From contig JAGAXG010000013.1 in assembly GCA_017941035.1 (NCBI GenBank), forward strand, positions 1-64,000: 64,000 bases of DNA, in the 5' to 3' direction. Position 1 is the stretch's first letter. Each line of letters begins with the position of its first letter. Below are positions 1 through 64,000 of this stretch, one piece after another. Both the position numbers and the translations under genes were made by a program. The notes below the pieces were generated by a model that was not told where the DNA came from, searched no databases, and was given only the letters and a program-made list of their open reading frames with translations. Source of the DNA: a bacterium. Its GTDB lineage: Bacteria > Cyanobacteriota > Vampirovibrionia > Gastranaerophilales > Gastranaerophilaceae.

Positions 1-519
1 ATGAAAGTTTCAATGGGTATTGCTCTCCCTTTGTTTATCGAAAGTATTACAGAATTCGTAGATATATGTCTTTGGGAAAATTCATCTGTTGAGTTTGTTA
101 AGGCGGAACTAACAAGAGTTCTCCCAAATGAATCAGAAATTTTATCTGTTGAAAAAATTGATCGTAGTGCGCCGTCAATAGAGGATTGCGCTTGCTGGGC
201 ACTTTATCAGGTAAAGATTTTTGACGAAAGTATTTACGATTTTGATAAATTTGTATATAATACAATTATGGTTTTGAATTCCGATGAAATTTTAATTGGG
301 AAAAAAACTAAAAAAGGTTTAGACAAAAAAATAGACTATAAGCATTCGATCGGTGAATACTGGTTTGAATCAGGGAGTCTGTTTATAACATTAAAAACAG
401 GTAAAAGTGAGAGTATTCCTCCGCTCAGGGCTGATGCGCTAATGAGTTTTATCGCGCCGGATGTTATTTTCGACATCAAAAGAGTAAAGTTTTTGACGGA
501 GAATTTACATGAATTATAA
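1..519 (+). CDS. DUF2344 / radical SAM-linked protein, C-terminal part (cut by window start)
   Basis: The 172 visible residues open with KVSMGIALPLFIES, which matches the interior, not the start, of the TIGR03936/DUF2344 family (compare the family pattern PRLSFGPPLPLGVES). The gene therefore starts before the window, and the ATG at position 1 is an internal Met. The family is found as a separate protein or as the tail of a B12-binding radical SAM protein; its exact reaction is not settled. The next gene, an RNase G/E 17 bp downstream, is a common neighbour of this family. Recognition rests on that N-terminal block plus gene order. Confidence 0.75.
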   Translation: MKVSMGIALPLFIESITEFVDICLWENSSVEFVKAELTRVLPNESEILSVEKIDRSAPSIEDCACWALYQVKIFDESIYDFDKFVYNTIMVLNSDEILIGKKTKKGLDKKIDYKHSIGEYWFESGSLFITLKTGKSESIPPLRADALMSFIAPDVIFDIKRVKFLTENLHEL

Positions 520-536
520 GTAAAGGAAAGATTTTT

Positions 537-2228
537 ATGAAACAAAACAATCAATCGATAGAAAAGAAAATTGTTATTGCTGAAAGAGATAATATTGCAG
601 CACTGATGGAAGATAAAAAAGTTACTGATTTTTTTATTCAAAGAGGAGATGTTTTATTGGGTGATGTTTATATTGCCAGTGTTGACAATATTCTCCCAAG
701 TATAGATGCCGCATTTGTTAATGTCGGGTCAGATAAAATGGGGTTTCTTCATGCTGAAGATGTTATGGGTAAAGGTACTTTAAAAGAAAAACTTTCTCCA
801 AAACAGAAAATAGTAGTACAGGTTGTTAAGGAGCCAACCGGTCATAAAGGTCCTAGAGTTACTACAGAAATAAGCCTTCCTGGTAGATTTTTAGTTTTAA
901 TGCCTTATGAGCCTGGAGTTAGTGTTTCTAAAAAAATAGAAAATTCAAAAGAACGCGCAAGATTAAAAGCTATTGTAAATTTAATAAAACCTGTAGGGGT
1001 AGGTGTTATTATTAGAACAGAAGCTGAAGGTCAGACAGAAGCTGATATCCAAGAAGATTTAGAAATACTTTTAGAGAAGTGGAATAGTATTATATCTTCT
1101 TCTGAAACTCTTGATGCTCCTAGTTTAATTTATCGTGATCAAGATTTGTTATATAAAGTTATAAGGGAAGCTTGCACCGAAGATGTTAGTGAAATTATTG
1201 TTGATACTCCTTTTGCTTTGTCAAGAGTTCAAAATATTTTGCAAAATTGGCATATAAATAAAGGAGTTAGAGTCACTTTGTACAAAGGTAATGAGCCTTT
1301 GTTAGTAGCAATGGATATTCACAAAGAAATTAAAGCTGCTTTAAATGTGAAAGTTAATATGCCATCAGGGGGTTATTTATTTATACAACAAACAGAAGCT
1401 CTTACGGTTATAGATGTTAACAGCGGAAAATTTGTTAGTTCTTCTACACAGGATGAAACAATTTTAAAAACAAATATAGAAGCTGTTCATGAAATTGCAC
1501 GCCAATTGCGATTAAGAAATATTGGCGGAATGGTCATTGTTGACTTTATTGATATGACAAGCCGTGCTGATAAACTCGCAATGCTTGAAGAACTTGAGAT
1601 TGCTCTTGAAGCTGATAAAGCAAAGCCTCAAGTTGGACAATTGTCGGATTTGGGGCTTGTTGAATTAACTCGTCATAGACAGGGACAATCTTTAGCTGAA
1701 ATATTTACAAAAAAATGTCCGCATTGTCAGGGTTCAGGATGCTCTGTAATTGATTTTAATTTTGCAACTCCTGTCGCAGAAGGCGAATATCGTGCAAAAC
1801 AAGCAAAGGTAAAACTACCGTCTGGTGCATTTAAGAAAAATAAGTATAATAATAAAAATAGTAACTTACCAAAACAAGAACAACAGGTTCCTGAAGAGTC
1901 TCAGAAAATAGAGATAGAAACTACTCCTGAAACAGAAGCTGTAAAAAAAGAGAACAATAAACGCAATAAGCGCACTCGTACTAAGAAACAGGATCAGAAT
2001 GTTATATCTGAAATTAATTCTGAAGTTATTGAAGAAAAACAACAGTCTGCCGAAATTATTCTTGAAGAAGAAAAACCAAAAACTAAAAGACGCAGAACGA
2101 CTAAAAAAACTAAGTCCAATGAAGAAACGGTAGTTCAAGAAAAAGTTGAAGAACCAAAGAAAAAAGCAGGGCGTCCAAATAGAGGTGCACGTACAAAGAC
2201 TTCTAAAAAGGCAGCTGAAAATGAATAA
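537..2228 (+). CDS. rng: Ribonuclease G/E family endoribonuclease
   Basis: A 563-residue cytoplasmic endoribonuclease of the RNase E/G family, which cleaves single-stranded AU-rich RNA in rRNA maturation and mRNA decay. An S1 RNA-binding domain lies at about residues 35-120 (VGSDKMGFLHAEDV). The catalytic core carries TVIDVNSGKF and VIVDFIDM, which supply the two metal-binding aspartates. The zinc-link CPHCQGSG sits near residue 395. After about residue 420 there is a low-complexity Lys/Glu-rich tail (KTKRRRTTKKTK) of the type that contacts RNA or partner proteins. AAAGGAAAG precedes the ATG. Length and the single CPxC fit a short RNase E or an RNase G with a tail; which of the two cannot be decided here. 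Confidence 0.93.
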   Translation: MKQNNQSIEKKIVIAERDNIAALMEDKKVTDFFIQRGDVLLGDVYIASVDNILPSIDAAFVNVGSDKMGFLHAEDVMGKGTLKEKLSPKQKIVVQVVKEPTGHKGPRVTTEISLPGRFLVLMPYEPGVSVSKKIENSKERARLKAIVNLIKPVGVGVIIRTEAEGQTEADIQEDLEILLEKWNSIISSSETLDAPSLIYRDQDLLYKVIREACTEDVSEIIVDTPFALSRVQNILQNWHINKGVRVTLYKGNEPLLVAMDIHKEIKAALNVKVNMPSGGYLFIQQTEALTVIDVNSGKFVSSSTQDETILKTNIEAVHEIARQLRLRNIGGMVIVDFIDMTSRADKLAMLEELEIALEADKAKPQVGQLSDLGLVELTRHRQGQSLAEIFTKKCPHCQGSGCSVIDFNFATPVAEGEYRAKQAKVKLPSGAFKKNKYNNKNSNLPKQEQQVPEESQKIEIETTPETEAVKKENNKRNKRTRTKKQDQNVISEINSEVIEEKQQSAEIILEEEKPKTKRRRTTKKTKSNEETVVQEKVEEPKKKAGRPNRGARTKTSKKAAENE

Positions 2229-2505
2229 ATTTTTTACTTTAGTTTTTACATTTGTAATGGTAGCTTCTCCGGCTTTTGCTAAGACTTTTTCTCCAGAGTT
2301 AAAGTTGATGATTTCAAAATTTACAATTGCAATGTCAGGTGTTGCTGCATTTTCTTTTTTATTATTCTTGATTTTATCTTTATATAATAAATTTTTTGTT
2401 GATTCTCAAGTTAAGGATTTTAATTTGAGAAAGGATTCTTTGCGTTCTCCTATTGATAAAGAAGATGCGATAATGACTTTTATTACAAGATGTAGATTAA
2501 AATAA
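2221..2505 (+). CDS. Small membrane protein with signal peptide, unknown function
   Basis: A 94-residue protein whose ATG overlaps the end of rng by 8 bp (ATGAATAA), so it is probably translationally coupled. Residues 1-20 (MNKFFTLVFT...SPAFAK) look like a cleavable signal peptide. A second hydrophobic segment at about residues 37-57 (GVAAFSFLLFLILSLY) predicts one membrane span, and a short charged tail follows. An in-frame upstream start at 2146 would lie deep in rng and add an unlikely basic leader, so it was not used. No family recognised. Tight coupling to rng hints at shared expression only. Confidence 0.7.
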   Translation: MNKFFTLVFTFVMVASPAFAKTFSPELKLMISKFTIAMSGVAAFSFLLFLILSLYNKFFVDSQVKDFNLRKDSLRSPIDKEDAIMTFITRCRLK

Positions 2506-2525
2506 AAGACCCCTATAGAGGTCTT
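2506..2525 (+). terminator. Weak hairpin after the rng operon
   Basis: AAGACC pairs with GGTCTT around a short loop just after the stop codon of the small membrane protein. There is no clear T-run, so this is either a weak terminator or an mRNA-stabilising hairpin. The rest of the gap to 2716 is AT-rich with no further gene seen. Confidence 0.35.
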
Positions 2526-2716
2526 GTGCATATAGTAGTTATAAGAAGGATATTATATTGTAGTTATAAATAATTTAAAACTACATATGTAGTAGTTTAT
2601 ATATATTTTTTCCATTTGTCAAATTTAAATAAAATATAGATACATAACTTAACAAATATAGCAAATTTTTTTTTATTTAGTTTTAAAAATAGAACTGGTA
2701 AAATTGGAGTTTATCT

Positions 2717-3499
2717 ATGAACGTTAATTCTATAAAACCTTGCTCTATTGTAAAAAGATTAACAAATGCAAGGGATAATATTTACAAAATTGTTATTACT
2801 AATACTGGAAAAAAAATAAATACTGAAGCATATGATAATAATGATATATTGCGATTTAAAAGAATAAAATATATTGATACATACAATGTTGGAAATAAAA
2901 AGGTTATAGAAAAAAATACGATTTTTATGCATAAAAGAATGCATGGAATGCCAACGACAAACATTTTCAATAATCCAATATTAGTTGTAAAAAAAGTAAT
3001 ATCAAGAGTTTATAATTCAGAGGGCAAATTTTTAGGCGCTCGTGAAATAATTCAAAATGGTCATGCTGAAAGTATTGTGGATGGAGATGTAAAATTTATA
3101 AGTAATGGTTCTAAATTTGTAAAAAAATATATTGGAAATCCTTTAACTCAAAAAGAAAAATGTAATTATAGATTTACAGTATTTTCCGATGGAATAAGAA
3201 ATTTAAGGACTACTAAATTATCTAATTCTGCATTAGCCGAATATTTCTTACATTATAATAATAAAGGGCTTCCAATACCGCCTGCATACTATAAAACAGG
3301 TTTAGCGCGATATTATCATTCAGAATTTATTTCTGCCCTCAAAAAGGCAGATAATAAAACTCTTAAAGAAATGATAGAGTATGCAAAATTAGAAAGTGAA
3401 AAAATAAAAAATCATATTTTAAATGGTGATTGCTCTTATGGAGATAAACGTTTAATTGATGATATTTTTTATAAAAATCAAAAAATGAATATTAAGTAA
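2717..3499 (+). CDS. Hypothetical protein, 260 residues
   Basis: Not recognised. A basic, soluble-looking protein without signal peptide or membrane span. It opens MNVNSIKPCSIVKRLTN, resembling the short Asn/Pro leader of the neighbouring small proteins. The middle (about residues 85-140) is rich in beta-type segments and Val/Gly/Asn; the C-terminal 60 residues look helical (ALKKADNKTLKEMIEYAK). TTGGAG lies about 8 bases before the ATG. It is followed 20 bp later by another unknown gene, so the two probably share a transcript. The clean frame and ribosome site argue that it is real. Confidence 0.7.
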   Translation: MNVNSIKPCSIVKRLTNARDNIYKIVITNTGKKINTEAYDNNDILRFKRIKYIDTYNVGNKKVIEKNTIFMHKRMHGMPTTNIFNNPILVVKKVISRVYNSEGKFLGAREIIQNGHAESIVDGDVKFISNGSKFVKKYIGNPLTQKEKCNYRFTVFSDGIRNLRTTKLSNSALAEYFLHYNNKGLPIPPAYYKTGLARYYHSEFISALKKADNKTLKEMIEYAKLESEKIKNHILNGDCSYGDKRLIDDIFYKNQKMNIK

Positions 3500-3519
3500 A
3501 AACTGAAAGGAAGGTAGTA

Positions 3520-3822
3520 GTGAATATTGGAAATGTAAATAATTTTTCTCCACGTTTTTCAGGTGTTTATGTGTTAGATGTTAACCAGCCAATGCCTACT
3601 GCGCGTGCGGCTTTAAAACGTGATGCATCTGTAGGTTATTGGATTGCTTCAGCAAAAGATTCAGATAAATTAAGTGAACAACTGAAAAATTTTTACATGA
3701 ATGATTATGAAAAGAATCATAGAAATGAATGCAAAATAGTTCTAGACATCTCTGATGATAAAGATTGTGATTTTGAGAAATCAATGATTACTGTAGGACA
3801 AGAGTTTGATAAAATTGTATAA
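3520..3822 (+). CDS. Small hypothetical protein with N-terminal SPRFSG motif (GTG start)
   Basis: A 100-residue protein that starts at a GTG, chosen because GAAAGGAAGG sits just upstream and no ATG is better placed. The N-terminus NIGNVNNFSPRFSGVYV is a short Asn-rich leader followed by P-x-F-x-G, seen in variant form in other small proteins of this window. The rest is charged and soluble (DSDKLSEQLKNFYMNDYEKN). No family recognised. It is the second gene of a two-gene unit that ends at the strong terminator at 3849. Confidence 0.65.
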   Translation: MNIGNVNNFSPRFSGVYVLDVNQPMPTARAALKRDASVGYWIASAKDSDKLSEQLKNFYMNDYEKNHRNECKIVLDISDDKDCDFEKSMITVGQEFDKIV

Positions 3823-3841
3823 AATATAGTATAAGACTAAA

Positions 3842-3871
3842 TAAAAAAAACGGGTTAACCCGTTTTTTTTT
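3842..3871. terminator. Bidirectional rho-independent terminator
   Basis: The perfect inverted repeat AACGGGTTAACCCGTT at 3849-3864 has an A-run on its left and a T-run on its right. It can stop transcription from both convergent genes, and the stop codon of the minus-strand gene at 3870 lies in the T-run. Confidence 0.9.
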
Positions 3872-4076
3872 ATTTAATATAGCTTGTTATAATTTTATGA
3901 ATTTCTTTAAAAAAATCGTATCCAACATTCTTAGTTGTCTTTTTCATATCTGTAAGCGTAGATTTAATCTCTTTTGTTACTTGTGGAAATCCATAATTAT
4001 TAATCAAATCCCTGCTTTCTTTTAAAGTATTTTTTACATTTGTAAATACAGGTTTACTTATTGGCATAATTTTCAT
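3870..4076 (-). CDS. Small hypothetical protein, 68 residues
   Basis: A short basic protein, MKIMPISKPVFTN then an amphipathic helical stretch (TLKESRDLIN, KEIKSTLTDMKK). No signal peptide or membrane span. A strong ribosome site, AAAGGAGA, sits 9 bases before the ATG on the minus strand, the best evidence that this small frame is translated. The leader ISKPVF resembles the P-x-F leaders of the small proteins at 3520 and 40501. Function unknown. Confidence 0.6.
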   Translation of the reverse strand: MKIMPISKPVFTNVKNTLKESRDLINNYGFPQVTKEIKSTLTDMKKTTKNVGYDFFKEIHKIITSYIK

Positions 4077-4183
4077 TTTAATTGTCTCCTTTACAATTAT
4101 TAAAATCCAAAAATAATTTTTTTTGCCGTAATTTTTACATTAATTAATAATATAAAAATATATTATAAAAAGCAATTCTAATA

Positions 4184-4597
4184 TTATTTATTTACAGACA
4201 AAGGAGTTCCTTTTTCTCCGATGTAAAAAACAATAAGTTCAACAGGTTCGTTTCCTGTATTTTTACCATAATGATACTTGCCTACTAATTCAGGTAAGCT
4301 TTCTCCTTCATGCAGAGTTATTTCTTCATTTTTATCAGAAACAACTGTTAATGTACCCTTTTTTACATAAGCAATATTAACTAAATCGTGCTTATGCACC
4401 GGTAATGATTCGCCGATATTAATAACAATTTTTAAAACAGTCACTTCCGGTTTTTTTATTTTGATATGCTTATATTCAGCATTGTCCCATGTAGAAGTTG
4501 TTTTCAGTATTACATTTTTCTCTGCACAATATGATGAATTTGAAATGCTTAAAAATGTTACAAAAAATATAACTGACAATCTTAATAAATTTTTCAT
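4184..4597 (-). CDS. Secreted cupin-domain protein
   Basis: A 137-residue protein with a signal peptide (residues 1-24, ending SNSSYCAE) and a single cupin fold. The first cupin motif is GESLPVHKHDLVNIAYVKKG; the second is around HEGESLPELVGKYHYGKN, with H-x-H and a later His able to bind a metal. Small periplasmic cupins of this type often bind a small ligand or act in detoxification; no substrate can be named. AAGGA precedes the start. Monocistronic, minus strand, divergent from the gene at 4787. Confidence 0.8.
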   Translation of the reverse strand: MKNLLRLSVIFFVTFLSISNSSYCAEKNVILKTTSTWDNAEYKHIKIKKPEVTVLKIVINIGESLPVHKHDLVNIAYVKKGTLTVVSDKNEEITLHEGESLPELVGKYHYGKNTGNEPVELIVFYIGEKGTPLSVNK

Positions 4598-4712
4598 ACT
4601 TAAAAATCCTTGAATTTACTATTCTCTCTACAAGTAAAAAATAAATATCTTGTATTGTCAATAAAATAATTATACTATATTTAAATTTTCAATAAATAAT
4701 TTTTAAAATAAA

Positions 4713-4741
4713 TTGAACAGTTGTCTTGTTTAGTATATAAT
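4713..4741 (+). promoter_or_regulatory. Sigma-70-type promoter for the secreted protein at 4787
   Basis: TTGAAC (4713-4718), a 17-base spacer, then TATAAT (4736-4741). Downstream lie two purine-rich tracts, AAAGGAG and AAGGGGG, the second about 9 bases before the ATG. Confidence 0.75.
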
Positions 4742-4786
4742 TAATTATATTGTTGAAAAAGGAGAATAACAAAGGGGGTAATTAGT

Positions 4787-5812
4787 ATGAAAAACTTATC
4801 AAAAGGTCTTTGTGTGTTATCATTGCTTGCACTATTTTCTGCAAGTGCAAATGCAGCAGGTATGATTAAAGATTATCACGCTTATAGAATAAAAAATCAA
4901 AATATAAGAATGGTAGTACCTGTAGTAGATAACATTTTAGGTAACGAAGCAGAGGTTAAAAAACTTACAGGTAATGCATATTATGCATCATATGGAGATG
5001 AGCACTATTATATGAAATTTTATCCTGCGTTGCATGATACAGATGTATACATCGTAACAGATAGCGCTTATGACAAAGATAATAATGAGGTTACAGATTT
5101 CTTTAAAAGTCAAAATTACAAATATGAAACACTTGAGGATAAGGAAGCCTATAAAGAATATAAGTTTGATTTTATAGATTATGCCAGATCAGGTGCTCTA
5201 GAAGGTTTATTTACTCTGCCTGATGGTTTAAAACCACTTAAAAAAGGTATGAGTAAAATAAATGATAAATTGTCGAAAGGAAATGAAAAAACTTCAGCGA
5301 TTCCGTATTCAGTAGATAATGATCCAATTGATTTAACTTGTATTGATTCGCAAGTCTTTTATAATGAAGATGCTGATGTTACAGTTACAATAAATGAATA
5401 TCGTTTAAAAAATAAAGAAAATAAATATGTTCACGCATTTGAATATATTGTAAAAAACAATTCAAACTCTGACATAAAAGTAGAAAAAGTTTACTCAGAA
5501 CGCCTTGCAGCGCTTAAGGATGTTACGACATCAACATTTGTTGATATGGATAAATTAGATCTTGCAGATAATTTAGGTGTCCCTTTAGCTATTGCAACAG
5601 GTGGGTTATCTTTAGGCTTTACTGTCGCAAATAACGTAAGACTTGCTATGGTTGTTAAAGAAGCTACCAGATTTTCTCATTCATTGCCTGAAAACTATGA
5701 TTTAAAGGCAAATTCTTCAATGAGAATACTTTGTTTAAAATTTAAAGAAGACCCTAAACCTCTTCAATTTACAGTAAATAAACTTGGCCGCACTTATAGC
5801 TTTACTTATTAA
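4787..5812 (+). CDS. Secreted protein of unknown function
   Basis: A 341-residue protein with a clear signal peptide (MKNLSKGLCVLSLLALFSASANAAG). The mature part is mixed alpha/beta with Tyr-rich stretches (YYASYGDEHYYMKFYPA) and one hydrophobic segment near residues 262-280 (LGVPLAIATGGLSLGFTVA) that could be a membrane hairpin or a buried helix. Not recognised. It has its own promoter at 4713 and a terminator at 5836, so it is a single-gene unit. A strong ribosome site suggests good expression. Confidence 0.75.
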   Translation: MKNLSKGLCVLSLLALFSASANAAGMIKDYHAYRIKNQNIRMVVPVVDNILGNEAEVKKLTGNAYYASYGDEHYYMKFYPALHDTDVYIVTDSAYDKDNNEVTDFFKSQNYKYETLEDKEAYKEYKFDFIDYARSGALEGLFTLPDGLKPLKKGMSKINDKLSKGNEKTSAIPYSVDNDPIDLTCIDSQVFYNEDADVTVTINEYRLKNKENKYVHAFEYIVKNNSNSDIKVEKVYSERLAALKDVTTSTFVDMDKLDLADNLGVPLAIATGGLSLGFTVANNVRLAMVVKEATRFSHSLPENYDLKANSSMRILCLKFKEDPKPLQFTVNKLGRTYSFTY

Positions 5813-5835
5813 TAAATCTATCATAATTTATAATG

Positions 5836-5871
5836 TCGGGTTGAATATCAATTATTCAACCCGATATTTTT
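5836..5871 (+). terminator. Rho-independent terminator
   Basis: A 12-bp perfect stem (TCGGGTTGAATA with its complement at 5853-5864), a 5-base loop, then TATTTTTA. It ends the unit at 4787-5812. Confidence 0.9.
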
Positions 5872-5885
5872 ATCTTACAAATATA

Positions 5886-5916
5886 AGAGGGTAGTTATTA
5901 AAAAATACCACCCTCT
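5886..5916 (-). terminator. Terminator of the AI-2E family gene
   Basis: AGAGGGT and ACCCTCT ends form a stem extended by less perfect pairs, 26 bp past the stop codon on the minus strand. The downstream tract is moderately T-rich on that strand. Confidence 0.6.
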
Positions 5917-5941
5917 AGTAAGCTGTTTTTATATTATGTTT

Positions 5942-6922
5942 TTAAGATTCTGTATCTCCATCCATATTTTTCAAATATAATTCTTCTATTAGTACGCAAG
6001 CATCTGCAGCTATTGCAGGAGCAAAAATTGCACCGACTGCCCCAAAATACTTTGCACAAACAAATAAGAATATATAAATAACAATTGGGTGAAGATCCAT
6101 AAATTTCCCAAATACGTAAGGTTTTACAAAATTATTTTCTGCAAATTGCGCAAAAAGAAATATTATTGCTGTTAATATAACAATAGTCCATCCCATTTTA
6201 TATACAACTGCTAAACAAATAACTAAAGCAATTGCCGGTCCTACAATCGGAACAATATCTAAAACAGCAGATATACATCCTAATATAACTGCAGAATCTA
6301 CTTTTAATATTAAAAGTCCAACAAGTACAATTAAACCAACACTGGCGGATGCTATAAATTGACCTGAAACAAATCTACTTAGTTTTTGTTCTGAAATATT
6401 CCATATTTCTCTCATTCTTTCTCTTGAATTATTTGGGAAAAATCGTACTATAGCATTTAAAATTTTGTCTCTATCTACCATCAAGAAATATGTAAAAACA
6501 AGTGCTACAAATAAATATAGACCACCCTTAGAAATACTTGTTATTGATTCAAGCAATCCACCTGAATTTGCAAACTCTTGAACAACAGGAGAAGTCATTA
6601 CAAAATCTTTTACCTTATCAACGTATTGTGGATATTGATGTGCAAGATTTGTAAGCTCATGACTGCCGATAAAAATAATTGGTAAGAACATTAATAATAT
6701 ACCGCCTATAAATCCTCCAAATACAATTGCGGCTGCGACATTTCTATTGCATCTTTTTTCTAATTTATCGACCAATGGATTTAATGCACAAGCTACAACG
6801 TAAGTTACAAATAGCATTAAAGCGATGTCTGTTATTGTGAATAAGCACACAATATAAACAATAATTCCAAGCAAAAATATAATATTTTGTGTGTTACTGA
6901 TTTTTCGAATTATATTGTCCAT
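5942..6922 (-). CDS. AI-2E family transporter (PerM/YdiK type permease)
   Basis: A 326-residue inner-membrane protein of the AI-2E transporter family. The usual layout is visible: two N-terminal spans (residues 12-50), a span near 62-85, a soluble loop (about 90-130), then a C-terminal bundle with the family segments LDIVPIVGPAIALVI and VKPYVFGKFMDLHPIVIYIFLF. Members have been tied to autoinducer export, ion/proton antiport and lipid export, so the substrate cannot be named. AAGGAGGT lies 5 bases before the ATG. It is monocistronic and divergent from RND system 1. Confidence 0.9.
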   Translation of the reverse strand: MDNIIRKISNTQNIIFLLGIIVYIVCLFTITDIALMLFVTYVVACALNPLVDKLEKRCNRNVAAAIVFGGFIGGILLMFLPIIFIGSHELTNLAHQYPQYVDKVKDFVMTSPVVQEFANSGGLLESITSISKGGLYLFVALVFTYFLMVDRDKILNAIVRFFPNNSRERMREIWNISEQKLSRFVSGQFIASASVGLIVLVGLLILKVDSAVILGCISAVLDIVPIVGPAIALVICLAVVYKMGWTIVILTAIIFLFAQFAENNFVKPYVFGKFMDLHPIVIYIFLFVCAKYFGAVGAIFAPAIAADACVLIEELYLKNMDGDTES

Positions 6923-7094
6923 AATACCTCCTTGTTACATTCTTAAATAATAAACCAATCTCTATATTTGATAGTTTGTCATAATATCAATGAAAATGTC
7001 AAGATAATAATAAATGAAAATTCAGAGTCTCTACTCATGAATTTTTTTTATGTTAAACTGTTAGTGTTGTTATCATGTAATATAGGAATAGAAT

Positions 7095-8276
7095 ATGAAA
7101 ATAGATTGGAAGTCTAAGCAGACAAAAATTACTGCGGTTATTTTAGCGGTTGTCCTTGTACCAATAATGTGGAATCAAGGTAAAACACTTATTACCGGAG
7201 CTGTTATGTCATATGTAATGTCACAGCCAAAAACTGTTGAAGTTGCAAAGCCAACTTCAAAAGAAATTTATCCAACATACAGTACTACAGGTCGTGTTGA
7301 AGCTCAAAAATCCGTTGATGTAATTGCTCGTGTCAGTGGTTGGCTTCAGGAAAAGTATTTTCAAGAGGGTGATACTGTAAAAAAAGGTCAAAAATTGTTT
7401 TTAATTGAACCTGATGAGTACTCACTTGCAGCGAGAAGTGCAAGAGCACGAGTTAGTGAAAATTCTGCTGTTTATAATAATTCCGAGATTGATTTAAAAC
7501 GTGCCGAACAACTTTTAAAACAAGATTTAGTAAGCAGGGAATATTATGATAATGCTCTTACTCAAAGAAATAAAAACAGAGCTGCGTTAGATGGTGCGGT
7601 ATCTGATATGAATAAAGCAAATTTAAATTTAAGCTACACAAATATAACTTCTCCAATGAACGGAAGAATTGGGAAAGCAATTGTTTCTGTTGGTAATTAT
7701 GTCACTCCATCAACCGGTGTAATTGCTCAAATTTATTCTACAAATCCAATGAGAGTTATTTTCCCGTTAAAAAGTGGTGATTTTATAGAGTTAAAAAAAT
7801 ATTATAGAGAAAACCCAAATGATGAAAGTACGGTATCTGTTTTGTTGGGTCTTTCTGATGGTACTACTTATGAAATAGAGGGTAAAATTGAGTTCGTTGA
7901 TAATAAAGTTGATGAAAGTACAGGTACTGTCACATTAAGGGCTGTTTTTGAAAATCCTGATGAACTTTTAGTTCCGGGTGATTATGTAAACGTAACATTA
8001 AGGGTTAATTATCCGCATAAAGTTATGCTTATCCCACAGTCTGCTACTAAAACTGATGTTGGTACAGGTTACTATGTTTGGGTAGTAAAAGATGGAAAAA
8101 CAGTTAAAAAAGATATAGTCGTAAATGAAAATTACAAAAATAATTGGATAGTAGAAAAAGGCCTTGAGTGGGATGATGTGGTTGTAGTAAAAGGAATTCA
8201 AGATATATATAAAACAGGGCAAGCTGTAAAAACTAAGCAATTTACGCCGAATAGTAAATCTGAAAAGAAAAAATAA
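7095..8276 (+). CDS. RND efflux system 1, periplasmic adaptor (MFP) subunit
   Basis: A 393-residue membrane fusion protein linking the inner-membrane pump to TolC. An N-terminal anchor occupies residues 13-40. The lipoyl half-motif (VDVIARVSGWLQEKYFQEGDTVKKGQ) is followed by the alpha-hairpin (about 115-190) and the second half (ITSPMNGRIGKAIVSVGNYV), then beta-barrel and membrane-proximal domains. No Cys follows the signal region, so it is probably membrane-anchored rather than lipidated. It is first of a three-gene unit; the pump follows after 32 bp. AGGAA precedes the ATG. Substrate unknown. Confidence 0.93.
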   Translation: MKIDWKSKQTKITAVILAVVLVPIMWNQGKTLITGAVMSYVMSQPKTVEVAKPTSKEIYPTYSTTGRVEAQKSVDVIARVSGWLQEKYFQEGDTVKKGQKLFLIEPDEYSLAARSARARVSENSAVYNNSEIDLKRAEQLLKQDLVSREYYDNALTQRNKNRAALDGAVSDMNKANLNLSYTNITSPMNGRIGKAIVSVGNYVTPSTGVIAQIYSTNPMRVIFPLKSGDFIELKKYYRENPNDESTVSVLLGLSDGTTYEIEGKIEFVDNKVDESTGTVTLRAVFENPDELLVPGDYVNVTLRVNYPHKVMLIPQSATKTDVGTGYYVWVVKDGKTVKKDIVVNENYKNNWIVEKGLEWDDVVVVKGIQDIYKTGQAVKTKQFTPNSKSEKKK

Positions 8277-8308
8277 TATAATTATTATCATTATAAAAAG
8301 GAATTAAA

Positions 8309-11300
8309 ATGGCTATAAACAAAAAAGATTTATATTTTTTCATAAAAAAACCGAGATTTTCTGTTGTAATATCAGCGATAATTGTTATTTTAGGTCTACT
8401 TTCATTGTTTGGTTTACAACAAGAAAAGTATCCTAATATTACTCCTCCACAGGTTACAATATCTGCGTATTATCCTGGAGCAAGTGCTTCTGTTATTGAA
8501 TCTTCGGTTGCTTCTCTTTTAGAATCTCAACTCAATGGGGTTCAAGATATGATTTATATGTCATCAACAAGCTATGACGGTGCATATAATTTAAATATTT
8601 ACTTTAAAACAGGTACAGATAATGACGTGAACTTGATGAATGTTCAAAATAAACTTCAACAGGTTCAGTCACTTTTACCTCAGGAAGTTATGCAGCAGGG
8701 AATTACTGCAGAAAATAAGGTTGGCGGTGCCGGTGCAATTATTTTAAACCTTGCATCTGACAATGACTCATGGAATCAGTTAGATTTAACAAATTACGCT
8801 AATATTTATGTTAAAGATGCAATAAAAAGAATAAATGGTGTAGGTTCTGTTAATGTTTTTGGAGCAGATGATTATAGTATAAGAATTTGGCTTGATCCTA
8901 CAAAACTTGCTAGTTATCAGGTTCCTATTTCTGAGATTAAGAATGCAATTGCTAATCAAAATATACAAATACCGACAGGTGCTTTGGGTGATCAGCCGAC
9001 AGATGCAAATCCAAGTTTAAAACTTTCTTTATTGACAAAAGGACGGTTACAAACTCCGGAGGAATTTGGGAATATTGTTGTTCGATCCAATTCTGATGGC
9101 TCAAAATTAAGGTTAAAAGAACTTTCAAGAGTTGAATTGGGTGCGAAATCATATAATATGTTTGGTATAGTAAATACAAAACCTGCTGCTCTTATACAGG
9201 TTATGCCTTTACCAGGAGCAAATACAGTAGAGATTTGTAATAATATTTATAAGACAATTGATGAGCTTTCGCAGACTTTTCCGGATTCTTTAAAACTTGA
9301 TATTATGATGGACAGTTCTACTTTCATAAATGAATCTATGAATGAAGTAGAATTTACTATTCTTTTAACATCACTTATAGTTATTTTAATTATATTCGTA
9401 TTTTTAGGGGATTTTAAGGCTACATTAATTCCTTGTGTAACAATTCCGGTATCATTAATCGGTACATTTATTGCCTTAAAAGCCTTAGGAATGTCTTTAA
9501 ACCTGCTAACACTATTTGCTCTTGTGCTTGCTGTTGCGGTTGTAGTAGATGATGCAATTGTAGTAATTGAAAACGTAAAACGACACATGGAAGAAGGGAA
9601 ATCAGCTATTGAAGCAACACAAATAACAATGGGTGAAGTTGGTAGTTCGCTTGTCGCAATGGCAGCTGTTCTAATGGCAGTATTTGTTCCGATGTGTTTT
9701 ATGAGTGGTTTATCAGGTACAATGTATAAGCAATTTGCGGTATGTATTGCTGTATCAATTGCTTTTTCTGCTGTTTGTGCATTGTCACTTTCTCCTGCGA
9801 TGTGTTCAATTATTTTAAAACCATCTAAGAAAAAATTAGAGAAGCAGTCTTGGATAAAAGTAGCCGAGGAATATATAAACAAAGGTATAGCTATTTTTAA
9901 TGAACAGTTTGACAGGTTAACTAAATATTATATTGATCTAGTTAAAAAATTCGTTCATGATAAAAAGCTTACAATAATTACATATGTTGCAATTGTTCTT
10001 TTGATGTTTGGTTTATTCAAAGTTATACCTACAGGATTTATTCCTGATGAAGATCAGGGTATGCTTATCTCTGTTGTTACACTTCCGGATGGTGCTTCGT
10101 TAAATAGAACAAAGGACGTATGTATAAAATTTATTAAAGCTATAGAGGACATAGAGGGTATTGATAAAGACAGAGTTATTGCTTTCGGTGGGTTTGGTCC
10201 TTCAAATCAGGCAAATATTGTTATTCAATTAACCGAATGGGGAGAAAGAAAAGTTAATCCGATAAGTTGGGTAATACGTAAAATTCAAGGAAAGCAAACT
10301 GACCTTTCTCATAATGGTATTTTAAATGAAATATATAAACGTACAGCAGATATTAATGAAGCTTCTATATTTACGCTTTCTCCACCTGCGATTGATGGTT
10401 TAGGTATGGCAGGTGGTTTTGAATACCAGCTTATGTCAACGGGTAATGCCAGTGTACAAGACCTTGCGGCTTTTGCAAATGAGTTTATCGCCAGTGCTAA
10501 TCAAGATCCTGCTTTGCAGAGTGTTTATACACAATTTCAAGCAAATGTTCCTCAATATCAGTTAGATATTGATTATGAAAAAGCACTTGCACAAGGTGTT
10601 GATTTGTCTGAGCTTCATAATACTTTGGCTTCAACTTTGTCATATTCTTATATTAATGACTTTAATAAACTTGGCAGAGTATTTAAGGTATTTATGCAGG
10701 CTGAAGGTGATTACAGAAATAAAATTGAAGACTTACAAAAAATATTTGTTATTAACACTAAAGGAAAACCTGTTCCTATTATGACAATGATTACACCAAA
10801 ACAAACTGTTGGAGCTGTTTCAATTACAAGATTTAATCAATTCAGATCTGCACAAATTCAAGGTGTACCTGCCAACGGTAAATCTTCAGGTGAAGCGATG
10901 AACGCTATGACAAAATTGTCTAAGAAAATTTTACCTCATGATTATACTTTTGCTTGGTCCGGAACATCTTTGCAAGAGCTTGAGTCTTCTGGACAAACAG
11001 GTCTTGTAGTCGGATTTGCTCTTTTGTTTGTATATTTGTTCTTAGTTGCACTGTATGAAAGTTGGATGATACCTGTAGCTGTACTTTTAATATCACCAGT
11101 CGCAGTTGTCGGGGCATTAATTTTTCAATTAATGATGGGGCAAGCATTAGATTTGTATTCACAAGTAGGTTTGATTACTTTAATTGGTCTTGCAGCAAAA
11201 CAATCCATTCTGATTGTTGAATTTGCGAAAGAAGAACATGAGGCACATGGCTTAAGTATTTATGATGCAGCGATAAAAGCGGCTCTTTTGAGATTTAGGG

Positions 11301-11527
11301 CAATTATGATGACGGAAGCGGCATTTATTTTGGGTATTTTGCCATTGTTATTCGCAAGTGGTGCCGGAGCTAACAGCCGTATATCTGTCGGTGCAACTGT
11401 AATAGGGGGTATGATTGTAGCTGCAACTTTAGGTACCGTATTAACTCCTGCCTTTTATGTAATAATTCAAGATTTGGTTGATAAATATTTTAACAGTAGG
11501 AAAGATGAAGATTATGATATTCAATAA
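8309..11527 (+). CDS. RND efflux system 1, pump subunit (AcrB/MexB family)
   Basis: A 1072-residue proton-driven inner-membrane pump of the HAE-1 type. The TM4 relay [16 protein letters not shown] has both aspartates, and TM10 carries the conserved Lys ([17 protein letters not shown]), so proton coupling looks intact. Other markers are the N-terminal [20 protein letters not shown] block and [20 protein letters not shown] after TM7. Full length for the family. It lies between the adaptor and a TolC-type channel, whose start overlaps its end. The long antisense frame at 9247-9882 is a shadow. Confidence 0.95.
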
Positions 11528-12962
11528 AAAACAGTTTATAAATTTAATTATTTTATGTTGTTTTGTTTCAGTTTCTGTCGATTCAGTTCAGGCATTTTCA
11601 TTCAAGAGAAATAATACTAAAACTGTAAGTGTATCTAAAAACAGTATGAACAAATCTAAAAACGATAATATAAACCAAGCTCCTTTGACGAACGAGGTTC
11701 ATTCAATATTTACTCTTAATGATTGCATTGAAAATGCTATTAAATACAACCCTTCAATTCAAGCATCTGTATATAATGAAGATGTCTATAATTCAAGAAT
11801 AGGTCAGGCTTGGTCAAATTATTTTCCAGCTATTAGTGCAGGTGTACAAATTTCAAGAACTGGAAATAAATATTCAGGAGGAGGTCCTTATGGTGTTCCT
11901 ATGAAGCAGTATACAACGATGAGTTATGTTCCAAATATTTCTGCGGATATGCTGATCTTTGATTTTGGTAAAACAAAAGCAACTGCAGATATGGCAAAAA
12001 GGCTTTACGAGGCAACCCAAGAAGATACAAAAGAGAATATCAATACAATAATTTATAATATAAAAGCATCTTATTACAATATTTTGTTCGCACAGGCTCA
12101 AGTCCAAGTATATGAAGATACAGTAAGAGATTATGAGCTTCAATTGCAGCAAGCATGGGGATTTTATCGTTATGGTAAAAAACCAAAACTAGATGTTGTT
12201 ACTGCTGAATATAATTTAGGTAAAGCAAAGTTAAATTTGGTAAAAGCAAAAAATGTTTTAGACGTTGCAAAAGTTCAATTATCAAAAATAATGGGTATGC
12301 CTAAATATACAAACTATGAACTTTCAGATCAGCTTACTCTGAATTTATTTGATATAACTGAGGATGATGCTATTAAAACAGCTTTAGATGTTCGACCTGA
12401 ACTTGTTGCAGCTAAGAAAACCTCTGATGCTGCCCAAATGAATTTAAGAGCTGCAAGAAGAGAGTTTACTCCAAATATAGGAATTTTTGGAAGTTTCGGT
12501 AACGGTATTGGAAGTGATTATGATGTAAAATCAGGTCAATTTGGAGTAGGGCTTAATTATTCTGCTTTAAATATATGGAAAATCAAAAAGCAAGTTGATG
12601 AAGCAAGAGCTGAATATAATAAGACAATGGCTCAATATGAAGATGTTAAAAACGAAGTATATTTCAATGTTAAAAAGAATTATATGGATTTAAAAACAGA
12701 CATGGAAGCAATAGTTATTGCAAAACTTGCATTAGACCAAGCAAAAGAACAGTATCGACAAGTAACAGGAAGATATAAAGCCGGTGTTGGAGATGCCATT
12801 GAACTTAAAGATGGCGAGAATACTTACTTAAATGCTCGTTTAGATTTTTATAATGCTATGCTCAATTATAATACAACAGCTGCAAATTTAGAACGTGAAA
12901 TAGGTATACCGCTAAAACTTAGTGATGAAAAAGTTTTAGATATTACAAATGAAGATTTGTAA
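11514..12962 (+). CDS. RND efflux system 1, TolC-family outer membrane channel
   Basis: A 482-residue TolC-type protein. The ATG at 11514 was chosen because AGTAGGAAAG lies a proper distance upstream; earlier in-frame ATGs at 11478 and 11505 sit inside the pump gene or on top of that site. It overlaps the pump by 14 bp. Signal peptide is residues 1-28 (to SVDSVQAF). Two OEP repeats follow: [24 protein letters not shown], then [22 protein letters not shown], with long helices that form the trans-periplasmic tunnel. The sequence ends [11 protein letters not shown], typical of the family. Confidence 0.92.
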
Positions 12963-12977
12963 GGGATATCATCGCCT

Positions 12978-15569
12978 ATGAAGAAATTTATTAAAATCTC
13001 ATTTTATACAATATTATTATTTACAATTTGCTTATACCTATCAATAGTATTTTTATTACCGCAAATAGTAAATAATAGGGTTATTATAAATAAATTACAA
13101 TCATTAATTTATAGTAAAACAGCTATAGAAACAAATATTAGCGGTTTAAATTTAAAAATATCTCCAAAGCTTAAAATTGTTTTAAATGTTGACAGTATTA
13201 CTGCAAAAGACAAAGCTGTTACTGTTGCAAATATAGAGAATTTATCTCTGACTTATAAATTGTTGGAAAATCAGATGACATTATTTGATGTGAAAGATAT
13301 ATATATTGATGGAAATGCTTTAAAACAACTGAAAAAAACTTCACAAAAAAAACGGCAAAATAAATTTGATTTCAATAAATTCCCAGAAGTTCACATCAAA
13401 AATATTGTATTTAAATTAAATGATATAAGTGTCTTTGCAAAAAATATCGAAGCAAAAAAGGGTATAATTAGCTTAAATGCTGATATACAAACAAAGCTTT
13501 TAAGTGACACGCTCAAATTAGGTTATTCAGGTTTATTGCATATTACAGAAGACAATTTGGAAGCAAATCAATTTGAAATAAGATTAGGGAATTCTCATTT
13601 GTATTTAAATGGAATTTTAGTTGATAAAGATAAAGTTTCTGATTTTAATGTCAGAGGTGAAAAACTTCCGGTTTCTGAAATTATGCCTATAATATTGCAC
13701 TTGCAAAAAGCACAGGATCCTTCAAGAAAATTTGTTGAAAATTTTAAAAATTTTAAAGGTACTGCAAATGTAAATTTAAAGTACAATAAAGATGGTATTT
13801 GGGGGACATGTATCGGCAATAATCTTTCAGCAAATGCGGTATGGTTTGATATTCCTTTGTATTTTAAAAAAGCTGTTTTTAATTTTAGAGGACAAAAAGT
13901 TGATTCTATTGCAGAAGGTATATTAGGAAAAGAAAAAGTTATACATACGCTTAATATTACTGATTTATTAAATCCTCAAAAAAAGGAAGTTATAGGAACG
14001 ATGAAAACTACTCTTACTAAAAAGTTTGATTACATTCCTAACCTTACGGTTTTAAATTCTGTTAATGCTGGTTTAGTCTATAAAATAAAAAATAAAAAGC
14101 CTGATGTATATTATGATATAGATATTCCTGTCAATAGTGACTTAATTTATAATTCTTTTTATTTAGGATTAAGAGATTATAAGAGAAAAATATATGGCAA
14201 TACTTTTAAAGATGATAATAATTTGTATATAAGAAAGTATAAATATTATTATATAGATACCAATAAAGAATATGATATAATATCGGGTGATGGTTTGTTT
14301 TTGAAAAATATAGATAAAATTGATCCTGATAGATTTGTCCCTCAATATGTAACTTGTCATACAAATGGCTATGCTCCAATTTCTGTTCTGGGTTCATTTG
14401 GAGAGAAGGTTAGAGGTGGAAAATTCAAAGGTGACTTAAAGTATGATTTTAAGAATAATAAAATTTTAGGTAATTTTGATATAGTAAAAGCAAGACATAA
14501 GGCTTTCAATATAGAAAATGCACATGTCACATCTGAGAACGATTTACTCAATGTTACGTCAAACGGATTTTTTAAAGGCGAAAGATACACTGCAGAATTA
14601 AGTATGAAAAATAATATTTTTGGTGAAACCTTAATTTATAATATGAAACTGTTTTTAGATAAATTAGTTCTTGATGTCACCCCTAATACAAATAAGCCAA
14701 AAAGAAAATTAAATCCTGAAGATATTACAAAAAAGGTAAAAAATGCTGATATTGTGATTAATAATTTGGAAATCGGGATTAATGAAATTAGAAGAGAGAA
14801 GTTTGTTTTAGAAAATGCAAACCTGCTTGGCAGTATGAAAAATAATATATTTGACTTTAAAATGAATGATTTAAATTTTGCTGGTGGTGTTATTCATGCA
14901 AAGGGAGTTTATGATTTTACAAAAAATACTTCACAAATGGTTTTTGAAGCACAAAACATCAATTCTAATAAAGTAGCAGAGATGACGCTTAATCTTAAAG
15001 GCCAAATAGAAGGTATTGCAAATGCCAAAGTTAATCTTTATGCAAAAGACATGTTTAGATATTTAGATGCTCACACATCATTTGAAGTTTATGAGGGATT
15101 TTTACCTAAATTGGGTGATACTGAATTTAAAATTAAAAATTCAAAATATAAATTGTCGAAAATAACAAATTTTGATTTAACGCAAAAAGATCTTATGAAA
15201 GATGATATAAAAGGAACATTTGATGTTCATAATACAGAATTAAAAAATATCAACATTACAACTTGGCATGAATTGTCAGCTATGTATTTAGCAGGTAATT
15301 ATGAAATGGAAAAACAAGTTGCGAATTTGCAATTATTTTGGAAGTATAACAAAAAAGCTTCTAAGGGAATAAGGATATTTGGAATTCCTCTAAGCTTAAT
15401 TTTAAAAGTTGTATTTAGACCGGAACGTTCAATGGATATATATAAAAATGAATTTGCAAAAGTTCCTGAAATAAATGCTGATAAACGCAATATTAATTTT
15501 TATCGAATTCATTTAGATGGTAATATAAACAATAATAAGGTTAATCTTATACTAAAAGAAGTTAAGTAA
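12978..15569 (+). CDS. AsmA-like envelope protein
   Basis: An 863-residue protein with one N-terminal transmembrane anchor (residues 5-30) and a long beta-rich body. The opening (VNNRVIINKLQSLIYSKTAIETNISGLNLKISPKLKIVLNVDSI) is the AsmA-type start, and the C-terminal region repeats the theme (AGGVIHAKGVYDFTKNTSQMVFEAQNINSNKVAEM). AsmA/TamB-like proteins form beta-taco bridges that carry phospholipid to the outer membrane. It follows the TolC gene by 15 bp with AAGGGAT upstream, so it is probably cotranscribed with RND system 1. The AsmA call rests on architecture and N-terminal pattern. Confidence 0.75.
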   Translation: MKKFIKISFYTILLFTICLYLSIVFLLPQIVNNRVIINKLQSLIYSKTAIETNISGLNLKISPKLKIVLNVDSITAKDKAVTVANIENLSLTYKLLENQMTLFDVKDIYIDGNALKQLKKTSQKKRQNKFDFNKFPEVHIKNIVFKLNDISVFAKNIEAKKGIISLNADIQTKLLSDTLKLGYSGLLHITEDNLEANQFEIRLGNSHLYLNGILVDKDKVSDFNVRGEKLPVSEIMPIILHLQKAQDPSRKFVENFKNFKGTANVNLKYNKDGIWGTCIGNNLSANAVWFDIPLYFKKAVFNFRGQKVDSIAEGILGKEKVIHTLNITDLLNPQKKEVIGTMKTTLTKKFDYIPNLTVLNSVNAGLVYKIKNKKPDVYYDIDIPVNSDLIYNSFYLGLRDYKRKIYGNTFKDDNNLYIRKYKYYYIDTNKEYDIISGDGLFLKNIDKIDPDRFVPQYVTCHTNGYAPISVLGSFGEKVRGGKFKGDLKYDFKNNKILGNFDIVKARHKAFNIENAHVTSENDLLNVTSNGFFKGERYTAELSMKNNIFGETLIYNMKLFLDKLVLDVTPNTNKPKRKLNPEDITKKVKNADIVINNLEIGINEIRREKFVLENANLLGSMKNNIFDFKMNDLNFAGGVIHAKGVYDFTKNTSQMVFEAQNINSNKVAEMTLNLKGQIEGIANAKVNLYAKDMFRYLDAHTSFEVYEGFLPKLGDTEFKIKNSKYKLSKITNFDLTQKDLMKDDIKGTFDVHNTELKNINITTWHELSAMYLAGNYEMEKQVANLQLFWKYNKKASKGIRIFGIPLSLILKVVFRPERSMDIYKNEFAKVPEINADKRNINFYRIHLDGNINNNKVNLILKEVK

Positions 15570-15573
15570 TTTG

Positions 15574-16188
15574 ATGATAATGAAAAATATTGTATGTTAT
15601 GGTGATTCAAATACATTTGGTCTTAATCCAAAAAATGGTTCAAGATATGGTGAAAATACGCGTTGGACATCAATTTTGCAAAATAACTGTGCAACAAAAT
15701 ATAAAGTAATAAATGAGGGTGTGTGCAACAGAACTGGATTTGTCAAAAATCCAGATGGTTTTTTATTTTCAGGTCAGGAACATTTTAGCGAATTAATATC
15801 TAAATCTAAAAAAATAGATATACTTATACTTTGGATTGGTACAAATGATTTGATGCTTCAATATAATATAAATTTTGAAACTGTTGAAAATGGATTAAAA
15901 AAAATAATTGAACTTGCAAAAAACAAAGCAAAACGAGTAATTATTATTCCTCCTGTAATATTGGGAGAAAAAATTTTAGAAGGTTATTTTGGTGACAGAT
16001 TTGATGTAACAAGTATAAAAAAATCAAAAGAAATTGGGGTATTGTACAAAAAACTTTCAAATATTTATCATTGCGAATATTTTGATGTAAATAGATTTGT
16101 CAAACCATCTGATATTGATGGATTACATTATGATGAAGCCTCGCACAAAATTATTGCAGATAAATTATCTATCATTATTGGTTTATAG
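15574..16188 (+). CDS. SGNH/GDSL hydrolase family protein
   Basis: A 204-residue cytoplasmic-looking esterase or acylhydrolase. Block I is CYGDSNTFG with the nucleophile Ser, block II has NEGVCNRTG, block III is IGTNDLM with the oxyanion Asn, and block V is DGLHYDEASH with the catalytic Asp and His. All four SGNH positions are present. Starts at TTG 15571, ATG 15574 and ATG 15580 are in frame; 15574 has the best spacing to a weak AGAAG. No signal peptide, so the substrate is probably intracellular or the protein deacylates a small molecule. It sits 4 bp after the AsmA-like gene. Confidence 0.85.
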   Translation: MIMKNIVCYGDSNTFGLNPKNGSRYGENTRWTSILQNNCATKYKVINEGVCNRTGFVKNPDGFLFSGQEHFSELISKSKKIDILILWIGTNDLMLQYNINFETVENGLKKIIELAKNKAKRVIIIPPVILGEKILEGYFGDRFDVTSIKKSKEIGVLYKKLSNIYHCEYFDVNRFVKPSDIDGLHYDEASHKIIADKLSIIIGL

Positions 16189-16194
16189 TATAAT
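16189..16194 (+). promoter_or_regulatory. -10 box TATAAT six bases before an ATG (predicted leaderless start)
   Basis: TATAAT at 16189-16194 is followed by six bases and then the ATG at 16201, so the expected transcription start is the A of the ATG. No Shine-Dalgarno sequence is present. The -35 region is weak (TATCTA at 17-base spacing). Confidence 0.55.
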
Positions 16195-16200
16195 TAATAT

Positions 16201-16833
16201 ATGAAGAGATTTAATTCTATATATTGTGATTTTGATGGGACAATAACAAAGGAAGACTCAGTTAATAGTTTCTTTGAAATGTATGCTTCTCCAAATTGGG
16301 TGGATTCAGAAAAACTTTGGGTTGAGGGTAAAATTTCTTCCAAAGAAAATGCAATTATTCAGGTTGGCTTACTAAAAAATATTTCTCAAAAACAACTTGA
16401 TGATTATATTGATGCAATTGAAATAGACGATTATTTTTTGGATTTTGTTAGTTATGTTAAGTTACAAAATATTAAATTAACTATTCTTAGCGACGGATTT
16501 GACTTGTTTATTCAAAAAGTCCTTGAACGCTATAATTTGGTTATTCCTTACTATGCAAATAAACTTATATTTAAAGATGGAAAATTTAGTATAGATTTTC
16601 CGTATTATAATGAATGTTGTGATAAAAAAGCTGGGATGTGTAAATGTCAAAAAGTTAAGGAAAATAGTTTTTGTTATATAGGTGATGGAACAAGTGATTT
16701 GTGTATAGCTTCAAAGGCAGATTTTCTGTTTGCATCTAAAAAATTGCATAAATATTGTAAAGATAATAATATAAAACATTCACATTTTACGTCTTTTAGA
16801 GATATTATAAATGTATTAAAAGAAGGGGATTAA
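16201..16833 (+). CDS. HAD-IB family phosphatase (MtnX/SerB-like)
   Basis: A 210-residue HAD phosphatase. Motif I is YCDFDGTIT, with nucleophile and acid aspartates; motif II is ILSDGFD; motif IV is IGDGTSDLCIA. A helical cap lies between motifs I and II. The arrangement fits the MtnX-like HAD-IB subfamily, some of which act on 2-hydroxy-3-keto-5-methylthiopentenyl-1-phosphate, but no other methionine-salvage gene is near. A Cys cluster (NECCDKKAGMCKCQK) before motif III is typical of this subfamily. No Shine-Dalgarno is visible; the promoter predicts a leaderless mRNA. Confidence 0.8.
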   Translation: MKRFNSIYCDFDGTITKEDSVNSFFEMYASPNWVDSEKLWVEGKISSKENAIIQVGLLKNISQKQLDDYIDAIEIDDYFLDFVSYVKLQNIKLTILSDGFDLFIQKVLERYNLVIPYYANKLIFKDGKFSIDFPYYNECCDKKAGMCKCQKVKENSFCYIGDGTSDLCIASKADFLFASKKLHKYCKDNNIKHSHFTSFRDIINVLKEGD

Positions 16834-16835
16834 GC

Positions 16836-17534
16836 ATGATTAAAAATTTTATTGTTAGTTTAATTGTTTTTGTACTGGTTTCTTTTGTGCAGCCGGTATT
16901 TGCATGGGATGTAAAAAATGTTGATGAATTACAAACAAGGATGAATTCAGTAGGTTTTAGAATTTTAAATTCCAACAGGATTGAAAACAGATTTACCTTT
17001 ATGGCTATAAATCGAGTTTATACAAGAGATTTTTGGACTGATGTCAGTTCCGTAAACAGAATAGTATGGATAAAGCCTGTTGTGCTTCCATATATAGATA
17101 GCGATGATGAACTTGCTGCAATTTTAAGTCATTCAATTGCTCATGGTACAGATTCATATGAAGGTATTTTAAGAGGTTATATTTCAATTTTGAATTACTG
17201 GGTAGCTCCTAATAAATATGATTTAAAAGCTGATAAGGCTGCTGTAGATTACATGGTTAATGCGGGTTACAATCCTCTTGCATTAATTACGATTTTGAAC
17301 AAAATTGGTAAACAATACAGATACGATATATTTTCTAACCACACGCTTGTATCAAGAAGAATGATGTTAATATATGAATATATTTATACTAAATATCCAA
17401 ATATTCTTGTAGATAATGACTATAAGGACAATATTTATTATCAGAATTTCTTGTTAACATCTAGAAAAAACAGAATGAAGTTATTAGAAAAAATAAATAC
17501 CCATTCAGGTAAGAAATTGAAATATTCATACTAA
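16836..17534 (+). CDS. Secreted M48-like protein with degenerate zinc site
   Basis: A 232-residue secreted protein with signal peptide MIKNFIVSLIVFVLVSFVQPVFAW. The layout matches small periplasmic M48 peptidases: DSDDELAAILSHSIAH aligns with the usual DEDELAAVLAHEIAH, and KYDLKADKAAVDYMVNAGYNPLALI aligns with the E-x-x-AD helix and AGYDP. The catalytic Glu of HExxH is Ser here (HSIAH), and the third ligand position Glu is Asp. It is therefore probably a non-catalytic or altered member. AAGGGGATTAAGC precedes the ATG, 3 bp after the phosphatase gene. Confidence 0.75.
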   Translation: MIKNFIVSLIVFVLVSFVQPVFAWDVKNVDELQTRMNSVGFRILNSNRIENRFTFMAINRVYTRDFWTDVSSVNRIVWIKPVVLPYIDSDDELAAILSHSIAHGTDSYEGILRGYISILNYWVAPNKYDLKADKAAVDYMVNAGYNPLALITILNKIGKQYRYDIFSNHTLVSRRMMLIYEYIYTKYPNILVDNDYKDNIYYQNFLLTSRKNRMKLLEKINTHSGKKLKYSY

Positions 17535-17535
17535 T

Positions 17536-18363
17536 ATGACAAACAAATACTTTAAATTAATATCAATTATGTTCTTATGCATGGCTTTTTTCGCAAATAC
17601 TAAAGCGTTTAGTTCTGAAAATAAAAGCCAAATAGAAGATGAACTGCTTCAAAGTGATTATTTAAAAAATAACTCACAAAAATCTTTATCGGAAGAGCGT
17701 AATCCTATAACAGATGAACTTTTAAATCCTAATATGTACAAGGATGTGCCTTTTAGGCTGGGTGTTTATGCAAATAAATATTCAAATGAGGCTATAACTG
17801 ACAGTTTATTGGAAGATAGCAACTTTATCGAAAATTCAAAGAAAACTTTTTTACCAAGCATGGATACTCCAGATGAGTATTTTATAGAAAAAAATATTGA
17901 TCTGACTAAAGTCAGAATAATAAAATCAAAGAATAAATATGACTTTACAAAGAAACTTGTTCCTATTGAAATAAAGATTGCGCAGCGTTTAAAATCAACT
18001 CGCGGAATTATAGAAGGTTCAACAATTCCGTTTGTCGCTCAACATGATTTTGAAATTAATGGTAAAAAATATAGCAGTGGAACGACAATTCTTGGAAGAG
18101 TAGAAACAATTTCCGATTCTGACAAGATGGGGGTTCCTGAAAGTCTAAAAATTAGCAATTTTTATATCCCTGATGAAAAAGAAATAGATTTATCAGGTAC
18201 CATTTCAAAAATTGGAGCAAACAGATCAATATGGGTTTATCCTCTGTATCAGGCGGGAAATATACTTTTATATGTAGCAGGATTTGCGGTAGTTCCAATT
18301 CATGGAGGAAGAGCGAAATTGTCTACTTCAGAGTCTTTTACTGTCTTTTATGAAGCACAATAA
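17536..18363 (+). CDS. Secreted protein with three-fold N-terminal repeat, unknown function
   Basis: A 275-residue protein with a signal peptide (residues 1-25, to FANTKAF). After it comes an imperfect three-fold repeat: IEDELLQSDYLKNNSQKS, ITDELLNPNMYKD and ITDSLLEDSNFIENSKKT. The C-terminal half (about 130-275) is beta-rich (RGIIEGSTIPFVAQHDFEI, YSSGTTILGRVETISD) and ends with a hydrophobic strand region. No family is named with confidence. There is no ribosome site; the ATG comes 1 base after the stop of the M48-like gene, so translation is probably coupled. Confidence 0.6.
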   Translation: MTNKYFKLISIMFLCMAFFANTKAFSSENKSQIEDELLQSDYLKNNSQKSLSEERNPITDELLNPNMYKDVPFRLGVYANKYSNEAITDSLLEDSNFIENSKKTFLPSMDTPDEYFIEKNIDLTKVRIIKSKNKYDFTKKLVPIEIKIAQRLKSTRGIIEGSTIPFVAQHDFEINGKKYSSGTTILGRVETISDSDKMGVPESLKISNFYIPDEKEIDLSGTISKIGANRSIWVYPLYQAGNILLYVAGFAVVPIHGGRAKLSTSESFTVFYEAQ

Positions 18364-18468
18364 TTGTAATATTTACACGTATTTGTAATAAAAGGTAACA
18401 AAACTTTTTATTTTTGTATTTTAGTGATATTATATATGTATAAATTTATTAATTGAGTGGATGGGAAT

Positions 18469-19911
18469 ATGGTAATTTTAGAAAAAGATCTTATAACGAA
18501 TTTAAAGAAAATCAATAACGAAAATGCTGAAAAAACAAGCAAAAATTATGTATCTGATGAGGAATTAGCAAGTATTGATAAAGAATACTGTACTTATGGT
18601 GATAAAATTCATGCAGATGCAAATCCTAAAGTTTTCAGAGATTGCAATGGCGTTTTTATGTATGATTCTGAAAATACTCCATATTTAGATTTAGAAATGT
18701 GGTTTGCGGCATGCAATTTAGGATATAAGAATAAAAGAATAAGAGATGCTGTTGTCGATCAGTTAGATACATTACCACAAATTTCTTCACATTTTCAATA
18801 CGATTATAAAGTATTGCTATCTGAAAAGATCGCAAAGGCAAATATAGAGAGATTTGGAACAAAAGGTCGTGTACATTTTAATGTTGGCGGTTCTCAGGTA
18901 ATAGAAGATGCTCTTAAACTTATCAGAAATTACACTCACAAAAGTAGAATGTTTTCTTTCTTTGGGGGCTTTCATGGACGTACTTTGGGAGCAAGTTGTT
19001 TAACAGCAGGATATCGTTACAGAAAATCATTTGGAAGTTTTGCAGATGAAGCTCATTTCGTACCTTATCCATATTGTTTTAGATGTCCTTACGGAAAGAA
19101 ATGTGATTCATGTAATTATTATTGTGTACAACAATTAAGACGCGAATTTGAAGATAATTGTTCCGGAATTTATGATCATTCTTCTAAAGAGTGTGCGATG
19201 GGCGCTTTCTTTATAGAGCCGGTTCAAGGTTCTGGCGGATATATTATTCCTCCAAAAGGATACTTTAAAGAATTAAAGAAAGTTTTAGATGACTTTGGTG
19301 TATTACTTGTAGATGACGAAATCCAAATGGGATTTTACAGAACCGGTAAATTGTGGGCAATAGAACACTATGATGTAAAACCGGATGTAATTACATTTAG
19401 TAAATCATTAACAAACGGACTAAATCCACTTGGTGGTATGTGGGCAAAAGAAGAATTAATCAGTCCTGAAGTGTGGCCAAACGGCAGAACACACTCAACA
19501 TTCTGCAACAACCCTATAGGAATGAGAGCCGGCTATGAAGTTATGAAGACTTTTGAAGAAGGCGATTTTGAAAGTGAAGTTGCCAATAAGGGTAAATACT
19601 TCTTAGATGGTTTGAAAGAATTAGAAAAACGTCATAAACGTATCGGCCATGTTGACGGTTTGGGTTTAGCTTTAAGAATTGAATGTGTAACAGATGATGG
19701 ATATACTCCTGATCCTCAATTGCTTCATGATATTTTAGCAGAGGGATTAAAGGGCGATTTGAGTTATAACGGTAAAAAATGCGGTATAATTCTTAATAAA
19801 GGTAGCCATTATAATAATACTATTACGTTAGTTCCGGCTGTTACTATATCATATGCCGAAATTGATATGGCATTAAGTTTGCTTGATCAGTTATTTAAGA
19901 GGTTGTCGTAG
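18469..19911 (+). CDS. Class III (PLP) aminotransferase, GabT/diaminobutyrate type
   Basis: A 480-residue PLP enzyme of the ornithine/GABA aminotransferase group. Visible are NVGGSQVIEDALKLIRN, FHGRTLGASCLTAGY, IEPVQGSGGYIIPP, the cofactor Asp in LLVDDEIQMGFYRTG and the Schiff-base Lys in ITFSKSLTNGLNPLGG. A five-cysteine insert, CFRCPYGKKCDSCNYYC, lies near residue 205. ATG 18469 was preferred to the GTG at 18457 because GGATGGGA is placed right for it. The amino donor cannot be read from sequence. The next gene overlaps its stop by one base. Confidence 0.88.
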   Translation: MVILEKDLITNLKKINNENAEKTSKNYVSDEELASIDKEYCTYGDKIHADANPKVFRDCNGVFMYDSENTPYLDLEMWFAACNLGYKNKRIRDAVVDQLDTLPQISSHFQYDYKVLLSEKIAKANIERFGTKGRVHFNVGGSQVIEDALKLIRNYTHKSRMFSFFGGFHGRTLGASCLTAGYRYRKSFGSFADEAHFVPYPYCFRCPYGKKCDSCNYYCVQQLRREFEDNCSGIYDHSSKECAMGAFFIEPVQGSGGYIIPPKGYFKELKKVLDDFGVLLVDDEIQMGFYRTGKLWAIEHYDVKPDVITFSKSLTNGLNPLGGMWAKEELISPEVWPNGRTHSTFCNNPIGMRAGYEVMKTFEEGDFESEVANKGKYFLDGLKELEKRHKRIGHVDGLGLALRIECVTDDGYTPDPQLLHDILAEGLKGDLSYNGKKCGIILNKGSHYNNTITLVPAVTISYAEIDMALSLLDQLFKRLS

Positions 19912-20753
19912 TGTCTCATAGTATTGATTTTGAATTTCTCCATACTGAAATTCAAGATAAACAAAACAAAAAAGCTGTTCTGTTATTTCATGGTCTTACA
20001 GGAAGCCCTTTTGAGATGCGTAAATATGGTGATTACTTGTTTAAAAACGGGTATGATGTTTTTTGTTATTCCTTCCCAGGGCATGGAGATAGAATCAGCG
20101 AAATTGAGACTGTTACTTGGACAGATTGGTGTAGTTTTGCTCAAGATAAATACAATAAGTTAAGAAATAATTATAATCAATTCTTTGTTTCAGGTTTATG
20201 TCTAGGGGCATCAATGGCTGTGTATTTAGCAGAAAATAATGATGATATTACTGGAATAATCGCTCTTTCGACAACTCTGTTTTTGGATGGCTTTTGTATA
20301 CCGTGGACTATATCTTTGCTACCATTTGCGTTGTGTACAATTGTCAGATTCTATTTTACTTTCCCTGAAGACGACTGTTTTGGAGTAAAAAATGAAAAAA
20401 CGAGAAAAAGTTTGGCAAAAATTACTGCAAAAGCGGAGATTGGTATGGATAATTATCCGCTAAATTGTGTGGATGGTCTTTTAAAACTTTCAAAAAATGT
20501 CAGAAAGAATCTTAAAAAAGTTACTTGTCCTGTTTTATGTATTCATTCCAAATATGATAATTTATCAAGTCCTAAGGGTGCAAAGGTTGTTTTAAACGGT
20601 ATATCTTCTGAAATTAAACAGTACGTTGAACTTGATAACAGTTATCATATGGTTTTATACGATAATGAAAAAGAATTTGTTATGAGTACTGTTAAAGAAT
20701 TCTTAAGCAAGCTTATTATGTCTGAAAATGAAAAAGAGGTTGTATGCGTATAG
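19911..20753 (+). CDS. Alpha/beta hydrolase with Cys in the nucleophile elbow
   Basis: A 280-residue hydrolase of the carboxylesterase/monoacylglycerol lipase type. LLFHGLTGSPFEMR gives the oxyanion-side loop. The elbow is VSGLCLGASMAVYLAE, where relatives have G-x-S-x-G; here Cys replaces Ser. The Asp is in HSKYDNLSSP and the His in NSYHMVLYDNE, so the triad would be Cys-Asp-His, as in dienelactone hydrolases. A hydrophobic cap insert (CIPWTISLLPFALCTIVRFYF) lies at about residues 127-147. The GTG start overlaps the preceding TAG (TAGTG), with AGAGG upstream. Probably cotranscribed with the aminotransferase. Confidence 0.82.
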   Translation: MSHSIDFEFLHTEIQDKQNKKAVLLFHGLTGSPFEMRKYGDYLFKNGYDVFCYSFPGHGDRISEIETVTWTDWCSFAQDKYNKLRNNYNQFFVSGLCLGASMAVYLAENNDDITGIIALSTTLFLDGFCIPWTISLLPFALCTIVRFYFTFPEDDCFGVKNEKTRKSLAKITAKAEIGMDNYPLNCVDGLLKLSKNVRKNLKKVTCPVLCIHSKYDNLSSPKGAKVVLNGISSEIKQYVELDNSYHMVLYDNEKEFVMSTVKEFLSKLIMSENEKEVVCV

Positions 20754-21088
20754 TTCTATCGTCAGCAATCATTGTGAATTTAATTGCTATAATATTGCTT
20801 TTAGTCGGTGTTTTTTGTAATTTTAAAAATCCAAAAAACAAAGCTATTTTCGGATATTTTGTTGCAGGAAGTATTATTATGTATATTATTACGCTAAGCA
20901 TAGCTTTGCTGTGTGAATTGATGATAATGCCTAATTATTATTGCATTGGCATATTTTTATGCTTGATTTCTCCATTTATAATCGGAAAACTAGTTAAATA
21001 TAAAACTTTAAAAAAATATACATTTATACAAATAATTTGTTTTAGTATCAGTTTAACTGCTTTGTTAATAAATTATATAACTTGTTAA
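20744..21088 (+). CDS. Small integral membrane protein, unknown
   Basis: A 114-residue, strongly hydrophobic protein with about four predicted spans (residues 7-26, 37-62, 66-82 and 95-112). Short basic loops (FKNPKNK, KYKTLKKY) suggest orientation but no function. The ATG lies within the last codons of the hydrolase (10-bp overlap), after AAAGAGG. No family recognised. It may be a membrane partner of the upstream enzymes; that is inference from coupling only. Confidence 0.65.
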   Translation: MRIVLSSAIIVNLIAIILLLVGVFCNFKNPKNKAIFGYFVAGSIIMYIITLSIALLCELMIMPNYYCIGIFLCLISPFIIGKLVKYKTLKKYTFIQIICFSISLTALLINYITC

Positions 21089-21125
21089 TTAAATATAAAA
21101 TTTCGAAAATTTAAGGAATAATTGT

Positions 21126-22307
21126 ATGGCAACATTAAAAACATCAATATTAGGAATAGAATTTGAAAATCCTTTTTTATTGGCATCTGCACCTCCAACT
21201 GCGTCTATAGAAAGCATAGATAAAGCATTTGAGATGGGCTGGGGCGGAGCTGTATTAAAAACTATAACGCCAGATAATTTGGAAATGTTAGAAGCAAGTC
21301 CTCGTTATGCAACTATTAAAAAAAATGGTAAAGTTATTTGCCTTCAAAACATAGAATTGTTGAGTCATAAAACAATTCAATATTGGGTAGAAGGTATTAA
21401 ATATCTAAAAGAAAAATATCCGACAAAAGTTATAATTGCGAGTATCATGGCACCTGTCGAAAGAGCAGAATGGCAAAATCTTGTGCATATATTGAATAAT
21501 ACTCAAATAGATGCTTATGAACTTAATTTTTCTTGCCCGCATGGAATGCCAGAAAAACATATTGGTATGGCAATAGGAACGAGTGCAGAAATATCAACAC
21601 TTATAACAGCATGGGTAAAAGCTGTTGCAACAAAACCTGTTTTTGTAAAATTAACTCCAAACGTAACTGATATAACTTGGATTTCTGCTTCTGTAGAAAG
21701 AGCTTGTGCAGATGGTTTCGCGGCAATTAATACAGTGCAGGGTTTTATGGGAATTGATATTGAAACATTAGATCCTGTTCTGAATATTGATGGGCAATCG
21801 ACTTTTGGCGGATTATCAGGAGAGGTCGTTAAACCTATAGGATTTAGGTGTGTTGCTCAATTAAGACAAAGTTCTGATTTACCTATAATCGGTATGGGTG
21901 GGATTTCTTCTTGGGAAGATGCTGCGCAGTATATCGCTCTTGGTTCTGATGCTGTTCAAATTTGTACAGAAGTCATGATAAACGGTTATGGAGTAATAAA
22001 AGGTTTGAAGTCGGGATTGTTAAACTATTTAGAATCAAAAGGTTTTAATGATATATCAAAATTAAAAAATATTGCAATTTCTAAAATTACTTCACACGAA
22101 AAATTAAATAAAAGATATCACCTATATCCAAATATTGACAGTGATAAATGTTGTGAGTGCGGTAAATGTATTAAAATATGTTCTGAATCAGAATATCACG
22201 CATTAAAAAAGAAAGAAAATATTATAGAGATAGATAAAAATGTGTGTGAAGGGTGTTCACTATGTTCGCATGTTTGTCCTCAAAATGCGATAAAAATGGT
22301 GAAATAG
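21126..22307 (+). CDS. preA: Dihydropyrimidine dehydrogenase catalytic subunit-like (PreA type)
   Basis: A 393-residue FMN and iron-sulfur oxidoreductase. The TIM barrel (residues 1-300) carries NPFLLASAPPT, ELNFSCPHGMPEK with the active-site Cys, FVKLTPNVTDI and GMGGISSWEDAAQYIALGSDAVQ. The tail has two 4Fe-4S motifs: CCECGKCIKIC (as CxxCxxCxxxC) and CEGCSLCSHVCP. PreA reduces uracil and thymine with electrons from PreT. PreT is not in the neighbourhood, so the electron partner is unknown. AAGGA precedes the ATG. The first cluster motif lacks the usual following Pro. Confidence 0.88.
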   Translation: MATLKTSILGIEFENPFLLASAPPTASIESIDKAFEMGWGGAVLKTITPDNLEMLEASPRYATIKKNGKVICLQNIELLSHKTIQYWVEGIKYLKEKYPTKVIIASIMAPVERAEWQNLVHILNNTQIDAYELNFSCPHGMPEKHIGMAIGTSAEISTLITAWVKAVATKPVFVKLTPNVTDITWISASVERACADGFAAINTVQGFMGIDIETLDPVLNIDGQSTFGGLSGEVVKPIGFRCVAQLRQSSDLPIIGMGGISSWEDAAQYIALGSDAVQICTEVMINGYGVIKGLKSGLLNYLESKGFNDISKLKNIAISKITSHEKLNKRYHLYPNIDSDKCCECGKCIKICSESEYHALKKKENIIEIDKNVCEGCSLCSHVCPQNAIKMVK

Positions 22308-22321
22308 CTTGATTTGCGCTA

Positions 22322-22354
22322 ACAAAAATTCAAATTATCAATTTTTGTCTTTTA
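22322..22354 (+). terminator. AT-rich hairpin after preA
   Basis: ACAAAAATT pairs with AATTTTTGT around a 9-base loop and is followed by CTTTTA, 14 bp past the preA stop. Stability is low because the stem is nearly all A-T. From here to 22553 no gene was seen on either strand. Confidence 0.45.
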
Positions 22355-22553
22355 CACTATTCAGGTTTTACCTGCGTTTTAGACATTTTTGATTATTGGC
22401 TTACTCAATTTTTGCCTCTAAATGTTTGATTGTTTCTGATTTCTGTGCTTGAAATAATATGAAACAATTCCGACCAAATGTCCTGTTAAAAGGTAAACTG
22501 ACAAAACCGTACTACTCGTCTAACTACACACTCGTCAACATTAAACCACAAAT

Positions 22554-22580
22554 AATAGACACCCTTTATGGGTGTCTATT
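22554..22580 (-). terminator. Terminator hairpin downstream of tRNA-Arg
   Basis: An 11-bp perfect stem (AATAGACACCC with GGGTGTCTATT) and a 5-base loop start 3 bases past the tRNA 3' end on the minus strand. The following ATTTGTGG is only moderately T-rich. Confidence 0.7.
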
Positions 22581-22583
22581 ACT

Positions 22584-22657
<74 letters not shown>

Positions 22658-22725
22658 ATATTTATTCTTTTACCATAATATATTAAACAAAACACATTCT
22701 TTTTTCAAGTATTTTTGTAACATTT

Positions 22726-22753
22726 TTGCTATCTTATTTTAGCAATTTATAAT
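22726..22753 (+). promoter_or_regulatory. Promoter with -10 box six bases before the amidase ATG
   Basis: TTGCTA (22726-22731), a 16-base spacer, TATAAT (22748-22753), six bases, then the ATG at 22760. There is no Shine-Dalgarno sequence. The layout predicts a leaderless transcript. Confidence 0.65.
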
Positions 22754-22759
22754 TTAATT

Positions 22760-24610
22760 ATGAAGATTCTATTTGGTAAAATTTTTTATATATTTGTATT
22801 TATAATTTTATCTGTATGTTCTACATTTGCGTCTGATTTTGGTATTGATTCTGTTACATATGATGACTCTAATAACTTTATTTCTATTAATTCTATGTCA
22901 ATTGAGGATTTCAACTTCTCCGGAATAAAACTTTATATCGTAGAGCAAGAAAAAAAAGCTTATTTTGATATCCCATCTGCGGTTTTAAAATGTCCTAAAA
23001 AAGATCTTATTTTAAATTCAAAATATATTAATGAAATTGTAGTGAGTCAATTCTCAAATGACCCAAACATTGTGCGCGTTGTTGTATACTACAATGAAGG
23101 ATTTAATCCTAAAAATATAAGATTAAAATTTTTAAATAATTCATTTTTTGTTCAATTTTTGTATCCGTCGTTGAATAATTATTATTTCCAAAGTATTTAT
23201 TCTAGTTCAAAACCTCTAGAATTCTACGAAAATACAAAAATTCAATATAAAATTCCTGCAGAAAAAAACAGTGTATTTAATCAAATAAATTCTTCATTTA
23301 ATAATAATTCAGATCAAGATGATTTAATGCTGTCAAATGAAGATGTACTCCTTAAATCTAAGTACTATGTAGAAAATATTAAATTTAAAGGTGCAATACC
23401 AGTTATTTATGGTGCGGGTTCTTATACTCTCTCAAAACCGATGTATTTAGCTAATCCTTCACGTGCAGTATTTGATTTGCATAACACTACTATAAATCCA
23501 TCAATTCATAATAAAGAATTCCCTATAGTCGGTGCTGAAACTATAAAAATTGCTCAATTTGATAAAAATACTGCTAGAATTGTTATAACTTCCCCTTCTC
23601 CAGAAAAATTTATTCCAATTATTTATCCTGATACTCAAAGACTTGTTTTCCTTGATTCTAAAACTGTCAGTCCGCAAAATTTATTTACAACAAATACAAA
23701 TTTGACATTAATTCAAAATGAAAAAACAAATGATTTAAATTATGGACTCAAATTCATATTTAATAAACCATTATTAGTAGGTATTTCAAACTTATCAAAT
23801 TCGCTTGATTTATATTTATATAATCTTTCAAGTAACAAAGATATAAAATCTGAACTCGTTGGTACTCCGTTTGAAAATATTATTGTAAAAGATATTTCTC
23901 ATAATGGTGGCGTAAAATTATCATTAAAAACTGAGCTCTTTTCTGACTTTAATATTCATCTAGGTGCCGATGGCAAAACCTTGCGATTAAAAGCAAAATT
24001 GGATAAACCATTTGATAGTAAAATTTCAGTACCTGAGCCTGTGGTAGCCAAAGTTCCTGCATTCACTCCACATAATGATGGAAAACATTATGTAATAATT
24101 GATGCTGGACACGGTGGTTCTGATGTTGGCGCAACCAGAAATAATATTTATGAAAAAGATATAACACTTGATGTAGCAAAGCGTGTTGAAAAGCTTTTAA
24201 AGGCAAAAGGTAATTATGTTATTGCGATGACTAGAGAAAACGACAACACTGTTTCATTGCAAGAAAGAGTTGATATGAGTGAAGTATTTAATCCTGATAT
24301 ATTCATAAGTATACATGTAAATTCAAGCAATAGCGATTCCCCATACGGGCTTGAAACTCATTACTATAAAGAGAATAGTTTACAGCTTGCTAAATGTGTG
24401 CATGCTTCTATGCTTAATAATATTGATTCAAAAGATAGAGGCTTGTTTAAATCAAAATTTTATGTTATAAATCATACTACTGCACCAGCAATATTGGTTG
24501 AAACAGGATTTATTTCTAATCCGCAGGAACGCTCTCAACTTGTTACTGAGAGTAGAAAAAATGCAACAGCGAAAGCTATTGCCGAGGGTATAGATGAGTA
24601 TTTTAAATAA
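22760..24610 (+). CDS. AMIN-domain N-acetylmuramoyl-L-alanine amidase (AmiC type)
   Basis: A 616-residue periplasmic amidase that cuts the MurNAc to L-Ala bond. Signal peptide is residues 1-24. AMIN-like beta-sandwiches lie at about 25-135, 195-305 and probably 325-425; they target amidases to the septum. The Amidase_3 domain (about 442-612) has its zinc and catalytic residues: His in IDAGHGGSDVGA, Glu in NIYEKDIT, His in ISIHVNS and Glu in LVETGFISN. Three AMIN units is more than AmiC of E. coli has. It overlaps murI by 17 bp. Confidence 0.93.
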   Translation: MKILFGKIFYIFVFIILSVCSTFASDFGIDSVTYDDSNNFISINSMSIEDFNFSGIKLYIVEQEKKAYFDIPSAVLKCPKKDLILNSKYINEIVVSQFSNDPNIVRVVVYYNEGFNPKNIRLKFLNNSFFVQFLYPSLNNYYFQSIYSSSKPLEFYENTKIQYKIPAEKNSVFNQINSSFNNNSDQDDLMLSNEDVLLKSKYYVENIKFKGAIPVIYGAGSYTLSKPMYLANPSRAVFDLHNTTINPSIHNKEFPIVGAETIKIAQFDKNTARIVITSPSPEKFIPIIYPDTQRLVFLDSKTVSPQNLFTTNTNLTLIQNEKTNDLNYGLKFIFNKPLLVGISNLSNSLDLYLYNLSSNKDIKSELVGTPFENIIVKDISHNGGVKLSLKTELFSDFNIHLGADGKTLRLKAKLDKPFDSKISVPEPVVAKVPAFTPHNDGKHYVIIDAGHGGSDVGATRNNIYEKDITLDVAKRVEKLLKAKGNYVIAMTRENDNTVSLQERVDMSEVFNPDIFISIHVNSSNSDSPYGLETHYYKENSLQLAKCVHASMLNNIDSKDRGLFKSKFYVINHTTAPAILVETGFISNPQERSQLVTESRKNATAKAIAEGIDEYFK

Positions 24611-25382
24611 CATTAAAAATTCCCCAATTGGCTTTTTTGATTCAGGCGTAGGTGGGCTTACTGTTTTATCAAAGGTAAAAAAACTTATGCCAAATGAAAG
24701 TTTTATTTTTTACGGTGATACAGCTCACGTTCCTTATGGTGAGAAAACTAAAGAACAACTTTTAGAGTATTCAAAGCCTATATTGAAGTTTTTTGAACAA
24801 AAAAAATGTAAGGCTGTTGTTATGGCTTGCAATACTACTTCCTCAATAATTTATAATGATATAAAAGGCAAATATAATTTCAAAATTTATCCTGTAGTTC
24901 AGTCTGTTGCAAAAATGTTAGCGAATTTAGATGTCGAAAGATTGGGTGTTTTTGCTACAAAAGCAACGATACAATCCGGAGCTTACGAAAGAGAAATTTC
25001 GAAATATAACAAAAACATTGAAATTTTTGGACAATTTTGCCCTGATTGGGTAAAAATTGTCGAGGAAAATTTAATTGAGGACTCAAAAGATTCAATTTTA
25101 AAGGATTTGGAGAAAATGCTTGAAAACAAACCTCAAAAAATCGTTTTAGGCTGTACGCATTATCCATATCTATTAAATGTATTAACAGAAATTATTCCAC
25201 GCGGTATGTTTATTGATCCTGCGGATTATTTAGCAAATATTATAAACAATGACTTGGTTCATTCAGATGAAAACAGTACTTTTGAAGAATTTTATGTAAG
25301 TGCAAATCCGGAACAATTCAAAACTTCAGCCAAAATGTTTTATCAATTGGAAAATATTCCACAGCTTAAGAGTTTTTCGTAA
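24594..25382 (+). CDS. murI: Glutamate racemase
   Basis: A 262-residue cytoplasmic enzyme that makes D-glutamate for peptidoglycan. It has the paired aspartate/glutamate racemase motifs: GFFDSGVGGLTVL at the N-terminus, the first catalytic Cys in MACNTTSS and the second in LGCTHYPYL. YGDTAHVPYG is also conserved. Normal length. It starts inside the amidase gene, so the two cell-wall genes are coupled. Its 3' end overlaps the end of the convergent DUF3326 gene by 40 bp. Confidence 0.95.
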   Translation: MSILNNIKNSPIGFFDSGVGGLTVLSKVKKLMPNESFIFYGDTAHVPYGEKTKEQLLEYSKPILKFFEQKKCKAVVMACNTTSSIIYNDIKGKYNFKIYPVVQSVAKMLANLDVERLGVFATKATIQSGAYEREISKYNKNIEIFGQFCPDWVKIVEENLIEDSKDSILKDLEKMLENKPQKIVLGCTHYPYLLNVLTEIIPRGMFIDPADYLANIINNDLVHSDENSTFEEFYVSANPEQFKTSAKMFYQLENIPQLKSFS

Positions 25383-26323
25383 CTTTCAATTTCAACGATA
25401 TTGCTATTTTTGAATATTTTTTCTTTTGTAACATTAAGTTGTGTGTAATTCTCTCTTACTGAATATATTTTGATATTTCTTTTTAGAGCTTCAAATACAG
25501 GTATTGAGCCAAGTGAATCATATGGCATTATAAGATAATTCAAATCATTTACATTAATTCCTGAATTCAAGTCAGTTGTTAACTTTGGGGCTTGAGAAAG
25601 TCCAAGAAGTATGCAAGGCAAAAATGTTGGAGTAATATATTCGCTTGCAGATTTCGGATTTACGATTTCAGAATAAATACTAAAATCTTCAAATGCTGGA
25701 GAATGAGCACAAGGGACTTTAAATTTCATGGAAATATCATGAGATATTATGGCTTCTACACCTCCAACAGGATCAACTCCTTCCCCTTGCGAATAATACT
25801 CATTATCTTCATTTGAATCTTCAAAAAGGCATACTATTGCTATTGCATCGCAACCATCAGTAATAAGTGACTCACAAGCTTTTTCAATTGTTTCTATATT
25901 TTTTACGCTCCCAACGGAGATACCCGATGAATTTATATAGAATTCAACACCGACTTCTTCTTCAGTTATAGTATATTTATGTATATTTATTCCATAGACT
26001 GTTTGAACTGCGTTTTGAGTGTTTATATGTATATTTAATACATCTTTTGGGATTGCCTTATCATAAATTATCCCAATTTTATTGTTTGTGGAAGGTATAA
26101 GATTTATTTCCCCCTTAAAAAAAGAATCTAATGAATACCCTTCAACATAGAGCATATTTTCTGTTATGCCGGAAAATCCTCCTGCATTAACAACATTTGG
26201 ATTTACAATTAAGCTTGATTTTTGTGCAAATTTCCTTGCATAGACAGAAGCATCGCCGGCATATCCGCCAATATTAGCCCCAATCCCTGTCGGAACAATA
26301 AATGCCCCAAGTTTATTTTTCAT
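25343..26323 (-). CDS. DUF3326 family protein
   Basis: A 326-residue soluble protein. AFIVPTGIGANIGGYAGDASVYARKFA, VNPNVVNAGGF and MLYVEGYSLDSFF are the DUF3326 N-terminal signatures, and CDAIAIVCLFED is typical of its middle. I know the family mainly from cyanobacteria and plastid lineages; its function is unknown. Glycine-rich GIGANIGGYAGD could bind a nucleotide or phosphate (inference). It is the second gene of a minus-strand pair; the upstream amidase overlaps it by 11 bp. Its last residues are read from the antisense of murI. Confidence 0.85.
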   Translation of the reverse strand: MKNKLGAFIVPTGIGANIGGYAGDASVYARKFAQKSSLIVNPNVVNAGGFSGITENMLYVEGYSLDSFFKGEINLIPSTNNKIGIIYDKAIPKDVLNIHINTQNAVQTVYGINIHKYTITEEEVGVEFYINSSGISVGSVKNIETIEKACESLITDGCDAIAIVCLFEDSNEDNEYYSQGEGVDPVGGVEAIISHDISMKFKVPCAHSPAFEDFSIYSEIVNPKSASEYITPTFLPCILLGLSQAPKLTTDLNSGINVNDLNYLIMPYDSLGSIPVFEALKRNIKIYSVRENYTQLNVTKEKIFKNSNIVEIESYEKLLSCGIFSN

Positions 26324-27641
26324 TTATAAAGTTCTCCAATCCGTGTACAATAGCGTCTGCTACATTATTTTGAAAATTCTCGCTTTGCAATTTAGCATTA
26401 TCATCTGGATTTATTATGTATGCAATTTCAATGAGTACACTTAAAGCATTTGTGTTTCTAACGACTGCAAAATTTTGTTGCTTTACACCATTATTTTTTA
26501 ATTGAAGTTCTTCGGTTAAGCTTTTTAGTATACTTTGAGCGAGTCTTTTTGACTGAGGATAGGAATAATAAACCTCAGAACCAGTTGCTTCTCTATCTGC
26601 AAAATTATCAGGTAATGCATTATTGTGTATGCTTATATAAATGTTTGAATTGTTCTTATTAGAAAATTTTACTCTGTCTGCTAATGACATATTTACATCA
26701 TTTTCACGAGTCATTAAAGTTTTGATATTTTTTTCTAAAAGTTTTTGTTGGAGTTTTTTTGCAATTTCAAGATTTATGTCTTTTTCTTTATCTCCAAGAC
26801 AACCGATTGCCCCGAACTCATCACCACCATGACCGGCGTCAACAGTTACAATAAGATTTTCTATAGAAGGTTTATTTGTGACTTTTACTACAAGAGTATT
26901 GTCAGGCTCATAATAACTAGAATATCCAAATAATTTTTCTGAAGATATGTGAAATTCATATTTATCAAATTCGTCATTTTCTATACTGTATAGTACTACA
27001 TCTAAACCATGATATTCTGATATAGTGTATGGTACTTTTTTGCTGAGTTTTATTTTGTATATTCTTTCATTTGGTAATTCATTGTAATCAAAGTGGAGAA
27101 TTTTAGATTTAATATTTTCTTCGTTGATCTGTTTAACATTAGATTTAGAAATCCATGCATAATCATCACGCGCGAGTTTAACTTTAAAAAAATCTCCATA
27201 TTCACCTATTGCAGTAAATATAATACCTCTTTCAAGATGTTGCAATCTGTTTATTCCTTCGTCAACAGGTGTTGACCGGAGTGGAACATTATCTTTAGTA
27301 ATTTCTATATTAATTGAAGTTTCAAATTCTTTATATTTATTATTATTAATATTTTTAGAAGTTAGTCGTGTTACTTTGTATTCTTTTTTTAAATTCTCGT
27401 TTTTTATTATAAATATATTTTCACCTTCTTCCAAATTCACGGGGTATTTAAATCCCCCTGAAGGATGAATAGGAACTATATTTTCATTTATTGTAAGAGT
27501 ATTTGCCGGGTTTTCATTGCCGATAAAAAAAGTTTTGTCAGAGTACAAAGAAACATTGTCTGATTTTGGATATACAATCTCAAAACCTTGTACCTGTAAA
27601 GGTAAGTATAATCCCAAAAGTAATAAAAATAATCTTTTCAT
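26313..27641 (-). CDS. N-acetylmuramoyl-L-alanine amidase with SH3-type domain
   Basis: A 442-residue secreted amidase. Signal peptide MKRLFLLLLGLYLPLQVQG; an SH3-like region at about residues 110-170 (NVPLRSTPVDEG, GDFFKVKLARDDYAWI); Amidase_3 at about 262-440 with VTVDAGHGGDEFGA, DKEKDIN, ISIHNNAL and LIEIAYIIN giving the zinc ligands and catalytic Glu. The ATG at 27641 is preferred to a TTG at 27656 because the -10 box lies six bases before it and no ribosome site exists. SH3 replaces the AMIN domains of the paralogue at 22760, so targeting should differ. Confidence 0.9.
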   Translation of the reverse strand: MKRLFLLLLGLYLPLQVQGFEIVYPKSDNVSLYSDKTFFIGNENPANTLTINENIVPIHPSGGFKYPVNLEEGENIFIIKNENLKKEYKVTRLTSKNINNNKYKEFETSINIEITKDNVPLRSTPVDEGINRLQHLERGIIFTAIGEYGDFFKVKLARDDYAWISKSNVKQINEENIKSKILHFDYNELPNERIYKIKLSKKVPYTISEYHGLDVVLYSIENDEFDKYEFHISSEKLFGYSSYYEPDNTLVVKVTNKPSIENLIVTVDAGHGGDEFGAIGCLGDKEKDINLEIAKKLQQKLLEKNIKTLMTRENDVNMSLADRVKFSNKNNSNIYISIHNNALPDNFADREATGSEVYYSYPQSKRLAQSILKSLTEELQLKNNGVKQQNFAVVRNTNALSVLIEIAYIINPDDNAKLQSENFQNNVADAIVHGLENFINEK

Positions 27642-27647
27642 AAATAT

Positions 27648-27676
27648 ATAATACAATAATTTTTTTATTTCGTAAA
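27648..27676 (-). promoter_or_regulatory. Promoter with -10 box six bases before the SH3-amidase ATG
   Basis: On the minus strand, TTTACG, a 17-base spacer, TATTAT, six bases (ATATTT), then ATG at 27641. No Shine-Dalgarno is present, so a leaderless mRNA is predicted. Confidence 0.55.
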
Positions 27677-27737
27677 TTTATTTAATAAATGTGATATTTA
27701 CCCTGCATTATGATAAAATTACTATATAGTGAAAGTT

Positions 27738-29483
27738 ATGAAAAAAGAAAAAGATAAAGATAAAAATAAAGCTCGATTGCGCCGTTGTAACTCAGTTACA
27801 AGTTGGCTTGATATTTTGTATATAGTTCTTGTTGTTATCTTAGTTTGTCATCTGTTTATTGTTCAAATTTTTGATTTCCACAGATACAGAGAACGTGGGA
27901 AAATGCAAAGAGCAAGTCATGATTTTGAGTTGCGTGGTGATATATATGACCGTAATGGAATTAAGCTGGCAACTGACAGAATCTATTACAATATTTATGC
28001 ACGTCCTGTTGACTATTCAAAGCACGAAACTCCAGCAAAAATCGCAAAATTATTTGCTCCTGTTTTAAATATTTCTGAATCTAACTTATATAAGAAGCTC
28101 TCAAATAAGGACATCAAGGTTATTGCCGTTAAAAAAAATGTTGATAGAGATACTGCTCAAAAATTGATGAAAATTATTGCAAAAAATAATTTTCGATCTA
28201 TTTCGTTAGATAAAAAAGAAGAAAGAGATTATCCGCAAGGTATTTTTGCCTCACATGTTCTTGGTTTTTACAATGCTGAAGCTGATGTTTCAAACGGAGT
28301 CGAGCTTTCAGCAAAAGACAAACTTCAACATGTTGTAAAAGCTCAAACTTATCAGCAAACTCGTGACGGGAAAATTATTTATAAATTTAATACAGATCCT
28401 GTGGCACCTACTATGACACCAAAAGGACTTGATGTTACATTAACAATAGATGCTGCTATTCAGCATGTTTGTGAAAAAGAATTGCAAAAAATTATTCAAG
28501 AAAAAGAAGCACTGCGTGGAGCTGTAATTGTTATGAATCCTAAAAATGGAGAAATACTTGCATATGCTGTTTCACCTACATATGATCCTAATCAATTTCA
28601 AAAAGCTTCTAATACTCAGATAAAAAACTGGACTTTAACTGATGTATATCCTCCCGGTTCTACATTTAAAATAATTACAGTAACAAGTGCGATGGAACTT
28701 GGTAAAATAAATGAAAATTCTATAATTCAAGATCAAGGTAAGATAAAATTTGGAAATTATACCATTGAAAACTATGATTATAAGCAAAAAGGTGCCCCTG
28801 GGAATATAAATTTAGTTTATTTATTTGAACATTCGAGTAATATAGGCTCTGTTAATGTTGGATATTTAATGTCTCATAAAGAATTTTATGGAATGTTAAA
28901 AAAATTTGGTTTTGGTGAAAAATCAGGAATAGACTTGCCAGGAGAGTCGTCAGGGCTACTTGCTTCTCCAAAGTATTGGGACAAAGGTCTGCATATGACC
29001 ATGTCATACGGCTATGGGACATCTGTTTCTATAATGCAGATGGTTTCAGCCGTTTCTGCTTTAGCTAATAATGGAGTTAGAGTTACTCCGCATGTCATAA
29101 AATATTCTTCTGAAGATGTAGATGATAAAGTAAAACATATTCAAACAATTTCACCATCAACTGCAAAAATAATCACTAGACTTCTTGTAAAAAGTGTCAA
29201 TAATGGAAAATCCGTAATTAAATCTGATAAATATAATATTGCCGCAAAAACAGGAACTTCTAGAAAGCCTCTTGAAAATGGCAGAGGTTATTCCGGAGCT
29301 ATGTACACTTCAACTATAGGGTATTTGCCTGCAAATGATCCGCAGGTTCTTATTTATGTAGTTATCGATAGCGCTAAAAAAGGACCTGTGTGGGGTAATA
29401 CAGTTGCAGGACCTGTTTTTCATGAAGTATCTGAACAAGTTGCAAGAATTTTAGATATTAAACCTGATAAAATAAAAAAATAA
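27738..29483 (+). CDS. ftsI: Penicillin-binding protein, FtsI/PBP3 type transpeptidase
   Basis: A 581-residue class B PBP for septal peptidoglycan cross-linking. It has a basic cytoplasmic tail, one span (about residues 24-45), a dimerisation domain (RGDIYDRNGIKLATD), and a transpeptidase domain with the SxxK motif PPGSTFKI, the SxN motif SSN and KTGTSR. No PASTA repeats. It is followed by murE, the classical division-cell-wall order. GTG at 27729 is an alternative start; neither start has a ribosome site, and a TAAAAT box at 27714 points to a very short leader. Confidence 0.92.
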   Translation: MKKEKDKDKNKARLRRCNSVTSWLDILYIVLVVILVCHLFIVQIFDFHRYRERGKMQRASHDFELRGDIYDRNGIKLATDRIYYNIYARPVDYSKHETPAKIAKLFAPVLNISESNLYKKLSNKDIKVIAVKKNVDRDTAQKLMKIIAKNNFRSISLDKKEERDYPQGIFASHVLGFYNAEADVSNGVELSAKDKLQHVVKAQTYQQTRDGKIIYKFNTDPVAPTMTPKGLDVTLTIDAAIQHVCEKELQKIIQEKEALRGAVIVMNPKNGEILAYAVSPTYDPNQFQKASNTQIKNWTLTDVYPPGSTFKIITVTSAMELGKINENSIIQDQGKIKFGNYTIENYDYKQKGAPGNINLVYLFEHSSNIGSVNVGYLMSHKEFYGMLKKFGFGEKSGIDLPGESSGLLASPKYWDKGLHMTMSYGYGTSVSIMQMVSAVSALANNGVRVTPHVIKYSSEDVDDKVKHIQTISPSTAKIITRLLVKSVNNGKSVIKSDKYNIAAKTGTSRKPLENGRGYSGAMYTSTIGYLPANDPQVLIYVVIDSAKKGPVWGNTVAGPVFHEVSEQVARILDIKPDKIKK

Positions 29484-29495
29484 GGAGAAATAAAA

Positions 29496-30971
29496 ATGAA
29501 ACTCGATGAATTGATAGAATACTTAAAATATAAAGACCTTATAAACTTTAAAAATGTTGAAATCTCAGGAATTTCATATAATTCAAAAACTACTAAAAAA
29601 GGAGATATCTTTGTTTGTTTGGTTGGAGAACATACTGATGGACATGAATATGCACAATTGGCAGTTGATTCAGGTGCAGTTGCATTACTTGTTGAGCGTA
29701 AAATTGAAAACATAAATGTTCCTCAAGTTCAAGTACAATCGACTAAGTATCAAATAGCTGATATTGCCGACAGATTTTATTCAAGCCCTTCTAAAGGTAT
29801 AAATCTTATAGGTGTAACCGGTACTAATGGAAAAACTACAGTTACTCATCTTATACAAAAAATTTTGGAAGAAAATAATCAAAAATGCGCGCTAATTGGG
29901 ACTTTGGGTTATAAGTTATCTTCTACCAGTGAATACCGAAATGCAAAACATACGACTCCTCAATCTCCTGAATTGCAGGCAACCTTACGAATGATAAAAG
30001 ATATTGAAAAAATAGATAATGTTGTTATGGAAGTAAGCTCTCATGCCTTGGAACAAAACCGTGTCGGCGGATGTCGTTTTAATGGCGCTGTATTCACCAA
30101 TTTAACCCAAGATCATTTGGATTATCATATCACTATGGAAAACTATTTTAAAGCGAAAGCTCTTTTGTTTAATAGGCTTTCTGAAGATAGCTTTGCGGTT
30201 ATAAATATTGATGATGAATATGGTGAAAGATTTTTAGCCGAAGTCCCTGAAAATGTTAAAAAATTGACATATGGTGTAAAAAAACAAGCGGATGTGATGG
30301 CTAAAAACATAAATTTTTCTACCAGCGGTGCAGAATTTACTCTTGTTACCTCTGGCAGTGAATATCCTGTAAGTTTACATATGAATGGTATGTTTAGCGT
30401 GTACAATGTTTTGGCTTCTATTGCTTCATCAATTGCTATGGGAATTAGTATTGATGTAGCACTTATTGCATTGCAAAATGTAAGAGGTGTAGCGGGCAGA
30501 TTTGAGGTTGTTAATAAAAGACCTTTGGTTATTGTTGATTACGCTCATACTCCTGATGGGCTAGAAAATGTTTTAAAAACTGCTCGTGAAATTACTCCAG
30601 CGAATGGCAAATTAATCTGTCTTTTTGGCTGCGGAGGTGATAGAGATGCTACAAAACGTCCTAAAATGGGTGCAATAGCTCAAAAATTAGCCGATAGAAT
30701 TGTTATTACAAGTGATAATCCTCGTTCAGAAGATCCTCAACAAATTATAACCGATATTATTGCCGGATTAAAATCTGTTGATCCTGAGATTGTGACTGTA
30801 GAACCAGACAGAGGGGAAGCAATTGCAATGCTCAAAACTATTGCAAATAACAATGATGTCGTCTTAATCGCAGGAAAGGGACATGAAAATTATCAGATAT
30901 TAAAAGATAAAACTATTCATTTTGACGATAGAGAAGAAGCTAAAAAAGTATTTGCAGGAAGCGTTATATAA
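29496..30971 (+). CDS. murE: UDP-MurNAc-tripeptide synthetase MurE (meso-DAP type)
   Basis: A 491-residue Mur ligase that adds the third amino acid to UDP-MurNAc-L-Ala-D-Glu. The ATP loop is GVTGTNGKTTVTH. VVMEVSSHALEQNRV and FTNLTQDHLDYH are in the central domain. The C-terminal DNPRSEDP contains DNPR, the signature for meso-diaminopimelate; lysine-adding enzymes differ here. That agrees with a Gram-negative-type wall. AAGGAG lies 8 bases before the ATG, 12 bp after ftsI. Confidence 0.95.
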   Translation: MKLDELIEYLKYKDLINFKNVEISGISYNSKTTKKGDIFVCLVGEHTDGHEYAQLAVDSGAVALLVERKIENINVPQVQVQSTKYQIADIADRFYSSPSKGINLIGVTGTNGKTTVTHLIQKILEENNQKCALIGTLGYKLSSTSEYRNAKHTTPQSPELQATLRMIKDIEKIDNVVMEVSSHALEQNRVGGCRFNGAVFTNLTQDHLDYHITMENYFKAKALLFNRLSEDSFAVINIDDEYGERFLAEVPENVKKLTYGVKKQADVMAKNINFSTSGAEFTLVTSGSEYPVSLHMNGMFSVYNVLASIASSIAMGISIDVALIALQNVRGVAGRFEVVNKRPLVIVDYAHTPDGLENVLKTAREITPANGKLICLFGCGGDRDATKRPKMGAIAQKLADRIVITSDNPRSEDPQQIITDIIAGLKSVDPEIVTVEPDRGEAIAMLKTIANNNDVVLIAGKGHENYQILKDKTIHFDDREEAKKVFAGSVI

Positions 30972-30973
30972 TT

Positions 30974-31876
30974 ATGTTTACAAAGTTACTTATAGAACAG
31001 CATTTTCATGGCGCATATGGTATTGATTTTAATAATGCAGGGATTAGTGATATAGTTGATTTATCTTATCAAATTAAAAAAGAGGGCATTGGAGCAATTT
31101 TTCCTACGCTTGTTACTGACTCGATTGAAAATATTAAAAGACAAATATCTGTCATTAAGAAAGCTTCAAAGAAACAAAGTTCTGATTGCGCAAAAATTTT
31201 AGGGGTACATTTAGAAGGTATTTTTCTTAACCCTAAAAAATGTGGAATTCACGATAATAGATATTTTTTAAAACCAACTATTGAAAATTTTAGTTTAATT
31301 GAAGACGATTTTATAAAAATTGTTACTGTTGCTCCTGAATTTTGTGATACTAATTTTTTTAAATATTTGAAAAATAAAGATATAAAAATACAGGCAGGAC
31401 ATTGCATCGGAGGAGATTTATCTTTTTGTGACGGTGTTACACATACATTTAATGCAATGGAAGGTATTTCTCATCGTTCAAAGTCAACATTACTAAGTTC
31501 TTTAATTAATGATGATATTTATAATGAAATTATTTGTGATGGTGTACACGTGAGTGATGATGCGCTAAAACTTCTTTTTAAAGCAAAGCCTTATGATAAG
31601 ATTTTATTGGTTTCAGATTGTCTGCCTTGTACACATAGTAATGTTAAAGAATTTATTTTTGCAGGTAGTAAAATTTATTATGATGGAGATACCGCAAAAT
31701 CTAAATCGGGAACTCTTGCCGGAAGCTCAAAATTATTACCTGATATAGTAAAAATTTTATTTACTAAAGGATTATTTAACATTGAATATATCAATAATCC
31801 TTACAAATACCATAAAATTGATATTGATGGACAAATAGAATGGGATGAGCATTTTAATATAGTAAAAGTAAGCTGA
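30974..31876 (+). CDS. nagA: Short N-acetylglucosamine-6-phosphate deacetylase (NagA-like)
   Basis: A 300-residue amidohydrolase. EQHFHGAYGIDF, GVHLEGIFLNPKKCGIHD (metal Glu), QAGHCIGGD, THTFNAMEGISHRS, DGVHVSDDALKLL and the catalytic Asp of LLVSDCLP follow NagA order. Standard NagA is about 380-400 residues; this one lacks the N-terminal beta-sandwich and starts at the first barrel strand. The Pro of HLEGPF is Ile. It may recycle amino sugars released by the wall enzymes around it. It starts 2 bases after murE with no ribosome site, so coupling is likely. Confidence 0.8.
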   Translation: MFTKLLIEQHFHGAYGIDFNNAGISDIVDLSYQIKKEGIGAIFPTLVTDSIENIKRQISVIKKASKKQSSDCAKILGVHLEGIFLNPKKCGIHDNRYFLKPTIENFSLIEDDFIKIVTVAPEFCDTNFFKYLKNKDIKIQAGHCIGGDLSFCDGVTHTFNAMEGISHRSKSTLLSSLINDDIYNEIICDGVHVSDDALKLLFKAKPYDKILLVSDCLPCTHSNVKEFIFAGSKIYYDGDTAKSKSGTLAGSSKLLPDIVKILFTKGLFNIEYINNPYKYHKIDIDGQIEWDEHFNIVKVS

Positions 31877-31904
31877 TATTTTATATTTGAGAGGATTTTA
31901 GTTT

Positions 31905-33560
31905 ATGAGAAGTGATAATGTAAAAAAAGGAATAGCACATGCTCCGCATAGAGGTCTTTTGATGGCATCAGGAGTAAGTCGTAAAAATATAAATGCGCCT
32001 TTTATAGGAATAGCGAGCTCTTTCACGGATTTAATTCCCGGGCATGCCGGAATGCGCGATTTGGAGCGACAAATTGAAAAAGGTATTCATACAGGTGGAG
32101 GACAAGCTTTTGTGTTTGGAGTACCGGCGATTTGTGATGGAATTGCTATGGGGCATGAAGGTATGAGGTATTCTTTACCTTCGCGCGATTTGATAGCAGA
32201 TTGTGTAGAAACAGTTGCACAAGGACATCAGCTTGATGGGCTTGTATTATTAACTAATTGTGACAAAATAACTCCGGCAATGCTTATAGCATCTTTACGT
32301 TTGGATATTCCTTGTATAATTGTAACAGCAGGTCCAATGCTTGAAGGGGAAAGTCGATGTGCTAAATTAACTATGATAAAAGGTTCTTTTGAAGCTGTCG
32401 GAAAATTTAGAAACGGAGAGATTGATGAAAGCAGGCTTTTAGAACTGGAAGAAGAATCCTGCCCGACAATTGGGTCATGTCAAGGAATGTATACTGCTAA
32501 TACAATGGCCTGTTTAACAGAAGCTATGGGGATGAGTTTACCTTTATGTGCTACTGCTTCTGCAGTATCTTCTAAAAAAAGAAGAATTGCTTTTGAGTCC
32601 GGTGTTCAAATTGTTAATTTAGTAAAAAATAATATTAAACCATCAAATATTATAAATCGTGATACCTTAATAAATGCTGTAATCTGTGATTTAGCAATGG
32701 GAGGAAGTACAAACTCAATAATGCATCTTCTTGCACTTGCAAATGCCGGAAACATTGATTTAAAATTAGATGATTTTGATGTTTGGGGTAAGAAAGTTCA
32801 TCAAATATTAAAACTTGATCCTGCTGCTAATCCTACAATGACAGATTTTCATAATGGAGGAGGAATTCCTGCTTTAATGAAAAAATTGATAAATTCTAAT
32901 GTTGGAATTGTAGATAGACCTACAGTTTCAGGTTTTTCTACTTATGAAATTTCAAAAGATTGTTTTGTAAATAATGAATTAATAAAGGATTTTGATAATC
33001 CTGTTACAAAAGAGCCTGGGCTGGGAATTTTATACGGGAATATTGCACCTGACGGATGTGTGACAAAAATTTCTGGTATTTCACCTGAATGTTATGAATT
33101 TGAAGGCTCTGCAAAGTGTTTTGATTGCGAAGAAGATGCCATGTTTGCTCTTGAAAATGATAAAATAAATAATGGTGATGTTATTATAATTCGCTATGAA
33201 GGACCTCAGGGCGGACCTGGTATGAGGGAAATGCTTGCTCCTACATCACTTCTTGTCGGAAAAGGATTAGGAAAAACTTGTGCTCTTATTACTGATGGTA
33301 GATTTTCAGGTGGAACAAGAGGAATATGTATTGGTCACGTTTGCCCTGAAGCTTCAAATGGAGGTAATATAGCTCTTATAAGAAATGGCGATAAAATAAA
33401 AATTGATATTCCTAATCGAAAAATTAATGTCTTAATATCTGATGAAGAACTTGAAAAAAGGCGCATCGATTTAAAACCATTTAAATCAAAAATCAGATCT
33501 GGCTATTTATCAAAGTATTCAAGAACAGTTCAAGATGCAAGCCATGGAGCTATAGTATGA
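31905..33560 (+). CDS. ilvD: Dihydroxy-acid dehydratase
   Basis: A 551-residue iron-sulfur enzyme of valine, isoleucine and pantothenate synthesis. Cluster and active-site regions are visible: [33 protein letters not shown] and [19 protein letters not shown]. The N-terminal block reads [15 protein letters not shown] (PGH, as in the E. coli enzyme, not PCN as in plant-type enzymes). Full length. It is the only branched-chain amino acid gene here, set inside an envelope gene run. GAGAGGA precedes the ATG. Confidence 0.94.
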
Positions 33561-34240
33561 CAGAATTGAATCATATTGCAATAATTATGGACGGAAATCG
33601 TAGGTGGGCAAAAGAACGCAATTTGCCTACTGCAGCAGGACATAAAAAAGGTGTGACAGCTCTTAGAAATACTGTAAGAGCCTGCAATGATTTAGGAATA
33701 AAATATTTAACTGTTTATGCTTTTTCAACAGAAAATTGGAAAAGAACTGATGAAGAGGTAAATTTTTTAATGGATTTAGTCGCAATTACATTAAAAAATG
33801 AACTTGCGGAAATGGATAAAGAGGGAGTAAAAATTTCTTTTATAGGTGATATGTCTCGTATTTCAAAAAAATTGCAAGATGTTATCTTTAATTCGGAAGA
33901 AACTACAAAAAATAATAATGGCGTAAATCTTCAAATTGCTTTTAATTATGGAGCAAGAGATGAAATAACTAATGCAGTAAGATGTATCGTAAAATCAGGT
34001 GTAAAGGCAGAAGATATTACATCTGAATTGATATGCAAAAATCTTTATACTAAAGGTATACCTGATCCGGATATTTTAATTCGTACCGGAGGAGAAAAAA
34101 GACTTTCAAATTATTTGTTATGGCAGATTGCTTATTCTGAAATTATAGTAAGAAATGAGTATTGGCCTGAATTTGATAAAAAAATTCTCGTAGAATGTGT
34201 AGAAGAATTTAGAACAAGGCAAAGGCGTTATGGAAAATAA
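33557..34240 (+). CDS. uppS: Isoprenyl transferase (undecaprenyl diphosphate synthase)
   Basis: A 227-residue cis-prenyltransferase that makes the C55 carrier lipid. [15 protein letters not shown] holds the catalytic Asp; [25 protein letters not shown] and [24 protein letters not shown] are the other conserved regions. Slightly short for the family but all five regions are present. The ATG overlaps the ilvD stop (ATGA). It supplies the lipid for the Mur pathway upstream. Confidence 0.95.
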
Positions 34241-34814
34241 GATTAAAATAGTTTTTGCAACAGGAAATTCACATAAGTTACAAGAAGTAAATGAAATCGC
34301 TTATGGAAGTGGTATTGAATTTATTTTACCACCTGCAGGATTTAATCCTGCTGAAATAGGTGTAACTTTTGAAGAAAATTCTTTAATAAAAGCTAAGGAA
34401 GCCTCTAAAATTTCAAACATGATGTCTCTTGCTGATGATTCTGGACTTTGTGTAGAAGCTTTAAATGGAGCTCCTGGAATTCATTCTGCAAGATATGAAC
34501 AGACTCCTCAAAAAAGAATAGACAAGTTACTATATAATCTTAGCCACATTGATAATAGGAAAGCAAAATTTGTTTGTGCTATGACTCTTGTAGATAAAGA
34601 TGGAAATGTCTTGAATACAGAAATTGGTGAATGCCATGGTGAAATTTCAAAGTCTCAATCAGGTACAAACGGTTTTGGTTATGATCCTATATTTATTGTC
34701 GATAATTACGGGATAACAATGGCTCAAATGTCTGAAGAATTAAAAAATAAAATTTCACATCGTGGTATCGCCCTTTCTAAAATGATTAAATTTATACAAA
34801 AATCACTTCTTTAG
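34230..34814 (+). CDS. rdgB: XTP/dITP diphosphatase (RdgB/HAM1)
   Basis: A 194-residue house-cleaning nucleotide pyrophosphatase. FATGNSHKLQEV is the substrate-binding start, TFEENSLIKAKEASK and LADDSGLCVEALNGAPGIHSARYE are the core, and NGFGYDPIFI and SHRGIALSKM complete the set. It overlaps uppS by 11 bp and belongs to the same unit. Confidence 0.95.
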   Translation: MENKIKIVFATGNSHKLQEVNEIAYGSGIEFILPPAGFNPAEIGVTFEENSLIKAKEASKISNMMSLADDSGLCVEALNGAPGIHSARYEQTPQKRIDKLLYNLSHIDNRKAKFVCAMTLVDKDGNVLNTEIGECHGEISKSQSGTNGFGYDPIFIVDNYGITMAQMSEELKNKISHRGIALSKMIKFIQKSLL

Positions 34815-34830
34815 AAAACGGGTATTTTAA

Positions 34831-35955
34831 ATGAAAAAAAATATTATAATAATTGCGGCAATTGTTTTAATTGCAATATTTTTACGTCTTATTTTTAGTA
34901 TTAGTACAGGAATATTAAAAAATAAAGGTGTTTCAAAACAGAAAATTCCGATAGTTAATGTAGAAACAGTCCAATTAAAGGATATAATAAGAAGTTTTGA
35001 AGTCCCTGGCAGAGTTGATTCAGTGTATCAGGTTAATGTCGTAGCAAGAATTTCAGGTTATCTTCAGAAAAGCTATTTTACCGAAGGCAGTTACGTAAAA
35101 AAAGGAGATATATTATTTTTAATTGAACCTGATGAGTATAAAAGCAGTGCTGACATAGCTCAAGCAGATATAAAAAACATAAAAGCAAAACTTGATTACG
35201 CTAATAAACAACTTTTAAGGGCTAAAGAACTTGTCAAATCGGATTACATAGCAAAGTCGCGTTATGATGAAATTCTTTCTAACAGAGATTCTTTACAAGC
35301 ACAATTACGATCTGCTTATTCAATTCTTGAAGATAAAAAAAGGAATCTTAATTATACGAAAATAAAATCACCAATTGACGGTAAAGTAGGAATTATAGAT
35401 GTTAGTGTAGGGAATTATGTCACTCCTATGACAGGAAACCTTACAACCATAAATAGCACAAATCCAATTTATGTCACTTTCTCACTAAACATAGAGGACT
35501 TTAATACTCTTTCAAAAATTGATAAAGAAAATAATAAAAATCATAAAGTAAGGATCTATTTTACAGGAGGAGATGAATACTCTAAAGTAGGTATTCAAAA
35601 TTTTTTAGATAATGAAGTTGATCAAAATACTGGAACAGTAATGTTGCGTGCTACTTTTGATAATCCTGAAAATGAATTACTTCACGGTGAATTGGTTACA
35701 GTAAAATTATTTTCAAATAATATGATCAAAGTACCGATTGTACCAATTAAGGCAGTTGCACAAAATCAAGAAGGAAAATACGTTTACAAGCTGGATAAAA
35801 AAAATTTGCCTCAAATTGCATATATAAAAACTGAGGGACAATCAGGGGATTATTTAATAGTAAGCGAAGGTTTAAACAGTGGTGACAGGATAATAACAGA
35901 TGGAATATTAAATGTTATTCCTAATCAAAAAGTAAAAATAGTGAGCGATAAATAA
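34831..35955 (+). CDS. RND efflux system 2, periplasmic adaptor (MFP) subunit
   Basis: A 374-residue membrane fusion protein paralogous to that at 7095. N-terminal anchor is residues 4-22. The lipoyl halves are VNVVARISGYLQKSYFTEGSYVKKGD and IKSPIDGKVGIIDVSVGNYV, flanking the helical hairpin; the beta-barrel has DNEVDQNTGTVMLRATFDNP. Its stop overlaps the pump start by one base (TAATG). It follows rdgB by 16 bp, so the system seems to ride on the cell-wall operon. Confidence 0.93.
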   Translation: MKKNIIIIAAIVLIAIFLRLIFSISTGILKNKGVSKQKIPIVNVETVQLKDIIRSFEVPGRVDSVYQVNVVARISGYLQKSYFTEGSYVKKGDILFLIEPDEYKSSADIAQADIKNIKAKLDYANKQLLRAKELVKSDYIAKSRYDEILSNRDSLQAQLRSAYSILEDKKRNLNYTKIKSPIDGKVGIIDVSVGNYVTPMTGNLTTINSTNPIYVTFSLNIEDFNTLSKIDKENNKNHKVRIYFTGGDEYSKVGIQNFLDNEVDQNTGTVMLRATFDNPENELLHGELVTVKLFSNNMIKVPIVPIKAVAQNQEGKYVYKLDKKNLPQIAYIKTEGQSGDYLIVSEGLNSGDRIITDGILNVIPNQKVKIVSDK

Positions 35956-38900
35956 TGGACACTAAAGAATCGAATAATATTTTTATAAGGCGTCCTAAGC
36001 TTGCAATTGTTATATCTCTGGCAATTGTTCTTGCCGGCATATTAGTGTTAAAATCACTTCCTCTTGAAGAATATCCTTCTATTACTCCTCCTCAAATAGT
36101 TGTTAGTGCAACATATTCAGGAGCAAGTTCTGAGGTAATCGAATCTACTATAGCTTCCCCAGTTGAATCACAACTTAACGGCGTTGATAATATGATTTAT
36201 ATGAGTTCTTCATCTCAAAACGGCTCATATAAATTAACTTTGTATTTTGATGTGGGTACTAATCCTGATATGGCTCTTGTTAATACTCAAAATGCGCTTC
36301 AGTTAGTGATACCTCGTTTACCAGAAGAAGTGAGAAGATACGGTCTTTCAGTTAAAAAATCAACAGGAGGAGCCGGTTTATTATTAATTTCAATTAATTC
36401 TCCTCATAATACATATAGCAATTTATTTATTTCAAATTATGCAAATGTTTACATAAAAGATGAACTTGCAAGAATAAAGGGGGTAGGAGAAATTTCCGTA
36501 TTCGGATCTTCAGATTACTCAATGAGGATTTGGCTTAATGCAAATAAAATGGCACTATATCAGCTTTCCGTATCAGAAGTTATAAAGGCTGTTCAAGAGC
36601 AAAATACTCAAGTCCCCGCAGGTGATTTGGGTGTTGAGCCTATGAAAGAAAAACAACTTATCAAATTAACTATGAGAACTAAGGGGAGATTAAAAGATGA
36701 AAAAGAATTTGAAAATATAATTATTAAAGAGCGGCAAGATGGTTCAAGAATTCGCTTAAAGGATGTAGCCAGAGTTGAGTTAGGTGCTGAAAGTTATTCT
36801 TTTTTCTCTAGAATTAGCGGTAAAAATGCTTCTATTATATCTATAACTCAAATGCCTGAGGCAAATGCTATTGATCTTGTAAACAGGATTAAATCTAGGC
36901 TGGAAGAACTAAGCAAAAGTTTTCCAAAGGATTTAGAATACAAAATACAGCATGATGAAACTGAATTTGTTAGAGAATCAATAAAAGAAGTTGTTGAAGC
37001 TGTACTGCTTGCAATTTTTTTGGTAAGTGGCGTAACCTATTTGTTTTTAGGTACAATCAGATCAGCTTTTATACCTTTCTGTGCAATTCCTGTCTCATTA
37101 ATTGGTGTATTTATATTTATGAATGTTTTTGGCTTTTCCATAAATTTGCTTATATTATTTGCACTAGTTTTAGCTGTAGGACTTGTTGTAGATGATGCAA
37201 TAGTAGTTTTAGAAAACACTCAAAGACATATTCTGGAAGGCAAATCCCCGAAATTGGCAACAGAGATAACGATGAAAGAGGTTTTTAGTGCTGTTATTGC
37301 AACTTCTCTTGTCTTAATGGCTGTATTCGTACCTGTTTCATTTATAGGAGGTATAACAGGTAGAATGTTCAATCAGTTCGCACTTTGTATATCTGCCTCT
37401 ATCGGATTATCTACACTTGTTGCCTTAACACTTGCGCCTGCTCTATGTTCAACAATATTAAAAAGAGAAGATAATGAACCAAATTTTATAAAAAAATTTA
37501 ATAATAATTTTGAAAATATTAAAACAAAGTATCTTGATAGCGTAGAAAAGCTTCTAAGTTCAAAAACTCTGACCTTATTTTCGCTTCTGCTAATATTTTT
37601 TTTAGTAGTATTATTATTTTTATTAATACCTAAGGGATTTTTACCACAAGAAGACAGAGGAGCAATTTTTACGCAAATTCAGCTCCCAGAAGGTTCATCA
37701 GCATCAAGGACAAGTGATATTGCTGAAAAAATCGAAAAAAAACTACTTTCTATAAAAGGAGTACAGGATACAATTACATTAGTAGGGATGAACGGAGAAA
37801 ACACCGCACTTATTGTCTCTGATTTAGCGCCATGGCATAAACGTAAAAATAAAAAAGAAAGTTCAAATAGTATTCAAAGCATTATAAATTCTGAGTATTA
37901 CAATTACCCTTATGCCACTGTTGCGACTTTTTCACCTCCTGCTATATCAGGTTTAGGAATGTTTGGAGGATTTGAATATCAGCTTTTGGATAGAGGAAAT
38001 AGAGAACCTAGCCAGCTTCTTAGCGAGGCACAAAAATTAATGAATGAAGCGCGTAAAAATCCAAAATTTACCCTTTTATATACATCATATACCGCAAACC
38101 TTCCTCAAATTATGATTGATGTCGATGTAGACAAGGCAAAAGCTCAAAATGTGGAAATTTCTGAAATTTATAACGCAATTGGAGCTTATTTTGCTATGAC
38201 TTATGTAAATGATTTTAATAAATATGGTCGTGTATATAGAGTCTATATGCAGGCAGACTCAGAGTTTAGGGCAAAATTGTCAGATTTAGATAAAATTTTT
38301 GTAAAAAACAACTCTGGGAAAATGGTACCATTAAAAGAAGTAATATCCACAAAAAATATAACAGGTCCATATGTAAGAACAAGATTTAACATGTATCCTG
38401 CAATTACGATTAACGGCAATGTACGCAACAATGTAAGTTCTGGGGAAGCAATTAATTTAATGGAAAAAATTTCAGAAAAATTTTTACCGGAGAATTTAAC
38501 TTTTGCTTGGTCTGGTACAGCCTATCAGGAGAAAAAATCCAGTGGAGACATTGCACCAATTTTAATAATGTCACTTATTTTTGTATTTTTATTTCTTGTA
38601 GGTTTATATGAAAGCTGGTTCTTGCCAGTAAGTGTTTTACTTGTTACTCCTGTTGCAATTGGCGGGGCACTATTATTTCAATATATTTTTGGCTATGCCC
38701 TTGATATATATTCGCAAATTGGGTTGGTTATGCTGATAGGATTAAGCACAAAACAGGCTATTTTAATTGTAGAATTTGCTAAAGATGCACACAATTCTGG
38801 ATTAAGTATTCGTGAGTCAGCACTTCAAGCCGCAAAACTACGTTTTAGGGCAGTCATGATGACTAATATTTCATTTATCTTAGGGCTTATACCACTAATA

Positions 38901-39053
38901 TTTGCGTCTGGAGCCGGAGCAAGTTCGAGACATTCAGTTGGAATGACTGTTTTTGGAGGAATGATTGCTGTAGCATTTGTCGGTACGTATTTAGTACCTG
39001 CGCTTTATGTTTTAGTTGAAGAATTTAAGGAAAAATTAAAATGCAAAAAATAA
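35955..39053 (+). CDS. RND efflux system 2, pump subunit
   Basis: A 1032-residue HAE-1 type pump. TM4 has [21 protein letters not shown] with both relay aspartates and TM10 has [18 protein letters not shown] with the Lys, so it should be functional. EEYPSITPPQIVVSATYSGAS and GFLPQEDRGAIFTQIQLPEG are further landmarks. It is 40 residues shorter than the pump of system 1, mainly around the central periplasmic and linker regions. The loops that choose substrates differ between the two pumps, so distinct cargo is likely. Confidence 0.95.
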   Translation: MDTKESNNIFIRRPKLAIVISLAIVLAGILVLKSLPLEEYPSITPPQIVVSATYSGASSEVIESTIASPVESQLNGVDNMIYMSSSSQNGSYKLTLYFDVGTNPDMALVNTQNALQLVIPRLPEEVRRYGLSVKKSTGGAGLLLISINSPHNTYSNLFISNYANVYIKDELARIKGVGEISVFGSSDYSMRIWLNANKMALYQLSVSEVIKAVQEQNTQVPAGDLGVEPMKEKQLIKLTMRTKGRLKDEKEFENIIIKERQDGSRIRLKDVARVELGAESYSFFSRISGKNASIISITQMPEANAIDLVNRIKSRLEELSKSFPKDLEYKIQHDETEFVRESIKEVVEAVLLAIFLVSGVTYLFLGTIRSAFIPFCAIPVSLIGVFIFMNVFGFSINLLILFALVLAVGLVVDDAIVVLENTQRHILEGKSPKLATEITMKEVFSAVIATSLVLMAVFVPVSFIGGITGRMFNQFALCISASIGLSTLVALTLAPALCSTILKREDNEPNFIKKFNNNFENIKTKYLDSVEKLLSSKTLTLFSLLLIFFLVVLLFLLIPKGFLPQEDRGAIFTQIQLPEGSSASRTSDIAEKIEKKLLSIKGVQDTITLVGMNGENTALIVSDLAPWHKRKNKKESSNSIQSIINSEYYNYPYATVATFSPPAISGLGMFGGFEYQLLDRGNREPSQLLSEAQKLMNEARKNPKFTLLYTSYTANLPQIMIDVDVDKAKAQNVEISEIYNAIGAYFAMTYVNDFNKYGRVYRVYMQADSEFRAKLSDLDKIFVKNNSGKMVPLKEVISTKNITGPYVRTRFNMYPAITINGNVRNNVSSGEAINLMEKISEKFLPENLTFAWSGTAYQEKKSSGDIAPILIMSLIFVFLFLVGLYESWFLPVSVLLVTPVAIGGALLFQYIFGYALDIYSQIGLVMLIGLSTKQAILIVEFAKDAHNSGLSIRESALQAAKLRFRAVMMTNISFILGLIPLIFASGAGASSRHSVGMTVFGGMIAVAFVGTYLVPALYVLVEEFKEKLKCKK

Positions 39054-40411
39054 TAGTCATATTTATTATAATGTTATCTTTAATGCCTGTGCATGCATAT
39101 AAACTTGGAAATACTTTAGATAGTAAAGAGTATCCGGAAACAATAATGCTTGAGGAGGATAAAGATAACGCAAAAGTAATATCAGGAACTATAACAAAAA
39201 CAATTGATATAAATTTAAGTAATTGTATTCAAATTGCGCTTGGCAATAACCCCGAAATTGATTATGCATTTCAGGATATTTTGGCAAATGATGCAAAAAT
39301 AAAACAAAGTTGGTCCAATTTTTTCCCAAGAATTTCATGGCAGACAAGTTGGTCTCATATCAAACAACTTCAATTATCTGATGCATTGAGTAGAAATTTA
39401 GAATATGAATATTATCTTTTAGGGCAAGCTTCGATTGATCAATTAATTTATGATTTTGGAGTTACACAAAATAAGGCAACAATCAATAGACTTGGATATT
39501 ATGCATCAAAAAAAAATTTTGGCGAGGTCGTGAACAACATTATTTGTCGCACAAAAAATGCTTATTATAAGGTACTATTTGCATACAAAGAAGTCGAAAT
39601 ACAAGGAAGTGCAGTTGAAAATTATCAATTATTTTATAATCAAGCAAAAGCATTTTATCAGGTAGGGTTAAATCCTAAAGTTGATGTTACAATTGCACAG
39701 GCTAATTTGAGTAATGCAAAGTTAAAATTAATTCAAGCTAAAACTAACGTAAATATTGCTATGACAGAATTAAACAATATAATGGGTGTACCCTACTTTG
39801 AAAAGTATAGTTTAAATGATAATTTGGAATATAATCCAATATCAATCAATTTTGATGAAGCAGTAGAAATTGCAAAAACTTCACGTCCGAGTCTCAAAAG
39901 GGTACAAATATTAGTTGAACAGGCGCATCAAAATTTAAATTTAGCAAAAAAATCATTTATGCCGACATTACATGCAGAAGCACAATATCAAAGGGGTGGT
40001 AAACACTGGACATCTAATGACGGCTGGAATGTTGGGATGTATCTTAATTTTACTTCTGTTAATGCTATGCTTTGTAGAAATCAAATTAAAGAAGCACGAT
40101 ATCTTTATGACAAACAAATTGCAGAAGCTATAAAAATTCAAAATGATATTTATCAAGAAATTCAAAGTGCATACTTAACACTCAATGAAAAGAAAAATCA
40201 AATACCAGTTGCGAGCATTCAAGTAAAACAGGCTAAAGAAAATTATGAGCTTTCTCTGGGACGCTATAAAGTTGGTGAAGCGTCCCCAATTGAAATGCGA
40301 GAAGCAGAAAATACTCTTATAAATTCAAGATTAAACTATTTTACTGCTCTTTATGAATATAATGTCGCGAAATCAAATCTCGAACGTGCAATAGGTAAAA
40401 ATTTAATTTAA
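39041..40411 (+). CDS. RND efflux system 2, TolC-family outer membrane channel
   Basis: A 456-residue TolC-type protein with signal peptide MQKIIVIFIIMLSLMPVHAY. OEP repeats start at LSNCIQIALGNNPEIDYAFQDI and FDEAVEIAKTSRPSLKRVQILV. LGRYKVGEASPIEMREAENTLINSRLNYFTALYEYNVAKSNLERAIG is the usual C-terminal helix. The ATG lies 13 bp inside the pump gene, with AAGGA 9 bases upstream. It completes the second tripartite set. Confidence 0.92.
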   Translation: MQKIIVIFIIMLSLMPVHAYKLGNTLDSKEYPETIMLEEDKDNAKVISGTITKTIDINLSNCIQIALGNNPEIDYAFQDILANDAKIKQSWSNFFPRISWQTSWSHIKQLQLSDALSRNLEYEYYLLGQASIDQLIYDFGVTQNKATINRLGYYASKKNFGEVVNNIICRTKNAYYKVLFAYKEVEIQGSAVENYQLFYNQAKAFYQVGLNPKVDVTIAQANLSNAKLKLIQAKTNVNIAMTELNNIMGVPYFEKYSLNDNLEYNPISINFDEAVEIAKTSRPSLKRVQILVEQAHQNLNLAKKSFMPTLHAEAQYQRGGKHWTSNDGWNVGMYLNFTSVNAMLCRNQIKEARYLYDKQIAEAIKIQNDIYQEIQSAYLTLNEKKNQIPVASIQVKQAKENYELSLGRYKVGEASPIEMREAENTLINSRLNYFTALYEYNVAKSNLERAIGKNLI

Positions 40412-40500
40412 TATTTCTTAACAAATAAGAAAGTAAAAAGCAATTATTTATTAAATAAATACTTTATATATATGTAAGAGCATAAGAGAGAGATATTAAG

Positions 40501-40740
40501 ATGTTAAGTTCAAATCCACAATTCGGAACAATTGTAAAACCGTCAAGAAGACGTAAAAGTGTTAAAGAATTTAATTATTTAGAAGCAAAAGATAGACGTA
40601 TGAGATTCAATAATTCACAGGATCCAATTTATTATGTATTTGATTGCATTGAAAACAGACCGGTTTCAACACTGGCAAAAGAATTTGTTAAGGATTCAGT
40701 TTTTGAAGTTATGAATTTTGTTTCAAAAGTTGTTGGATAA
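40501..40740 (+). CDS. Small basic hypothetical protein, 79 residues
   Basis: MLSSNPQFGTIVKPSRRRKSV opens the protein: an N-terminal NPQFG motif, then a basic patch, then a charged helical body (FNYLEAKDRRMRFNN; STLAKEFVKDSVFEVMNFVSKV). No signal peptide. GAGAGAG lies about 8 bases before the ATG. It has its own terminator at 40766. Function unknown; the leader resembles those at 3520 and 3870. Confidence 0.6.
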   Translation: MLSSNPQFGTIVKPSRRRKSVKEFNYLEAKDRRMRFNNSQDPIYYVFDCIENRPVSTLAKEFVKDSVFEVMNFVSKVVG

Positions 40741-40765
40741 TCAATTAGGATAAAGAATAGGAAAT

Positions 40766-40790
40766 AAGCGGTTATATAACCGCTTTTTAT
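40766..40790 (+). terminator. Rho-independent terminator
   Basis: A perfect 20-bp palindrome (AAGCGGTTAT and its complement, 40766-40785) followed by TTTAT. It lies 25 bp past the small gene and just before the stop of the convergent mannosidase gene. Confidence 0.9.
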
Positions 40791-40796
40791 TTGCGC

Positions 40797-42866
40797 TTAA
40801 AAAATCAAAGCTTGTGGGTAAATTTCTTCTACATAGTTTTCCCAATCTTTAACAGGGAAAAATCCTATAGAAAACTCTGCAATATTTTTACCTAATTGTT
40901 GAGCATTAGGGACTTCAATTGGAGGACCTGCAGGAGTTGTTCTTGCTCTGTTTAAAGGATTTGAAATAATTCCGGTACTTCTTAAAAGTGTAATATAAAG
41001 GGAATTTTTATATACTTCGTACTCTCTTAATCCTTTAGTTATTACCCCAAGTCCATTAGTCCAAACGAAGCGTTCAAATGGTGCAGTATTGGTCTTTGCT
41101 TCTATTCCTTTTGATTTAGGGAGATTTTCTCTTATATTATATTCAGGATCAAACTTTCTTTTTATAAGAATACCCATATCATCAGATTGTACTTCAGATA
41201 CTTTTTTATCAAAGTTGAATTTTACTTGCCACAATCTGTTTGTCATAATATTTGACCATTCTATTTTAAAATTTAAAAGCATAGATTTTTTATTTAAATA
41301 TATATTTACACCAAAGAAAGAAGTTTCTATTCTAAGTGCGCATGATAAATATCCTTCATAAAGGACTTGAGCTTTTTTAATTTTTGCTACTTCAATATTG
41401 TCACCTGTAACGGGGGCAAAATTATAAGTATCACCGTCATCTTTGCATCTTACAAATTCAATGAAGTTTTTATAACATTTAGTACCGATATAAAGATATA
41501 TTTCACCATCTAGAACTTCGAGTTTTATATTTGAATTAGAAATTTGTCTTGTATTAACAGACAAGTCCGTACGACCAATATCCTTAGTTTCTTTTAAAAG
41601 AGTATATATCGTTGTATAATCTTCTGTTACGGGTATTTTATTTATATCGTATAAAATTTCAGACGGAAAACCAGCTTGTGTATTAACAATCTGAGAATGA
41701 AGTTCTATTTCTGAACGATTAACCTCTAAGATTCTGTATTTATCTGGATATTTGAACGCTATAACCTCTCCCTTTTTGTTTTCAAATCTAATTTCTTCAA
41801 TAATTGATTCTGCAATTTGAAGAACTTTGTTATATCTTACTATACATTCTTCATGTACTTTATCTGTAGAGCAACCGCAAATACTGTCATGAGCTTGATT
41901 TTGAAGTAAAAGTTTATATGCATATTCAATTACTTTTTCATATTTATTCCCATATTTTTGTTGTAATTTATCTGCTAATTCGAGTTTATATGAGCACTGA
42001 GAATTTAATTGCTTTAATTTTGTTCTTGCAGAATAGCATCCGGATAAAACGAATGTAGAGGTATTATCACGTAATTCATCATTAAATTTTTTATTAAATT
42101 TTACATTACCAAAATATTCAAAAATTGAAGATAACTCTATTTCGTAATTAACAAGATTTTTATTTATTTCTTCAATTTGTTCTGAAATATCGGAAGGTAT
42201 TCCGAGATGATCGGCTCCTATCGGGAGTAAAAGCGTTTTTCCTGATCGTTTTGCTATTTTGTCAAGATTATCTTCAAGCCATAATGCTTTTTCTTCAATT
42301 GATTTATTTGAAGAAAAAATATCCATAAAATAACCACGGACCAAATTTATAGTGTTCACACCGTTAAATATAAACTCAGAAGGTATATAATCAGGTACAC
42401 CACGCCAAACAACAGCGTCATAAATTCCGTATTCTTGGAGTATTAATGGAATATTTTTGCTATGCCCGAATGTATCAGCAAAATAACCTAAAAAATCTTC
42501 ACAACCAAAATCTTCGGCAATTTTTAAACCTATTTCAAGATTTTTTCTGAAACAAACCTCATCCGTTAAATATTCATCAACAAGACAATAAAAAGGACCA
42601 ATAAAAAGACGTTTAGCTTTTATTAAATATCTTACCAATGCTTCTTTTTCAGGTCTGAATTCCAGATAATCAAGTAGCGCAGATACTTGTCCGTCAAAAT
42701 AAAAAGACGGGATTTTATTATTTTGTAGCAGATCAAGAACATTATCAAAGACTTTTAAAAGCCTTAGTCTGAATACTTCAAATTCTCGATACCATTCTCT
42801 ATCCCAGTGCGTATGAAGGTAAGCAATTACACGTTTTTTATCTCTCATAATATTATATTTTAGCAT
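40797..42866 (-). CDS. GH38 alpha-mannosidase
   Basis: A 689-residue glycoside hydrolase of family 38. LHTHWDREWY gives the first zinc His and Asp; GYFADTFGHSKNIP (Asp131) is the nucleophile block; LLQNQAHDSICGCSTDKVH carries the last zinc His, followed by the helical bundle and C-terminal beta domains. No signal peptide, so it probably acts on imported mannosides or host-glycan fragments. It is shorter than many GH38 enzymes. ATG at 42848 is an alternative start; neither has a clear ribosome site. No sugar transporter or PTS gene adjoins it. Confidence 0.92.
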   Translation of the reverse strand: MLKYNIMRDKKRVIAYLHTHWDREWYREFEVFRLRLLKVFDNVLDLLQNNKIPSFYFDGQVSALLDYLEFRPEKEALVRYLIKAKRLFIGPFYCLVDEYLTDEVCFRKNLEIGLKIAEDFGCEDFLGYFADTFGHSKNIPLILQEYGIYDAVVWRGVPDYIPSEFIFNGVNTINLVRGYFMDIFSSNKSIEEKALWLEDNLDKIAKRSGKTLLLPIGADHLGIPSDISEQIEEINKNLVNYEIELSSIFEYFGNVKFNKKFNDELRDNTSTFVLSGCYSARTKLKQLNSQCSYKLELADKLQQKYGNKYEKVIEYAYKLLLQNQAHDSICGCSTDKVHEECIVRYNKVLQIAESIIEEIRFENKKGEVIAFKYPDKYRILEVNRSEIELHSQIVNTQAGFPSEILYDINKIPVTEDYTTIYTLLKETKDIGRTDLSVNTRQISNSNIKLEVLDGEIYLYIGTKCYKNFIEFVRCKDDGDTYNFAPVTGDNIEVAKIKKAQVLYEGYLSCALRIETSFFGVNIYLNKKSMLLNFKIEWSNIMTNRLWQVKFNFDKKVSEVQSDDMGILIKRKFDPEYNIRENLPKSKGIEAKTNTAPFERFVWTNGLGVITKGLREYEVYKNSLYITLLRSTGIISNPLNRARTTPAGPPIEVPNAQQLGKNIAEFSIGFFPVKDWENYVEEIYPQALIF

Positions 42867-42962
42867 TTTTATTTTTTATAGTCTAATTGTTAAGATTACC
42901 TAATGAGTGAATAACTTTTTTCATTACTTAAAATATTATATATTTAAAGAGAAGAGGTTTAC

Positions 42963-43280
42963 ATGAAAAAAATATTTATTTTGGGTCTTTTAATGTCCGT
43001 CCTTAGCGTTAATGCATATCCGCTTTATGATGCAGAAAACTACGCACAAGATTATGAGAATAATTACTGCGCACCTATGAAAACAACTTTTATGGATAGA
43101 TTGAAAAACGTATTTACAGGAGTTCCAACCGGATATACCCCTCAAATACAGCCTTCTCCATATTTAAACAGTTTTGGTCCCTCATACATGCAAGGATTTT
43201 ATGGTTCTAGCGGCTGGAATGATCACAATATTTATAACCCTATTTACAGTAGTGCAGGTTTAAATATCCTAAATAATTAA
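42963..43280 (+). CDS. Small secreted Tyr/Asn/Pro-rich protein
   Basis: A 105-residue protein with signal peptide MKKIFILGLLMSVLSVNAYP. The mature part is rich in Tyr, Asn, Pro, Ser and Gly (YDAENYAQDYENNYCAP, TGYTPQIQPSPYLNSFGPSY, GSSGWNDHNIYNPIY), suggesting a mostly disordered surface or matrix protein. There is a single Cys near residue 36, too late to be a lipobox. AGAGAAGAGG precedes the ATG. No family recognised. Confidence 0.7.
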   Translation: MKKIFILGLLMSVLSVNAYPLYDAENYAQDYENNYCAPMKTTFMDRLKNVFTGVPTGYTPQIQPSPYLNSFGPSYMQGFYGSSGWNDHNIYNPIYSSAGLNILNN

Positions 43281-43365
43281 TGTAAAAAAAATATAAAAAT
43301 TTGTTAAACTCTCTTTTTTGATGTTACCATATTATATGTAAATATTTTCAAGGAGAGATACAATT

Positions 43366-45210
43366 ATGTGTGGTATTGTCGGATATGTTGGCTCAAATCC
43401 GGTTTTAGATATACTATTAGACGGATTAGAGCAATTGGAATATAGAGGATATGATTCTTCAGGAATTGCAGTAAGAAACGGAGACAAAATAAATGTTTAT
43501 AAAGCCGTTGGGAAATTAAAGAATTTAAGAGAAGAACTTTCCTCCCATGCCTATGAAATTCAAAAATCAACTTCCGGTATTGGACATATCAGATGGGCTA
43601 CTCATGGAGCACCTACTGTTGTCAATGCACATCCTCATGTTTCAAATTGTGGGAAACTAGTTGTTGTTCATAATGGAATTATTGAAAATTACAAAGAATT
43701 AAAATCAAAATTAGAGGCTCAGGGATGTACCTTTAAATCACAAACAGATACTGAGACTGTTGCACATCTTGTTGCCTTAAAATATGAAGAAGTAAAAGAT
43801 TTAACAAAAGCGGTTGGATTAGCAGTAAATGAAATTGAGGGTGCTTATGCTCTAGAAATTATGCATGCTGATGAACCTGACAAAATTGTAATAACAAAAA
43901 GAAATGCACCTTTGATTATTGGAGTTGCTAATGATGGTTTTTATGCAGGTTCAGATATACCTGCATTTATTAAACATACAAATAAAGCTGTTTACCTTTC
44001 TGATAATCAAATAGCAACTTTAACTTCTTCATCAATGAAAATTCAAGATAAAGATGGTAACGAAGTCACTCCTAAGATTGAACAACTACCATGGGAGCCT
44101 GTTGCTTTGAGTAAAATGGGGTACAAACATTTTATGCTTAAAGAAATTCATGAACAGCCGGATGTTGTAAGAAATATTCTATTTGGTAAACTTCACAGCG
44201 CTGATACCCCAATTGAACTTGAAGAAGTTAAATTAACAAGAGAACATTTAAAAAGCCTAAACAGAATTCAAATTATAGCTTGTGGAACATCCTTGCATGC
44301 AGGAATGATAGGTAAATATTTAATTGAAGATTTTTGTCAAATTCCGGTGGACATAGAAGCCTCAAGTGAATATATTTACAGAAAAACTGTAACAGACGAG
44401 CATACGTTAGTCATAGGGGTTTCTCAATCAGGAGAAACTGCAGATACGCTAACAGCTATCAAACAGGCCAAAGCAAGAGGTTCGCACATTTTAATTATTA
44501 CAAATCGTCCTGATAGCGCAATGGCAAGAGAAGCTGACAGCTTGCTTTCTGTAAACGCAGGCATTGAAGTTTCTGTTGCGGCTACAAAATCCTATATTGC
44601 ACAATTAACTTCTTTTTATCTTCTTGCGCTTTTTATGGCAGAAATTAAAGAAACACTTGATAATGTAAAATTATCAACATTGAAGTCAGAAATGTTAATT
44701 TTACCTCAAAAAATAGAACAAATTTTATCAAATAAAGATAAAATACAAACTTGTGCTCGTAAATACTCCGGGACAAGAGATTTTATTTATATTGCCAGAG
44801 GTATCAATTATCCAACAGCTCTTGAAGGGGCTCTAAAACTGAAAGAAATAAGCTATATAAATGCAACAGGCTATCCTGCCGGAGAATTAAAACACGGACC
44901 TATTGCTATGCTTGATGAAACAATGCCTGTATTGTCAATATTAATGAAGGGTTCTGTATACGACAAACTTCTTTCAAACAGTGAAGAAGCACGTGCACGT
45001 AATGCTCGAATGATTGCTTTAACAAATTCAGATAGCCCTAAACTTGACGAATTATTTGACTGTATAATAAAAGTTCCGGATATTGATGAAATTTTATCTC
45101 CTATAATTTCAATTATCCCGTTACAATTAATTGCATATTATATTGCTGAATTTCTGGGTAAAGATGTTGATCAGCCAAGAAATCTTGCTAAATCTGTTAC
45201 GGTAGAGTAA
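43366..45210 (+). CDS. glmS: Glutamine-fructose-6-phosphate aminotransferase (isomerizing)
   Basis: A 614-residue enzyme that makes glucosamine-6-phosphate, the first amino-sugar step to peptidoglycan and LPS. MCGIVGYVG gives the N-terminal nucleophile Cys; the glutaminase domain has GIGHIRWATHGAP and NGIIENY. Two SIS domains follow (ACGTSLHAGMIGKYL, GVSQSGETADT; ARGINYPTALEGALKLKEISYI), ending DQPRNLAKSVTVE. AAGGAGAG lies 8 bases before the ATG. The 85-bp upstream gap has no room for a glmS ribozyme. Confidence 0.97.
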   Translation: MCGIVGYVGSNPVLDILLDGLEQLEYRGYDSSGIAVRNGDKINVYKAVGKLKNLREELSSHAYEIQKSTSGIGHIRWATHGAPTVVNAHPHVSNCGKLVVVHNGIIENYKELKSKLEAQGCTFKSQTDTETVAHLVALKYEEVKDLTKAVGLAVNEIEGAYALEIMHADEPDKIVITKRNAPLIIGVANDGFYAGSDIPAFIKHTNKAVYLSDNQIATLTSSSMKIQDKDGNEVTPKIEQLPWEPVALSKMGYKHFMLKEIHEQPDVVRNILFGKLHSADTPIELEEVKLTREHLKSLNRIQIIACGTSLHAGMIGKYLIEDFCQIPVDIEASSEYIYRKTVTDEHTLVIGVSQSGETADTLTAIKQAKARGSHILIITNRPDSAMAREADSLLSVNAGIEVSVAATKSYIAQLTSFYLLALFMAEIKETLDNVKLSTLKSEMLILPQKIEQILSNKDKIQTCARKYSGTRDFIYIARGINYPTALEGALKLKEISYINATGYPAGELKHGPIAMLDETMPVLSILMKGSVYDKLLSNSEEARARNARMIALTNSDSPKLDELFDCIIKVPDIDEILSPIISIIPLQLIAYYIAEFLGKDVDQPRNLAKSVTVE

Positions 45211-45363
45211 ATGATATTATCTGATGTTATTGAGTTAAAAAAAACGAATAACCTTGATGAAATTGAAAAATTTCTTAATCAGCGATTTCATACAGTATTA
45301 CGCTGGGCTATTATTGATGTTGAAGAAAAAACAATGAAAATTAGTGTTACCTACAAAAGCTAA
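45211..45363 (+). CDS. 50-residue hypothetical protein directly after glmS
   Basis: A 50-codon frame opening at the base after the glmS stop (TAAATG), the usual layout for translational coupling. It reads MILSDVIELKKTNNLDEI, then EKFLNQRFHTVLRWAIIDV, then EEKTMKISVTYKS: helix, helix, then two strands. The pattern NNLDEIEKFLNQRFHTV resembles small proteins with a DLEEVNKLLAEGW-type core, which I recall without a known function. Its stop overlaps the stop of convergent thrB. It is below usual gene-length cut-offs. Confidence 0.55.
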   Translation: MILSDVIELKKTNNLDEIEKFLNQRFHTVLRWAIIDVEEKTMKISVTYKS

Positions 45364-46307
45364 TCATCATTATTTACTATTTGAGCACCATTTTGCTCTA
45401 CAGTAACCGTTTTTATATCACATTTTATATTTTGATCGGCCCAAATATCTCTTACTGTATTTTTAATTTTATCAATGTCATTTTTTTCAGAAATAATAAG
45501 AATTGATGAACCTGCTCCGCTTATAACACATCCTAAAACACTATCAATATAACGCAAATTATCCATAATCTTATCCAAACCTTGAATAAGTTTCATTCTA
45601 TATGGCTGGTGCAGTCTATCTTTAAGAGCTAGCTTCATTAATTCCTTATCTTTGGTATGAACAGCATGAATAAACATACCCACACGTTGAGCATTATAAA
45701 CCGCATCTTTCATAGGAACTTCTTTCGGTAGCACAGAACGAGATATATCAGTAGATAATTCAAAATCCGGAGTACAAACAGTAATTATCCAGTCTGCAGG
45801 CCAATCAATTTTTCTGTAAACAACAGTTCCATCTTCCTGTTGAGAGGATATAACCAAACCTCCGACTATTGCAGGTGTAATATTATCAGGATGCCCTTCT
45901 ATTTCACAAGCAATAGATAAAAGAGCAACTTCATCTGCAGGTCTGCCTAGCAGCTCATTTGCAGCAACTAGTGCCCCGACAATCACAGATGCACTGCTGC
46001 CCAAACCTCGGGCAACAGGTATTCCTGAGTGAATATTAATTTTTAACTCACTTGGTGTTTGACCTATAGAGTTGTATAGAAGTTCAACCGCTTTATAAAC
46101 AAGACTGTTTTCATCCAACGGAATATGTTCTAAAGATGCTTCATCAATCATTGGACTTTCAGGTATTACATTAATCTCGACACCTGTACCCGGAAGAACA
46201 GTTTCTTCAATTGTTATTATATTATAAATAGGAAGCGCCATACCAAGACAGTCAAACCCTGGTCCGATATTTGCCGCAGTAGCTGGCACTTTTACACTTA
46301 TTTTCAT
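45360..46307 (-). CDS. thrB: Homoserine kinase
   Basis: A 315-residue GHMP kinase of threonine synthesis. KVPATAANIGPGFDCLGMALPIYN is the N-terminal signature, PVARGLGSSASVIVGALVAAN the ATP loop, EGHPDNITPAIVGGLVIS the substrate region, and CVISGAGSSILII the third GHMP motif. AAAGGA lies 10 bases before the ATG. It stands alone here; thrA and thrC are not in the window. Confidence 0.95.
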   Translation of the reverse strand: MKISVKVPATAANIGPGFDCLGMALPIYNIITIEETVLPGTGVEINVIPESPMIDEASLEHIPLDENSLVYKAVELLYNSIGQTPSELKINIHSGIPVARGLGSSASVIVGALVAANELLGRPADEVALLSIACEIEGHPDNITPAIVGGLVISSQQEDGTVVYRKIDWPADWIITVCTPDFELSTDISRSVLPKEVPMKDAVYNAQRVGMFIHAVHTKDKELMKLALKDRLHQPYRMKLIQGLDKIMDNLRYIDSVLGCVISGAGSSILIISEKNDIDKIKNTVRDIWADQNIKCDIKTVTVEQNGAQIVNNDD

Positions 46308-46378
46308 ATTTAGCTATCCTTTTTATGTATTATAACAAAAACAATAAAAATAATACATCTATAAGTTATTTAAAAAAT

Positions 46379-46407
46379 TTGTATATAATAATAAATAGGT
46401 CTATAAT
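46379..46407 (+). promoter_or_regulatory. Promoter with -10 box six bases before the methyltransferase ATG
   Basis: TTGTAT (46379-46384), a 17-base spacer, TATAAT (46402-46407), six bases (ATTTAT), then ATG at 46414. No Shine-Dalgarno exists, so a leaderless mRNA is predicted. Confidence 0.7.
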
Positions 46408-46413
46408 ATTTAT

Positions 46414-47673
46414 ATGACTGAGTTTAAACCATATTTTACCGCTGATGGCTCAACAGGCTTGTATAATAGTGATTTTAATGACATATATCACAGTGCAACA
46501 GGGGCTTTAACAGAGGCATATGAAAAATTTATATATCCAATAAATTTTGAAATGATTAATAAAAAAAATGAAATTAAAATTTTAGATATCTGCTACGGTA
46601 TAGGTTATAATTCAAAAAGTTTTCTAAATTATATTCTTGATAAAAAATTTTTAAAAAATTATTTTTCTGATAATAAAACTAGTTTCGCTACGATATATAC
46701 TGATAATATTTTTAAAAATTTTTTAAAAAAAATACATATAAATAATAATACTTGTAACGAAACGATATATACAGATAATATTTTAAGAAAAATTTCTATT
46801 ACTGCTGTCGATAATGACGAAAAATTATTTTTTTTATCACCATTCATAAAAACCGGACAGAGAAAAATTAGCGTTCCCAAAAATTTACCCATAAATTCAA
46901 AATTTTATAACAATTCAAAACAAATTTCAAAAAGAAAAATTAATAAACTGATAAATTTTTTAATTTTTGAAAAAATTTCATCTGAAATCATTCAAAATAA
47001 AGGTGTTCTCTCTATTTTGTCTAATGAAAATTTTAAGGACTATTTCGAGACTGATTTAAGGGGGTATGTACTTAATTTAGTTAAAGAACATTGTACAAAT
47101 CCAAAACTTTCAAATTTACATAATATATATTATAGGTATCTATCGAAATGTTATAAAATGCAACTAAAACGCACTAATTTAGACAAAGTATATTTTAACT
47201 ATAAAATTGATGATGCTCGATCTGTCGTAAGGGATGATAAGAATGAATATAATTTAATATTTTTGGATGCATTTTCTCCTAATAAGTGCCCATGTTTGTG
47301 GAGTTACGAATTTTTTACAGAGTTATACCGTATTTTAGAAAAAGACGGAATGCTTTTGACCTATTCTACTTCTGCAGTTGTTAGAAGTGCTATGATTGAA
47401 GCAGGATTCATTGTAGGTAATGTTTATAATGAGCGCTTGAATAAATTTACAGGCACTGTTGCTGTTAAAAATTCTGAACTAATAAAGTATCCTCTTACAG
47501 AATTCGATTTTGGGCTATTAAAAACGAGAGCAGGAATATTTTATCGAGACAAAAATTTAAATGGGCAAAATGAGGCGATTATTGAGCTGTATAATTTAGA
47601 GAAAAAAAATTCTATCCGTGAATCTAGTACTCAGTACATTAAAAACTATACACATAATAAAGACTTGCCTTAG
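46414..47673 (+). CDS. MnmD/MnmC-like SAM-dependent methyltransferase with repeat-bearing insert
   Basis: A 419-residue methyltransferase like the N-terminal domain of tRNA-modifying MnmC. Start YFTADGSTGLYNSDFNDIYHS and motif I ILDICYGIGYNSKSF (residues 56-70) fit the family; FLDAFSPNKCPCLWSYEFF and GMLLTYSTSAVVRSAMIEAGF are its C-terminal hallmarks. It would methylate the wobble-uridine side chain in certain tRNAs. Between motif I and motif II (ITAVDND, 129-135) lies an enlarged loop holding two copies of a short repeat read as ATIYTDNIF and ETIYTDNIL. A further long Lys/Asn-rich insert follows at about 140-230. No FAD-dependent MnmC half is fused. Confidence 0.78.
   Translation: MTEFKPYFTADGSTGLYNSDFNDIYHSATGALTEAYEKFIYPINFEMINKKNEIKILDICYGIGYNSKSFLNYILDKKFLKNYFSDNKTSFATIYTDNIFKNFLKKIHINNNTCNETIYTDNILRKISITAVDNDEKLFFLSPFIKTGQRKISVPKNLPINSKFYNNSKQISKRKINKLINFLIFEKISSEIIQNKGVLSILSNENFKDYFETDLRGYVLNLVKEHCTNPKLSNLHNIYYRYLSKCYKMQLKRTNLDKVYFNYKIDDARSVVRDDKNEYNLIFLDAFSPNKCPCLWSYEFFTELYRILEKDGMLLTYSTSAVVRSAMIEAGFIVGNVYNERLNKFTGTVAVKNSELIKYPLTEFDFGLLKTRAGIFYRDKNLNGQNEAIIELYNLEKKNSIRESSTQYIKNYTHNKDLP
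46683..46713 (+). repeat. Intragenic dispersed repeat, copy 1
   Basis: Core CGATATATACTGATAATA at 46691-46708. It shares the core CGATATATACNGATAA with copies 2 and 4 and lies in frame inside the methyltransferase (residues 91-101). Confidence 0.7.
46754..46786 (+). repeat. Intragenic dispersed repeat, copy 2
   Basis: Core CGATATATACAGATAATA at 46763-46780, same orientation as copy 1 and exactly 72 bp (24 codons) away. Its left flank AACGAAA is also found in the copy at 48046-48051. Confidence 0.7.
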
Positions 47674-47693
47674 TTTTTGCTGATTGCTATAAT
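47665..47693 (+). promoter_or_regulatory. Promoter with -10 box six bases before the FAD-enzyme ATG
   Basis: TTGCCT (47665-47670), a 17-base spacer, TATAAT (47688-47693), six bases (TTTATT), then ATG at 47700. No Shine-Dalgarno is present. It overlaps the end of the preceding gene. Confidence 0.7.
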
Positions 47694-47699
47694 TTTATT

Positions 47700-48932
47700 A
47701 TGAAAAAGTATGATGTTGTTATTTTTGGTGGCGGTACAGCCGGTTGTGCTTGTGCTTGGAATTGTGGAAAACTTGGGTTAAAAACACTATTAATAGAAAA
47801 AGAATCTTATCTAGGAGGTACAATCACAGGCTCACTTGTTATTCCTGTAATGAAATCAGGTGAAAATCAAATAAATACAGATTTCTACAATGAACTTGTA
47901 AAAAAAATGAATTATGCCGGCGGGCAGGTTACATATCAAAATAATTCAGGATGGTTCAATCCATTTATATTAAAAAATGTGCTTTTCAAATTACTTTTAG
48001 AGCAACATGTTGATATAAATTTGAATCAAGATTTATCGGTATATAACGAAACGATACATACTAATAATAATTGGGTTATAAAATCAAATATTTTATCGGT
48101 ATATATCGAGTCGAAGTATGTTGTAGATGCAACAGGTGATTTATATTTTTGCAAAAAAAATAATTGTGAATTTTTGGAACAAAAACAAGAACTTCCTCCG
48201 CCAAGTTTGCGATTTATCATGGATGGAATTGATTTAGAAAAATTTGGCAATTGGCTGCAAAAAATTGATTCAAATAGGGATGTAACAACAGTTGAAAAAA
48301 TTTATGGTTGTACACACCTTTCTACTGCTTATACTTGGGACACAGATAAACACTGGGCTTTAGCTCCTTATTTTGAAGCTGCAATAAATAATAATGACTT
48401 AAAACCTACTGATTGCAACTATTTTCAGGTTTTTACAGTTGCAGGATTGGATGGAGCTTTAGCATTTAACTGCCCTAGAATTCTGGATAAAGAAAATCCT
48501 TTAAAAGCCGGTAAAGAAAGTATTTACAGACTTGCTAAATTTTGTAAAAAATATTTTCCGGGATTTGAGAATTCTAAGATTTTAAAAATTGCAGAAAAAC
48601 TCGGCATTAGAGCTTCTTGCCGCATCAAAGGAAAATACATTTATACAATAGAAGATTTACGTTCAGGTAAAAAATTTAAAAACCCAGCTGTTATATCTAA
48701 CTATCCTGTTGATATTCACAGTTCAAAAAAGAACAATTCTACTCTCGAAATAACCGGAGAATATCAACTTCCTATTGAAAGTCTTATGGTTGATAATTAC
48801 GACAACCTTTTTGTAGCCGGCCGAGGATTAAGTTCTGATGAATTTGCTCAAGGAGCGCTGAGGGTTCAAGCCAGTTGTTTTTCAATGGGAGAAGCCGTAG
48901 CTAAATATATTAAATCTAGCATTCACGATTAA
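47700..48932 (+). CDS. FAD-dependent oxidoreductase (FAD_oxidored, PF12831 type) with repeat-bearing segment
   Basis: A 410-residue flavoprotein. The Rossmann motif is VVIFGGGTAGCACAWNCGKLG and the acidic end of strand 2 is LLIEKESYLGGT; the late motif is KYVVDATGDLYFCKK, and the C-terminal FAD contact is DNLFVAGRGLSSDEFAQGALRVQASC. This family includes poorly characterised FAD enzymes; substrate unknown. Residues 110-140 contain LSVYNETIHTN and LSVYIESKY, both read from the short repeat also found in the gene before. The 3' end overlaps the convergent gene by 17 bp. Confidence 0.82.
   Translation: MKKYDVVIFGGGTAGCACAWNCGKLGLKTLLIEKESYLGGTITGSLVIPVMKSGENQINTDFYNELVKKMNYAGGQVTYQNNSGWFNPFILKNVLFKLLLEQHVDINLNQDLSVYNETIHTNNNWVIKSNILSVYIESKYVVDATGDLYFCKKNNCEFLEQKQELPPPSLRFIMDGIDLEKFGNWLQKIDSNRDVTTVEKIYGCTHLSTAYTWDTDKHWALAPYFEAAINNNDLKPTDCNYFQVFTVAGLDGALAFNCPRILDKENPLKAGKESIYRLAKFCKKYFPGFENSKILKIAEKLGIRASCRIKGKYIYTIEDLRSGKKFKNPAVISNYPVDIHSSKKNNSTLEITGEYQLPIESLMVDNYDNLFVAGRGLSSDEFAQGALRVQASCFSMGEAVAKYIKSSIHD
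48031..48072 (-). repeat. Intragenic dispersed repeat, inverted pair (copies 3a and 3b)
   Basis: Two halves in opposite orientation meet around AACGAAACG. The left half TTATCGGTATATAACG (48033-48048) is the complement orientation; the right half CGATACATACTAATAAT (48052 on) is the plus orientation. They can fold into an imperfect hairpin. Confidence 0.6.
48086..48115 (-). repeat. Intragenic dispersed repeat, copy 4
   Basis: Complement orientation. On the minus strand the core is CGATATATACCGATAA (48093-48108), flanked by TTCGACT, close to copy 1. It is 60 bp (20 codons) from copy 3a, in the same reading frame. Confidence 0.7.
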
Positions 48933-50262
48933 TTTTTTTACACAGTATATTCATAGCATCTAATAATGGATCGATTGTTGTAGAATAAGGAGGAGCATAT
49001 GTTATATCATTATTTCCAAATTCTTGGACAGTAAGATGTCCAAGAAGGGCTGTTGTTAGTGTATTTATTCTTTTATCTGCGCCTATTGACCCGACTGCTT
49101 GTCCTCCTAAAAGTAACCCTGTTATTTTATCTGCGACAATCTTAATTATTAGCTCTGAGGCTTCAGGCATATAAGCTACTCTGTCATATTTTTTTATGAT
49201 TGTTGAAACAGGCGAAAATCCTACAGATTTTGCATCTTTTTCTGTTAGTCCGGTCATTGCAATTGTCGTATTTAAACATCGTGTTACTGTAGAGCCTAAA
49301 ACACCTTCAAATTCGTAGTAGCCACCTGCCGCATTAATTGCTGCACATCTACCCTCTTTATTTGCTGTTGATCCAAGTGGTATCCAAACTTTTTGACCGG
49401 ATACTATATGCGTTTTTTCCGCACAATCTCCACATGCATAAATATCCTCAACGGAGGTTCGCATGAGTTTATCAACCCAAATAGCTCCTGTTTCTCCAAT
49501 TTTAATTCCGGCATTCTCCGCTATTTCTACATTTGGAGTAACACCGGAACAAAGAACTACAAAATCTGTTTCTATTTTTTTTCCTTTGATTGTGTGAACA
49601 AGCACTTTGTTAGATAGATTTTCGACTTTGCATATTGTATCTTCAAGATGAACATTAAAGTTTTTATAGCATGATGTTTCTTTTCGCTCTTGAATAATCA
49701 TAGCCATATCATAATCAAATCTAGGCATTATACTTCCATTGTGCTCAATTAAATCAACATGAACTCCGTTTTTGACAAATGATTCGAGTATTTCTAAGCC
49801 AATATATCCGCTTCCTAAAATTACAGCATTCTTTGATTTACGCATTATATCACGAATTTTAATTCCATCTTCAATTTTTCTTAAAGTATAGATGTTTTTC
49901 GTAGTTTCAATACCATCGATCATTGGATATTTAGGCCTAGCACCGGTAGCTATAATAAGTTTATCATATTTAACTTGTTCTAAATTTTCAAGAATTATCT
50001 TCTTTTTATCCGGTAAAATTTGAATAACTTTTGTCTGTAAGTAAACATCAATACCACTTGCTTTAAAATCTTCTGGAGATCTAACAAGCAGAGTTCTGTA
50101 ATCTTCAAAGTTACCCTCGATATAGTATGGCAAACCACAAGAAGAATAGGATACATGAGTATCGTCAGTAAAAATTTTTACACTTGAATCAGGAAGTAAA
50201 CGTTTTATTTTCGCGCCAGCTTTTGCTCCCGCTGCGACCCCGCCTATAATAACAATATTCAT
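48916..50262 (-). CDS. CoA-disulfide reductase / NADH oxidase family flavoprotein
   Basis: A 448-residue pyridine nucleotide-disulfide oxidoreductase. FAD motif IVIIGGVAAGAKAGAKIKRL; the single redox Cys in YSSCGLPYYIEG (near residue 43, as in CoA-disulfide reductase and NADH oxidase); NAD motif AVILGSGYIGLEILES; second FAD motif DIYACGDCAE; and the C-terminal dimerisation domain (GLTEKDAKSVGF). It could keep CoA reduced or remove oxygen or peroxide. No rhodanese domain is fused. No Shine-Dalgarno before ATG 50262. Confidence 0.9.
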   Translation of the reverse strand: MNIVIIGGVAAGAKAGAKIKRLLPDSSVKIFTDDTHVSYSSCGLPYYIEGNFEDYRTLLVRSPEDFKASGIDVYLQTKVIQILPDKKKIILENLEQVKYDKLIIATGARPKYPMIDGIETTKNIYTLRKIEDGIKIRDIMRKSKNAVILGSGYIGLEILESFVKNGVHVDLIEHNGSIMPRFDYDMAMIIQERKETSCYKNFNVHLEDTICKVENLSNKVLVHTIKGKKIETDFVVLCSGVTPNVEIAENAGIKIGETGAIWVDKLMRTSVEDIYACGDCAEKTHIVSGQKVWIPLGSTANKEGRCAAINAAGGYYEFEGVLGSTVTRCLNTTIAMTGLTEKDAKSVGFSPVSTIIKKYDRVAYMPEASELIIKIVADKITGLLLGGQAVGSIGADKRINTLTTALLGHLTVQEFGNNDITYAPPYSTTIDPLLDAMNILCKKINREC

Positions 50263-50311
50263 AACGAATATAGTTTAAACTTAATAAGGACATAATTTAT
50301 TCCACGATAGA

Positions 50312-50452
50312 CTAATTTTCACTGTATGTGTTTAATATTACTTCGCGCATAAAATCAGTATAACTATCAATGTCACTTACATCATTATCCGCATCTTTTA
50401 CAAGTTTTTTTAGCTGGACAACAATATTTTGTTTTAATAAATCATCATACAT
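50312..50452 (-). CDS. 46-residue acidic hypothetical protein
   Basis: A short frame between the flavoprotein and the ABC permease. It reads MYDDLLKQNIVVQLKKLVKD, then ADNDVSDIDSYTDFMREV, then ILNTYSEN, which would form two helices. GGGGTG lies 8 bases before the ATG on the minus strand. An in-frame ATG at 50470 would add MRGVCS but has no ribosome site. The rest of the 50263-50519 gap shows nothing else. It could be a small regulator; no family recognised. Confidence 0.45.
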   Translation of the reverse strand: MYDDLLKQNIVVQLKKLVKDADNDVSDIDSYTDFMREVILNTYSEN

Positions 50453-50519
50453 ACTGCACACACCCCGCATTTAATGTCACATACATATATACGGAACATT
50501 ACACAGAAAACTTTAATGA

Positions 50520-51392
50520 TTATTTCTCATTGTAAACAAGTTTTTTTCTAAAATGCCACTGAACTACTGTTAATACAAATATTATAAAGAATAAAACGTA
50601 AGCAATTGCACTAGCTTTGCCAACTTCAAAATACTCAAACGCATTTTTATAAATAGCGTAAACTAAAACATTCGTAGAATCAAAAGGTCCACCTTCAGTC
50701 ATTAAAAAAATTAAATCAAAGACTTGAAAAGAACTTATTGCGGTAACAATCACTACAAAAAATATTGTCGGTGACAGCAAAGGTATAGTCAAATTTTTAA
50801 ATATTTGGAATGAATTTGCACCGTCAATTTTTGCGGATTCAAAAAGACTTTGCGATATAGTAGAAAGCGAAGATAAAAAAATTATCATATTATACCCAAC
50901 TAATTTCCATACTGAAACAGCAATCAGTGCAGGCATAGCCCAATTTGAATCATAAAGCCAATTTATGTGTATATTTAATATCTGATTAAATACACCAATA
51001 TTAGGATCAAATATCCAGCTCCACACAATTCCTATAACAACCATTGGAGTTATAAAAGGAAGAAAATATGCCGTTTTATAAAATTCACTTCCTCTGATTT
51101 TTGAGTTTAATATTGATGCCAAAGCTAATGGTAATATTACCCCCAAAAAAGAAGTAGAAAATGCAAATACAACTGTATTAAAAAGGATTTTATAAAATAA
51201 CACATCTTTAAAAAGTTCTATATAATTTGATAAACCAACAAATTCAATAGGATTAAGCAAATCCCATCTTGTAAAACTTAATATAAACGAACAAAATATA
51301 GGAATAAGTATAAAAATAAGTGTTCCTAACAGTGCCGGTAATATAAAAATCCATGCACAAATATTTTCCTGATTTATAAATTTATTATTCAT
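50520..51392 (-). CDS. Sugar ABC transporter permease (MalF/UgpA type)
   Basis: A 290-residue inner-membrane permease with six spans. The N-terminal part has WIFILPALLGTLIFILIPIFCSFILSF, typical of the carbohydrate-uptake class 1 family, and the EAA loop is ESAKIDGANSFQIFKNLTIPLLSP, which docks to the ATPase. It needs a second permease, a binding protein and an ATPase; none is in the window. GH38 mannosidase at 40797 is the nearest sugar gene, so oligosaccharide uptake is possible but unproven. It is divergent from the mutase gene, 34 bp away. Confidence 0.9.
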   Translation of the reverse strand: MNNKFINQENICAWIFILPALLGTLIFILIPIFCSFILSFTRWDLLNPIEFVGLSNYIELFKDVLFYKILFNTVVFAFSTSFLGVILPLALASILNSKIRGSEFYKTAYFLPFITPMVVIGIVWSWIFDPNIGVFNQILNIHINWLYDSNWAMPALIAVSVWKLVGYNMIIFLSSLSTISQSLFESAKIDGANSFQIFKNLTIPLLSPTIFFVVIVTAISSFQVFDLIFLMTEGGPFDSTNVLVYAIYKNAFEYFEVGKASAIAYVLFFIIFVLTVVQWHFRKKLVYNEK

Positions 51393-51426
51393 GATATGAT
51401 TTAATTATAAAGTAAGGGGATACAAT

Positions 51427-52860
51427 ATGCAAAAATATGAACACGCTTTTGGGAAAAATGATATAAGAGGAATTTATGGTGATGATATAACAGAAGAGTT
51501 GTTTTACAATATCGCATTAGGTTATATAAATTGGATGATATCAAAAAATGCAAAGCAACCAGCTGATTTGAAAATTAGCGTAACAATGGATGCACGTATT
51601 CATTCACTTAGTTTAAAAAGAGCCTTAATTTCAGGGCTTATAGATTCAGGAGTAACACAAATAGAAGATTATGGTATCGCTCCAACTCCAATTGGCTATT
51701 ATTCAGAATTTAAACATAATCTTGATGGAGCCTTAATTATTACTGCGAGCCACAATCCGTCTGAATATAACGGTTTAAAAATGACATACAATCGACAAAC
51801 TCTCGATGAATCACTAATAAAGGAAGTTAGAGATTTTACATTTAGAGGATGGAAAAATATTCCAGATAAAATTGAAAATAAAGATTTCTCAATAAACATT
51901 CTTCCTGAATACATTCAAGAAATGAAAGAGAAATTTTCAAATATTGGTAAAGGAATAAAAGTAGTAGTTGACTCAGCTAATGGTACAGGAGGCGTTGTTG
52001 GACCTGAATTGTATCGAAATATTGGTTGCGATGTTATTGAACTATATTCTGAACCAGATGGAAGATTTCCAAATCACCACCCAAACCCAAGTTTATTTTC
52101 TACTCTAAAAACTCTTTGCGAAACTGTTATAAGAGAAAATGCAGATTTAGGGATTGCTTTTGATGGTGACTCTGACCGCATAGGTGTTGTTGATTCTCAT
52201 GGAAATCCTATGACTGGAGACAAACTGCTATTAATCTATGCTCTTGATGCAATTAAAAACATAGGAACAGATTTAAAGGTAGTATCAGAAGTTAAATGCT
52301 CTCAAGTATTATATGACACTATTAATGAAACTGGTGCTCAAGCTATTATGTGTAAAACAGGACACGGTTATATAAAACAAAAAATGAGAGAAACAGGTGC
52401 TCTTATTGGAGGAGAAATGAGTGGTCATACCTTCTTTAAAGACAGATATTACGGATATGATGATGCTATTTATGCAGGATGCCGTATGATTGAAATTATT
52501 TCAAAAAATAAGAAAGTAAATCCTGAATTTAAACTTGAAAGTTTGTTGCAACCATTTGATAAGGTTTCTACAAGTGAAGAAGTCCGCTATCCATGTCCTA
52601 ATGAGCTTAAAAAAATAACATTAGAACATGTAAAAGAGTTTGTACAAAATAACCCTAAAATGTTTGGAAATGAAATTAAAGATATTGTTACTTTAGACGG
52701 CATGAGAATCGTTTTTAAGGGTGGTTTTGCATTAATAAGACAAAGTAATACTGAACCGGTTTTTACTCTCCGATTTGAAGGTCAGAGTGAACAAGAAGCA
52801 GACAAATATAAAGAAGTAATGTTAGATTGTCTTGATAATTATTTAAAAAGCAGGGTTTAA
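51427..52860 (+). CDS. Phosphomannomutase/phosphoglucomutase
   Basis: A 477-residue alpha-D-phosphohexomutase. FGKNDIRGIYGDDI opens it; TASHNPSEYNGLK holds the phosphoserine; AFDGDSDRIGVVD is the metal loop; GGEMSGHTFF is the sugar-binding loop and IRQSNTEPVFTLRFEG the phosphate-binding loop. GEMSGH favours phosphomanno/phosphoglucomutase (ManB/AlgC type) over GlmM. It feeds sugar nucleotides for LPS or exopolysaccharide. AAGGGG lies 7 bases before the ATG. Its stop codon lies in the terminator stem. Confidence 0.93.
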   Translation: MQKYEHAFGKNDIRGIYGDDITEELFYNIALGYINWMISKNAKQPADLKISVTMDARIHSLSLKRALISGLIDSGVTQIEDYGIAPTPIGYYSEFKHNLDGALIITASHNPSEYNGLKMTYNRQTLDESLIKEVRDFTFRGWKNIPDKIENKDFSINILPEYIQEMKEKFSNIGKGIKVVVDSANGTGGVVGPELYRNIGCDVIELYSEPDGRFPNHHPNPSLFSTLKTLCETVIRENADLGIAFDGDSDRIGVVDSHGNPMTGDKLLLIYALDAIKNIGTDLKVVSEVKCSQVLYDTINETGAQAIMCKTGHGYIKQKMRETGALIGGEMSGHTFFKDRYYGYDDAIYAGCRMIEIISKNKKVNPEFKLESLLQPFDKVSTSEEVRYPCPNELKKITLEHVKEFVQNNPKMFGNEIKDIVTLDGMRIVFKGGFALIRQSNTEPVFTLRFEGQSEQEADKYKEVMLDCLDNYLKSRV

Positions 52861-52872
52861 ACCCTGCTTTTT
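52845..52872. terminator. Bidirectional terminator overlapping two stop codons
   Basis: A perfect 28-bp palindrome, with arms AAAAAGCAGGGTTT and complement, flanked by A- and T-runs. The mutase TAA (52858-52860) lies inside the left half and the rsfS stop begins at its right edge. Confidence 0.92.
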
Positions 52873-53269
52873 ACTTATAAGAGCTAAAATCTGCCGCAGT
52901 TGAACGCCATTCATTTTCAGAAACACTAAATGCATGACTCCAAAATTTTTCTAGTGCATAAGTTTGTCGCTCATCTTTGTGAAGTATATGAACTACAACA
53001 TCTCCGTAATCAAGTAAATTCCAACGATTCTTTTGATCATTTTCACTCCTAACAGGGAGCCTTGAAAAATGATGTTTGATTTTTTCTTTCACAGCTTCCA
53101 TAAGTGCCTTGACTTGAGGAGTAGAATCACCGGATGCAATTACAAAATAATCTGCAAGCGATGACACATTGCTTATATTTAAAATAGTTATATCTTTAGC
53201 GAGCTTATCATCTAAAAGCATTGCTATAACGCAAGCCAGCTTATGCGAATTTACTTCTTGTTCTACCAA
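52871..53269 (-). CDS. rsfS: Ribosomal silencing factor RsfS
   Basis: A 132-residue RsfS/Iojap protein that binds L14 on the large subunit and blocks subunit joining in stationary phase or starvation. KDITILNISNVSSLADYFVIASG and NRWNLLDYGDVVVHILHKDERQTYALEKFWSHA are the family core. The start is TTG at 53269; GGAGGA lies 5 bases upstream and there is no competing ATG. It follows rpiB by 15 bp in a two-gene unit. Confidence 0.94.
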   Translation of the reverse strand: MVEQEVNSHKLACVIAMLLDDKLAKDITILNISNVSSLADYFVIASGDSTPQVKALMEAVKEKIKHHFSRLPVRSENDQKNRWNLLDYGDVVVHILHKDERQTYALEKFWSHAFSVSENEWRSTAADFSSYK

Positions 53270-53284
53270 GTTTATCCTCCAAAA

Positions 53285-53719
53285 TTACTCAATCATATCA
53301 ACACGCTTTTTGTGTCTTCCACCTTCAAAACCGGTTTTTAACCAAACATCAACAATATCAAGAGCAAGATGTTCTCCAATAACTCTAGAGCCAAGACAAA
53401 GAACATTTGCATTATTATGAGCTCTTGATACACGTGCAGTATAAGTATCACCGCATAGAGCTGCCCTTATACCATGAACTTTATTTGCGACTATTGAAAC
53501 ACCTATTCCCGTTCCGCAAACTAAAATTCCTCTGTCTGCTTCATTATGTATTACCTTTTCTGCAACTTTTCTTGCAATGTCAGGATAATCACAGGATTCA
53601 GGACGATATGTACCGACATCTTCAAAATCAATATTTCTAAATTTTAAGTAATCAATGATAATTTCTTTATAATGAAAACCTGCGTGATCAGAACCAATAG
53701 CGACTTTTAAATTTTCCAT
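53285..53719 (-). CDS. rpiB: Ribose 5-phosphate isomerase B
   Basis: A 144-residue RpiB that interconverts ribose-5-phosphate and ribulose-5-phosphate. KVAIGSDHAGFHYKE, CDYPDIARKVAEKV, GILVCGTGIGVSIVANKV with the active-site Cys, and ARVSRAHNNANVLCLGSRVIGE are all present. Normal length. GGAGTTTGAA lies upstream of the ATG. Cotranscribed with rsfS. Confidence 0.95.
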   Translation of the reverse strand: MENLKVAIGSDHAGFHYKEIIIDYLKFRNIDFEDVGTYRPESCDYPDIARKVAEKVIHNEADRGILVCGTGIGVSIVANKVHGIRAALCGDTYTARVSRAHNNANVLCLGSRVIGEHLALDIVDVWLKTGFEGGRHKKRVDMIE

Positions 53720-53773
53720 TTCAAACTCCTATACAAACTAATACAAGATAATAATACTAAATTTTACAAAAAA

Positions 53774-53804
53774 AGTCAAAATAAAAGGGACAAAGACTGT
53801 CCCT
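53774..53804 (-). terminator. Terminator of the flagellar gene run
   Basis: AGGGACA pairs with TGTCCCT around AAGAC (53786-53804). On the minus strand it is followed by TTTTATTTTGAC, so it ends the run that reads 56042 to 53837. Confidence 0.8.
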
Positions 53805-53836
53805 GACATGGAGTTTAATACTGTATATAATTATAT

Positions 53837-54676
53837 TTATGAACTGCTTACTAATTGAAGTGCCTGTTGCAATAAATCTTTATTTGAAGAAATTATTTTA
53901 TTAATAACTTCCATTTGGTTTTTAGCCATCTGATAATATGAAATATTAGCTTTTAAATCCGCATTTGACAATTCTAATAAACCAGAGCGAATTTCTCCAT
54001 AACCTAATACAGGTCTACCTGATTCTTCAGTTTCTAAAAACTGACCGTCCTTATATTCATATAGGCCCGAAACATTGTGAAAATTTCTGGTTGTAACTTT
54101 ATACAAAGGAACTACTTTTTTACCACTTTCAGCTTTTCCTACGATTGTACCGTCATTTTTAATTTCATACTCATCATACTTTCCAAGATATTTACCATTA
54201 TTAGGATCAATCCACATTTTTATAGTAGTTGTAGGAATATCAAGAGCTCCACCCTTTAAAGCTGTCTCTTGATACAAATCTGCACTTACAGGCTTTGTAC
54301 CTTGCATTATTTCACCCTTATCATTTAAAATATACCCTTGAACAGTATTACCATTTTTTGCTCTATAAACGCCTTCTCCGTCAAAAGTAAATTCTCCTAA
54401 GCGGGTATAAACATTTTTACCCTCTGCAGTTTTCGTAAGAAAAAAACCTTTACCTTCTAAATACAAGTTATCTTTAGATGTCCCTGGAGTAGATTTACCT
54501 TGTCCATTATTCTTTTCAAAATCATCAGTAATTGCACCATTTAAAAATGTCTTAAATGTAACATTTTTTTCTCTGTAACCTGGAGTATAGACATTTGTCA
54601 TATTTTCAGATAATACATCAATCCAATTAACAGTAGCATACTGGGTGTTTAATGCTGTAATAAAAGCATCATTCAT
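53837..54676 (-). CDS. Flagellar hook/basal-body rod family protein (FlgE/F/G-like)
   Basis: A 279-residue axial flagellar protein. The N-terminal rod helix MNDAFITALNTQYATVNWIDVLSENMTNVYTPGYREK has the Asn-x-x-Thr/Ala-PGY ending of the family; DNLYLEGKGFFLTKTAEGKNVYTRLGEFTFDGEGVYR is the standard central segment; the C-terminal helix (ADLKANISYYQMAKNQMEVINKIISSNKDLLQQALQ) closes the fold. The length fits FlgF/FlgG better than FlgE, but the position after fliK suggests hook association. AAGGAG overlaps the end of the FliK-like gene. Confidence 0.85.
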   Translation of the reverse strand: MNDAFITALNTQYATVNWIDVLSENMTNVYTPGYREKNVTFKTFLNGAITDDFEKNNGQGKSTPGTSKDNLYLEGKGFFLTKTAEGKNVYTRLGEFTFDGEGVYRAKNGNTVQGYILNDKGEIMQGTKPVSADLYQETALKGGALDIPTTTIKMWIDPNNGKYLGKYDEYEIKNDGTIVGKAESGKKVVPLYKVTTRNFHNVSGLYEYKDGQFLETEESGRPVLGYGEIRSGLLELSNADLKANISYYQMAKNQMEVINKIISSNKDLLQQALQLVSSS

Positions 54677-54679
54677 ATT

Positions 54680-55582
54680 TTATTCTCCTTGTTGTTCTCT
54701 TCTTTGCTTATTTTGTTTTTTACTGCTGTTTGAATAAGATAATTCAGCATAATCTATATTTTGTTCATCAAATGTGTTTCTCAATGATTCTATATTAGAT
54801 CTTAAATATTGCTCAACAGCCTTATCTCCTGGGATAAAATTAGCAGAAATTGCTCCATCTTTCCCAACTCGTATAATTACAGAAATATTCTGATCAAAAT
54901 CAATTCTCAAAGGTTGATTATTTTGTCTTGCTTCGCTAAGAGCATTTAACAATGTTTGTGAAATATGAACATTTTGCGATGTTTCTTTTACATCTGCACC
55001 ATTATTAATCATAGTTTGTGCCTGCGTAACAATATTTTGAGCAGTAACATTATCATTCTGAGTAAGACTTAAAAAGAAATTTGCATCACTTTCTGTCATT
55101 TTTAAATTTGATTTTAATGTATTAGAACCAATACCAAAAGACCAATCTTTTGTATCTATACTATCCACGGGCGAAGCACTATTCATCATTTCTGCAATTC
55201 CATTCTGAAGTATATTATTTGCATCACTTAAAGCCATTTGAGAGTTCAAAGGAGATAAAACATCTGTAGATGAAACATGAGAATCATGTTTTTTAGATTT
55301 TTCTTCAGTTGAACTGCCAGATGTCTTCTTTTCATTCAATTTTTCATTATCTTTTTTTTCTGTTTCTGCAACTTTATTCATCTCATTTTTTAAAGAACTG
55401 TCAGATGTCTTCTTTTCATCCAATTTTTCATTGTCTTTTTTTTCTGTTTCTGCAACTTTATTCATCTCATTTTTAAAAGAATTGTTAGATCTCTGATTGA
55501 CAGAAGTTAAATTTTGAGATGCCACTAAATTTGCACCAGAAGAAGATGCTATATTTACAGATGATGAAGTTTCTATACCCAT
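54680..55582 (-). CDS. fliK: FliK-like flagellar hook-length control protein
   Basis: A 300-residue protein with a low-complexity N-terminal two thirds and a FliK/Flg_hook-type C-terminus (about 220-285). The pattern NQPLRIDFDQNISVIIRVGKDG, then FIPGDKAVEQYLRSNIESLRNTFDEQNIDYAELSYS, matches the LRLEPEELG...LREALAEQGL fold. Residues about 36-91 are two copies of a 28-residue unit (KNEMNKVAETEKKDNEKL...). FliK measures hook length with its extended part and switches export with its C-terminus. Position between fliJ and a hook-type gene supports the call. Confidence 0.78.
   Translation of the reverse strand: MGIETSSSVNIASSSGANLVASQNLTSVNQRSNNSFKNEMNKVAETEKKDNEKLDEKKTSDSSLKNEMNKVAETEKKDNEKLNEKKTSGSSTEEKSKKHDSHVSSTDVLSPLNSQMALSDANNILQNGIAEMMNSASPVDSIDTKDWSFGIGSNTLKSNLKMTESDANFFLSLTQNDNVTAQNIVTQAQTMINNGADVKETSQNVHISQTLLNALSEARQNNQPLRIDFDQNISVIIRVGKDGAISANFIPGDKAVEQYLRSNIESLRNTFDEQNIDYAELSYSNSSKKQNKQRREQQGE
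55311..55478 (-). repeat. 84-bp tandem duplication in fliK
   Basis: Two units of exactly 84 bp (55311-55394 and 55395-55478) with few differences, each coding for 28 residues of the disordered ruler region. A third unit begins at 55479 but diverges at once. Confidence 0.85.
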
Positions 55583-55592
55583 ATATGTACCT

Positions 55593-56042
55593 CTACTTTT
55601 CTTGTTCTAACTTTTCTGTTTTTTGGCGATAAAAGCGTGTTACACCTATTTCAGAAAATTGTTTTTGTTCTTCATGCTTTTCTTCTTCGAGATAAGCATC
55701 TCTGTTTTTTTCCTTATGTTTTTCAAGAACTTTTACAGCTTGTTCGCATTTTACAAGTTTTTCTACTTCAATATCAAGCTGCTTCTGAAGCTCTTGTCTG
55801 ACTGTTTCCAGTCTCTCAGCTTCTTTCCATAAATGTTTTAGAAAATTATCATAAAATTCATACATTTGTGGATCAGCTGACCTCATGCCATTTTTTGTAT
55901 CTTCTATATCTTTTTTATTTTTCCGAATATCTGCTTCTGCTTTGTTGACTGCAGATTGGGCTTTCTGGACTTTTAACCTTTGTTCTTCACGCTGGTTTTC
56001 TCTATAGTTCAAAATTTTCTGCAATCTGTATCGGAATGGCAT
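55593..56042 (-). CDS. fliJ: Flagellar export chaperone FliJ
   Basis: A 149-residue, almost wholly coiled-coil protein. It opens PFRYRLQKILNYRENQREEQRLKVQKAQ, the FliJ signature, and continues as two long antiparallel helices rich in Lys, Glu and Gln. FliJ couples the FliI ATPase to the export gate. It is first of a three-gene run (fliJ, fliK-like, hook-type). fliI and the gate genes are not in the window. The ribosome site is weak (AAGAAAG). Confidence 0.85.
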   Translation of the reverse strand: MPFRYRLQKILNYRENQREEQRLKVQKAQSAVNKAEADIRKNKKDIEDTKNGMRSADPQMYEFYDNFLKHLWKEAERLETVRQELQKQLDIEVEKLVKCEQAVKVLEKHKEKNRDAYLEEEKHEEQKQFSEIGVTRFYRQKTEKLEQEK

Positions 56043-56141
56043 GTTTTCTACACTTTCTTGATTATTATCTATTATTTTTTATATACAATAAACATCTAAA
56101 TGTATGATATTAATTTAATAACGAAATTAAAAAAGTCAAAA

Positions 56142-56175
56142 AAAAAAGAGTCCGATAAATTCGAACTCTTTTTTA
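56142..56175 (-). terminator. Terminator of rpsA
   Basis: AAAAAGAGT pairs with ACTCTTTTTT, extended by CGA/TCG with one mismatch. On the minus strand it ends in a run of about ten Ts, directly after the rpsA stop. Confidence 0.9.
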
Positions 56176-56178
56176 TTC

Positions 56179-57273
56179 TTAAATCTCAGTAGACTCAGGG
56201 TTTTCAATTTCAACAGAACCAAGTTCATTTATTGAAAGAGCTATTCTCCTGTCTGCCGGATTGAATTTTATAATATAAGTATCAATTTTATCTCCAACCT
56301 GCAGAATTGATTTATTTTCATTTTGATACTCGACAACTTCATTATGAGGGAGTAAAGCTTCAACTCCAGGATATACTTCAATAAATGCCCCAAAGTATTT
56401 AATTCTTGTAACAGTGCCTTGAATTTTATCCCCTTCTTTAATATTTTTTTCAGCTTCAATCCAAGGATCAGGTTCAAGGTTCTTCAAACTTAATGAAACT
56501 CTTTGTTTATCGTGGTCTACAAGTATTACTTCTACATCAATAATATCTCCAACATGTAAAATGTCAGTCGGATGGTCTATCCATTTCCACGACAACTGAG
56601 AAAGAGGAAGTAATCCATCAACCCCTCCAATGTCAACAAACGCACCAAAATCAGTAATTCGAACTACTTCACCTTTTACGACTTGGCCCTGTTCAATTTG
56701 TGAAAATATATTTTTTCTTGTTTCCTCTGCGGTATCTTCATATACTTTTTTGTTAGATAGTATGAAATTATTTTGTTGAGCATCTAAAGTGAGTATTTTA
56801 AGTTCAATTTTTGCTCCTTGTTCTATTTCAGTTTCTTTTAATCGCAGCTGACTTGAAGGTATAAAGCCTCTTATCCCTGCGACCTCAACAATTACTCCGC
56901 CCTTAACGGAATTTATAACTGTTCCAAGTATTGTTTCATCTGATTCTTTAGCTTTTTCAAGATCCTTCCAAGCATAGGCAAAGTCTACTTTTTTCTTTGA
57001 TAATATGAACTTCCCATCTTCACCTTCTTCTCTGATAATTAGAAATTCCCCTTCTTGACCTTTTTGATATTTTTCTTCAACATTTTCACCTTTGTCAACA
57101 GCTTCATATGTAGGAATTACTGCAGTAGTTTTAGCTCCAATGTCAACAAGTACACCTTGGCTGTCAAATCCGCAAACAATACCTTTTACTAAATCACCTT
57201 TTTGAAAATTGTAATCATACTTTTTTAATAATTCTTCAAAATCAAAATCCACTATACTTACCCCACTAAACAT
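56179..57273 (-). CDS. rpsA: 30S ribosomal protein S1
   Basis: A 364-residue protein with four S1 OB-fold domains at about residues 23-95, 110-178, 193-268 and 280-350. The last two are the best conserved (GEVVRITDFGAFVDIGGVDGLLPLSQLSW; GTVTRIKYFGAFIEVYPGVEALLPHNEV). It helps mRNA bind the 30S subunit. The start FEELLKKYDYNFQKGDLVKG is close to cyanobacterial S1. ATG 57273 has no ribosome site; GTG at 57252, preceded by GTGGGGTAAG, is a credible alternative start. Confidence 0.93.
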   Translation of the reverse strand: MFSGVSIVDFDFEELLKKYDYNFQKGDLVKGIVCGFDSQGVLVDIGAKTTAVIPTYEAVDKGENVEEKYQKGQEGEFLIIREEGEDGKFILSKKKVDFAYAWKDLEKAKESDETILGTVINSVKGGVIVEVAGIRGFIPSSQLRLKETEIEQGAKIELKILTLDAQQNNFILSNKKVYEDTAEETRKNIFSQIEQGQVVKGEVVRITDFGAFVDIGGVDGLLPLSQLSWKWIDHPTDILHVGDIIDVEVILVDHDKQRVSLSLKNLEPDPWIEAEKNIKEGDKIQGTVTRIKYFGAFIEVYPGVEALLPHNEVVEYQNENKSILQVGDKIDTYIIKFNPADRRIALSINELGSVEIENPESTEI

Positions 57274-57285
57274 ATTTACAAGGAA

Positions 57286-57314
57286 ATTTTAACAAATGTT
57301 TCTAAATATGTAAA
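57286..57314 (-). promoter_or_regulatory. Promoter of rpsA
   Basis: On the minus strand, TTTACA, a 17-base spacer, then TAAAAT. The expected transcription start is about 6 bases before ATG 57273, which leaves room for a normal leader only if GTG 57252 is used. Confidence 0.6.
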
Positions 57315-57347
57315 GTTTTTTAATTCATAAAACTTCACATTAAAATA

Positions 57348-57383
57348 AAATTCCTCCTTTTATACCTCAAAAAGAAGGAATTT
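57348..57383 (-). terminator. Terminator of valS
   Basis: AAATTCCT pairs with AGGAATTT, with further pairs inside, 26 bp past the valS stop. On the minus strand it is followed by TATTTTAATG after a T-rich stem end. Confidence 0.7.
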
Positions 57384-57408
57384 ATCTAATATTTACCAGA
57401 ATTTAATC

Positions 57409-60042
57409 TTATGATTTCAAAGATTTTATCAAATCAGCAATAGCATTTTCTTGAACTAAAATTTCATCAATTCTGTCAGTTGTTTGAGAAATAAGCTCTT
57501 GAGGAGCATTTTCTAAAAATTTAGGGTTATTAATGCGAGATTCTAAAGATTTTCTTTCAACTTGGAGCTTTTGCAATTTTTTATTTTGTCGAGCAATTTC
57601 AGCCTCCAAGTCAATTAAATTTTCTAAAGGAATAGCAATTTTAGATGCTGAAACAACAGCACTTGCAGATTTATCCGGAACATTTGAAGAATATGAAATA
57701 TTTTCCACTTTAGCCATTCTCTTGATATAGCTTTCTATTTCTTCAAATATAGTTTTTTCTTCAATTGGAGAATCAACTATAATATCAAATTTTACATTCA
57801 TAGGAATATTAAAACTTTGACGAACATTTCTTAAAGAAGAAATAGTGTCAAAAACTAACTCCATTTCTTTTGCTTCCTTAGAAAATGACAATTTTTCCAC
57901 ATAAACAGGATATGAAGCAAGCATAATTGCTTTTATATCTGTTTTTTTAGGTATTAACTGCCATATTTTTTCCGTAATATGAGGCATAATTGGATGCAAT
58001 AATCTCAATGCCATATCTAATACATATCTCAGAACTCTTTGAGTATTTTGTTTTATATTTTCATCCTGCAACTGAATTTTGGCAATCTCAACATACCAGT
58101 CACAGTATGAATTCCAGAAGAAATCATAAAGAATATGAGCAGTTTCACCAATTCTGTAATTTTTTATGTCATCATTAACTTCTTTTGCTACAGAATTTAA
58201 TTTGTCTAAAATCCATTTATCTGCAATTGTGAGACTTGAATAATCAATTTCATTATCATCAACGCCATCAAGATTCATCAGTACAAATCTTGATGCATTC
58301 CAAATTTTATTTGCAAAATTTCTACCATATTCAAATCTTTCATCACTAATTTTTATATCCTGCCCACCATATGTACATAATGAGGTCATTGTAAATCTCA
58401 ATGCGTCACAACCATATTTATCAATAATTACAACCGGGTCAATAGTGTTACCTTTAGATTTTGACATCTTTTGCCCTTTTTCATCGCGAATTAAACCGTG
58501 TATATATACTGTTGAAAAAGGAGCCTTTCCAGTAAATTCTAAACCCATAGTAATCATTCTTGCGACCCAGAAAAATATAATATCAAAGCCAGTTACAAGA
58601 GTTGTCGTAGGATAGAACTTTTTAAAATCTTCGCTATCAGTATTTGGCCAACCCATAGTAGAAAATGGCCACAAACCTGAAGAAAACCAAGTGTCCAATA
58701 CATCCGTTTCTTGTTCCCAAAGTTCAGGGTTAGGATTTTCTTTTGCTACTATCATTTCACCTGTTTTCTTGTTGTGATAAGCAGGTATTTGATGTCCCCA
58801 CCATAATTGACGAGATATACACCAATCTCTTATATTTTCCATCCAACCAAGATAGTTCTTTTCCCAGCGTTCAGGTACAAACTTGATTCTTCCGTCCTTT
58901 ACAGCTTTTATTGCTTCTTCTGCCAACGGTTTCATTTTTACAAACCATTGTTCGGAAAGTAATGGTTCAATTGTTGTCCCACAACGCTGACACTTGCCGA
59001 CATTATGTTCATGATCTTTAGTTCTTAATAAAAATTTTTCATAAGAAAGCATCTCAATTATTTTCTTGCGAGCATCTGCTCTATCAAGTCCATGCAGACT
59101 TTGAGGAACTTCACCGCAAGATTTCATCTTGCCTTCTTCGTCAATTACCCATATTGGTCGTAATCCATGACGCCTACCAACTTCAAAATCGTTTGGATCA
59201 TGAGCAGGTGTAATTTTTACAGCACCTGTTCCAAAATTTCTATCTACATATTCATCTGCAATAATAGGTATCTCGCGTCCAGTTAAAGGAACAACAACTG
59301 TTTTTCCTACAAGCTCTGAATATTTATGATCATCAGGATGAACCGCAATAGCTACATCGCCAAAAATTGTTTCAGGTCTTGTTGTTGCAACAATAATTGC
59401 TCCTGATTCATTTTTTAAAGGATAAGAAATTTCCCACAAATGTCCTTGTTCAGTTGCATATTCTGTTTCAACATCCGAAATTGCACTTCGACAACGAGGA
59501 CACCAGTTTACAATATACTTACCTTTATAAATCAATCCCTTCTCAAAAAGTCTTACAAAAACCTCTTTAACTGCATCTGAACAACCTTCATCAAAAGTAA
59601 ATCTTTCTCTTGTTCTGTCAAAAGAAGCTCCAAGGCGTTTACACTGATCCAAAATTCTTGATTTATGCGCATTTGCCCATTCCCAAGTTTTTTCAAGAAA
59701 TTTTTCACGACCTAAATCATAACGCGATATACCTTTTTCTCTTAGTTGTTTTTCTACAACATTTTGAGTCGCAATTCCGGCATGGTCCGTACCTGGGACC
59801 CAAAGTGTTTCATAACCGCTCATTCTATGGTATCTGACTAAAATATCCTGTAATGTTTCATCTAAAGCATGCCCCATATGCAAAACACCGGTTACATTTG
59901 GAGGAGGGATTACTATAGAATAAGGCGGTTTTTGACTTTTTGCATCAGCCTTAAAAAATTCATTTTCTTCCCAAAATTTGTAAATATATTCTTCCGTTTC
60001 TTTTGCATTGTAAACGGTAGGTAAATCAGTTATTGTAGCCAT
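57409..60042 (-). CDS. valS: Valyl-tRNA synthetase
   Basis: An 877-residue class I synthetase. PPPNVTGVLHMGHALDETLQD carries the HIGH motif and GQKMSKSKGNTIDP the KMSKS motif. The editing domain has ATTRPETIFGDVAIAVHP, and WVPGTDHAGIATQ is ValS-specific. The C-terminal coiled-coil arm (about residues 810-877, ARQNKKLQKLQVERKSLESRIN) is present. CxxC pairs (NWCPRCRSA, GKCQRCGTT) likely bind zinc. GAGGAT precedes the ATG. No T-box fits in the 117-bp upstream gap. Confidence 0.97.
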   Translation of the reverse strand: MATITDLPTVYNAKETEEYIYKFWEENEFFKADAKSQKPPYSIVIPPPNVTGVLHMGHALDETLQDILVRYHRMSGYETLWVPGTDHAGIATQNVVEKQLREKGISRYDLGREKFLEKTWEWANAHKSRILDQCKRLGASFDRTRERFTFDEGCSDAVKEVFVRLFEKGLIYKGKYIVNWCPRCRSAISDVETEYATEQGHLWEISYPLKNESGAIIVATTRPETIFGDVAIAVHPDDHKYSELVGKTVVVPLTGREIPIIADEYVDRNFGTGAVKITPAHDPNDFEVGRRHGLRPIWVIDEEGKMKSCGEVPQSLHGLDRADARKKIIEMLSYEKFLLRTKDHEHNVGKCQRCGTTIEPLLSEQWFVKMKPLAEEAIKAVKDGRIKFVPERWEKNYLGWMENIRDWCISRQLWWGHQIPAYHNKKTGEMIVAKENPNPELWEQETDVLDTWFSSGLWPFSTMGWPNTDSEDFKKFYPTTTLVTGFDIIFFWVARMITMGLEFTGKAPFSTVYIHGLIRDEKGQKMSKSKGNTIDPVVIIDKYGCDALRFTMTSLCTYGGQDIKISDERFEYGRNFANKIWNASRFVLMNLDGVDDNEIDYSSLTIADKWILDKLNSVAKEVNDDIKNYRIGETAHILYDFFWNSYCDWYVEIAKIQLQDENIKQNTQRVLRYVLDMALRLLHPIMPHITEKIWQLIPKKTDIKAIMLASYPVYVEKLSFSKEAKEMELVFDTISSLRNVRQSFNIPMNVKFDIIVDSPIEEKTIFEEIESYIKRMAKVENISYSSNVPDKSASAVVSASKIAIPLENLIDLEAEIARQNKKLQKLQVERKSLESRINNPKFLENAPQELISQTTDRIDEILVQENAIADLIKSLKS

Positions 60043-60097
60043 AAATCATATCCTCATTTTCATTTATAATTTTAGATTATCACAAAAAAGAAATTTA

Positions 60098-60126
60098 TTG
60101 AAATAGATTAAATAATATGTTATAAT
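60098..60126 (+). promoter_or_regulatory. Promoter of the pilin-S74 gene
   Basis: TTGAAA (60098-60103), a 17-base spacer, TATAAT (60121-60126) with an extended -10 TGT. A leader of about 27 bases follows with GGATGGAG before the ATG. This is one of the strongest promoters by sequence in the window. Confidence 0.8.
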
Positions 60127-60159
60127 GTAATAAAGAATAGACTTGAGGATGGAGTAAAA

Positions 60160-61869
60160 ATGTCCATAAAATTTAAATCTGCATTTACATTAGCAGAAAT
60201 AATGATTGTACTACTCGTACTAACAATTTTATTTGCGGGGTTTGCGCCTGTAGTCACAAAAAAAATTCGTTCTAAAAATTCGAATTATTTAGACAGATGG
60301 GTTTGGTCTACTCGAAATTACATGGCCGGACCTATGGACGCGTATTATGACTCGGGCAATAACAATAATTTTGGGGAAGTATTTTTTGGAGTCTCTCCTA
60401 TTGAAGAAAATGATATTCATACAACGTACCTTCCATATTCAAAAATAGTTATACGATCTGGACCTGTGACAACAAATGGAATATTACAGCGTCAACTTCA
60501 GCTAAGATATGGGTATGATTCTACGCCTTATGGAAATTTTCAATCCAGTCTAATTGCAGATACATCTAATATACTTTTTGGAGGGGAGTATCCAAATTTA
60601 CAACTTGCGAATAGAAAAAATAATGACAACTATCCTCAAAATAATTTCGCATTTGGGAAAGATGCATTAAATTCATTGACATACACTGAAGCACAAACTT
60701 CCGGAACACAAGTACAACAAGCAAAAAATAATACCGCAGTTGGTTATAAAGCATTGAATACACTTGTAAAAGGAAGTGATAATGTTTCTATCGGATCTGA
60801 AGCAGGCAGTGATTCAAACAATATATCAAATAATGTAATGATTGGATATCAGGCAGGAAAAAGTACCGGTGGAAATAAAAATGTTTTAATAGGTTATAAT
60901 GCACGATCCGGAGGTAGCAATAATACTTTTATAGGCTATAATGCTGGCAGCAGTTCTGTAGCGGTAAATAATAATGTAGGCATAGGCTATAATACATTAC
61001 ATTCTTTATCAATGGGGGAACACAATATTGCGATAGGAGCACATGCTCTTGAGAATTTAACACAAGGTTCAAATAATGTTGCACTTGGTTACAATGCTTG
61101 CTCGAATTTAACGTCAGGTTCTAATAAAACCTGCTTAGGAGCTAATTCCGGTCCTTCTGTTAATGCAACTTCTGATGATATTGAAAGGACATACATTGGA
61201 GGAAAACCTTTTGGGGATAATAATTTCGGAGGAGATGCTGTACTAGAAATTCATAATCCTAATACTTCAAATGCTAATTTGAATAATAATCCTGATATAA
61301 AATCAAATACAACTACTGTAATAAATGGAAATTTAATAGTAAGAGGTAAAATATTTTTTACTATTGGCAACATTTTATACCCATTTTATTATGATAATAA
61401 CATTTTTGGAACAGACAAGAATGTTTGTGCATACTCACAAACTTCTTATAATTTAAATACAGTTAATTGCCCCGAATTGACAAATATAAGCTCTAGTGAC
61501 AGACGTTTAAAAAATATAAAATCTCGTTTTAACAATGGTTTGAGCGATATCGAAAAAATAAACATATACAATTATAACTACAAAAATGACAAAACGAAAT
61601 CTAAAAATGTAGGTGTTATTGCTCAAGATTTGCAAAAAATATTTCCTAACGCTGTCAGCACAGATACCAACGGTTATTTGCAAATTCGTTGGGATGAAAT
61701 GTTTTTCTCAACTATCAACAGCATTAAAGAAATTAATAAAAAAATAATATTATCTTTTAAAGATTTAATCAATATTGAAAATAAAATTACAAAACTTGAA
61801 AAAGAAAATAAAGAATTAGAAGCGCAAGTTGAAATTCTATCGTCAAAAGTTAAGAATTTAAAGAAATAA
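60160..61869 (+). CDS. Pilin-like protein fused to YadA-type head repeats and S74 chaperone domain
   Basis: A 569-residue protein of unusual build. Residues 1-36 are a type IV pilin/pseudopilin leader and helix (SAFTLAEIMIVLLVLTILF) with the conserved Glu5 after the predicted cut at Ala-Phe. About 185-330 is a run of N-x-x-x-G-x-x-A units (NNTAVGYKAL, NNVMIGYQAG, NNTFIGYNAGS, NNVALGYNA), like YadA heads and phage tail fibres. Residues 446-530 are a Peptidase_S74 domain beginning SDRRLKNI, with VGVIAQDLQKIFPNAV and WDEMFFSTINS, followed by a coiled coil. S74 domains trimerise fibres and then cut themselves off before the Ser. Predicted role: a surface-anchored trimeric adhesin or fibre. Confidence 0.82.
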   Translation: MSIKFKSAFTLAEIMIVLLVLTILFAGFAPVVTKKIRSKNSNYLDRWVWSTRNYMAGPMDAYYDSGNNNNFGEVFFGVSPIEENDIHTTYLPYSKIVIRSGPVTTNGILQRQLQLRYGYDSTPYGNFQSSLIADTSNILFGGEYPNLQLANRKNNDNYPQNNFAFGKDALNSLTYTEAQTSGTQVQQAKNNTAVGYKALNTLVKGSDNVSIGSEAGSDSNNISNNVMIGYQAGKSTGGNKNVLIGYNARSGGSNNTFIGYNAGSSSVAVNNNVGIGYNTLHSLSMGEHNIAIGAHALENLTQGSNNVALGYNACSNLTSGSNKTCLGANSGPSVNATSDDIERTYIGGKPFGDNNFGGDAVLEIHNPNTSNANLNNNPDIKSNTTTVINGNLIVRGKIFFTIGNILYPFYYDNNIFGTDKNVCAYSQTSYNLNTVNCPELTNISSSDRRLKNIKSRFNNGLSDIEKINIYNYNYKNDKTKSKNVGVIAQDLQKIFPNAVSTDTNGYLQIRWDEMFFSTINSIKEINKKIILSFKDLINIENKITKLEKENKELEAQVEILSSKVKNLKK

Positions 61870-61898
61870 CTTGATTTTTATTAGTGTTTGAACTACAC

Positions 61899-61904
61899 TA
61901 TAAT
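61899..61904 (+). promoter_or_regulatory. -10 box upstream of metK
   Basis: TATAAT at 61899-61904; the -35 region is poor. It predicts transcription from about 61911, directly before the leader hairpin, giving a 5' leader of about 61 bases. Confidence 0.55.
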
Positions 61905-61914
61905 ATAGTAGTAG

Positions 61915-61964
61915 TGCCGGGTCGGAATTAAAAACCTTACCGGCAGAGAATAGAAATTAAGGAG
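61915..61964 (+). promoter_or_regulatory. Candidate structured metK leader with loop-to-Shine-Dalgarno pseudoknot
   Basis: TGCCGG (61915-61920) pairs with CCGGCA (61940-61945) around a 19-base loop. The loop ends in CCTTA (61935-61939), complementary to TAAGG (61958-61962) in the ribosome site TAAGGAG of metK. Hairpin plus pseudoknot would hide the ribosome site. Position before the SAM synthetase gene suggests a SAM-sensing or similar control, but no known class was matched. Confidence 0.45.
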
Positions 61965-61971
61965 AAAAAAA

Positions 61972-63246
61972 ATGACAGGAAAGAATTTTTTATTTACTTC
62001 GGAATCAGTTACCGAAGGTCACCCCGACAAAGTTTGCGATCAAATTTCAGATGCAATTTTGGATGAATTTTTAACAAAAGACAATCATTCACGAGTTGCT
62101 GCAGAGACAACAGTTACAACCGGTATGGCACTAGTATGTGGTGAAATTACAGCTGATTGTTATGTTGATATTCCACAAGTAGTACGAAACACAATTAAAA
62201 ATATAGGTTACTGCGGAACAAATTCCGGTGGATTTGATGCTGATACATGCGCTGTTATAACAAGTATTGATGAACAATCATGCGATATAGGCAACGGTGT
62301 TAATAAAGCTCTTGAAGCAAGATGTGAAAATGCTGATACTTCTATTACCGAAACTGAGTCAATCGGAGCAGGAGATCAGGGTATTATGTTTGGTTTTGCT
62401 TGCGATGAAACACCTGAGCTCATGCCTTTACCTATAAGTTTAGCCCACAAGTTATCTTATAGACTCGCACAAATCAGAAAACAAGGACTTGTTAACTATT
62501 TAAGACCAGATGGTAAATCTCAGGTTACAGTTGAATATATTGATGGTAAACCATCAAGAATTCATACAATATTGTTATCTACACAACACGATCCTATAAT
62601 AAACGGTCAAAGTGATAATAGTATTGTTCAAAAAATAATTTCAGAAGATTTAAAAAGACTTGTCATAGACTATATTTTTGAAAATGAAAATATTAAACCT
62701 GATAGTGATACAAAAATTTTAATAAACCCATCAGGTAGATTTGTTATTGGCGGACCTCAGGGAGATTCAGGCTTAACAGGAAGAAAAATCATTGTAGATA
62801 CATATGGCGGATATTCAAGACACGGCGGTGGTGCTTTTTCCGGAAAAGATCCAACAAAAGTTGATCGTTCAGCAGCATATGCTTCACGTTATGTAGCAAA
62901 AAATATTGTAGCTGCAGGTCTTGCTGATAAGTGTGAAATTGAACTTGCATACGCAATTGGTGTTGCAGAGCCGTTATCTATTCTCGTAGATACTTTTGGG
63001 ACTGGTAAAATTGCAGATGAAGAAATAGAAAAACTTGTAAGAAAGAATTTTGATCTAACTCCTGCAGGAATTATCAATAAATTTGATTTGAGAAATCTTC
63101 CTTCTAAAAATGGCGGTAAATTTTATCAACTGCTCGCATCTTATGGACATATGGGAAGAACTGATATTAATGTGCCTTGGGAACAAATAGATAAAGCTCA
63201 AGACTTGAAAAAACAAGCGCTTTCCTGTGGATGCGGTTGCGTATAA
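61972..63246 (+). CDS. metK: S-adenosylmethionine synthetase
   Basis: A 424-residue MetK that makes SAM from methionine and [28 protein letters not shown] is the N-terminal signature, [18 protein letters not shown] the ATP-site loop, and [53 protein letters not shown] the central block. The C-terminal tail SCGCGCV is Cys-rich and unusual; it could bind metal or be redox-sensitive. It lies between two S74 protein genes and has its own leader and terminator. Confidence 0.97.
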
Positions 63247-63263
63247 ATAAAATTTATTTATTA

Positions 63264-63295
63264 AAACAGAGTGTATCAAACACTCTGTTTTTTTA
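63264..63295. terminator. Bidirectional terminator between metK and the S74 gene
   Basis: A 10-bp perfect stem, AAACAGAGTG and its complement, with loop TATCAAA. A T-run follows on the plus strand and an A-run precedes, so both convergent genes can use it. The stop codon of the minus-strand gene lies at its edge. Confidence 0.9.
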
Positions 63296-64000
63296 TTGTA
63301 ATTTTTCTAATTCATCAAGCTCGTTTGATAATTCTATCAATTTATTTTTCAATTTTCGGTTATCATTTTTTAACTTTTCGACACGTTTAATATCTTTTTC
63401 TACCCTTGATATTAAATCATTCGTTTTTTGATTTAATTCCTTAACAGAGTTTATGGAAGCATAAAACATTTCATCCCAACGAATTTTATAATATCCTTTT
63501 TCATCTTTAAAAACAGATTCAGGGAAGACTTTTTTCAAACTTTGAGCAATAACACCAACATGAGGAACTTTCGATTTATCTGCCTTAAATGTGTAATTGT
63601 AAAATTTCAATTTTTCTATATATTTCAAGCCATCTTTGAATTCTGGACCTATATCCTTTAATCTTGCATCACTTGATAAAGTATCATCAGCATCTCTATA
63701 ACTTAAATCCGGACAACAAGAACCATTTTCATCGTTATGAGCTTTGCTAAATTCGGAATTATCATTGTTGTATATGATAGAAAATACAGCGTTATCTTTT
63801 ATATAATCATAAAAATCATAATTACCTGAAGTTAAGGATGTCCAATCATAAGAATCTGCATACTGAGTAGCTGCCAAAGATGAACATATACAAGTTTCAT
63901 GCAAAGAGAATTTCATATGTTTTTGATGATTATTTATATCATCTGAAGAATCTAATCTACGGCTTTTTGCATTTCCATCTTCACCGGCTAGAACAAAAAA
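63293..64000 (-). CDS. S74-domain fibre protein, C-terminal part (cut by window end)
   Basis: The frame stays open from the stop at 63293 to the last base, so the start is outside the window; the Met at 63916 is internal (upstream residues read VLAGEDGNAKSRRLDSSDD). Visible are a Cys-containing stretch (HETCICSS, SCCPDLS), then an S74 domain starting SSDARLKDI with KVPHVGVIAQSLKKVFPESV and YYKIRWDEMFYASINSVKELNQ, then a coiled coil (VEKLKNDNRKLKNKLIELSNEL). It is a clear paralogue of the protein at 60160. Whether it also begins as a pilin cannot be seen. Confidence 0.82.
   Translation of the reverse strand, partial: FFVLAGEDGNAKSRRLDSSDDINNHQKHMKFSLHETCICSSLAATQYADSYDWTSLTSGNYDFYDYIKDNAVFSIIYNNDNSEFSKAHNDENGSCCPDLSYRDADDTLSSDARLKDIGPEFKDGLKYIEKLKFYNYTFKADKSKVPHVGVIAQSLKKVFPESVFKDEKGYYKIRWDEMFYASINSVKELNQKTNDLISRVEKDIKRVEKLKNDNRKLKNKLIELSNELDELEKLQ

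Follow-up and report, generated by a model that had tools for sequence, protein, structure and literature searches.

The joining of a pilin leader to a further module has described precedents: PilB of S. sanguinis is a modular pilin, and the combination of a pilin leader with an S74 domain (IPR012902-IPR030392) belongs to the 15 commonest modular pilins according to Raynaud 2021 (PMC8179133), where GspI-GspJ-GspK, three pilin-type proteins forming the heterotrimeric tip of a pseudopilus, are cited as well. CofB of the ETEC CFA/III pilus and TcpB of V. cholerae are minor pilins of large size that form trimers at the tip of the pilus through their beta-rich distal domains, and they have been modelled with three pilin modules atop the filament (PMC9565799). 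The cleavage mechanism of the S74 chaperone is known from other settings of the same domain, namely MYRF (PMC3742443) and the S74 group of the Bdellovibrio MAT fibres, surface fibres with an S74 end, for which self-cleavage at the Ser has been shown (PMC10769870). In the S74 proteins characterised up to now, the cut is intramolecular and takes place after trimerisation (PMC3742443, PMC10769870).

In the stretch of gastranaerophilalean DNA analysed here (the window, 64,000 nucleotides), an open reading frame of 569 amino acids with an ATG start occupies 60160..61869 (+), in agreement with the original prediction, and its parts are listed in Table 1. We regard its product as probably a modular minor pilin, which combines a pilin leader and helix with a phage-fibre-like trimeric adhesin and its own S74 chaperone; display of such S74-trimerised adhesins on a type 4 filament is the most likely role. 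An Rfam search near the gene returned no RNA element over threshold.

Table 1. Features of the 569-residue protein gene and its neighbours (window positions unless stated otherwise)
Feature	Position	Strand	Basis or remark
Promoter-like site TTGAAA-17-TATAAT, TG ahead of the -10	60098..60126	+	consensus scan, 11/12 matches; a consensus match alone is no evidence of function
Prepilin leader peptide, residues 1-8 (MSIKFKSA)	60160..60183	+	N_methyl match; kept in relatives
Mature alpha1-N transmembrane helix, residues 9-33	60184..60258	+	invariant E13, P30; AF2 helix 11-33
N-terminal linker domain, about residues 34-125	60259..60534	+	alignments; W47, G77, K95, Q110 conserved
YadA-like head, about residues 126-366	60535..61257	+	AF2 and VIA-align; PHROG tail fibre matches
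Stalk and distal segment, residues 367-445 (NGNLIVRG ... NCPEL)	61258..61494	+	conserved anchor motif
S74 intramolecular chaperone and C-terminal coiled coil	61495..61866	+	PF13884; MyRF ICA and phage chaperone matches
SDRRLK, putative catalytic Ser446/Lys451, plus Arg449	61495..61512	+	conserved motif; dyad as in PMC3742443
C-terminal helix 515-568, probable trimeric coiled coil	61702..61863	+	AF2 helix
metK, 424 aa, between paralogue A and C/B	61972..63246	+	named by eye from sequence
Paralogue C, in-window part	63293..64000	-	whole gene 620 aa with leader, head and S74, reaching contig 65155
Paralogue B	contig 65159-66943		outside the window, after paralogue C

The N-terminus carries a class III signal peptide with Glu5 and a hydrophobic alpha1-N, and cleavage by a prepilin peptidase would be expected at A8/F9. 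The N_methyl model (PF07963) matches residues 6-27 with 16.9 bits in the whole-protein scan, below its cut-off of 21.2 bits, and the same leader with 21.8 bits, above it, in the search of the genome's reading frames; 25 of 30 relatives match at E<=0.01. Counting the mature protein from F9 as F1, Glu stands at position 5 (E13) and Pro at position 22 (P30), both invariant in the alignment of the 30 relatives. These are the usual type IV pilin positions, and in pilins both residues are connected with the assembly and packing of the filament. In two AF2 models, residues 34 to about 110 had low confidence (block means of pLDDT 34-67) and no confident fold; the prediction gives the leader and the first helix and no pilin globular domain, so that incorporation into a filament would depend on alpha1-N alone. 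When this genome was searched for copies of the linker domain lacking S74, its three S74 genes alone matched over the full length, the similarity of the other frames being limited to the leader or reaching partway into the domain at best. The 1.8-Mb genome holds 51 N_methyl matches, at least 47 of them over the Pfam cut-off and many scattered singly.

Whereas the AF2 model of the whole protein reached middling confidence (pLDDT 62), modelling of residues 34-367 gave a good head with block means up to 96, and across most of residues 184-262 the pLDDT of the head is 88-96. VIA-align placed this head closest to BoaA (Z 10.6), YadA (10.1), BpaC (9.9), AtaA (9.8) and CbpF (9.7), that is, five trimeric heads at Z 9.5-10.6 as against LpxA-type left-handed helices at 7.7 or lower; an ice-binding protein excepted, the best matches were trimeric YadA-like heads. 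Foldseek against the PDB gave weak E-values, and the fold claim therefore relies on VIA-align and on the agreement of the matches, which confirm the modelled left-handed parallel beta-roll of the YadA/BoaA type. Short repeats of the NNxAIGxxA kind run through the head, and at its end C314 and C325 (61099-61134), nearly invariant across the paralogues, possibly form a disulfide. PHROG tail fibre matches begin near residue 152-171 and extend to the C-terminus, with residues 171-565 aligning to the phage tail fibre family phrog_1980. Leader, linker, head fold and PHROG matches taken together, the protein looks like the distal part of a phage-type fibre to which a pilin leader and a lineage-specific linker have been joined.

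The S74 domain (Pfam PF13884) was found on residues 446-499 with 54.6 bits against a cut-off of 22 (E=1.4e-14), and it opens with SDRRLK at 446-451, in which the Ser/Lys pair, five residues apart, is intact with Arg449 in between; Ser446/Lys451 correspond to the S578/K583 dyad of MYRF (PMC3742443). The pattern SDxRxK is present in every S74 ORF whose motif was read at the Gastranaerophilales loci (159 of 170). It is these conserved catalytic residues that suggest self-cleavage and self-shedding, and a cut before S446 would be expected to free a fragment of 124 amino acids. The 569-aa protein would resemble the characterised S74 proteins in forming trimers. The anatomy forecast in the original prediction, with a pilin-type leader bearing Glu5, an adhesin-like repeat head and an S74 end starting with SDxRLK, was thus borne out in all three parts, and neither a loss of active-site residues nor repeats without a head fold, both looked for as refutations, were found.

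A leader is present on 152 of 153 5'-complete S74 ORFs at loci from Gastranaerophilales contigs, which agrees with the expectation that full-length homologues retain it; these ORFs stem partly from overlapping fetches of near-identical genomes and are not all independent. The lone leaderless one (L118:754-1371 (+), 206 aa) is likely a fragment or frameshifted gene. Among the other large ORFs of those loci, the same text rule found a leader in 21 of 312; 72 5'-complete viral S74 ORFs had none (a single match, false when inspected by eye, was removed), nor did the seven S74 ORFs taken from other orders of Cyanobacteriota. We wrote this text pattern ourselves, it is no curated model, and the scripts used slightly different settings, but the contrast between Gastranaerophilales and the controls far exceeds any difference these settings make. 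With 152/153 set against 0/72 viral and 0/7 other cyanobacterial ORFs, the pairing of leader and S74 is no chance fusion. Almost half of the sampled genomes of the family contain S74 (88 of 191), the majority of the genomes compared being metagenome assemblies. The genome studied here has three S74 genes, all on the window contig and all leader-bearing. In three genomes from related genera (G020, G230, G365), 11 to 12 dispersed S74 copies per genome occur, which suggests an expansion of these fibres; in G230, two similar copies lie 3.2 kb apart.

The second copy at 63293-64000 (-), of which the window shows the distal part and S74 only, and with it the set of three paralogues, had been overlooked in the original prediction. 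The 569-aa protein is paralogue A, flanked by genes reading as valS and metK, and throughout the genus the order is A-metK-C-B, with the one-gene gap between A and C/B kept. The full-length protein tree resolves A, B and C into a clade each, of 17 rows (support 100), 18 rows (100) and 24 rows (99), respectively. Of the genomes sampled in the genus, 15 are S74-positive, and each of these has three or more S74 genes, never one or two; assigned by profile, A, B and C occur exactly once each, in a single block, in 13 of the 15, while the remaining two keep B and C at the locus and have a third gene, sharing the N-terminal domain, on another contig. Three genomes show four S74 matches, the extra copy lying away from the locus where its place is listed. 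One near-complete genome of the same genus (G156) has no S74 gene, and the frame that best matches the N-terminus there, of 840 aa, is alike in the leader only. The A-metK-C-B block was also met on a contig labelled Muribaculaceae (JAMPCZ010000013.1), probably a misbinned or mislabelled Gastranaerophilales contig.

Sets of three are not limited to this genus. A second genus (g25) has three tandem S74 genes in 6/6 genomes, and three co-located paralogues are also found at the locus L116 and in a genome of a sister family (G322); no co-located diverged pairs or quartets were seen among the matches listed. When leader and S74 are used to build the tree, the four sets come out as separate clades (supports 98/95, 100/99, 100/99 and 82/76) with deep divergence among the three paralogues of each; between species, the three members correspond as one-to-one orthologues in both g1 and g25. 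Since each set has its own clade, the sets either arose separately or were homogenised within lineages. We found no earlier description of such sets in four lineages.

Two readings of the sets, which we rate about equal and which are both branches of the proposed S74-trimerised modular pilin, have to be weighed. According to one of them, to which we give close to an even chance, A, B and C trimerise separately into three homotrimeric fibres that recognise differing ligands and are retained side by side as a group of adhesins. Between the conserved anchor motif and S74, A mostly has 49-79, B mostly 83-108 and C 130-226 residues, whereas the head lengths fall in a similar range and do not discriminate between the readings; these paralogue-specific segments, fairly constant in length within each paralogue, are situated just before S74, which is the receptor-binding place in phage fibres, and the 1 to 12 dispersed S74 copies of other genera also speak for separate fibres. 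Homotrimers leave unexplained, however, that the co-located genes number three in each of four lineages and that one or two alone are found in no sampled S74-positive genome of the genus.

Precisely this co-conservation favours the other reading, a heterotrimer with one copy each of A, B and C in one fibre, whose filament tip would begin with three distinct pilin helices, similar to the pseudopilus tip of GspI, GspJ and GspK. As S74 fibres are trimeric in the cases studied, three genes per set, equal in number to the chains, invite such an arrangement, and the 15/15 genomes, the three further lineages and the one-to-one orthology are all consistent with it. Against it, the unequal segments between anchor motif and S74 are awkward for a triple beta-helix unless they are inserted loops, and the coiled coils (mean charge +3.9 in A, +4.2 in B and +3.3 in C) show no charge complementarity among the three paralogues. 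Single or dispersed copies occur in other genera, so that homotrimers must work there; we found no S74 heterotrimer in the open-access literature searched, and concerted evolution could mimic independent triplication. We therefore consider a heterotrimer possible, in a tentative sense. The further-reaching proposal of an obligate A-B-C S74 heterotrimer at a type 4 filament tip, which would have evolved independently in at least four Gastranaerophilales lineages through triplication of a homotrimer gene, appears doubtful to us.

For assembly we propose the following course. The leader would insert the chain into the inner membrane, leaving the remainder in the periplasm, where S74 and coiled coil would gather three chains and template the stalk; after folding, Ser446/Lys451 would cut ahead of Ser446 and free the 124 residues, and prepilin peptidase would cleave after Ala8. 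Following the model for TcpB, the three first helices could then enter a type 4 filament at its tip, and this filament would drive the fibre through the single secretin, so that the YadA-like head and the distal tip are exposed as an adhesin. Unless shed beforehand, a bulky S74 trimer could obstruct the way through the secretin. We infer the trimer, both cleavages, the display on a pilus and the adhesion; the filament role is suggested by the leader together with machinery genes elsewhere in the genome, where a PilB-type T2SSE ATPase (C30:43344-44516) with an adjoining PilC-like gene, a secretin (C30:45406-45915) and a prepilin peptidase (C39:22774-23025) are encoded, the neighbourhood of 60160..61869 having no pilin-machinery genes. 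At L254:12841-19933 and L255:3-2274, the secretin, ATPase and PilC-like genes adjoin genes reading like fliR, fliQ, fliP and fliO.

The leader might instead serve as a membrane anchor or export signal only, with the trimer facing the periplasm from the inner membrane and never entering a filament. No pilin globular domain is predicted, and 51 N_methyl matches in so small a genome mean a very wide use of such leaders, both of which fit an anchor; the invariance of Glu5 and Pro22, and a YadA-like adhesin head that would be expected to work outside the cell, make this an unlikely explanation. A reading in which S74 acts as a peptidase effector shown on pili, suggested for the same domain pair in PMC8179133, strikes us as very improbable, given the intramolecular cut after trimerisation in the characterised proteins (PMC3742443, PMC10769870) and a coiled coil and YadA-like head that indicate a trimeric fibre. 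An origin as a prophage tail fibre gene, or as an artefact of assembly or annotation, which the resemblance of head and S74 to tail fibre families might bring to mind, has a negligible chance, as the viral relatives are without the leader, and was ruled out by the valS-metK setting and a block conserved genus-wide in separate assemblies.

A modular minor pilin of the kind proposed would bring together, within a single protein family from an uncultured gut lineage, the well-studied machineries of pilus tips and of phage-fibre chaperones, and the reading of S74 in the catalogue of modular pilins would be corrected from peptidase effector to folding helper. Should A, B and C indeed combine in a heterotrimer, no S74 heterotrimer known to us would precede it, and it would be a natural case of a repeated change from symmetric to mixed trimers.

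Among the closest known systems, the modular pilins IPR012902-IPR030392 share both signature domains and their order; the three-part anatomy of the original prediction stands, but is less new than supposed, as leader plus S74 was catalogued in 2021. In the available part of that catalogue (PMC8179133), S74 is called a predicted peptidase, head, trimer and self-release are not mentioned, and the Gastranaerophilales distribution and the three-gene set are absent. How a trimer fits into a pilus, which had been raised as a puzzle, is partly answered by the trimeric tips of CofB and TcpB (PMC9565799). These two are one-gene homotrimers with a pilin domain 1 and with neither S74 nor YadA-like head; like PilB, they possess a pilin globular domain, whereas none is predicted past the first helix of the 569-aa protein. 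GspI-GspJ-GspK share only the number three and have no fibre, head or S74. In the Bdellovibrio MAT proteins, a signal peptide leads into another kind of beta-rich domain, about 130 aa long, and the word prepilin is absent from their description (PMC10769870). The S74 fibres and spikes of phages (K1F endosialidase, T5 pb1, GA-1 neck appendage) match in the fold of the chaperone, but begin with virion-binding domains, the pilin leader being found in 0/72 viral relatives. YadA, BoaA, BpaC, AtaA and CbpF have the same head fold; Pfam scans of the 569-aa protein and 29 relatives detected no type Vc anchor barrel, the C-terminus being S74 and coiled coil. Where trimeric autotransporters are held by a beta-barrel anchor, the 569-aa protein has a pilin helix as its anchor and S74 as its cap.
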